The position numbers and the translations under genes were made by a program. The notes under the pieces were generated by a model. The model did not search any database. It had not been told where the DNA came from and was given only the letters and a program-made list of their open reading frames with translations. Below, one piece after another: positions 1 to 35,681 of a stretch of DNA of 35,681 nt. The DNA is from Thermoanaerobaculales bacterium (lineage in GTDB: Bacteria; Acidobacteriota; Thermoanaerobaculia; Thermoanaerobaculales; Sulfomarinibacteraceae), in contig JALOKS010000002.1 in the NCBI GenBank assembly GCA_025456385.1, positions 1-35,681 of the forward strand, written 5' to 3'. Position 1 is the first letter of the stretch. Every line of letters starts with the position of its first letter.

Positions 1-1
1 C

Positions 2-1033
2 GCGGGTCACCTCGGCGCACCAGTCGCCGTGGTCGAGGTACCACCGCACGGTGGCGCGCAGGCCCTCCTCGAAGCTGAAGCGGGGCGACCAGCCGAGCTC
101 GGTGCGGATGCGGCCGGCGTCGATGGCGTAGCGCAGGTCGTGGCCCGGGCGGTCGGCCACGAAGCGCACCAGGCGGCGGCTCGTGCCGTCACCGCGGGGC
201 CGCAGCTCGTCGACGAGGTCGCAGATCGCGTGCACGACCCCGAGGTTGCTGCGCTCGGCGCCGCCGCCGACGTTGTAGGTGCGACCGGGAACGCCGGCCC
301 GGACAACCAGCTCGAGGGCCCGGCAGTGGTCCTCGACGTGCAGCCAGTCGCGGACGTTGGCGCCGCTGCCGTACACCGGCAGCGGCCTGCCGGCGAGGGC
401 GTTCGCGACCATCAGCGGGATCAGCTTCTCGGGGTACTGGAAGGGGCCGTAGTTGTTGGAGCAGTTGGAGATAGTGACCGGCAGGCCGTAGGTCCGGTGC
501 CAGGAGCGGGCGAGGTGGTCGGCGGCCGCCTTGGACGCCGAGTAGGGGCTCGAGGGGTCGTACGGGGTGGTCTCGACGAAGCGCCCCTCCGCTCCGAGGG
601 AGCCGAAGACCTCGTCGGTGCTGACGTGGTGGAAGCGGACATCGCTGCGCCCCCGCCAGGCGGCGCGCGCCGCCTCGAGCAGGTTGGCGGTGCCGCGGAC
701 GTTGGTGTCGATGAAGTCGAGGGGGCCGTCGATCGAGCGGTCGACGTGGCTCTCGGCGGCGAGGTGGACGACGGTGTCGATCCCGTGCTCGGCGAACAGC
801 GCCCGCATCCGCTCGGCGTCGCGGATGTCGGCGTGGGCGAATCGGTAGCGGGTGCCGGAGGCCTCGGCGACGCCGCGCAGATTGGCCTCGTGGCCGGCGT
901 AGGTCAGGGCGTCGACGTTGACGAGCCTGAGCTCCGGGTCGGCCGCGAGGATGTGGCGCACGAAGTTGCAGCCGATGAAGCCGGCCCCACCGGTGACCAG
1001 CATGCTGCGCGGGCGGTGCCGCTCGCTGCTCAC
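2..1033 (-). CDS. rfbB: dTDP-glucose 4,6-dehydratase (partial, runs off left edge)
   Basis: Minus-strand translation from GTG at 1033: [52 protein letters not shown]..., with a Rossmann GxxGFIG motif and the dTDP-glucose dehydratase pattern. The start overlaps the rfbC stop (GTGA). Confidence 0.93.
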   Translation of the reverse strand, partial: MSSERHRPRSMLVTGGAGFIGCNFVRHILAADPELRLVNVDALTYAGHEANLRGVAEASGTRYRFAHADIRDAERMRALFAEHGIDTVVHLAAESHVDRSIDGPLDFIDTNVRGTANLLEAARAAWRGRSDVRFHHVSTDEVFGSLGAEGRFVETTPYDPSSPYSASKAAADHLARSWHRTYGLPVTISNCSNNYGPFQYPEKLIPLMVANALAGRPLPVYGSGANVRDWLHVEDHCRALELVVRAGVPGRTYNVGGGAERSNLGVVHAICDLVDELRPRGDGTSRRLVRFVADRPGHDLRYAIDAGRIRTELGWSPRFSFEEGLRATVRWYLDHGDWCAEVTR

Positions 1034-1593
1034 GGCCGGAGCCCCGGCAGGTCCTCGGCTGCGGTCCGCGCGAGCCTGCTCCAGGCGCGATCGCGTGCGG
1101 AGAGGATCGGCTCGAGCCCGTCGAGGGGCCAGGCGATGGCGAGGTCGGGGTCGTCCCACGGCAGCCCCCGCTCGTCCGCGGCGTCATAGTAGTCCGAGCA
1201 CTTGTACTGGAACTCGGCGACCTCGCTGAGCACCAGGAAGCCGTGCGCGAAGCCCGTCGGGGCGTAGAGCTGGAGGCGGTTCGCGTCGGAGAGCTCGGCT
1301 CCCGCCCAGCGTCCGAAGCTCGGGCTGCCGCGGCGGATGTCGACCACCACGTCGAAGACCTGGCCGCGGGTGGCGCGCACGAGCTTCGCCTGCGGCTTCG
1401 CGAGCTGGTAGTGGAGGCCGCGCAGCACCCCGCGCTGCGAACGCGAGTGGTTGTCCTGCACGAAGTCATCCGCGATGCCGAGCTCGGCGAAGCGGCGGCG
1501 GTTGTACGACTCCATGAAGAATCCGCGGTGGTCGGCGTGGACCTCGGGCGCGAGGAGCTTGACGCCCGGCAGCGGCTCGTCAACGACCCGCAC
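1030..1593 (-). CDS. rfbC: dTDP-4-dehydrorhamnose 3,5-epimerase
   Basis: [38 protein letters not shown]...[18 protein letters not shown], the classic RmlC signature (DxRGFF, [18 protein letters not shown]). Confidence 0.96.
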
Positions 1594-2470
1594 GCCCGCC
1601 CTCCGCGGCCGCGAGGGCCTCGCGCAGGTAGGCCCCGTAGCTCGACGAGCCTGCGGCCTCGACCTCCCGCCGGAAGTCGTCGGTGGAGATCCAGCCCCGG
1701 TTCCAGGCGATCTCCTGCAGGCAGCCGATCTTGAGCCCCTGGCGTTCCTCGATGGCCTCGATGAAGCTGGAGGCCTCGATGAGGCTGCGGTGGGTGCCGG
1801 CGTCGAGCCAGGCGAAGCCGCGGTCGAGCACGGTCACCTGGAGCCGCCCCTGCTCGAGGTAGCGGCGGTTGAGGTCGGTGATCTCGAGCTCGCCGCGGAG
1901 GCTCGGCCGCAGATCGGCCGCGAGCTCGCAGACGTCCCCGCCGTAGAAGTAGAGCCCCGGCACCGCGAACGGGCTCTTGGGCCGCGCCGGTTTCTCCTCG
2001 ATGGAGAGCGCGCGACCGTGGCCGTCGAACTCGACGACGCCGTAGCGCTCCGGGTCGCGCACCCGGTAGCCGAAGATGCGGGCGCCGTCCTCGAGGGTCG
2101 CGCAGCCCTCGAGCATCGCCGTCAGGCCGGGGCCGTGGAGGATGTTGTCTCCGAGCACCAGGCAGGCGGGCCCGCCTGCCAGGAACTCGCGGCCGAGGAC
2201 GAAGGCCTGGGCGAGGCCCTCGGGCCGCGGCTGCTCGCAGTAGGCGAAGCGCATGCCGAGTCGGCCGCCGTCTCCGAAGAGCCCGCGGTAGGCGGGCAGG
2301 TCGCGGGGCGTGGAGATGATGAGCACCTCGCGGATGCCGGCGTGCATCAGGAGGCTCAGGGGGTAGTAGACCATGGGCTTGTCGTAGACCGGCAGCAGCT
2401 GCTTGCTGACGACCAGAGTCACGGGGTGGAGGCGGGTGCCCGAGCCGCCCGCGAGGACGATGCCCTTCAT
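1580..2470 (-). CDS. rfbA: glucose-1-phosphate thymidylyltransferase
   Basis: [58 protein letters not shown], RmlA signature [30 protein letters not shown]. Confidence 0.97.
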
Positions 2471-2583
2471 GGTCCGACCCTCATCGCGGGCACGATATCA
2501 CAGGGGTGGCGGCGGCCTCCGGCGCGGAGGCCGAGCAGGGAACACGGCGGCGGAAGCGCGCGTACATAGCGGTGGAGGCTGCG

Positions 2584-2784
2584 ATGTGGACCTTCATCCT
2601 GTGGCTGATCCTGCTGGTGGTGTGCTGGCCGCTGGCGCTGCTCGCGCTGGTGCTCTACCCCGTGGTGTGGCTGCTCATGCTGCCGCTCCGCCTCATCGGC
2701 ATCACGGTCGACGCCGTCTTCAAGCTGCTGCACGCGGTGCTGACCCTGCCGGCGCGGGTGCTGCGCGGTCCCGCCAGCGCCTGA
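2584..2784 (+). CDS. small hydrophobic membrane protein, unknown function
   Basis: MWTFILWLILLVVCWPLALLALVLYPVVWLLMLPLRLIGITVDAVFKLLHAVLTLPARVLRG, strongly hydrophobic. The longer ORF begins at 2506 but ATG 2584 is the more likely start. Confidence 0.6.
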   Translation: MWTFILWLILLVVCWPLALLALVLYPVVWLLMLPLRLIGITVDAVFKLLHAVLTLPARVLRGPASA

Positions 2785-2805
2785 GGCGGCGGTCTCGCCG
2801 GCCGC

Positions 2806-3171
2806 TCAGCTGTCGAGCATGAGGCGGGCGAGCGCGCGCAGCTCCGTCTCCGGGGCCTCGGCGTAGGCAGGCATCGCGATCGGGTACTGCTCGTCGAGGT
2901 ACTTCAGCCGCGGGTTGGACTCCACGAAGCTGCGCGGGTCCCGGAGGTAGGCGACGAGTCCGTCCTCGTCCCAACGCTCGTGGAGGCCGGCGAGCGCCGG
3001 GCCCGACTTCTGCCCCTCGCGCGCAGGCCCGTGGCACTTCGCACAGCCCATGCCGAGGTAGATCGCCTCGGCGCTGCCGGGCTCGGGGCCGCTCGCGCCG
3101 CAGGCGACGAGGGCGAGCGCGGCGACGGCGGCGAACCAGAACGACGCGGACACCGAACGGCTGGCGGTCAT
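2806..3171 (-). CDS. c-type cytochrome, single haem, lipoprotein-like signal
   Basis: ORF with N-terminal hydrophobic segment ending LVACGAS and a single CxxCH (GMGCAKCHGPAREGQKSGPALAGLHERW). Confidence 0.85.
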   Translation of the reverse strand: MTASRSVSASFWFAAVAALALVACGASGPEPGSAEAIYLGMGCAKCHGPAREGQKSGPALAGLHERWDEDGLVAYLRDPRSFVESNPRLKYLDEQYPIAMPAYAEAPETELRALARLMLDS

Positions 3172-3198
3172 GGGCCCTCCTTTCGGACGCGGCGGAGC

Positions 3199-3534
3199 TC
3201 AGTCCCCGACCAGGTGGTCGACCTTGGCGGAGCAGATGAAGTCGTTGATCGAGATCCCGCCGACGCTGTGGGTGCTGTACCGCACCGTGCAGGTGTTGAA
3301 GCCGACGACCAACTGCGGGTGGTGGTCTTCGCGGTGCGAGATCCAGGCGACCGCGTTGACGAAGGCCATGGCCTTGAAGTGGTCATCGAAGGCAAAGGTC
3401 TTGACGAGCTCGCCGCCGTCGATCTCCCAGCCCTCGGCGTGGCCGAGCATGTGCTCGAGGTCGTGGCCGGCGAGCGGCGGGGTGCCCGCGGGCAGCGGGC
3501 GGCAGGCCATCATCAGCAGCTCGTTGTCACACAT
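3199..3534 (-). CDS. phhB: 4a-hydroxytetrahydrobiopterin dehydratase (pterin-4a-carbinolamine dehydratase)
   Basis: MCDNELLMMACRPLPAGTPPLAGHDLEHMLGHAEGWEIDGGELVKTFAFDDHFKAMAFVNAVAWISHREDHHPQ..., PCD family pattern with HHP motif. The ORF extends to 3552; the MCDNELL start is preferred. Confidence 0.88.
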   Translation of the reverse strand: MCDNELLMMACRPLPAGTPPLAGHDLEHMLGHAEGWEIDGGELVKTFAFDDHFKAMAFVNAVAWISHREDHHPQLVVGFNTCTVRYSTHSVGGISINDFICSAKVDHLVGD

Positions 3535-3581
3535 CGGACCCTCCACGCGCATGATAGTTGATCCTGCTTGCGATCGGCAGA

Positions 3582-3601
3582 TTTTTAGGTTAGCCTAAAA
3601 A
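3582..3601. promoter_or_regulatory. DtxR/MntR-family operator (TTTTTAGGTTAGCCTAAAAA)
   Basis: Two perfect 8-bp arms TTTTTAGG/CCTAAAAA around TTAG. The core TTAGGTTAGCCTAA matches known DtxR/IdeR boxes. It lies 4 nt upstream of the DtxR-family ORF and between divergent genes. Confidence 0.85.
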
Positions 3602-3605
3602 TCGC

Positions 3606-4298
3606 ATGCGAGCCGACACCGCGCCGGAGGCCGGGCTGCGAGCGGAGCTCAGCGAGGCCCAGGAGGACTACCTCAAGCAGATCTTCCTGCTCGGCGAGGG
3701 CGAGGCCCGGGTCAGCACGCAGACGCTGGCCGAGCGGCTCCAGGTCCGGCCGGCCTCGGTGAGCGGCATGATCACCCGCCTGTCCGAGCTCGGGCTCGTC
3801 GAGCACACCCCCTACCGCGGCTCCGTGCTGACCGCGGCGGGCCGCCGGGTCGCGCTCGAGATGCTGCGCCACCACCGCCTCCTCGAGGCCTTCCTGGTGC
3901 GCGAGCTCGGCTACCACTGGGACGAGGTCCACGACGAGGCGGAGCGCCTCGAGCACGTGATTTCGGAGCGCTTCGAGGCGCGCATCGCCGAGGCCCTCGG
4001 GCACCCGACCCACGACCCGCATGGCGACCCCATTCCCTGCCGCGACCTGCGGATGCCGAACGGCGTGCGCACCGCCCCGCCCGACGCCTTCTCGGCCGGG
4101 GCGCGCGCGACCCTGCTGCGGGTCGGCGCGCAGGACCCCGCGAGCCTCGCCGCCCTCGAGCGCTTGGGGCTCACTCCGGGCGCCGTCGTGGTCGTGCTCG
4201 GGCCGGATGCGGACCCGGTCCGGCTCGAGGTCGGCGGCGAAGCGGTCGAGGTCCCGGTCGACCTCGCGCACACGCTGTGCTTGGAGGGTCCGGGCTGA
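3606..4298 (+). CDS. DtxR/MntR-family metal-dependent transcriptional regulator with C-terminal FeoA/SH3-like domain
   Basis: [106 protein letters not shown], followed by an SH3-like tail. Confidence 0.95.
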
Positions 4299-5248
4299 TG
4301 GGCCGCCTGCGCGGCATGGGCGCCGCGGCGATCGGGCTCGCGCTCGCCGCCGGCTGCGGCGGGGGCGGCAGCCCGCCGCCGCCGGGGCCGTCCCGACCGC
4401 GGGTGGTGGCGACCACGACCATCGTCGGCGACCTGGTGGGACGCGTCGGAGGTCCGGAGGTCGAGCTCGAGGTGCTGATGGGCCCGGGCATCGATCCCCA
4501 CCTCTACAAGGCCTCGGCTGGCGACGTCCGCCGGCTGAGCTCGGCGCACCTCGTCGTGGCCAACGGACTGCACCTCGAGGGCAAGCTCGGCGAGGTGCTG
4601 GCGGGCATCGGCGAGCGCGGCGTCGGCACCCTCGCGGTCGGCGAGTGCCTGCCCGCAGACGGCCTGATCCCCCTCGAAGGATTCGCGAGCCTGCACGATC
4701 CGCACGTGTGGTTCGACGTCGGGCTGTGGTCCGCGGCCGTGCCCTGCGTCGCCGAGGCCCTGAGCGAGCTCGCGCCGGCGCACGCCGGCACCTACCGGTC
4801 GCGCGCCGCCGCCGCCGCCGCCGAGCTCGCCGCCCTCGACCTCTGGGTGAAGGAGCGCACGCGGCTCCTCCCCCCCGAGCGGCGCGTGCTGGTGACGGCG
4901 CACGATGCCTTCGCCTACTTCGGCCGCGCCTACGGCTTCGAGGTCCGCGGCCTGCTCGGGGTGAGCACCGCCGCCGAGGCGGGCGCCGCCGACGTGCAGC
5001 GGCTCGCCGACTTCATCGTCGCGCGGCGGGTGCCGGCGGTCTTCCTCGAGACCTCGGTGGCGCCGCGCTTCGTCGGCGCCCTGCGCGAGGCGGTCGCCGC
5101 CCGCGGCTTCGGGGTGGCGATCGGCGGCAGCCTCTACTCGGACTCCCTCGGCGATCCGGGCGGCGAGGCCGGGACCTACGCCGGCACCGTGCGCGCCAAC
5201 GTCGAGACCATCGTCAACGCGCTGCGCGACGGAGAAGGGGGCGGGTGA
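4298..5248 (+). CDS. metal ABC transporter substrate-binding lipoprotein (TroA/ZnuA family)
   Basis: [24 protein letters not shown] lipobox; [37 protein letters not shown] and DPHVWFDV motifs. Overlaps the upstream stop (TGATG). Confidence 0.95.
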
Positions 5249-6009
5249 TGGTCGAGGAGGCCCGGGCTTGGGCGCTGGAGGTCGAGGACCTGACCGTCGC
5301 CTATGGCGACCGGCCGGTGCTGTGGGACATCGACCTCCAGGTCCCGAGCGGGGTCAAGCTGGGAATCGTCGGTCCCAACGGCGCGGGCAAGAGCACCCTG
5401 GTCAAGGCAGCCATGGGCCTGATCCCGACCGTGGCCGGCGAGGTACGGCTCTTCGGCCGCCCCCGCGCCGCGGCGCACGGCGTCATCGCCTACGTTCCGC
5501 AGCGGGCGACGCTGGCCTGGGACTTTCCGACCGACGTCCTCGACGTGGTGACGATGGGCACCTACGGTCGCCTGGGCTGGGTGCGGCGCGCGGGCCCGTC
5601 CGAGCGCCGGCAGGCCGAGGAGGCGATCGCACAGGTCGGGATGAGCGGCTTCGCGCGGCGCCCGATCGCCGAGCTCTCGGGCGGCCAGCAGCAGCGGGTC
5701 CTGCTCGCCCGGGCCCTGGTCCAGGATGCCCCGATCAACATCCTCGACGAGCCCTTCCAGGGGGTCGACGCGCCCACCGAGCGCGCGATCGCCGAGGTCC
5801 TCGACGCCCTCGCGCGCGCCGGGAAGACGATCATCGTCGTCCACCATGACCTGCAGACGGTGCCCGAGTACTTCGACTCGGTGCTGCTGCTCAACGTGCG
5901 GGTCATCGCCGCCGGGCCGGTGGCCGAGGTCTTCACCGAGGACAATCTCAGGCTGACCTTCGGCGGTCGGGTCGGGGTGCTCGCCGCGAGGGCGGCGGTC
6001 GAGGGCTGA
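5248..6009 (+). CDS. metal ABC transporter ATP-binding protein (TroB/ZnuC family)
   Basis: [28 protein letters not shown]...[10 protein letters not shown] (Walker A), [15 protein letters not shown] (signature), [11 protein letters not shown] (Walker B), HHDL switch. Confidence 0.97.
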
Positions 6010-7130
6010 TGGACCTCCTGGACGACTACACCCTGCGCCTGGTGGCGGCCGGCTCGGCGGTGCTCGGCGCCACCAGCGGCGTGCTCGGCTCCTTCGCCTA
6101 CCTGCGGCGCCAGAGCCTGCTCGGCGACGCGGTGAGCCACGCCGCGCTGCCGGGGATCGCGCTCGCGTTCCTGCTGACCGGGAGCAAGCTGCCGCTCGTG
6201 ATCATGATCGGCGCGGCGGTCGCGGGCTGGCTGGCGACGCTCGCCATGCGGCTCGTGGTCGCGCGCTCCCGGGTCCCCTTCGACAGCGCCCTCGGCATGT
6301 TCCTGGCCGGCTTCTTCGGCCTCGGCATGGTGCTCCTGAGCATCCTCCAGAAGCGGCCGAGCGCCGCCCAGGCGGGCCTCGAGTCCTACCTCTTCGGGCA
6401 GGCCGCGTCGCTGCTGCGGCGGGACGTGGTGACCATGGCCGTGCTCGCCGCGGTCGCCGTCGCGGCCCTCGTCGTGCTGTGGAAGGAGTTCAAGGTCCTG
6501 AGCTTCGACGCCGACTTCGCGGCCAGCCTCGGGCTGCCGGTGCGTCGACTCGACGGACTCCTGACCCTGCTCCTGGTGGTGGCGATCGTCATCGGCCTGC
6601 AGACGGTGGGCGTGGTCCTGATGAGCGCCATGATCGTCGCCCCGGCGGCAGCGGCCCGGCAGTGGAGCCGGCGGCTGACGCCGATGGTGGCGACCGCGGC
6701 GGCGATCGGGGTCCTCGCCGGCGTCGCGGGCTCCCTCGCGAGCTCGCTGACGCCGCGCCTCCCGACCGGTCCGACCATCGTCCTGATCCTGAGCGCGACC
6801 GTCGCGCTGTCCCTCGCCGTGGCGCCGGGCCGCGGCCTGGTGTGGCGCGCCCTCCGGCTCGGTCGCCTGCGGCGTGCCCCCGAGCAGGAGCCGGTGCTGA
6901 TGCACCTCTACGCGCTGTCCCTGCAGCACCGCGAGGATCCGGAGCACGGCCACCGCGAGGCCGTGCTGCGCACGATGAGCCCGCCCGGGGCCGACGTCCG
7001 CGGCGCCCTCGAGCGCCTCGTCCAGCAGGGCCTGGCGCGCCGCACCGAGCCCGGCCTGTGGGCGCCGACCGCGGTCGGCCGCCGCGAGGCGGAGCGGGTG
7101 CTCGAGCGCGAGTCCGAGGAACGGCGATGA
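6009..7130 (+). CDS. metal ABC transporter permease (TroC/ZnuB family) with C-terminal winged-helix-like extension
   Basis: [55 protein letters not shown] (ABC-3 family), followed after the last TM by about 90 aa ending VRGALERLVQQGLARRTEPGLWAPTAVGRREAERVLERE. Confidence 0.94.
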   Translation: MDLLDDYTLRLVAAGSAVLGATSGVLGSFAYLRRQSLLGDAVSHAALPGIALAFLLTGSKLPLVIMIGAAVAGWLATLAMRLVVARSRVPFDSALGMFLAGFFGLGMVLLSILQKRPSAAQAGLESYLFGQAASLLRRDVVTMAVLAAVAVAALVVLWKEFKVLSFDADFAASLGLPVRRLDGLLTLLLVVAIVIGLQTVGVVLMSAMIVAPAAAARQWSRRLTPMVATAAAIGVLAGVAGSLASSLTPRLPTGPTIVLILSATVALSLAVAPGRGLVWRALRLGRLRRAPEQEPVLMHLYALSLQHREDPEHGHREAVLRTMSPPGADVRGALERLVQQGLARRTEPGLWAPTAVGRREAERVLERESEERR

Positions 7131-8236
7131 GCCCGGGCCTCGAGATCGTGCTCATCGCGGTCACGACCGCGGTCGCGGCCGCGCTGCCCGGCAGCTACCT
7201 TGTGCTGCGGCGCAGCGCGATGGTCTCCGACGCGATCTCCCACGCCATCCTGCCGGGCATCGTGCTCGCGTTCTTCCTGACCCGCGACCTCAACTCGCCG
7301 TTCCTGCTCGTCGCAGCGGCGGCGAGCGGGGTGCTGGCGGTGGTGCTGATCGAGGCCCTCCGCCGCTCCCACCTCGTGCCCGAGGACGCCGCGATCGGCC
7401 TCGTCTTTCCGGCGCTGTTCTCGATCGGCGTCATCCTGATCTCGCGCTACGCCGCCAACGTCCACCTCGACACCGACTCGGTCCTCCTCGGCGAGCTCGC
7501 CTTCGCGCCCTTCGACCGCCTGCTCGTTCGCGGGCACGACCTCGGTCCGCGGGCGCTGTGGACCATGGGGGTGATCCTCGCTCTCAACCTGGCGGCGATC
7601 GCGGTCGCCTGGAAGGAGCTCAAGCTGGCGACCGTCGACCCGAGCCTCGCGGCGCTGCTCGGCTTTCCTCCCGCCGCCCTCCACTACGGGCTGATGGCGA
7701 TGGTGTCGATCACCGCCGTCGGGGCCTTCGATGCCGTGGGCTCGATCCTGGTGGTGGCGTTGATGATCGCACCGCCGGCCACGGCCTACCTGCTGGCGGA
7801 CCGGCTCGCGCCGATGCTCTGGCTCGCCGCCGCGGCGGCGGCGCTGAGCGCCGTGCTCGGTTTCGCCGCCGCCATCCTCGCCGACGTGTCGATCGCCGGG
7901 GCGATGGCGGTGGCGAGCTGTGCGGTCTTCGGCGCCGCCTTCGCCTTCGCGCCGCGGCGGGGCCTGGTGGCGCAGGCGCGGCAGCGCAGCGCGCAGCGCC
8001 TGGAGCTCGCGCTGCGGATGCTCCTCGTCCACCTGCTCCACCACCAGGAGACCGAGATCGAGCGCGAGGAGTGCCGCCTCGCCGGCCTCCACCGCCACCT
8101 GCGCTGGAGCGAGGCCCGCACCCGGCAGGTGATCCGGGAGGCCGAGGAGCGGCGGCTGGTCGCGCGCTCGGGGGAGCTCGTCCTCGCCACCGGCGACGGG
8201 CGCCGGCTCGCCGAGGCGGCGGTCACCGAGGGGTGA
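7127..8236 (+). CDS. metal ABC transporter permease (TroD family) with C-terminal winged-helix-like extension
   Basis: MSPGLEIVLIAVTTAVAAALPGSYLVLRRSAMVSDAISHAILPGIVLAFFLTRDLNSPF (ABC-3 family); cytoplasmic tail HLLHHQETEIEREECRLAGLHRHLRWSEARTRQVIREAEERRLVARSGELVLATGDGRRLAEAA. ATGA overlap with the upstream gene. Confidence 0.94.
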   Translation: MSPGLEIVLIAVTTAVAAALPGSYLVLRRSAMVSDAISHAILPGIVLAFFLTRDLNSPFLLVAAAASGVLAVVLIEALRRSHLVPEDAAIGLVFPALFSIGVILISRYAANVHLDTDSVLLGELAFAPFDRLLVRGHDLGPRALWTMGVILALNLAAIAVAWKELKLATVDPSLAALLGFPPAALHYGLMAMVSITAVGAFDAVGSILVVALMIAPPATAYLLADRLAPMLWLAAAAAALSAVLGFAAAILADVSIAGAMAVASCAVFGAAFAFAPRRGLVAQARQRSAQRLELALRMLLVHLLHHQETEIEREECRLAGLHRHLRWSEARTRQVIREAEERRLVARSGELVLATGDGRRLAEAAVTEG

Positions 8237-8400
8237 GCCGTCCGGCCGCCCATCCGGGATCAAGGAGCAGGCACCAGGGAGCACCCGACCAGCCGCCCCA
8301 CCGGGAACAAGGAGCAGGGATCACGGAGCAAGGCAGAAGAACCGAATAGTCCCTGCCGACCCCTTGACAACCTGAGATCAGAATTTATGTGTTGCTGTTC

Positions 8401-8470
8401 CTTGCTCCTTGCTCCTTGCTCCCTGCTCCCTGCTCCCTGCTCCCTGCTCCCTGCTCCCTGCCCCCTGTTC
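8401..8470. repeat. 7-bp tandem array (CTTGCTC/CCTGCTC, 10 units)
   Basis: Direct reading: 3x CTTGCTC, 5x CCTGCTC, CCTGCCC, CCTGTTC. Reverse-complement units (AGGAGCA/GGGAGCA) occur at about 8270-8335. Confidence 0.95.
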
Positions 8471-8497
8471 GCGGTACAATGGCGCTCCGGAGGGGCC

Positions 8498-8971
8498 ATG
8501 CAGGTCATCGAAGGACACCTCGACGCACAGGGGCTGCGGTTCGCCTTGGTGGTGAGCCGGTTCAACGAGGCCTTGACGAGCCGTCTCGAGGCCGGGGCCC
8601 TCGACTGTCTGCGTCGGCACGGCGCGGACGAGGAGCAGATCACCGTCGTGCGCGTGCCCGGGGCCTGGGAGATTCCGATGGTGGCCGCCAAGCTGGCGAC
8701 GGCCGGGGGCGTCGACGCCGTGATCAGCGTCGGTGCGCTGGTGCGTGGCGGCACGGCCCACTTCGATCTCATCGCGGCCGAGGTGGCCAAGGGCGTGGCG
8801 CAGGCCTCGATGAGCACCGGCGTCCCGATGAGCTTCGGCATCATCACCGCCGACACCCTCGAGCAGGCGGTGGAGCGCGCCGGCACCAAGATGGGGAACA
8901 AGGGCTGGGAAGCGGCGCTGGCGGCCATCGAGATGGCCCGCCTCTCGGAAAGGCTCGAGCGGAGGCGCTAG
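8498..8971 (+). CDS. ribH: 6,7-dimethyl-8-ribityllumazine synthase
   Basis: [63 protein letters not shown]...[24 protein letters not shown]...[30 protein letters not shown]. Confidence 0.96.
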
Positions 8972-9017
8972 TGCCGGCGGCCGTCATGCCAGGCCACCGT
9001 CGCGGGGGACCGCGCTA

Positions 9018-9431
9018 GTGGGGACCCGGCGGCGCTCGCGCGAGCTCGCCCTGCAGCTGCTGTACCAGAACGAGCTCACCGACGCCCCGCCGGAGGCGAT
9101 GCAGGAGGGCTTCGACGAGTGGCAGAGCGCCGCCGAAGGGGTTCGCGACTTCGCCGACCGTCTCCTTCGCGGCACTCTCGCGAGGCTCGCCGAGATCGAC
9201 GCCGAGCTCGGCCGGCAGACCACCCACTGGCGCCTCGAGCGGCTGGCGGCGGTCGACCGCAACATCCTGCGCCTCGCCATGTACGAGCTGATGTTCGAGG
9301 AAGGCACACCGCACGCCGTGGTCATCGACGAGGCGATCGAAATCGCCAAGAAGTACGGCGCGAAGGACTCGGGCCGCTTCGTCAACGGGGTGCTCGACGG
9401 CTTCGTCAGGCGGCGATCCCAGACGGGATGA
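9018..9431 (+). CDS. nusB: transcription antitermination factor NusB (GTG start)
   Basis: MGTRRRSRELALQLLYQNE...IDAELGRQTTHWRLERLAAVDRNILRLAMYELMFEEGTPHAVVIDEAIEIAKKYGAKDSGRFVNGVLDGF. Confidence 0.96.
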   Translation: MGTRRRSRELALQLLYQNELTDAPPEAMQEGFDEWQSAAEGVRDFADRLLRGTLARLAEIDAELGRQTTHWRLERLAAVDRNILRLAMYELMFEEGTPHAVVIDEAIEIAKKYGAKDSGRFVNGVLDGFVRRRSQTG

Positions 9432-10402
9432 GAGCTGCGGCCCTCGGGCTCGTTCTGCTCGCGGCGTCGCCGGCGGCAGCTGCCCAGGCCGTGTACCGGG
9501 TGCAGGCGCCGGAGCCGCCGCTGGCGACCGCCGCCAACGGGTACGTCCAGGAGGTTCGCGAGCTCGCCCCCGGTGACTACGAGGTCCGGGTGGCGACGTC
9601 GATCGACCCCATCGGCGCCACCGGCAGCTACGCCGAGGTGACGGCGGCGGCGCGGCCGGCGGTTCCAGCCGGCTTCCGGCTGCCGCCGTCGCTCGCCCGC
9701 CGTCTGGCCCCGGAGCTCGAGGCCTGGGAGGCAGCAACGGCGGTTCTCGGCTGGTCGGCGAGGCACCTGGCGGTCGACGACGCGGACGGTGGGCCGCAGG
9801 ATGCGGCCTCGGTCTTGGAGCGCGGCCGCGGCCGCTGCTCGGGCCTCGCCAACGCGACCGCGGCCCTGCTCCTGACCGCGGGCTTCGAGGCGCGCACGGT
9901 GAGCGGCGTCCTGGTCGCCGGCGGCGAGGTCATCCCGCACCGCTGGATCGAGTGCCGGCTGCCCGGGGCCGGATGGGTCGCGAGCGATCCGACCCTCGGC
10001 CTGTGGGTGGTGAGCGTGCGCCACGTGGCCTTCGGAGACACGGTGAGCGCCCCGCCGCGAGTCACTGTGCTGGCGCAGGATGAGGACGGGCTCGAGCGCC
10101 TGCCGCGCCGCGCCGGTCGCCTGCTCCGCCCCAACCGCGGCGCCGGTCTGGTGTGCCGCCTGCCGACCTCCGGGCCGGGTGCGGTCGCGGTGCTGCGGGG
10201 CGCGGGCGGCGAGGTGCGGCGGGCCCGCCTCGACCCGGAGGCGCGCTTCGAAGGCCTGCTGCCGGGGCGGTGGCTGCTCGAGGTCGAGCACGAGGGCGAG
10301 GTGGTGGAGCGCCGCGAGCTGGTCCTCAAGGCCGGCGATCTCCACACCTTCACGGTGCGGCCGGTCGCCGCCGGAGCACCCGCCGGCGGGGCGCTGCCGT
10401 GA
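9428..10402 (+). CDS. secreted transglutaminase-like cysteine protease-fold protein
   Basis: Signal peptide MRAAALGLVLLAASPAAAAQA; Cys-His-Asp triad context GRGRCSGLANATAALLLTAGFEARTVSGVL / IPHRWIECRL / VASDPTLG. ATGA overlap with nusB. Confidence 0.8.
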   Translation: MRAAALGLVLLAASPAAAAQAVYRVQAPEPPLATAANGYVQEVRELAPGDYEVRVATSIDPIGATGSYAEVTAAARPAVPAGFRLPPSLARRLAPELEAWEAATAVLGWSARHLAVDDADGGPQDAASVLERGRGRCSGLANATAALLLTAGFEARTVSGVLVAGGEVIPHRWIECRLPGAGWVASDPTLGLWVVSVRHVAFGDTVSAPPRVTVLAQDEDGLERLPRRAGRLLRPNRGAGLVCRLPTSGPGAVAVLRGAGGEVRRARLDPEARFEGLLPGRWLLEVEHEGEVVERRELVLKAGDLHTFTVRPVAAGAPAGGALP

Positions 10403-11709
10403 AACGCGCGGTGACCGGCAGCCTCGAGCACCTCGGGTCGGCGGAGCTGCTGCGCCTGGTCTCGGCGACCTCGCCGAGCGGCATCCTCGAGCTGAGAACC
10501 GACCGCGGGAGCCTGCGCCTCGAGGTCGACCGCGGGCGGGTGAGGGCGCCGAGCGCCGCCGAGCTGCAGCGTGCCGCCGGAGTGCTCGCGGGCCGCGGCG
10601 GGGACTTCAGGTTCCAGCCCTGTGCGGTCGCAGCCCTGGCTGGCGAGGCGCTGAGCCTCAGCGCCTTCGCCGAGGCCGCCGGCGCCGTCGACCACGAGCT
10701 GCGGCTCGACCGGCTGCTCGCCGCCGAGGGCGCCGACCGCGAGGCGCGGCCGCCGATCCATGTCCTGCCGCCAGCCCCCCCCGCCGACCCGCTCCGTGAC
10801 CTGCTGGCCGAGCTCGAGGCACAGGCCCCCGGCGAGCTCCACTTCGCCCGCATTGCCGTCATCGCGCAGGACCCGCGGCCGTGGCGGGGCGTGGTCCAGC
10901 AGGGGTGGCGGCGCCGCGGCTGGGAGACTTTCCTCGAACCGTGCTCGCCGGAGCTCGCGCTCGAGGGCTTCGACGTCCTCATCGTCCACCACCGGGACGC
11001 CTCGACGCGGATGCGGCAGGAGGCCGCCTGGCTCGACCTCGTCCGCCGAGCCGCCGCCGCCGAGCCGCCGGTTCCGGTGCTGTGGGTGGCGCCACTCGGC
11101 GATCCGGACTGGGTGCACCGTCTGATCGAGGCCGGGGTCGCGTTCCTGATGCCGGCGCCGGCGGGCGACGCCGGAAAGACGCTCGCGCGCTTCGCCGCCG
11201 ACCTGAGCAGGGTGGTCGAGCGTCAGCTGCAGGTGCCATCCACGCGGCCGGAGCCGGGCCTGCCGGCGGCGGTGTCGGAGCTCGTAGGCGCGCTGCTGTC
11301 GGCCTCCGACCCGGACCAGGGGCTGCGGTCCCTGCTGGTGCTCGCGTCCGAGAGCTTCGCCCGGGGCGCGCTGCTCGCGGTCACCGGGACGGAGATCCGT
11401 TGCCGCGCCGGCTTCGGCTACCCCTTGAACCGGAGCCTGGCCGCCCTGCCGCGCGGGATCGCCCTCCTCGAGCGGGTGATCCGGTCCGGCGAAGCGGTGC
11501 TGGAGCTCGCGCCGCGAACCGCCGGGGCCCTCCAGCTGGCAGCGGCCTGCGGCGTGTCGGAGCTGCCGGCGGCGACCGCCCTGATCCCGCTCGGCGGCGG
11601 CGAGGGGGTGGTCGGCGTCCTGGTCGCGGACCGCAACGGCGACGAGCTGCCCGAGCTCGCCGAGCTGGTCGTGCTGGCAGGTCGCCTGGGCGGTGTGGCC
11701 CTCGGCTGA
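10399..11709 (+). CDS. multidomain signalling protein: N-terminal DUF4388/PATAN-like, degenerate receiver-like middle, C-terminal GAF-like
   Basis: GSLEHLGSAELLRLVSATSPSGILELRTDRGSLRLEVDRGRV (DUF4388-like); FARIAVIAQD...FDVLIVHHRDAS...PVPVLWVAPL (receiver-like fold pattern); C-terminal GAF-like segment. GTG start overlapping the upstream stop. Confidence 0.65.
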   Translation: MKRAVTGSLEHLGSAELLRLVSATSPSGILELRTDRGSLRLEVDRGRVRAPSAAELQRAAGVLAGRGGDFRFQPCAVAALAGEALSLSAFAEAAGAVDHELRLDRLLAAEGADREARPPIHVLPPAPPADPLRDLLAELEAQAPGELHFARIAVIAQDPRPWRGVVQQGWRRRGWETFLEPCSPELALEGFDVLIVHHRDASTRMRQEAAWLDLVRRAAAAEPPVPVLWVAPLGDPDWVHRLIEAGVAFLMPAPAGDAGKTLARFAADLSRVVERQLQVPSTRPEPGLPAAVSELVGALLSASDPDQGLRSLLVLASESFARGALLAVTGTEIRCRAGFGYPLNRSLAALPRGIALLERVIRSGEAVLELAPRTAGALQLAAACGVSELPAATALIPLGGGEGVVGVLVADRNGDELPELAELVVLAGRLGGVALG

Positions 11710-11752
11710 GCAGCCGCCGCGCCGGTCCGGCCGCGCGGAAGTGTTCGGAAGA

Positions 11753-11781
11753 TTGACACCCGGGGCGCTGCGACCTAAGCT
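11753..11781 (+). promoter_or_regulatory. sigma70-type promoter, TTGACA-N17-TAAGCT
   Basis: Exact consensus -35 TTGACA (11753-11758), 17-nt spacer, -10-like TAAGCT (11776-11781), upstream of the FHA gene. Confidence 0.6.
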
Positions 11782-11886
11782 CTTCCCGCAACACAAGGCG
11801 CTTCGGCAGCTTTGCGTCGTGAACGACCGGGCTCGGCGGCGTGCAGCCCGGTCCGCCGTGGCCGCCGATCCGGAGGAGGAGGGGGC

Positions 11887-13713
11887 GTGGCGACGCTGGT
11901 TATCGACACCGGGACCGGCTCCGAGCTCAGCTTCGAGCTCGAGGCGGAGGCGACGTCCATCGGCGCATCGAGCGGCAACGACGTGGTCCTGCGCGTTCCG
12001 GGCGTCGCCCCCAACCACGTGGTGCTGCGGCGCAGCGGCGGCCGCTACACCTTCCTCGGTCAGCAGCGGCAGGTGGTGCTGGTGAACGGCAAGCGGCGCG
12101 CCCGCGGCGTCATCGGCGAGGGTGACCGCATCCGCATCGGCACCGCCACCCTGTACATCCGCTATCCCGAAGCCCCGGCTGCCGAGTCCGCGGACGAGGC
12201 CGCGGCCGAGGTGTCCGCCGAGCTCGAGGCGCCGCCGCCGGCGGGGGCGGTCGAGTCCGAGCCGGTCAAGCAGCGCGCCGAGATCGTCCTGTTCAACGAG
12301 CCGCCGCGGTTGGCTGCGGCGCGTCGGAGCCTGCTCGGGGCGTTCCGGGAGGGGCCTCCGGCGGAGCTCTCCGAGAAGCTCGAGCTCTTTCTGGCGTCGG
12401 CCTTCCCGGGGCGGCGGGCGATGCTCGCCTGGCTCGACCAGCAGGGTCTGCTGCAGCCGGTCGTGGCGTCGTGGAGCGGCCCGTTGCCGCACCTGCCCCC
12501 GCGCACCTTCTCGGAGCTCGATCACGGCGACCGGCTCGCCGTGCTGCGCGGAAGCGGCCGTGAGCTGCTCATCTACCCGGTTCCCGGCGTGGCGCCCGAA
12601 ACCAGGATCTACGTGCTCGCCGAGTCCTCGCCGGACGAGCGCGAGGAGGACCGCACCCTGGTCGCCGAGCTCGCGGCGATGGTGGCCGCCCGCTGGCAGG
12701 ACTTCGTCGACTCGAGTGCGGTGCTGGGCCGCTGGGAGGAGGAGGCGCGGGCCAGGATCGAAGCCCGGTTGCCCGGCAGCTCACCCGCGGTGCGGGCCCT
12801 GCGCGACGGGATGCTCGCGGCCGCCCGCTCGCCCCGCCCGGTGCTGCTGTACGGCACACCCGGCTCGGGCCGCGCCTTTCTGGGCTCGCTGATCGCCTCG
12901 CTGCGACCGACCGGGCGGCCGTGGATCCGGGTCGTCCAGGTTCGCGGCGGCGACGATCGGCCGGTGGCGGCCGAGCTCTTCGGCTCGGAGACGGCGATCG
13001 GTGCGCGCGGCCTCGCCGAGCACGCGGGCGGCGGAGCGGTGGTGATCCGCGAGGTGCAGAGGATGTCGGCCGGTCTGCAGGCCGAGCTGGCGGCGGCGAT
13101 CGAGCACGACCTCGGTGTGGGCTACGGTGCGAAGGTGCGCTGGATCCTGACCGCCGACGCCGGCGGCATCGAGTCGAGCGGGGGTATCGAGTCCTCCCTG
13201 CTCGACCTGGCGCGCCGCCACCTGCTGCGGGTCCCCTCCCTCGAGGAGCGGCGGGAGGACCTGCCGCTCATCATCGTCCGCATGCTCGCCGCGGTGGGCG
13301 CCGAGCAGGGCAAGGAGATCCGCGGCATCGAGCTCGACACCCTCGACTCCCTGCTCGGCCACACCTTCGCCGGTCAGATGACCGAGCTCCTCGGCGAGCT
13401 GCGGCGGCTGGTCTCGGCCACCGCCGCCGGTGAGACGGTGCGCGGCGTGGTGCGCGGCGCGGCGGTGTCCGCCGAGCAGGCTCCCGCCGAAGCCGGTGCA
13501 CGGACGCCGGACGAGGTCGGGGTGCTCGAGGACGACGATCTCAAGGTGGTCATCCCGGCCGTCGAGCGCCTGCTCATCGACCGCGTCCTGCGCCGCGCGC
13601 GGGGCAACCAGAGCCGCGCCGCCCGCGAGCTCAACCTGTCGCGCGGCGCGCTGATCGCCAAGATCAAGGACTACGACATCCCGGACTACCGTTCGCTGCG
13701 CCGCAAGGGCTGA
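11887..13713 (+). CDS. FHA domain / GAF-like / degenerate AAA+ (bEBP-derived) / Fis-type HTH protein
   Basis: FHA-like N-terminus (ATSIGASSGNDVVLRVPGVAPNHVVLRR); AAA+ remnant LLYGTPGSGRAFLG...AAELFGSE...GGGAVVIREVQRM; C-terminal ERLLIDRVLRRARGNQSRAARELNLSRGALIAKIKDYDI (HTH_8). GTG start with GGAGGAGG upstream. Confidence 0.85.
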   Translation: MATLVIDTGTGSELSFELEAEATSIGASSGNDVVLRVPGVAPNHVVLRRSGGRYTFLGQQRQVVLVNGKRRARGVIGEGDRIRIGTATLYIRYPEAPAAESADEAAAEVSAELEAPPPAGAVESEPVKQRAEIVLFNEPPRLAAARRSLLGAFREGPPAELSEKLELFLASAFPGRRAMLAWLDQQGLLQPVVASWSGPLPHLPPRTFSELDHGDRLAVLRGSGRELLIYPVPGVAPETRIYVLAESSPDEREEDRTLVAELAAMVAARWQDFVDSSAVLGRWEEEARARIEARLPGSSPAVRALRDGMLAAARSPRPVLLYGTPGSGRAFLGSLIASLRPTGRPWIRVVQVRGGDDRPVAAELFGSETAIGARGLAEHAGGGAVVIREVQRMSAGLQAELAAAIEHDLGVGYGAKVRWILTADAGGIESSGGIESSLLDLARRHLLRVPSLEERREDLPLIIVRMLAAVGAEQGKEIRGIELDTLDSLLGHTFAGQMTELLGELRRLVSATAAGETVRGVVRGAAVSAEQAPAEAGARTPDEVGVLEDDDLKVVIPAVERLLIDRVLRRARGNQSRAARELNLSRGALIAKIKDYDIPDYRSLRRKG

Positions 13714-13786
13714 CGGCAGGGCGACCCCGGACGGGCGGCGCACCCGGCTGCGCACGGGGTGGCGGTTCACCACGCACCCTGCCCGA

Positions 13787-13982
13787 CCCGTGTCCGTGCC
13801 CGTGCCCGTCTCCGTCTCCGGTGCCGTCCCCGTGCCCGGCTTCAGGTCCGGCGACCGCGGCGGGATCGGTGACCAGGTTCAGCTGTCGCCTGCCACCGGT
13901 CGCTGCTCGCGGGCCCTGCTCACCGACGCTGGCCGCTGGCCATCCATCCGGGCACGGGCACGGAGACGGACAGGGGCACGAG
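13787..13982. repeat. mirrored hexanucleotide-like repeat (CCGTGC/CCGTCT left, inverted right)
   Basis: Left 13787-13838 CCCGTGTCCGTGCCCGTGCCCGTCTCCGTCTCCGGTGCCGTCCCCGTGCCCG; right 13948-13982 CCGGGCACGGGCACGGAGACGGACAGGGGCACGAG reads as its reverse complement. Confidence 0.85.
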
Positions 13983-14079
13983 TGACCTCAGGTTGGAAAA
14001 TTCGAAATTCGAAATCGATCGATCACCACGTCACGGACAGCCGGGTGAGCCCGAGCTTCGAAGCTTCGCGCGCCGCCAG

Positions 14080-14703
14080 CTAGCCCTTCGTGCTCCTCGC
14101 CGAAGCGGTTTTCCGTGGCGCCTCGGCATCCGCTCGGGCGCCGACCATCGCGAGCACGGTGTCCCAGTTGAAGCCGAGCCAGATCAGGAACGGGAACGAG
14201 AAGCGGCCGGGAAGGTCGGTGAAGTAGCGCCCGAAGCCGAAGAGATTGCGCGCGAGCTCGGAGTAGTTCGCCTGGCTCCACTCGCCGAGGCCGAGGGCGT
14301 AGAGCGTCTTGACGTGGAACACGAGGTTGAGGGCCTGGGTGAGGTAGAGCACGCAGCAGCCCATGAACAGCCGCTCGAGCTGGCGGCGGCTGAAGGGGCG
14401 GGGGAGCGCGAGCGACAGGGCGAGGAAAACGATGAGGTTGAAGTGGATCTCGGTCAGGGCGAGGGCGGGAATTCCGGAGCTCGTCCTGAAGTCCGCGCGT
14501 CGCACCTCCGCGCGGTGGTCGGCGACCACCAGGCGCGTGACCCGCGGGTACTCATAGGCCCGGACGAGGGTCTGGGCGAGGCCGGCGACAGCGTGGTCGA
14601 GCACCGGCCGCAGCAGCAGCCAGAGCACGAGCGCGACGACGAGCGCCAGGGGCAGCCGACGCAGGAAGCCGGCGCGGGGGGCGGCGCCGGACGTCTTCCT
14701 CAC
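14080..14703 (-). CDS. exosortase H-associated membrane protein
   Basis: GTG start at 14703 overlapping the xrtH stop; multi-TM protein directly downstream of exosortase H, with ALTEIHFNLIVFLALSLALPRPFSRRQLERLFMGCCVLYLTQALNLVFHVKTLYA. Assignment rests partly on context. Confidence 0.7.
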   Translation of the reverse strand: MRKTSGAAPRAGFLRRLPLALVVALVLWLLLRPVLDHAVAGLAQTLVRAYEYPRVTRLVVADHRAEVRRADFRTSSGIPALALTEIHFNLIVFLALSLALPRPFSRRQLERLFMGCCVLYLTQALNLVFHVKTLYALGLGEWSQANYSELARNLFGFGRYFTDLPGRFSFPFLIWLGFNWDTVLAMVGARADAEAPRKTASARSTKG

Positions 14704-15218
14704 GTCGCGCGGCGCCCGGGAGCCGCGATCAGCTCGGCCCAGGCGATCCACAGCGCGACCCCGGCCAGGATCACCACCGACTGCCAGACGACGATGTGCG
14801 CGTCGTTGAACAGCGCCGGGAAGTAGATCCCGATGTAGAACAGCGACACCACACGGACCAGGTTGATGACCTGGATCGCCAGCAGCCCGCCGACCACGCC
14901 GATCACCTTCGCCGACCAGCGGGCCGGGAAGGCGAGCACGCCCGAGATGAAGATCAGGCTGGTGATGAGGCCGTTGCAGCCGTTGAAGATGGTCACGGCG
15001 AAACGGGGCGAGCTGACGACGCAGCCGACGACCGTGGCCTGCTCGCCGAGGAGCCGCAGGGCCGACCCGGAGAGACGGGCGACGAAGGCGGTGTAGGGGG
15101 CGACGAGAGCCGTGTCCACCGGCCGCAGGGCGATGACGGTGAAGCTCGAGCCGAGGACGGCGAGGAAGAGGACGAGGAACCTCGCCTCCGGCCGGCGCCA
15201 GAGCTCGCCGAGCCTCAT
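14700..15218 (-). CDS. xrtH: exosortase H (IPTLxxWG-CTERM type)
   Basis: Small multi-TM protein with exosortase catalytic triad contexts: Cys in NGCNGLITSLIF, Arg in INLVRVVSLFYIG, His in FNDAHIVVWQSVVI. Confidence 0.85.
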   Translation of the reverse strand: MRLGELWRRPEARFLVLFLAVLGSSFTVIALRPVDTALVAPYTAFVARLSGSALRLLGEQATVVGCVVSSPRFAVTIFNGCNGLITSLIFISGVLAFPARWSAKVIGVVGGLLAIQVINLVRVVSLFYIGIYFPALFNDAHIVVWQSVVILAGVALWIAWAELIAAPGRRAT

Positions 15219-15252
15219 GAGCGCCCCCTCGGGGACTTCCGATGGGCAGGTG

Positions 15253-17781
15253 TCAGGGACATAGGGCCTCCAGGTCGGCGCACAGCTCGCGGGTGTCGAC
15301 ATAGCGCCGCGCGGGCTCCTTCTCGAGACAGCGCAGGATGATCCGGGCGAGCTCGGCGTCGAGGTCGGGGGCGAGGTCGCGCGGGTCGGGCGGCGGCGTG
15401 GCAAGGTGCGCGTCGATCACGTCGCCGGTGTTGAAGGGCGGGCGGCCGGTCGCGAGGTGGAAGGCGGTGGCGCCGAAGGCGTAGACGTCGGTGGCGGGTG
15501 TCGGCGGCTCGCCGCGGATCTGCTCGGGCGCCATGTAGTACGGCGTTCCGCAGACCGTCGCCGCCTCACCCTCGCTGTGGTCGAGGCGGGCGGCGATCCC
15601 GAAGTCGAGGATCTTCACCTCGTTGTCGGGGGTGACCAGGATGTTGCCGGGCTTGAGGTCGCGGTGGATCACGTGCCGCTCGTGGGCGAAGGCGATCCCC
15701 TCCGCCACCCGGTGGAGGAGCGGGACGAGGTTGGCGCGCACCCGCGCCGGCTCGCTCTTGAGGAGCTTGTCGAGAGCGGCGCCGGGCACGTACTCCATGG
15801 CGATGAAGTAGCCGTCGAAGCCGGTCTCGAAGTCGTGGATGGTGACGATCGCCGGGTGGTTGAGGGTGGCGGCCGCGCGCGCCTCCTGGCCGAGGCGCGC
15901 GGCCTCCTCGGAGGAGGTCGTCCGCAGGACCTTGATGGCCACCTCGCGCTCGAGGCGGGTGTCGCGGGCCTTGTAGACCACGCCCATCCCGCCGCGGCCG
16001 AGCTCGGTCAGGATCTCGTAGCGCTGCTGCGCGGCCTGGGCGGCGGCGGTCGCCTCGGCCTCGCGGGCGGCGGCGGGCGACCGCACGCCCGAGGCCGCCA
16101 CGATGCGGGCGCGCAGTCGCCGCGCGGCGTCGCTGGAGAAGTCGAAGGCGAGGACCCTCTCCACCTGGGCGAGCGCCGCGGCGTGCTCGCCCGCCTCGGC
16201 GAGCTCCTCGGCGAGCGCGATGGCCGGGCCGAGGCGACCGGGTTGGAGCGCGACCCCGATGACGGCGCGCTGCAGGACGGCGATGGCCACCGCGTGCGAG
16301 CGGTGCTGCTTCGCCCAGTCGGCCAGGCTGAGAACCACATGGGGGATGTCCGGGACCGGGCCGGGGTAGCTCTGCAGCACCTCGCAGGCCTCTCCGGGCA
16401 TGTTGGCCCGGTGCAGCACCACGAGGGCGTCCTGGAGGTAGCCGAGGCGGGCCATGCAGTGGGCGCTGCGGTGGGTGTTGCCGAGGCCGCGGTAGAGCTG
16501 GAGGGCGCGCTCGTCCTCTCCGGCGCGCTCGGCGCAGCGGGCCGCGGCTTCGATGTCCCCGGCGAGCTCGTGCATGTCGCTCGCCTCGCCCCAGCGGTTG
16601 AGGCGCTCGAGGATGCCCGCCGCCTCCGGCCACAGCTGCGCGTTGACCGCGAGCTCGGCGGCGCCCTCGAGCTCGTTGTGGGCGACGAGCTTGGCGACCG
16701 CCTCGGCGGCACGTCCCGAGGCCCCGAGGACCTCGACCATCTCCTGGCGCAGCCCGAGCTCGGCGAGGACCGGAACCAGGACCTCCTCCTCGCGCTCGAT
16801 CTGGGCCCGCAGGCGGCGGGCCTCCGGAGACTCCGGCCCGCGCTTCTGCTCGCTGGCCGCCAGCTGATCGCGCAGCAGTGCGAGCTGGCGCACCCGCAGG
16901 CGCGCCGCCTCCTGGTGGTGGCCCGCCTCCGACTCGGCGGCCGCCGCGTCGCGCATCATGCCCGTGCGGCGGAAGATCTCGGCCGCGCGCCCGTGCTCGC
17001 CCGCCTTCCGCCAGGCGAGAGCCGCGGCCTGCCAGTTGCCCTCGATCTCGTGCAGCCGCGCCAGCGCGCGGTGGTCGCCTTTGTGCTCGACGGCGCGCCG
17101 GGCCGCGGGCAGCGACGGGTGCGAGGCGCTCAGGCGGCCCTCCTCGAGAGCGATCAGGGCGGCGCCGGCCGCACGCTGCGGCTCGCCGGCCCGCAGCCAC
17201 ACCTCGACCGCCTCGTCGTAGCGCCCGCGGCTGGTCAGCCACTCGGCGAGGTCGCGGTCGCAGCGGAGGGCGGCCGCGACGTCGCCGCTGCGCCGCAGCA
17301 GCCGCGAGGCCTCGGCGAGGTTGTGGCCGCCCGCCCGCCGCAGGAGCTCCGCCGCCTCGTGCTCGTCGCCGAGGCGCAGGGCGACGCGGGCAGCGTCCTG
17401 CCAGGCGCGTGCCTTTCGGAACAGGGCGAGGGCGGCCTTGAGCTTGCCCTCCTTGAACTGGATCTCGGCCGCGCCGCGGTAGTCGCCGCGGGCGACCAGC
17501 GTGCGCACGAGGCGCTGCTCGGGGGTCGCCGTGAGGAGGAGCTGGTACAGGCCCCAGACGATCAGGGCTCCGGCGACCGCGTTGGCCGCCACGGTCACCG
17601 CCGGCTGGGCGATGAGGGCCACCAGGGGGTTGTGGGCGAGGCCCTCGAGGCGCAGCGCAGCGGCCACCCAGGGCAGGTTGAAGGCGGCCGCGAGGACGAG
17701 GCCGCCGATGAATGCGCTCAGCGCCCGCGTGACGCGCGCAGACCCGACCATGAGCAGCACGAGGCAGCTGAGCGGCTCCAT
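15253..17781 (-). CDS. membrane-anchored TPR-repeat Ser/Thr protein kinase (kinase domain C-terminal)
   Basis: N-terminal hydrophobic helices, long TPR-like repeat region, then YEILTELGRGGMGVVYKARDTRLEREVAIKVL...HRDLKPGNILVT...ILDFGIAARL...GTPYYMAPEQIRGEPPTPATDVYAFG. Confidence 0.95.
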   Translation of the reverse strand: MEPLSCLVLLMVGSARVTRALSAFIGGLVLAAAFNLPWVAAALRLEGLAHNPLVALIAQPAVTVAANAVAGALIVWGLYQLLLTATPEQRLVRTLVARGDYRGAAEIQFKEGKLKAALALFRKARAWQDAARVALRLGDEHEAAELLRRAGGHNLAEASRLLRRSGDVAAALRCDRDLAEWLTSRGRYDEAVEVWLRAGEPQRAAGAALIALEEGRLSASHPSLPAARRAVEHKGDHRALARLHEIEGNWQAAALAWRKAGEHGRAAEIFRRTGMMRDAAAAESEAGHHQEAARLRVRQLALLRDQLAASEQKRGPESPEARRLRAQIEREEEVLVPVLAELGLRQEMVEVLGASGRAAEAVAKLVAHNELEGAAELAVNAQLWPEAAGILERLNRWGEASDMHELAGDIEAAARCAERAGEDERALQLYRGLGNTHRSAHCMARLGYLQDALVVLHRANMPGEACEVLQSYPGPVPDIPHVVLSLADWAKQHRSHAVAIAVLQRAVIGVALQPGRLGPAIALAEELAEAGEHAAALAQVERVLAFDFSSDAARRLRARIVAASGVRSPAAAREAEATAAAQAAQQRYEILTELGRGGMGVVYKARDTRLEREVAIKVLRTTSSEEAARLGQEARAAATLNHPAIVTIHDFETGFDGYFIAMEYVPGAALDKLLKSEPARVRANLVPLLHRVAEGIAFAHERHVIHRDLKPGNILVTPDNEVKILDFGIAARLDHSEGEAATVCGTPYYMAPEQIRGEPPTPATDVYAFGATAFHLATGRPPFNTGDVIDAHLATPPPDPRDLAPDLDAELARIILRCLEKEPARRYVDTRELCADLEALCP

Positions 17782-17809
17782 CCGCCCTCATTCTAGCAGC
17801 GGGGTGCGG

Positions 17810-17838
17810 TTGAAATTTAATGGGATCTCGCTCATATT
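17810..17838 (+). promoter_or_regulatory. sigma70-like promoter TTGAAA-N17-CATATT upstream of dnaJ
   Basis: TTGAAA (17810-17815), 17-nt spacer, CATATT (17833-17838), in an unusually AT-rich spot between divergent genes. Confidence 0.45.
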
Positions 17839-17888
17839 TCGGTCTGGCGCGATGGGTCGTCGACCTCGGTGGCGGCTCGGGAGGCGAT

Positions 17889-18917
17889 GTGGCTGTCGAC
17901 TACTACAGGGTTCTCGGTGTCGACCGCTCGGCCGACGCGGCCGAGATCAAGAAGGCCTATCGCAAGCTGGCGCGCAAGCACCACCCCGACGTCAACCCCG
18001 ACAACCCGGAGGCGGAGAAGCGGTTCAAGGAGATCCAGGAGGCCTATGCCGTTCTCTCCGACCCCGACAAGCGCCGCCAGTACGACACCTTCGGCCGGGT
18101 CGACGGGGCGCCGGACGCGGGCTTCGACCCCTTCCGGCGGACGGGCTCGTCGTGGCGGAACGCGGGCGGCGGCTTCCGGGTCGACGTCTCGGACTTCGGA
18201 GCGCCGGGCGGCGGCTTCCAGGATCTCGGCGACCTCTTCGGCGACCTCTTCGGCGGCCGGCGCGCGGCGCGTGCCGCCGGGCCGCGGCAGGGCGCCGACC
18301 AGGAGGTGGAGGTCGAGGTTCCCTTCCAGGAGGCGGTCCGCGGGACCACGGTCACGATTCCGGTCCAGCGGCAGGTGCAGTGCGGCACCTGCGGCGGCGA
18401 CGGCACCACCGACGGGCGGGCCTGCCCGGGCTGCCGCGGCTCGGGCGTGGTGGTCTCGACCGAACGGTTGCGGGTCAAGGTGCCGGAGGGCGTCGCCGAC
18501 GGCCAGCGGGTGCGGGTGGCGGGCAAGGGGACGGAGGGCCGCGGCGGGGCCGGCGCCGGCGACCTCTTCGTCCGGGTGAAGGTGCGGCCGCACCGCTTCT
18601 TCACCCGCCAGGGGGATGACGTCCACACCACGGTCCCGGTCACCTTCAGCGAGGCCTACCGCGGCGCCGAGATCGAGGTCGGCACCATCCACGGCCCGGT
18701 GCGGGCCAAGGTGCCGCCCGGCACGAGCTCGGGCCGGACCTTCCGCCTGCGCGGCAAGGGCATCCGCAACACCCGGACCCGGGCCTACGGCGACCACCTC
18801 TACACGGTGCAGATCGTCGTTCCGAAGGTGATGTCGCCGGCCGGCGAGGAGGCCGCGCGCGCCGTCGCCGAGCTCTACCAGTCCAACCCCAGGGAGGACC
18901 TGCCGACCGGTCTCTGA
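17889..18917 (+). CDS. DnaJ-family chaperone with reduced zinc finger
   Basis: [69 protein letters not shown] (J domain, HPD); G/F-rich region; two CxxCxGxG-like motifs ([16 protein letters not shown]); C-terminal substrate-binding domains. GTG start with GGGAGG upstream. Confidence 0.94.
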
Positions 18918-19026
18918 ATCCGGAATTCAGAATTCGGAATTCGGAATTCGGGAATGGGGATTGCGGCATCAGGAATTCCCCGCTCCACGTCACCGGGCGG
19001 GTGGGTGGCATTCCGAATTCCGAAAT
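18918..19026. repeat. mirrored GAATTCGG repeat pair
   Basis: Left GGAATTCAGAATTCGGAATTCGGAATTCGGGAATG; right 19009-19026 CATTCCGAATTCCGAAAT, its reverse complement. Confidence 0.85.
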
Positions 19027-19035
19027 CGTCATTCT

Positions 19036-19560
19036 CTACGGTGTCGCGGCCCAGACCCCGAGCTTCCGCATCCTGCTCACGCGGCGCAGGAAGAGCTGCC
19101 GTTTGACCCCCCGCAGGTGGTGGACGAGGAGCACGCCGTCGAGGTGGTCGATCTCGTGGCAGACGGCCTGCGCGAGCAGGCCGTCGGCGGCGAGCTCCCG
19201 CCAGCGCCCGCCTTCGTCCTGGGCGCGGACGGTGAGGGCTGTCGGTCGCGCGATGGTCGTGAAGAGGCCCGGGAAGGACAGACAGCCCTCCTCGAGCTGC
19301 TGACGGCCCTGGCTGCGGACGACGGTGGGGTTCGCGAGCACGATGCCGGCGCCCTCCTCCCGCCCCACCGACAGGTCGATCACGGCGAGCCGGAGGTTGA
19401 CCCCGATCTGCGGGGCGGCGAGACCGAGCCCGGGAGCCCGCCGCGCGGACTCGAAGAGCTCCGCGACGAGGCTCTGCAGCCGGTCGCCGAAGTCCTCGAC
19501 CGGGTCATTGGGCGCCTCGAGCCGCGGGTCGCCGTAGACCAGGATCGGCCGCAGGCTCAC
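19036..19560 (-). CDS. def: peptide deformylase
   Basis: GLGLAAPQIG, EEGCLSFPG and CHEIDHLDG motifs. GTG start overlapping the upstream stop. Confidence 0.96.
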   Translation of the reverse strand: MSLRPILVYGDPRLEAPNDPVEDFGDRLQSLVAELFESARRAPGLGLAAPQIGVNLRLAVIDLSVGREEGAGIVLANPTVVRSQGRQQLEEGCLSFPGLFTTIARPTALTVRAQDEGGRWRELAADGLLAQAVCHEIDHLDGVLLVHHLRGVKRQLFLRRVSRMRKLGVWAATP

Positions 19561-20423
19561 GCCCCGCTCCCCCTGGCCGCGGGCGGCCTGCCCTTCCCCC
19601 GCAGGCGCCGGATCACCGCTTCGACCGCCTGGTGGGCGCGCTGCCGGCAGAAGTCGTCGAGGGTCGTCAGCACCTCGGGGTGCTCCCGCGCGATCTCGTC
19701 GACCGCGGCGCGGTCGAGCTCGATGGCCGAGACCTTGGTGCCGGCGGTGATGGTGGCGGTGCGCGGCTTGCCGGTGAGCAGCGAGACCTCGCCGAAGAAG
19801 TCGCCGGGGCCGAGCTCGGCCAGCGGCAGGTTGGCGCCGTCCTCTGCGCGGGTGAAGACCTTCACCGTGCCGCCGACGATGAGGAAGAGACTCGCCCCCG
19901 GCTCGCCCTCGGTGACGATGATGTCGCCCTCGTCGTAGGAGCGCAGCTTCGTCGAGGCGAGGATCTGCACCAGGGTCTCGCGCTCGAAGGAGGCGAAGAG
20001 GGAGGAGGCCTGGAGCTCCTTGAGCTCCTCGGTGTCATCCGACGCCTGCTCGGTCAGGGCGGTTCCGGCCTTGCGGCGCCGCTCGGCGGCGATCGTGCTC
20101 TGCTGGTTCTCCTCGATCAGACGCGCGAGCTCCGCGTGCACTTCCTGCGCCGGGTCGAGGCGGAGGATCTTCTTGTAGATGGCGATCGCGCGGGCGTAGA
20201 AGCCGTCCCGAGCCTGCGCCTCGGCGATGCCGTAGAGGACGTGGACAGCGCGCGTACGGTCCCCCTTGAGCTCGAGGACGTCGGCCTGGCGCAGGCGCAG
20301 GTTGAGCTGGTCGGGGTTGCGACGCAGCTCGGCGGTGATGGCCGCGAGGGCCTTGTCGTACTCCTTGGCGGCCAGGAGGTGCTCGAGGCCGTCGATCGCG
20401 ACGCGCTTGCTTCCGAGCTTCAT
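19557..20423 (-). CDS. TPR-like / cyclic nucleotide-binding domain protein
   Basis: N-terminal helical repeats (YDKALAAITAELRRNPDQLNLRLRQADVLELKGD...) and C-terminal cNMP-binding motif YDEGDIIVTEGEPGASLFLIVGGTVKVF...GPGDFFGEVSLLTGKPRTATITA. Confidence 0.9.
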   Translation of the reverse strand: MKLGSKRVAIDGLEHLLAAKEYDKALAAITAELRRNPDQLNLRLRQADVLELKGDRTRAVHVLYGIAEAQARDGFYARAIAIYKKILRLDPAQEVHAELARLIEENQQSTIAAERRRKAGTALTEQASDDTEELKELQASSLFASFERETLVQILASTKLRSYDEGDIIVTEGEPGASLFLIVGGTVKVFTRAEDGANLPLAELGPGDFFGEVSLLTGKPRTATITAGTKVSAIELDRAAVDEIAREHPEVLTTLDDFCRQRAHQAVEAVIRRLRGKGRPPAARGSGA

Positions 20424-21772
20424 GCCCGCTCCTCCATCCGTCGCCGGGTCGCCTCCCAGGCGTCGCCGACGCGCTGCGCGAGCGCCACCGGGTCGGCGGC
20501 GACGAGCGTGCCGTCGACGACCAGCGGCCTCCCCGCGACGAGCACGTGGCGCACCATCTGGGCGCTGCCGCCGAACACGATGCGCGACGCGGGGTCCCCC
20601 GCCGGCAGCATCGACCAGTCTTCGAGATCAACCACCACGAGGTCGGCCGCCTTCCCGGCCTCGAGGGTGCCGATCTCGTGCCCGAGGTGCAGCGCCGCCG
20701 CGCCGTCGCGGGTCGCCATGGCGAGCACCCGCCAGGGGTCGATCGCCGCCGGGCCGTGGCGCAGTGCCGGCAGGGTCGCGGCGAGCGCCATCTCGTGAAA
20801 CACCGACAGGCGGTTGTTGCAGGGGGGGCCGTCGGCCCCGAGCGCGACCCGGACCCCGGCGGCGAGCAGGGCGGGCACGTCGGCGATACCCGAGCCGAGC
20901 TTGAGGTTGGCGCCGGGGCAGTGGCAGATGGTGGTCCCGGTCGCCGCCAGCAGCTCGCGGTCACCCGGCTCGAGGTGGATGCCGTGGGCGAGAACCACGT
21001 CCCCGCCGGTCAGGCCGCAGCGGTCCAGGTAGCTGATGTTGCCGCAGCCCGTGAGGCCGCGCACCGCCTCGACCTCGGCGCGGCTCTCGGCGGCGTGGGT
21101 GGCGAGCAGCCAGCCCCTGCCGCGGGCGAGCGCGACGCAGCCCGCGAGCAGCTCCGGCGTGCACGAGAGCGCGAAGCGCGGCGCCACCACGTAGCTCAGC
21201 CGCCCGTCCGCGGCGCCGTGCCAGCGGTCGCCGAGCTCGGCCGCTTCGGCGAGCGAGCGATCCCGGTCCTCGAGCAGGGCCGCCGGTGTCCCCTCGCCGA
21301 GGTCCATGTGGGTCTTGCCGGAGCAGAGGCGGACGCCGAGCCGGGCGGCCGCCCGGAAGACCCGCTCGTGATCGTGGGTGGTGCCGAAGTCGAGGGCCGC
21401 GGTGGTGCCGCCGCAGAGCAGCTCGGCGATGCCCAGCTCGGCCGCAGCCTCGACGGCGTCGCCGTCGAGCGCCGCCTCGTAGGGCAGGGTGCGCAGGCGC
21501 AGCCAGTCGAGCAGCTCGAGGCCCTCGGCCTGGTGGCGGAGCAGCGACTGCACGACGTGGACATGGCCCTGGACGAAGCCGGGCAGTACCGCGGCCCCGC
21601 CTGCGTCGAGCACCCGCCGGCCGGCCGCCGCCTCGGCGTCGAGCTTTCCGACGGCCTCGATGCGGCCGCCGCGAACCGCGACGTCACCGACGAAGAACTC
21701 GCGGTCCCGGGCCATCGGGACCACCAGCCCGCCGCGGATGAGAAGCGCGTCGTCGTGCTGCCGCGTCGTCAT
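20420..21772 (-). CDS. amidohydrolase family protein (TrzA/MtaD/SsnA-type deaminase-like)
   Basis: LLIRGGLVVPM...AVLPGFVQGHVHVVQSLLR...LAHGIHLEPGDRELLAATGTTICHCPGANLKLGSGIADVPALLAAGVRVALGADGPPCNNRLSVFHEM. Confidence 0.9.
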   Translation of the reverse strand: MTTRQHDDALLIRGGLVVPMARDREFFVGDVAVRGGRIEAVGKLDAEAAAGRRVLDAGGAAVLPGFVQGHVHVVQSLLRHQAEGLELLDWLRLRTLPYEAALDGDAVEAAAELGIAELLCGGTTAALDFGTTHDHERVFRAAARLGVRLCSGKTHMDLGEGTPAALLEDRDRSLAEAAELGDRWHGAADGRLSYVVAPRFALSCTPELLAGCVALARGRGWLLATHAAESRAEVEAVRGLTGCGNISYLDRCGLTGGDVVLAHGIHLEPGDRELLAATGTTICHCPGANLKLGSGIADVPALLAAGVRVALGADGPPCNNRLSVFHEMALAATLPALRHGPAAIDPWRVLAMATRDGAAALHLGHEIGTLEAGKAADLVVVDLEDWSMLPAGDPASRIVFGGSAQMVRHVLVAGRPLVVDGTLVAADPVALAQRVGDAWEATRRRMEERA

Positions 21773-21846
21773 GGTCTGGCCACGATTGTAGCCCGCATCG
21801 CTCGCGAGATCCGTCGCGGGAGCCGCCAGGGACGAGTGCGGCCGAG

Positions 21847-22572
21847 CTACCGCGGAGGCTGCGTCCCGGCCTTGAAGGCGGCGAGGGTGTCGCCGATCAG
21901 CCGGGCGGCCTCGTCGACGGTGTCGACGAGCGTCGGCAGGCGGAGGTCCTCGGCCTCGACGTAGCCGTGCGCGAGGGCCTCGCTCTCGAACCAGCTCCGG
22001 AGGCCGCGCCAGAACCGTCCGTAGAGCAGGAAGGGGGTCGGCGGCAGGTGGCGGACCTGCAGCAGCTGCCACACCATCATGGCCTCGAGGGTCGAGCCGA
22101 GACCCCCGGGGAAGACGACGAAGGCGGAGGACAGGCGCACGAAGTGGTGCAGCCGGGAGAAGAAGGTGCGGTGGCGGTAGACCTGCTCGACGAAGGGTGT
22201 CGTGCCGTCGTCGCTGACCAGGCGCACCGGGAGATCGCCACCGGCGGTCCCCGCCAGCCCGCCCCCGGATGCGCCCTGGTCCACCGCGTGCATGAGCCCG
22301 CCGCCGCCGCCGCTGACGATCTCGCAGCCGGCAGCGGCGAGCCGTGCGGCCAGCTCCCGCGCCTCGGCGAAGAGGGGATCCGAGGCGGCGATCCGGCCGG
22401 AGCCGAAGATCGAGACCCGGAAGCGCTCCAGGTTGCGGGGCTGCAGGCGCTCGAGCGACTCGATCGTCTCCCAGAGCTGGGCGACCGAACGGTCGATGAT
22501 CTGCACGATGTCGACTGCGGAGTCGTCGCGGCGACCGTGGTCGGCGCGCGGCGCCTCGTCGCCGCCGATCAC
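21847..22572 (-). CDS. LOG-family (TIGR00730-like) Rossmann-fold protein
   Basis: VSIFGSGRIAASDPLFAEARELAARLAAAGCEIVSGGGGGLMHAVDQGA...FVVFPGGLGSTLEAMMVWQLLQ. GTG start overlapping the upstream stop. Confidence 0.85.
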   Translation of the reverse strand: MIGGDEAPRADHGRRDDSAVDIVQIIDRSVAQLWETIESLERLQPRNLERFRVSIFGSGRIAASDPLFAEARELAARLAAAGCEIVSGGGGGLMHAVDQGASGGGLAGTAGGDLPVRLVSDDGTTPFVEQVYRHRTFFSRLHHFVRLSSAFVVFPGGLGSTLEAMMVWQLLQVRHLPPTPFLLYGRFWRGLRSWFESEALAHGYVEAEDLRLPTLVDTVDEAARLIGDTLAAFKAGTQPPR

Positions 22573-23135
22573 CGGCCGCCCTCGTCGGCGAACAGCGGCA
22601 GGGTCGGCTCGAGCGCCGGCAGCAGGCGCTCGACGATGACGCCGCACCAGCCGTCGCGGGCCGCGGCGTCCAGGCGCAGCGGCGTCAGGCCGCGGGCGGC
22701 GACCATGCCGTCGAGGAGGGTCTCGATGGTCTCCTGAAAGGCGGGGTCCACTGCGCGGACCCCGTCGAAGGCCGGGCGCTCCGAGATCGGCACGGACACC
22801 AGCAGGTGGTAGGTCGGCAGCCAGTAGTCGAGGAACCGCTCCCACGAGCGGATCGTGCCCGCGGCCTGCACCAGGTAGCAGTAGTTGTCGAGGACGGAGC
22901 GGTCGCAGAGCACGATCTCGTGGCTCGCGGTGGCCTCGATCTCCCACGCGATCTGGGTGTGGAGGATCCACTCCTGAGCGGCGACGGTGGTGCTCTGGTT
23001 GATCGGCAGCGGGCAGCGGCGGGCGACCTCCCGCACCATCTCGAGGTCGGCGTTGCGCCGCTTCAGGGCCGCAGCGAGCTCGAAGCACAGGGTCGTCTTG
23101 CCGACGCCGTGGCTGCCGATGAGGGCGATCTTCAT
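22569..23135 (-). CDS. P-loop NTPase, AAA_28/NadR kinase-like
   Basis: MKIALIGSHGVGKTTLCFELAAALKRRNADLEMVREVARRCPLPINQSTTVAAQEWILHTQIAWEIEA...IVLCDRSVLDNYCYL. Confidence 0.8.
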   Translation of the reverse strand: MKIALIGSHGVGKTTLCFELAAALKRRNADLEMVREVARRCPLPINQSTTVAAQEWILHTQIAWEIEATASHEIVLCDRSVLDNYCYLVQAAGTIRSWERFLDYWLPTYHLLVSVPISERPAFDGVRAVDPAFQETIETLLDGMVAARGLTPLRLDAAARDGWCGVIVERLLPALEPTLPLFADEGGR

Positions 23136-23153
23136 CGAACGACCATCTTAGCG

Positions 23154-23261
23154 GAAGTTTTGAGTTTCAAGTTTTGAGTTGTGAGTTGACCCCCGCCCAC
23201 CCGGGAAGTCCGAGGGGTAGGGTGGGAACTCAAAACTCAAAACTCGGAACTCGACACTCCG
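23154..23261. repeat. mirrored AGTTTTGA/TCAAAACT repeat pair
   Basis: Left GAAGTTTTGAGTTTCAAGTTTTGAGTTGTGAGTTGAC; right GGAACTCAAAACTCAAAACTCGGAACTCGACACTCC, its reverse complement. Confidence 0.85.
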
Positions 23262-23975
23262 TCACCGTCCGGCCGGCGCCCCGGTCGGCCGCAGGGCGCC
23301 CGGCAGCTCGCCGGCCGCCTCGAGCATCGCTTCGTGGACCGCCTTCGCCGAGGCGGCCTCCAGCAGCCGCGCCAGGCGGGCGGGGTTGCGGACGATCCAG
23401 GCGAGGCGGGAGAGCCAGCGCAGGTGGAGTGCGTCGTTGCGCAGGGCGAGGAGGAAGAAGATGTTGGTCTTGCCCATGTCGGGCGAGCCGAAGACGACGC
23501 CGTCCTTCGAGCGCCCCATGGCGATGAACTGCCTGGGGAACTTGTCGGCGGCGCGGCGGCGGGCGTGCAGGAAGGCGACGCCCTCCGGGACGGTGGTCGG
23601 CACCAGGCGCTCGCGCGCGGCCAGGGCGGCCTCGAGCCAGCCCTGGTCCTCGACCAGGCCGAGCCCGGTGACGTGCGCGGCCATGGCGTGGATGACCTCC
23701 GGGCGGCTGGCGGCCTTGAGGTTCGGGAGGATGTGCTCGACGGTGAAGATCTCCTCGAGCGGCGCGTCGATCACCTCGCCGGGCGCCTTGCCGGAGGTCG
23801 CGACGGACTCCGAGGCCAGGGTGTCGAGGTACTCGTCGAGCAGCGCGCGCCGGAACCGCCACTGACCGCCGATCTTGACCCCCGGGATCTTGCCCTCGTG
23901 GGCGAGCCGGACCAGAGTCCGCTCGGCGAGCTTGAGGTACTCGGCAGCTTCCTTGGCGGTGAGATACGATTCCAT
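23262..23975 (-). CDS. excisionase-type HTH fused to PTS EIIA (fructose/nitrogen-type) domain
   Basis: MESYLTAKEAAEYLKLAERTLVRLAHEGKIPGVKIGGQWRFRRALLDEYL (HTH_17), then EIIA pattern VPEGVAFLHARRRAADKFPRQFIAMGRSKDGVVFGSPDMGKTNIFFLLALRNDALHLRWLSRLAWIVRNPARLARLLEA. Confidence 0.88.
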   Translation of the reverse strand: MESYLTAKEAAEYLKLAERTLVRLAHEGKIPGVKIGGQWRFRRALLDEYLDTLASESVATSGKAPGEVIDAPLEEIFTVEHILPNLKAASRPEVIHAMAAHVTGLGLVEDQGWLEAALAARERLVPTTVPEGVAFLHARRRAADKFPRQFIAMGRSKDGVVFGSPDMGKTNIFFLLALRNDALHLRWLSRLAWIVRNPARLARLLEAASAKAVHEAMLEAAGELPGALRPTGAPAGR

Positions 23976-24278
23976 CTCGCTCCCCTCATGCCGACCGAAT
24001 GCGGCCATAAATGGCTGAATACTCCTTTCACAGAGGGAAGTCAAGGAAAGTTCCGCCTCTTGCGTGGCCTTCGGCTGTGTGCTATCACGTGGGCCGTTCA
24101 AGCCCGCGGTTGCAGCCGCGCCGCGCGCTCGGGGGTGGGTGGCAGGGTACAAGGCCCGCAGCGTGCCGTCGCGTGAGCGGCGGATGCGGTTCCGGCCCCT
24201 GGGGTGACCGCCAGACGGTCCGGCGGCGCGATCGTGCGACAGACGCAGCCGAAAAGCACAGCTGGGGAGGAGTTGAGA

Positions 24279-24515
24279 ATGGACGTGGAAGCGAAGGTCA
24301 CGCAGATCATCGTTCAGCAGCTGGGTGTGGATGCCGCGAAGGTGACCGCCGAGGCGTCCTTCGTCGACGACCTCGGTGCCGACTCGCTCGACGTGGTCGA
24401 GCTCGTGATGGCCTTCGAGGAGGAGTTCGGGGTCGAGATCCCCGACGAGGCGGCGGAGAAGATCGCCACCGTCAAGGACGCGATCGAGTTCCTGAAGAAG
24501 AGCCAGGCAGGTTGA
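24279..24515 (+). CDS. acpP: acyl carrier protein
   Basis: [72 protein letters not shown] with DSLD phosphopantetheine site; GGGGAGGAG upstream. Confidence 0.98.
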
Positions 24516-25753
24516 TGCCCCGGCGGGTGGTCGTCACCGGGGTCGGCCTGGTCACCCCTCTGGGGATCGGGACCGGGCCGACCTGGTCCGGCCTGGTGGC
24601 CGGCCGGAGCGGTGTCGCCACCATCACCAGGTTCGACGCCTCCGACTACCCGGTCCGCATCGCCGCCGAGGTCCGGGGCTTCGAGCCTGGGGACTGGATC
24701 GAGGCCAAGGAGGTCAAGAAGTTCGACCTCTTCGTGCACTACGCCCTGGCGGCCGCGCGGATGGCCCTCGAGCAGTCGGGCCTCGTGATCTCCGAGGCCA
24801 ACGCGACCCGGGTCGGCGTCGTCATCGGCTCCGGCATCGGCGGCTTCCCGCTCATCGAGCGGCAGCACGACATCCTGCGCGAGCGGGGCCCGAGGCGGGT
24901 GTCGCCCTTCTTCATCCCGGGCGCCATCATCAACATGTGCTCGGGGCTGATCAGCATCCAGACCGGCGCCAAGGGACCGAACATGGCGACCTGCACCGCC
25001 TGCTCGACCTCGGCGCACGCCATCGGCGACGCCCTGCTCTACATCCGCCACGGCTACGCCGACGCCATTATCGCCGGCGGTTCGGAGGCGGTGATCACGC
25101 CGATGCCGCTCGCGGGCTTCGCCTCGATGCGGGCCCTGTCGACCCGCAACGACGAGCCGGAGCGCGCCTCGCGGCCGTGGGACAAGGACCGTGACGGCTT
25201 CGTGATGGGCGAGGGCGCCGGCATCGTGCTCCTCGAGGAGCTGGAGCACGCGCGCCGGCGGGGGGCGCCGATCCTCGCCGAGGTGCTCGGCTTCGGCATG
25301 AACTCCGACGCCTACCACATCTCGGCACCCGCGGAGGACGCCGACGGAGCGATGCGGGTGATGCGCTCGGCGCTCGAGGACGCAGCCCGGCGCCCCGACG
25401 AGGTCGACTACATCAACGCCCACGGCACCTCCACGCCGGCCGGCGACGTCGTCGAGACGCGGGCCATCAAGGGCGTGTTCGGCGAGCACGCCCGACGGGT
25501 CATGGTCTCGTCGACGAAGTCGATGACCGGCCACCTGCTGGGTGCGTCCGGCGGCGTCGAGTTCGGCATCGTGGTGCAGGCCCTGCGAGAAGGCATCGTG
25601 CCGCCGACCGTCAACCTCGACGAGCCCGAGCCGGAGAACGACCTCGACTACGTGCCCCACGTGGCGCGCGAGGTCCCGGTCAAGCTGGCGCTGAGCAACT
25701 CCTTCGGCTTCGGCGGGACCAACGCCTGCCTGGTGGTCGGCCGCTTCGAGTGA
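24515..25753 (+). CDS. fabF: beta-ketoacyl-ACP synthase II
   Basis: [19 protein letters not shown]...TACSTSAHAIGDALLYIRHG (catalytic Cys), NAHGTSTPAGD and STKSMTGHLLGASG (His motifs). TGATG overlap with acpP. Confidence 0.97.
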   Translation: MPRRVVVTGVGLVTPLGIGTGPTWSGLVAGRSGVATITRFDASDYPVRIAAEVRGFEPGDWIEAKEVKKFDLFVHYALAAARMALEQSGLVISEANATRVGVVIGSGIGGFPLIERQHDILRERGPRRVSPFFIPGAIINMCSGLISIQTGAKGPNMATCTACSTSAHAIGDALLYIRHGYADAIIAGGSEAVITPMPLAGFASMRALSTRNDEPERASRPWDKDRDGFVMGEGAGIVLLEELEHARRRGAPILAEVLGFGMNSDAYHISAPAEDADGAMRVMRSALEDAARRPDEVDYINAHGTSTPAGDVVETRAIKGVFGEHARRVMVSSTKSMTGHLLGASGGVEFGIVVQALREGIVPPTVNLDEPEPENDLDYVPHVAREVPVKLALSNSFGFGGTNACLVVGRFE

Positions 25754-25814
25754 TCGCGGTGGCCGGCAGCACTCTCCGTCGGCGGACCGGCTGAGTTCGG
25801 CGCCGGAGACAGCG

Positions 25815-27635
25815 ATGCCGACGCAGCTCCGGGCCTGGATCGAGCGCTTCGCCCGCTTCGCGACCCGGGTCGATCTCTACAACTTCGGCCGCTGGCTGGT
25901 GCTGGCGCTGATCGTCGGCGTCGTCGCCGGGCTCGCCGGCACCCTCCTCACGTGGGGGGTGGACGGCGTCGGCTCGCTGCTCCTCGAGGGCGTCGCCGGC
26001 TTCGACGCCCCCGGCCACGGGGCGGCCGCCGATTCGACCTGGAGCGCGCCCCGCCGCCCCTGGCTGCTGCTCGTGGTGCTGCCGCTCGCCGGCCTGGCCG
26101 TGGGCTGGATCGTGCGCCGCTTCGCACCCGAGGCCGAGGGCCACGGCACCGACGCGGTGATCAACGCCTACCACCGCGGGCGGGCCGTCATCCGCCGCCG
26201 GGTGGTGCCGGTGAAGCTCCTGACCTCGATGCTGACCATCGGCTCCGGCGGCTCCGCCGGCCGCGAGGGCCCGGTCGCCCAGGTCGGGGCGGGCGTCGGC
26301 TCCTACCTCGCCGACCTCCTCCGCCTCGGGTACCACGACCGCCGGGTCCTGGTCATCGCGGGGGTCGCGGCGGGCGTCGGCGGCATGTTCCGGGCGCCGC
26401 TCGGCGCGGCCCTGTTCGCGGTCGAGGTGCTCTACTCGGACCCCGACTTCGAGTCCGAGGCCCTGATTCCGGCCATCATCTCGTCGATCGTTTCCTACGT
26501 CGTGGTGGCCTCCCTGACCGGCTGGAACGCCATCTTCGACACCGCCGACATCCGCTTCGCCCGCCCCCACGAGCTGCTCGCCTACCTGGTCCTGGGGATG
26601 GTGCTGGCCCTGATCGGGATGATCTACGTCAAGGTGTTCTACGGCATGCGCGACGGCTTCTTCGCGCGCCTGCCGATCCCGCCCTGGACGAAACCGGCGG
26701 TGGGGGGGCTGCTGCTCGCCCTGCTCGGCATCGCGGTGCCCCAGGTCCTCGGCGGCGGCTACGGCTGGCTGCAGCTGACGATCGACGGGCAGCTGCCCTT
26801 CGCGCTGCTCGCCATCCTCCTGCCGGCCAAGATCCTCGCCACCTCGCTGACGATCGGCTCCGGCGGCTCGGGCGGCGTGTTCGCACCGTCGCTCGTGATC
26901 GGCGGCGTCGCCGGTGCGGTCTTCGCCGGCCTGGCCGAGCGCGCGGCGCCCCAGCTCGCGCCGCCGACCGCCGCCTGCGTCCTCGTCGGCATGGGCGGCT
27001 TCTTCGCCGCGGTCGCCAAGGTCCCGGTCGCCTCGCTCATCATGGTGGCCGAGATGAGCGGCTCCTACGGCCTGCTGGTGCCGATGATGCTGGTGTCGTC
27101 GGTGGCCTACCTGCTGATGCGCGGGGTCAGCATCTACGAGCAGCAGGTTCCGGGGCGCATCGACTCGCCGGCCCACGTCGGCGAGTTCCAGATCGACGTT
27201 CTCGAGCGGCTGACGGTGCGCGAGGTCATGGACCCGAACCAGAAGGTCATCAGCGTCGCCCCCGGGGCGAGCTTCGACGAGGTGCTTGCGCTCCTCGCCG
27301 ATGCCGACCAGTACGCCTTCCCGGTGGTCAACGAGCGGGGCATGGTCGAGGGCATGTTTAGCATCAACGACGTGCGCCGCGTCATGGCGACCCCGGAGGT
27401 GTGGCCGTTGCTGGTCGCCTCCGACCTCGGGGTGACGGCGCACGGCATCGCCTACCTCGAGCCGGACGACGACCTCCACGCCGCCGTCCAGCGCTTCACC
27501 GCCCTGCGGCGGGAGATCCTGCCCGTGCTCGAGGGTCGGCCGCCGGCGCCGGTCATCGGCCTGCTGCGCCACCACCAGGTCATGGAGGCCTACGACCGCG
27601 AGCTGCGGCGCCTGCGCGAGGCCGCGGCCGACTGA
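25815..27635 (+). CDS. ClC-family chloride channel/antiporter with C-terminal CBS domains
   Basis: GSGGSAGREGPVAQVGAGVGS, GSGGSGGVFAPSLVIGG and GMGGFFAAVAKVPVASLIMVAEM; CBS-like VREVMDPNQKVISVAPGASFDEVLALLADADQYAFPVVNERGMVEGMFSINDV. Confidence 0.95.
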   Translation: MPTQLRAWIERFARFATRVDLYNFGRWLVLALIVGVVAGLAGTLLTWGVDGVGSLLLEGVAGFDAPGHGAAADSTWSAPRRPWLLLVVLPLAGLAVGWIVRRFAPEAEGHGTDAVINAYHRGRAVIRRRVVPVKLLTSMLTIGSGGSAGREGPVAQVGAGVGSYLADLLRLGYHDRRVLVIAGVAAGVGGMFRAPLGAALFAVEVLYSDPDFESEALIPAIISSIVSYVVVASLTGWNAIFDTADIRFARPHELLAYLVLGMVLALIGMIYVKVFYGMRDGFFARLPIPPWTKPAVGGLLLALLGIAVPQVLGGGYGWLQLTIDGQLPFALLAILLPAKILATSLTIGSGGSGGVFAPSLVIGGVAGAVFAGLAERAAPQLAPPTAACVLVGMGGFFAAVAKVPVASLIMVAEMSGSYGLLVPMMLVSSVAYLLMRGVSIYEQQVPGRIDSPAHVGEFQIDVLERLTVREVMDPNQKVISVAPGASFDEVLALLADADQYAFPVVNERGMVEGMFSINDVRRVMATPEVWPLLVASDLGVTAHGIAYLEPDDDLHAAVQRFTALRREILPVLEGRPPAPVIGLLRHHQVMEAYDRELRRLREAAAD

Positions 27636-27662
27636 GGCCGCGCCCGACGACCCACCCGCGGT

Positions 27663-27749
27663 GGGGCGGAGGGGCAGAGGGGCGGAGGGGTCGTCGCCGC
27701 GGAGTCACGGTTGGAGGCGAACGAATCCTTCCCTGGTCCCCTCCGCCCC
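27663..27749. repeat. mirrored GGGGCGGAGGGG repeat
   Basis: GGGGCGGAGGGG at 27663-27674 and 27679-27690; reverse complement CCCCTCCGCCCC at 27738-27749. Confidence 0.85.
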
Positions 27750-27813
27750 TCAGCTCATCAGCTCCTCTGCAGGGTGGTCGGGTGGGTGGCCCGGCGATGC
27801 TACACTGTGCGCC

Positions 27814-27829
27814 ATGAATGACCATTCAT
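27814..27829. promoter_or_regulatory. ATGAATGACCATTCAT palindromic operator candidate (TetR/FadR-like)
   Basis: Perfect 7-bp arms ATGAATG/CATTCAT with 2-nt spacer, 31 nt upstream of etfB and just downstream of a TACACT -10-like element (27801-27806). Confidence 0.6.
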
Positions 27830-27860
27830 TTCTCCATCAACCGAGTGAAGGAGGCATGCC

Positions 27861-28640
27861 GTGAACTGTATCGTGTGCGTGGCCAGCGTTCCGGACACGG
27901 CGTCGGTCATCAAGCTCAAGGCCGACGGCACGGGCATCGACGAGTCGGGCATCAAGTGGATCGTCTCGCCCTACGACGAGTACGCGCTCGAGGCCGCCCT
28001 GCAGCTCACCGAGGCCAAGGGCGGCGAGGTCACCGTGGTCACCTACGGGCCGGCGGGGGCGGAGCCGGCGCTCCGGGACTGCCTCGCCCGTGGCGCCCAC
28101 AAGGCGGTCCACGTGCTCGGCGGCGAGAAGACCCTCGGTGACAGCTTCACCATCGCCAGGGTGCTGGCGGCGGCGATCAAGGGCCGCGCCCACGACCTCG
28201 TGCTGTGCGGCGTCAAGGGCGTCGGCACCGACTGCAGCCAGGTCGGACAGATGCTGGCCGAGCTCCTGGGCCTGCCGCACGTCGCCATCGTGACCGCGCT
28301 CGAGGTCGGCGAGGGCTCGCTCGCGGCCACCCGCGAGGTCGAAGGCGGCAAGGAGAAGGTCGAATGCCCGCTGCCGGCGCTGCTCACCTGCCAGAAGGGC
28401 CTCAACGAGCCGCGCTACGCGGCCCTCAAGGGCATCATGGCGGCGAAGAAGAAGCCGGTCGACAAGCTCGAGGTATCGAGCCTCGGCATCCAGGAAGGCG
28501 CCGACCTCTTCTACGCCGTCGCGCGCTTCGAGCTGCCGCCGGCGAAGTCGGCCGGCACCATCATCCAGGGCGAGAACGACCCGGCGGGCGCCGCGGCGCA
28601 GCTCGTGAAACTGCTTCGCGAAGAGGCGAAGGCGATCTAG
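27861..28640 (+). CDS. etfB: electron transfer flavoprotein subunit beta (GTG start)
   Basis: MNCIVCVASVPDTASVIKLKADGTGIDESGIKWIVSPYDEYALEAALQLTEAKGGEVTVVTYGP; GVKGVGTDCSQVGQMLAELLGLPHV; GAAGGAGG upstream. Confidence 0.97.
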   Translation: MNCIVCVASVPDTASVIKLKADGTGIDESGIKWIVSPYDEYALEAALQLTEAKGGEVTVVTYGPAGAEPALRDCLARGAHKAVHVLGGEKTLGDSFTIARVLAAAIKGRAHDLVLCGVKGVGTDCSQVGQMLAELLGLPHVAIVTALEVGEGSLAATREVEGGKEKVECPLPALLTCQKGLNEPRYAALKGIMAAKKKPVDKLEVSSLGIQEGADLFYAVARFELPPAKSAGTIIQGENDPAGAAAQLVKLLREEAKAI

Positions 28641-28647
28641 GGAGGCG

Positions 28648-29613
28648 ATGATGGCTGGCATTCTCGTGTTCGTGGAGCAGCGCGACGGTGAGATCCGCAA
28701 GGCATCGCTGCAGGCGGTGTCGGAGGCGAAACGCCACGGCGGAGCCGGCGGCGAGGTGACGGCGGTGCTGGTCGGCGCGGGGATCGGCGCTGCGGCGGCC
28801 GGCCTCGGCGCCTGGGGCGCCGCCCGGGTCTTCGTGGCCGACAACCCCGCCCTCGGCCTCTACTCGGCCGAGGGCTACACGGAAGCGGTGGCCGCTGCCG
28901 CCGCCAAGGCGCAGCCGTCGGCGATCTTCGTCGCCGGCACGGCGATGGGGCGGGACCTCGCGCCGCGGGTGGCGGCGCGCCTCGGCGTCGGCGCCATCGC
29001 CGACGTGGTCAAGCTCGCCCTCGACGGCGACGCCTTCACCGCGCGGCGCCCGATCTACTCCGGCAAGGCCTTCGCCGAGGCCACGACCGCCGGCAAGCGG
29101 CCGCAGGTCATCAGCCTGCGCCCGAACGTGTTCGCGGCCGAGGAGTCGGGCGGCAGCGCAGCGGTGGAGAGCCTCGACGGGCTCGGCCTGGCGATCCGCG
29201 CCGTCGTCAAGGAGCTGGTGAAGGCGGCGGGCGGCGAGCTCGACGTCGCCGAGGCCGACATCATCGTCTCCGGCGGCCGCGGCATCAAGGGTCCGGAGAA
29301 CTTCGCCCTCATCAAGTCGCTCGCCGACGCCCTCGGCGGCGCGGTCGGCGCCTCGCGCGCGGTGGTCGACGCGGGCTGGATCGCCCACTCGCACCAGGTC
29401 GGCCAGACCGGCAAGGTGGTGAGCCCCTCGCTGTACGTCGCCTGCGGCATCTCGGGCGCCATCCAGCACCTCGCCGGCATGAGCTCGTCGAAGATCATCG
29501 TCGCGATCAACAAGGACCCCGACGCGCCGATCTTCAAGATCGCCGACTACGGCATCGTCGGCGACCTCTTCGAGGTCATCCCGCCGATGGTGGCGGCCAT
29601 CAAGGCCCTGTAG
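28648..29613 (+). CDS. etfA: electron transfer flavoprotein subunit alpha
   Basis: [31 protein letters not shown]...[74 protein letters not shown]. Confidence 0.98.
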
Positions 29614-29637
29614 GACGATCCGCTCGTCACCAACTCG

Positions 29638-29668
29638 ACGGCGGGCTCCGGCCCGCCGTTTCCTTTCC
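29638..29668 (+). terminator. intrinsic terminator after etfA
   Basis: ACGGCGGGC-TCCG-GCCCGCCGT perfect 9-bp stem with tetraloop followed by TTCCTTTCC. Confidence 0.7.
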
Positions 29669-29710
29669 CGCGTCCGTGTCCGCGTCCGAATCCGCGTCCG
29701 AATGCCCACC

Positions 29711-29733
29711 GGCCGCGGACCGGGTCCGCGGCC
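29711..29733. repeat. perfect inverted repeat GGCCGCGGACC-G-GGTCCGCGGCC
   Basis: 11-bp arms, 1-nt centre. Confidence 0.95.
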
Positions 29734-29749
29734 ATGCGGACTCGGCCAG

Positions 29750-29783
29750 CAGGACCTCCGAACGCGAGCGTTCTGAGGTCCTG
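29750..29783. repeat. inverted repeat CAGGACCTCCGAACGC-GA-GCGTTCTGAGGTCCTG
   Basis: 16-bp arms with one mismatch, 2-nt loop. Confidence 0.95.
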
Positions 29784-29862
29784 CCGACCTCGTCCGCGCC
29801 GCGCCTGCGGCGCGCCGGCGGGCACCTCACTGAGAGGCTCGTCGATGAACGTCCCGCCCCCG

Positions 29863-29876
29863 CCCCCCCCCCCCCC
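29863..29876 (+). repeat. C14 homopolymer tract
   Basis: Run of 14 C residues read directly, inside a longer C-rich stretch 29853-29880. Confidence 0.9.
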
Positions 29877-29879
29877 ACC

Positions 29880-29920
29880 CTCGGAAATCCGTCGTGCGCG
29901 GCGCACGACGGATTTCCGAG
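29880..29920. repeat. 41-bp perfect palindrome CTCGGAAATCCGTCGTGCGC-G-GCGCACGACGGATTTCCGAG
   Basis: 20-bp perfect arms around a single G. Confidence 0.97.
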
Positions 29921-30057
29921 AGCCGGAGGTGTTCATAACCTGGCGCCGGGGTCACCTCCGATACCGTTTGGCACGACGGTCTGTGGCCTTCGCGATTTTC
30001 CGAGAGCCGGAGTTGTTTTGGACTTTGGCGCTCGCGGCTTCGATGAGCTGCTTCTGA

Positions 30058-30072
30058 GGGTGGGTGGGCGGG
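30058..30072 (+). other. canonical G-quadruplex motif GGGTGGGTGGGCGGG
   Basis: Four G3 tracts with 1-nt loops, upstream of glyQ. Confidence 0.85.
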
Positions 30073-30208
30073 AAGTCCGAAATCCGAAATCCGAAATGGT
30101 CGGACGGGTGGACGGACCGGTCGTTTTCGGTTCATCGCCTCCCAATCCCGCCGCCATGGTATATTTTCCGCTCGCGTGGCCCGCCCGCGGCAGGGCCCCG
30201 GAGGCACC

Positions 30209-31092
<884 letters not shown>

Positions 31093-31093
<1 letters not shown>

Positions 31094-33177
31094 TGGCCAC
31101 CTTCGTGCTCGAGCTCCGCTGCGAGGAGATCCCGGCCGCCGCCCTGCCCGGCGCGCGGCGGCAGCTCGCCGAGCTGTTCGCCGCGAAGCTCGCCGAGGCC
31201 GGTTTCGGGGAGCTCCCGGTCAGCGCCCTCTCGACCTCGCGGCGCCTCGCCGTGGTGGTCCGCGACCTGCCGCCCGCGCAGCCCGACCGCCGCGAGGAGC
31301 TGACCGGGCCGCCGGTCAAGGTCGCCGTCGCCGCCGACGGCGGCCCGACGCCCGCCGGCGAGGGCTTCGCCCGCAAGGTCGGCCTGCCGTTTTCAGAGCT
31401 GCAGCGCGTGGTTTCCGCCAAGGGCGAGTATCTGGCGGCGACGGTCGTGCACCGCGGTCGCCCGACCGCCGCGATCCTCGCCGGGCTCGTGCCGCAGGTG
31501 GTGGCGGAGCTGCGTTTCCCGAAGCTGATGCGCTGGGGCGGCGGCGAGCACCTCTTCGTGCGGCCGGTGCACGGCGTGGTGGCCCTGCTCGGCGACGAGG
31601 TGGTGCCGCTCGAGCTCTTCGGTCTGGCGTCCGGACGCGCGACCGTCGGCCACCGGGTCCACGCTCCGGAGCCCTTCGAGCTCGCCGCGGCCGACTCCTA
31701 CGCGGAGGCACTGGCGGAGCGCGCGGTGGTGGCGGACCCCGGGCTGCGGCGGGAGCGGCTCGAGGAGCTCGCCGGCTCCCTCGCAGCGGCCGCCGGCGCC
31801 CGCGTCCACCCCGATCCCGAGCTGGTCGCCGAGCACCTGGAGCTGGTCGAGTGGCCGGGCCTGATCGCCGGACGCTTCGCGGAGCGCTTCCTCGAGCTGC
31901 CGCCGGAGGTCGTCATCACGACCCTGCGCCATCATCAGAAGTGCCTGGTGCTCGAGGGTGCCGCCGGCGAGCTGGTGCCCGGCTTCATCGCCGTCATCGA
32001 CCGCCGCGACGACCCCGAGGGCCTCATCCGGCAGGGCAATGAGTGGGTGATCGGCGCCCGCCTGGCGGACGCCGCCTTCTTTGTCGCCGAGGATCGCAAG
32101 CGCCCCCTGGCCGAGCTCGTTCCCGGCCTCGAGCGGCTGGAGTTCCACCGCGTCCTCGGCTCCTTGGCGGCCAAGGCGGAGCGGGTGGGCGAGCTCGCGG
32201 TCACCATCGCGGGCCTGGTCGGCGCCGCGGTCGACCGCGACATCCTGCGCTCCGCGGCGCGGCTCGCCAAGGCCGACCTCCGCACCCACATGGTGGGCGA
32301 GTTCCCGGAGCTGCAGGGCGTCATCGGCGGCCACTACCTGCGCCTCGAGGGCGCCTCGCGGGAGCTGTGGACCGCGCTCCGCGACCACTACACGCCGGTC
32401 GGCTTCGACGGCGCGGTGCCGGAGTCCGAGCTCGGCCGCCTGCTCGGCCTCGCCGACCGCCTCGACACCGTGGCCGGCCTGTTCGCCGTCGGCGAGCGGC
32501 CCTCCGGCTCGAAGGACCCATTCGCGCTGCGGCGCGCCGCCCAGGGCGCGGTGAAGATCGTCGCCGCGGCGGGCTGGGAGCTCGACCTCGGGGCCGCCGT
32601 CGCCGCGGCGGCGCACCAGGTCGCGGAGCACGCGGCCGAGGGTGCCGAGGGCCTCGGCGCCGCGCTCACCGAGTTCATCGCCGAGCGGGTGCGGCGCTGG
32701 CTCACCGACGTCGTGGGAGTGGCCGGCGACACCGCCGACGCGGTGATGGCCGCCGGCTGGGCCGACCTGCCGGGGGCCGTCGCCCGCGCCGAGGCCCTCG
32801 AACGGGCGCGCGGCTCGGCGAGCTTCCGCAGCCTCGCGCTCGCCTTCAAGCGGGTGCGCAACATCACCGAGGGTCAGCCCGAGGCGGCGGTCGACGCGGC
32901 GCTCTTCGCGCACGCGGAGGAGCGGGAGCTCGCCGAGGCCACGGAGGCCTTCGGCCGGCGGCTCGCGGCCCTGCTGCCGGAGCGACGGGTGGCCGAGTCC
33001 TTTGCCGCGATGGAGCCGCTCGCGGATATCTTGGAGCGCTTCTTCGTGGCGGTGCTGGTGATGTGCGAGGACGGACGGGTCCGATCCAACCGGATCGCGC
33101 TCTTGAAGAACCTGGGACGACGATTCATGCAGCTCGCCGATCTGTCGCGGCTGCAGGTTGAAGGAGGCGAACTGTGA
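31093..33177 (+). CDS. glyS: glycine--tRNA ligase beta subunit
   Basis: [33 protein letters not shown]...[14 protein letters not shown]...[30 protein letters not shown] overlap with glyQ. Confidence 0.97.
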
Positions 33178-35681
33178 GCGAGGCGAAGTTCGTGTACTCG
33201 TTCGGCGGCGGGACCGCCGACGGCAGCAAGGAGATGAAGAACCTGCTCGGCGGCAAGGGCGCCAACCTCGCCGAGATGGCGAGCCTCGGCATTCCGGTGC
33301 CGGCGCCGAGGTCGAGAAGGTCATGGGGGCGAGGTTCGGCGATCCCGCCAACGCCCTCCTCGTGTCGGTGCGCTCGGGCGCGCGCTCGTCGATGCCGGGC
33401 ATGATGGAGACGGTCCTCAACGTCGGGCTGTGCTCGACCACGATCCCCGGCCTCATCGCCTCATGATGTACTCGGACGTCGTGATGGAGAAGGCGGCCGG
33501 GGTCGAGCCCAAGGAGGGCCAGGGCATCCGCCAGCAGCTTGACCGCATGCTCGAGGAGGTCAAGCACGCCGGCGGCTACGCCTCCGACGCCGACATCCCG
33601 GCGGACACGCTCGAGGCGCTCGCCGGGCGCTTCAAGGCGAAGGTCCGCGAGGTCCTCGGCAAGGACTTCCCCGACGACCCGAAGGAGCAGCTGTGGGGCG
33701 GCATCGGCGCCGTCTTCTCGTCGTGGAACGGCAAGCGCGCCGTCTCCTACCGCCGCATCGAGGGCATCCCGGACGACTGGGGCACCGCGGTCAACGTCCA
33801 GGCGATGGTCTTCGGCAACATGGGGGCGAGCTCGGCGACCGGCGTCGCCTTCACCCGCAACCCCGCCACCGGGGACAACAAGTTCTACGGCGAGTGGCTG
33901 GCCAACGCCCAGGGCGAGGACGTGGTGGCGGGCATCCGCACCCCCAACCCCCTGAACGAGGACACCAAGAACGAGCAGAACCAGCACCTGCCCTCACTCG
34001 AGATCGCCATGCCCGAGGTCTACCGGCAGCTGTTCGCGATCCGCAACCAGCTCGAGGACCACTACCGCGACATGCAGGACATCGAGTTCACGATCCAGGA
34101 CGGCCGGCTGTGGATGCTGCAGACCCGGATCGGCAAGCGCACCGGCACCGCCGCCCTCAACATGGCCATGGACATGCTCGCCGAGGGCCGGATCGACGCT
34201 CCCACCGCGGTCCTCAGGGTCAAGCCGGAGCAGCTCGACGAGCTCCTGCACCCGATCGTCGACCCCAAGGCCGAGGCCCGCTCCCGGGTCCTCGCCAAGG
34301 GCCTGCCGGCGGGCCCCGGCGGCGCCTGCGGCCAGATCGTGTTCTCGGCCGAGGAGGCGGTGCGCTGGACGAAGGCCGGCAAGACCGTGATCCTGGTGCG
34401 CGAGGAGACCAACCCCGAGGACGTCGAGGGCATGCGCGCGGCGGTCGGCATCCTGACCGGTCGCGGCGGCATGACCTCGCACGCGGCGCTGGTCGCCCGC
34501 GGCTGGGGCAAGTGCTGCATCGTCGGCGCCGGCGCGCTCGAGATCGACGTGGTGGCGAGGAAGATCGAGATCGACGGCACGGTCCTCGGCGAGGGCGACC
34601 TGCTGACCCTGAACGGCACCCGCGGCCTGATCTACGCCGGCGAGCTGCCGATGATCGACGCCACCGAGAACCCGCGCTTCGTCGACTTCATGAAGCTCGC
34701 CGACGACATCCGGGTGCTCAAGGTGCGGACCAACGCAGACACGCCCGAGGACGCCCGCACCGCGATCGGCTTCGGCGCCGAGGGCATCGGCCTCTTCCGC
34801 ACCGAGCACATGTTCTACGGCACCGGCTCCGAGGAGCCCCTCTTCGTCCTCCGCAAGATGATCATGGCGGGCTCCGAGGCCGAGCGCCGCGCCGCCCTCG
34901 ACGAGCTCTTCCCCTTCGTCAAGCGCGACATCAAGGCGACCCTCGAGGTCATGGGCTCGCGGCCGGTGACCATCCGCCTCCTCGACCCGCCGCTGCACGA
35001 GTTCGTGCCCAAGGCGGCTGAGGAGCGGGCTCGCCTCGCCGCCGCCCTCGGCATCTCGGCGGACGAGCTCGCCCGCCGCGCCGACGAGCTCCACGAGTCG
35101 AACCCGATGATGGGGCACCGCGGGGTCCGCCTCGGCGTCACCTTCCCGGAGATCTCGGAGATGCAGTTCCGGGCGATCTTCGAGGCGGCGGCCGAGCTCA
35201 ACGCCCAGGGCATCGAGGTCTTCCCCGAGATCATGGTGCCGGTGGTCGGCATGGTCAGCGAGCTCGAGAACCAGAAGGCGATCGCGCAGCGGGTGCACAA
35301 GGAGGTCTGCCGGAAGTTCAAGCTGCGCACGATCGGGCACCTCTACGGCACCATGATCGAGATCCCGCGCGCCGCCCTGACCGCGGGCAGGATCGCCGCC
35401 ACCGCCGAGTTCTTCAGCTTCGGCACCAACGACCTCACGCAGATGAGCTTCGGCTTCTCGCGCGACGACATCGGCGGCTTCCTGCCCGACTACCTCGACC
35501 GCAAGCTGCTGCCGGTCGACCCCTTCCAGGTCCTCGACCGCGAGGGCGTCGGCGTCCTCGTGGAGCTCGGCATCAAGGCCGGGCGCAAGAAGCGGCGCAA
35601 GCTCAAGGTCGGCATCTGCGGCGAGCACGGCGGCGAGCCGAGCTCGGTCGAGTTCTGCCACCAGGTGGGCATGGACTACGT
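33174..35681 (+). pseudogene. ppdK: pyruvate, phosphate dikinase; reading frame disrupted twice near the N-terminus; runs off right edge
   Basis: Frame 1: [44 protein letters not shown]; frame 2: [51 protein letters not shown]; frame 3 from about 33463: [16 protein letters not shown]...GILTGRGGMTSHAALVARGWGKCCIVGAG, to the window end. Confidence 0.88.

Follow-up and report, generated by a model that had tools for sequence, protein, structure and literature searches.

The window (the whole stretch of DNA analyzed, 35,681 nt) is contig C320 of G000, a genome of 3.33 Mb in 482 contigs, and it contains a structure-packed spacer between etfA and glyQ. The first-pass annotation had this spacer run from 29614 to 30175. 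We note that glyQ probably starts at GTG 30209, behind GGAGG (30200-30204), rather than at GTG 30176, because homologues align only from approximately residue 8-11 of the 30176 reading; the spacer therefore probably extends to 30208. Codon scoring revealed no gene within it, which bears out the earlier view that a convincing ORF is absent. Gene-owned signals lie at both ends of the spacer. First, the intrinsic terminator that had been proposed after etfA is present as a terminator-like hairpin (ACGGCGGGC-TCCG-GCCCGCCGT plus TTTCCTTT); it is kept in G002, directly 3' of etfA (GGCGGGCTTCGGCCCGCC + TTTGTTGTT), and G007 has an equivalent hairpin after etfA. Second, a promoter-like stretch containing GCCGCCATGGTATATTTTCCGCTCG precedes glyQ. 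A generic promoter/terminator scanner called neither of the two. The features between them are one object, namely a single copy of a dispersed intergenic element, and the spacer is laid out as follows.

29638-29666, plus strand: etfA intrinsic terminator, owned by etfA and outside the element
29669-29703, no strand assigned: variable tail of degenerate GTCCGN hexamers on the outer side of the cloverleaf
29704-29823, minus strand (the strand favored by the tests): cloverleaf core (module A), a four-way junction, from fold, covariation and strand tests
29704-29711/29816-29823: P1 closing stem of the core
29711-29733: P2 arm
about 29736-29797: P3 arm
about 29796-29813: P4 arm
29824-29849, no strand assigned: variable linker, poorly conserved among copies
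29850-29879, minus strand: C-tract (G-runs on the minus strand), here fused to C14
29880-29920, no strand assigned: module B hairpin, a 41-bp palindrome, CTCGGAAATCC...GGATTTCCGAG
29997-30017, plus strand: partial second copy of the module B 3' arm, a 95% direct repeat of 29913-29933 (21 bp)
30052-30072, minus strand: inverted remnant of the module B 5' arm, an inverted repeat with 29866-29886 (86%)
30076-30096, no strand assigned: (TCCGAAA)x3 heptamer tract; a short tandem repeat with its own dispersal, adjoining the element
30148-30175, plus strand: promoter-like region of glyQ, conserved and outside the element, recurring upstream of glyQ in G002, G003, and G004

Because GCCCGCC pairs with GGCGGGC (closing strands GCCCACCG/CGGCGGGC in the window), the first part of the element is a 120-nt four-way junction. 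Three further hairpins had been noted at 29711-29733, 29750-29783, and 29796-29813; all three exist, not as independent structures but as arms P2, P3, and P4 of this one junction. The fold of the 120-nt core has a z-score of -6.4 on the plus strand and -8.5 on the minus strand, and that of the 41-bp palindrome a z-score of -8.9; in neither case did any of 200 shuffles fold as well. Across full copies, aligned from the sequence stretches around matches, the order of modules is fixed: a GTCCGN-like tail, GCCCGCC, the CCGCGG hairpin, the long arm with a CAAG/CGAG loop, the GCGCGCC hairpin, GGCGGGC, the linker, the C-runs, and the CTCGGAAA palindrome. Tails like that at 29669-29703, varying in length and composition, precede many copies, and the inner stem of the palindrome displays paired double changes among copies.

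The C14 tract, the 41-bp palindrome, the direct repeat, and the G-quadruplex motif of the first-pass annotation are all there, and they can be read as parts of the element. In sister copies, the C-tract is CCCGCCCCCnCCCCCCnCCCnCCCnCCC; column counts over 19 copies show that its runs are fixed whereas the single-base spacers between them vary, and in 15 of these 19 the minus strand of module B has a four-run G-quadruplex motif. In the window copy, the spacers have turned to C, resulting in the C14 tract at 29863-29876. The separate G-quadruplex motif GGGTGGGTGGGCGGG at 30058-30072 is explained by the inverted remnant of the module B 5' arm in which it lies. The suggestion of a decayed miniature element holds as far as the miniature element is concerned, but "decayed" fits the core poorly, whose stems stay paired through matched double changes; an appearance of truncated remnants is confined to the 3' part (29997-30097).

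A search for dispersed copies, one of the checks proposed with that annotation, returned 58 partial matches to the spacer in its own genome and further matches in four congeneric genomes. A covariance model of the core (R1) detected at least 8, 6, 8, 50, and 12 copies in the congeneric genomes G000, G001, G002, G003, and G004, respectively; the model search scored a limited number of candidates per genome, and these counts are lower bounds. Weaker matches to R1 were seen in G005, G010, G014, and G017, which belong to other genera, giving nine genomes with matches in all, and none in the remaining genomes of the 60 relatives searched, including other families of the order and class. Within the genomes searched, the element is thus restricted to one family of marine sediment bacteria, that of Ca. 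Sulfomarinibacter (Acidobacteriota), to which the hosts are close. Many copies in G003 sit at contig ends, which is repeat-like behavior, and copies seem to break assemblies in Thermoanaerobaculia genomes. One exact-pattern scan of viral contigs detected no copy. The literature searched held no account of this element, which, as far as we could find, is previously undescribed.

Further, we note two sister types of the window's type I copy. Type II copies have a different long hairpin after the cloverleaf; in G003 (L208 1569-2250, L192 1423-1870, and L191), this is a long GATCGCGCCGA...TCGGCGCGATC hairpin followed by further arms. Type III consists of two inverted cloverleaves with spacers of about 50-90 bp (18 loci), displays strong covariation of its own, and was found in 9 of 120 genomes, all within the same family. 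At type III loci (L201-L207, L220-L223, and L255-L270), ATCTGCGTGATCTGCGG-like and CTTTGTGTCTTCGTG-like repeats are common on the flanks.

The etfA-glyQ gap itself differs between relatives. The element is present there in G000 and G002, whereas the spacers of G007 (~70 bp) and G011 (~130 bp) are free of it, that of G014 has other content, and in G003 and G004 glyQ has a different upstream neighbor and no element in the 1.4 kb read. The element-free spacers of G007 and G011 indicate gain or loss at this site, by a mechanism that they do not show. We also note a small CxxC open frame in the G002 spacer (L026 1249-1480) and an apparent bactofilin-like gene on the opposite strand in that of G014 (L059, about 2600-3145), which imply that the etfA-glyQ gap is a frequent site of change. 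A regulatory spacer specific to this locus (insulator, attenuator, or an array of terminators) would agree with the terminator and conserved glyQ promoter and with the shared occupation of the site in G000 and G002. The same element, however, occurs at dozens of unrelated loci and is missing from the site in G007 and G011, and the arrangements in G014, G003, and G004 just described likewise speak against this explanation, which we consider very improbable. The insulator proposed in the first-pass annotation, in particular, found no support, as copies occur in both orientations, whether the neighboring genes are co-directional, divergent, or convergent. Genes were called with a home-made codon-based tool: no examined copy lay inside a called ORF, and the upstream gene was on the same strand in 34 copies and on the opposite strand in 39, on which ground a role as a 3'UTR or terminator was rejected.

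Covariation, another of the checks proposed, was very strong. In 85 model-aligned copies, an alignment that was fitted to the model and hence leans toward it, double compensatory changes were seen in 36 of 36 stem pairs (451 cells compared with 118 ± 12 shuffled). In a plain, unfitted MAFFT alignment of 17 copies, 88% of the stem cells pair, and double changes occur in 21 of the 36 pairs (63 cells compared with 19 ± 4 shuffled). Parsimony on the copy tree gave about 140-200 double replacements, varying with the tree and cost scheme. Further, four pairs of loci from two species each look like the same locus, as judged from flanking coding sequence: the window and L026 (etfA-glyQ in G000 and G002), L006 and L142, L138 and L143, and L134 and L209. 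Between these, 23 stem pairs have changed to another Watson-Crick combination, compared with 14 broken one-sidedly, and 71 of 181 unpaired positions differ. We conclude that the core fold is maintained by matched double changes. Such compensatory base changes are what is asked of a structured RNA, and folding at the level of DNA is also compatible with them.

The strand tests consistently point to the minus strand as the one under selection. First, one-sided stem changes counted by parsimony and read on the plus strand went to A-C in 62 cases compared with 25 to G-T (p = 9e-5), and the type III subfamily displayed the same asymmetry (67 A-C compared with 30 G-T). Because A-C on the plus strand is G-T or G-U on the minus strand, pairing is kept on the minus strand. 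Second, in every one of 62 copies the better fold is that of the minus strand, whether RNA or DNA energies are used, and its advantage is 10.7 kcal/mol compared with 4.6 kcal/mol predicted by shuffles (RNA energies, the only case shuffled). Third, in these 62 copies, the minus-strand P3 loop is CTTG in 31 and CTCG in 17 (48 together), and the P2 and P4 loops are mostly GNA. Because wobbles are rare overall, we keep both an RNA and a single-stranded DNA reading of this strand.

These results bear on two other explanations. The copies could be passive palindromic repeats in which template switching between arms at replication makes or corrects perfect stems, the fold itself being unselected; compensatory changes can arise in this way without selection on function (PMC8794818). 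The perfect Watson-Crick stems, the excess of double changes over wobble intermediates, and the joint change of adjacent pairs would all be expected of this process. Template switching, however, takes no account of which strand has the better fold, whereas both element sets favor the same one, and this consistent bias speaks against it, as do loops that are conserved while stems vary and a four-arm arrangement with closing stem that is kept over many copies. We regard this origin as quite unlikely. A structured non-coding RNA, also suggested in the first-pass annotation, is possible on the minus strand. That the family as a whole is a multicopy RNA with a host function (an sRNA or RNA-protein scaffold, transcribed from the element's minus strand and built of a hairpin at the 5' end, a G-quadruplex, and a cloverleaf at the 3' end) would suit the covariation with its A-C excess (the minus strand thus tolerating G-U), the CUUG-type tetraloops, the conserved G-runs, and the positions kept between species. 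This seems unlikely to us, since orientation to flanking genes is random, copy numbers reach 50 or more per genome, an RNA would be expected to have more wobble pairs (25-62 events here compared with 160 double replacements), and no dedicated promoter was identified. Further, Rfam gave 0 matches in the window at the gathering threshold; relaxing the cutoff to E ≤ 1 added nothing beyond miRNA-model noise and one Xoo2 sRNA match, below threshold, over the terminator.

Overall, we think it likely that the element is a non-autonomous mobile intergenic repeat whose single-strand cloverleaf is recognized in trans. The functional core would be the 120-nt cloverleaf of one strand (minus in the window), and an enzyme supplied in trans would recognize the folded single strand, either as single-stranded DNA exposed at replication or as an RNA copy, and spread the element into intergenic gaps. 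Copies with failed pairing would lose mobility, which would explain why matched changes dominate. In the window, the copy is probably neutral where it lies, flanked by the etfA terminator and the glyQ promoter, and presumably has no local function. Speaking against a mobile element, the occupation of one locus in different species would also follow if copies had a host function and were retained vertically over a long time. We found no mobilizing enzyme for the element and caught no insertion in the act; no target-site duplication was found, the ends being variable and microsatellite-like and the empty sites coming from other genera only and being too diverged. Two candidates were rejected. 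First, Y1 genes, the potential RAYT partners, exist (Y1_Tnp loci in G000, G002-G005, and others), but none of them has a cloverleaf at its flanks, and the nearest significant cloverleaf is >3 kb from the examined Y1_Tnp loci. Second, a pair of copies in direct orientation in G017, separated by 4.6 kb and considered as the ends of an autonomous parent, encloses apparently ordinary chromosomal genes.

The element works like a REP/REPIN or a MITE but is assigned to neither; it has neither the unit size of REP nor, at the Y1 loci examined, the RAYT association. Like REP, BIME, and REPIN sequences (PMC3116915, PMC3733652), it is dispersed, extragenic, palindromic, multicopy, and lineage-restricted. 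REP units, which carry a GTAG or CGTC tag at one end, are hairpins of 20-40 bp, whereas the unit here is 120 nt with four helices at a junction; REPs lie mostly downstream of genes, whereas orientation and gap type look random here; and REPINs are associated with a Y1 (RAYT) gene, which does not neighbor the element at the examined loci. A REPIN has two inverted units, as does type III, which resembles a REPIN with 120-nt units, an arrangement that the window's type I copy does not show. TIRYT/TIRtron repeats are known from Acidobacteria and others, and some are partly self-complementary and often dimeric (PMC3733652); they are defined by a flanking Y1 transposase gene, and their description sets the element, which lacks that association, apart. 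Bacterial MITEs (ERIC, NEMIS, Correia, and Nezha type) are likewise short, non-coding, structured, intergenic, and presumably mobilized in trans. Clear terminal inverted repeats were not seen in the window's type (a weak inverted similarity links the outer hexamer tracts of the window copy, and type III has its inverted cloverleaves), nor was a clear target duplication; its structure, unlike theirs, is a multi-arm junction with one favored strand.

A more far-reaching reading, which we put forward as doubtful, is that of a new class of non-autonomous mobile element recognized via a 120-nt cloverleaf located 3' on the folded strand, followed by a microsatellite-like tail, and copied by an enzyme that would read structure rather than sequence, possibly via an RNA intermediate, as SINEs are; in type III, each strand would then end 3' in one such cloverleaf. 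Whereas REP-kind extragenic repeats are small simple hairpins, this family displays a multi-arm fold, one favored strand, and matched changes in many copies, and the copies are an unusually rich natural record of what a recognizing enzyme or mutation process tolerates. The covariance models can be used to find or mask these repeats in Thermoanaerobaculia genomes.

Finally, we note two kinds of neighboring repeat. In L002 (1357-1390 and 1859-1893), an element copy behind a korB-like gene has another inverted-repeat unit, AATTCGYGGCGGG...CCCGCCRCGAATT, on either side. STRR-type repeats are heptamer repeats of cyanobacteria; the (TCCGAAA)n tract is likewise a dispersed heptamer repeat but is separate from the element: about 30-40 separate matches to the stretch occur in the window's genome, and other families of the class hold some as well. 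Among other copies, TTCGAAA, AACTCAA, or CCAGCAT tracts are found as variants.
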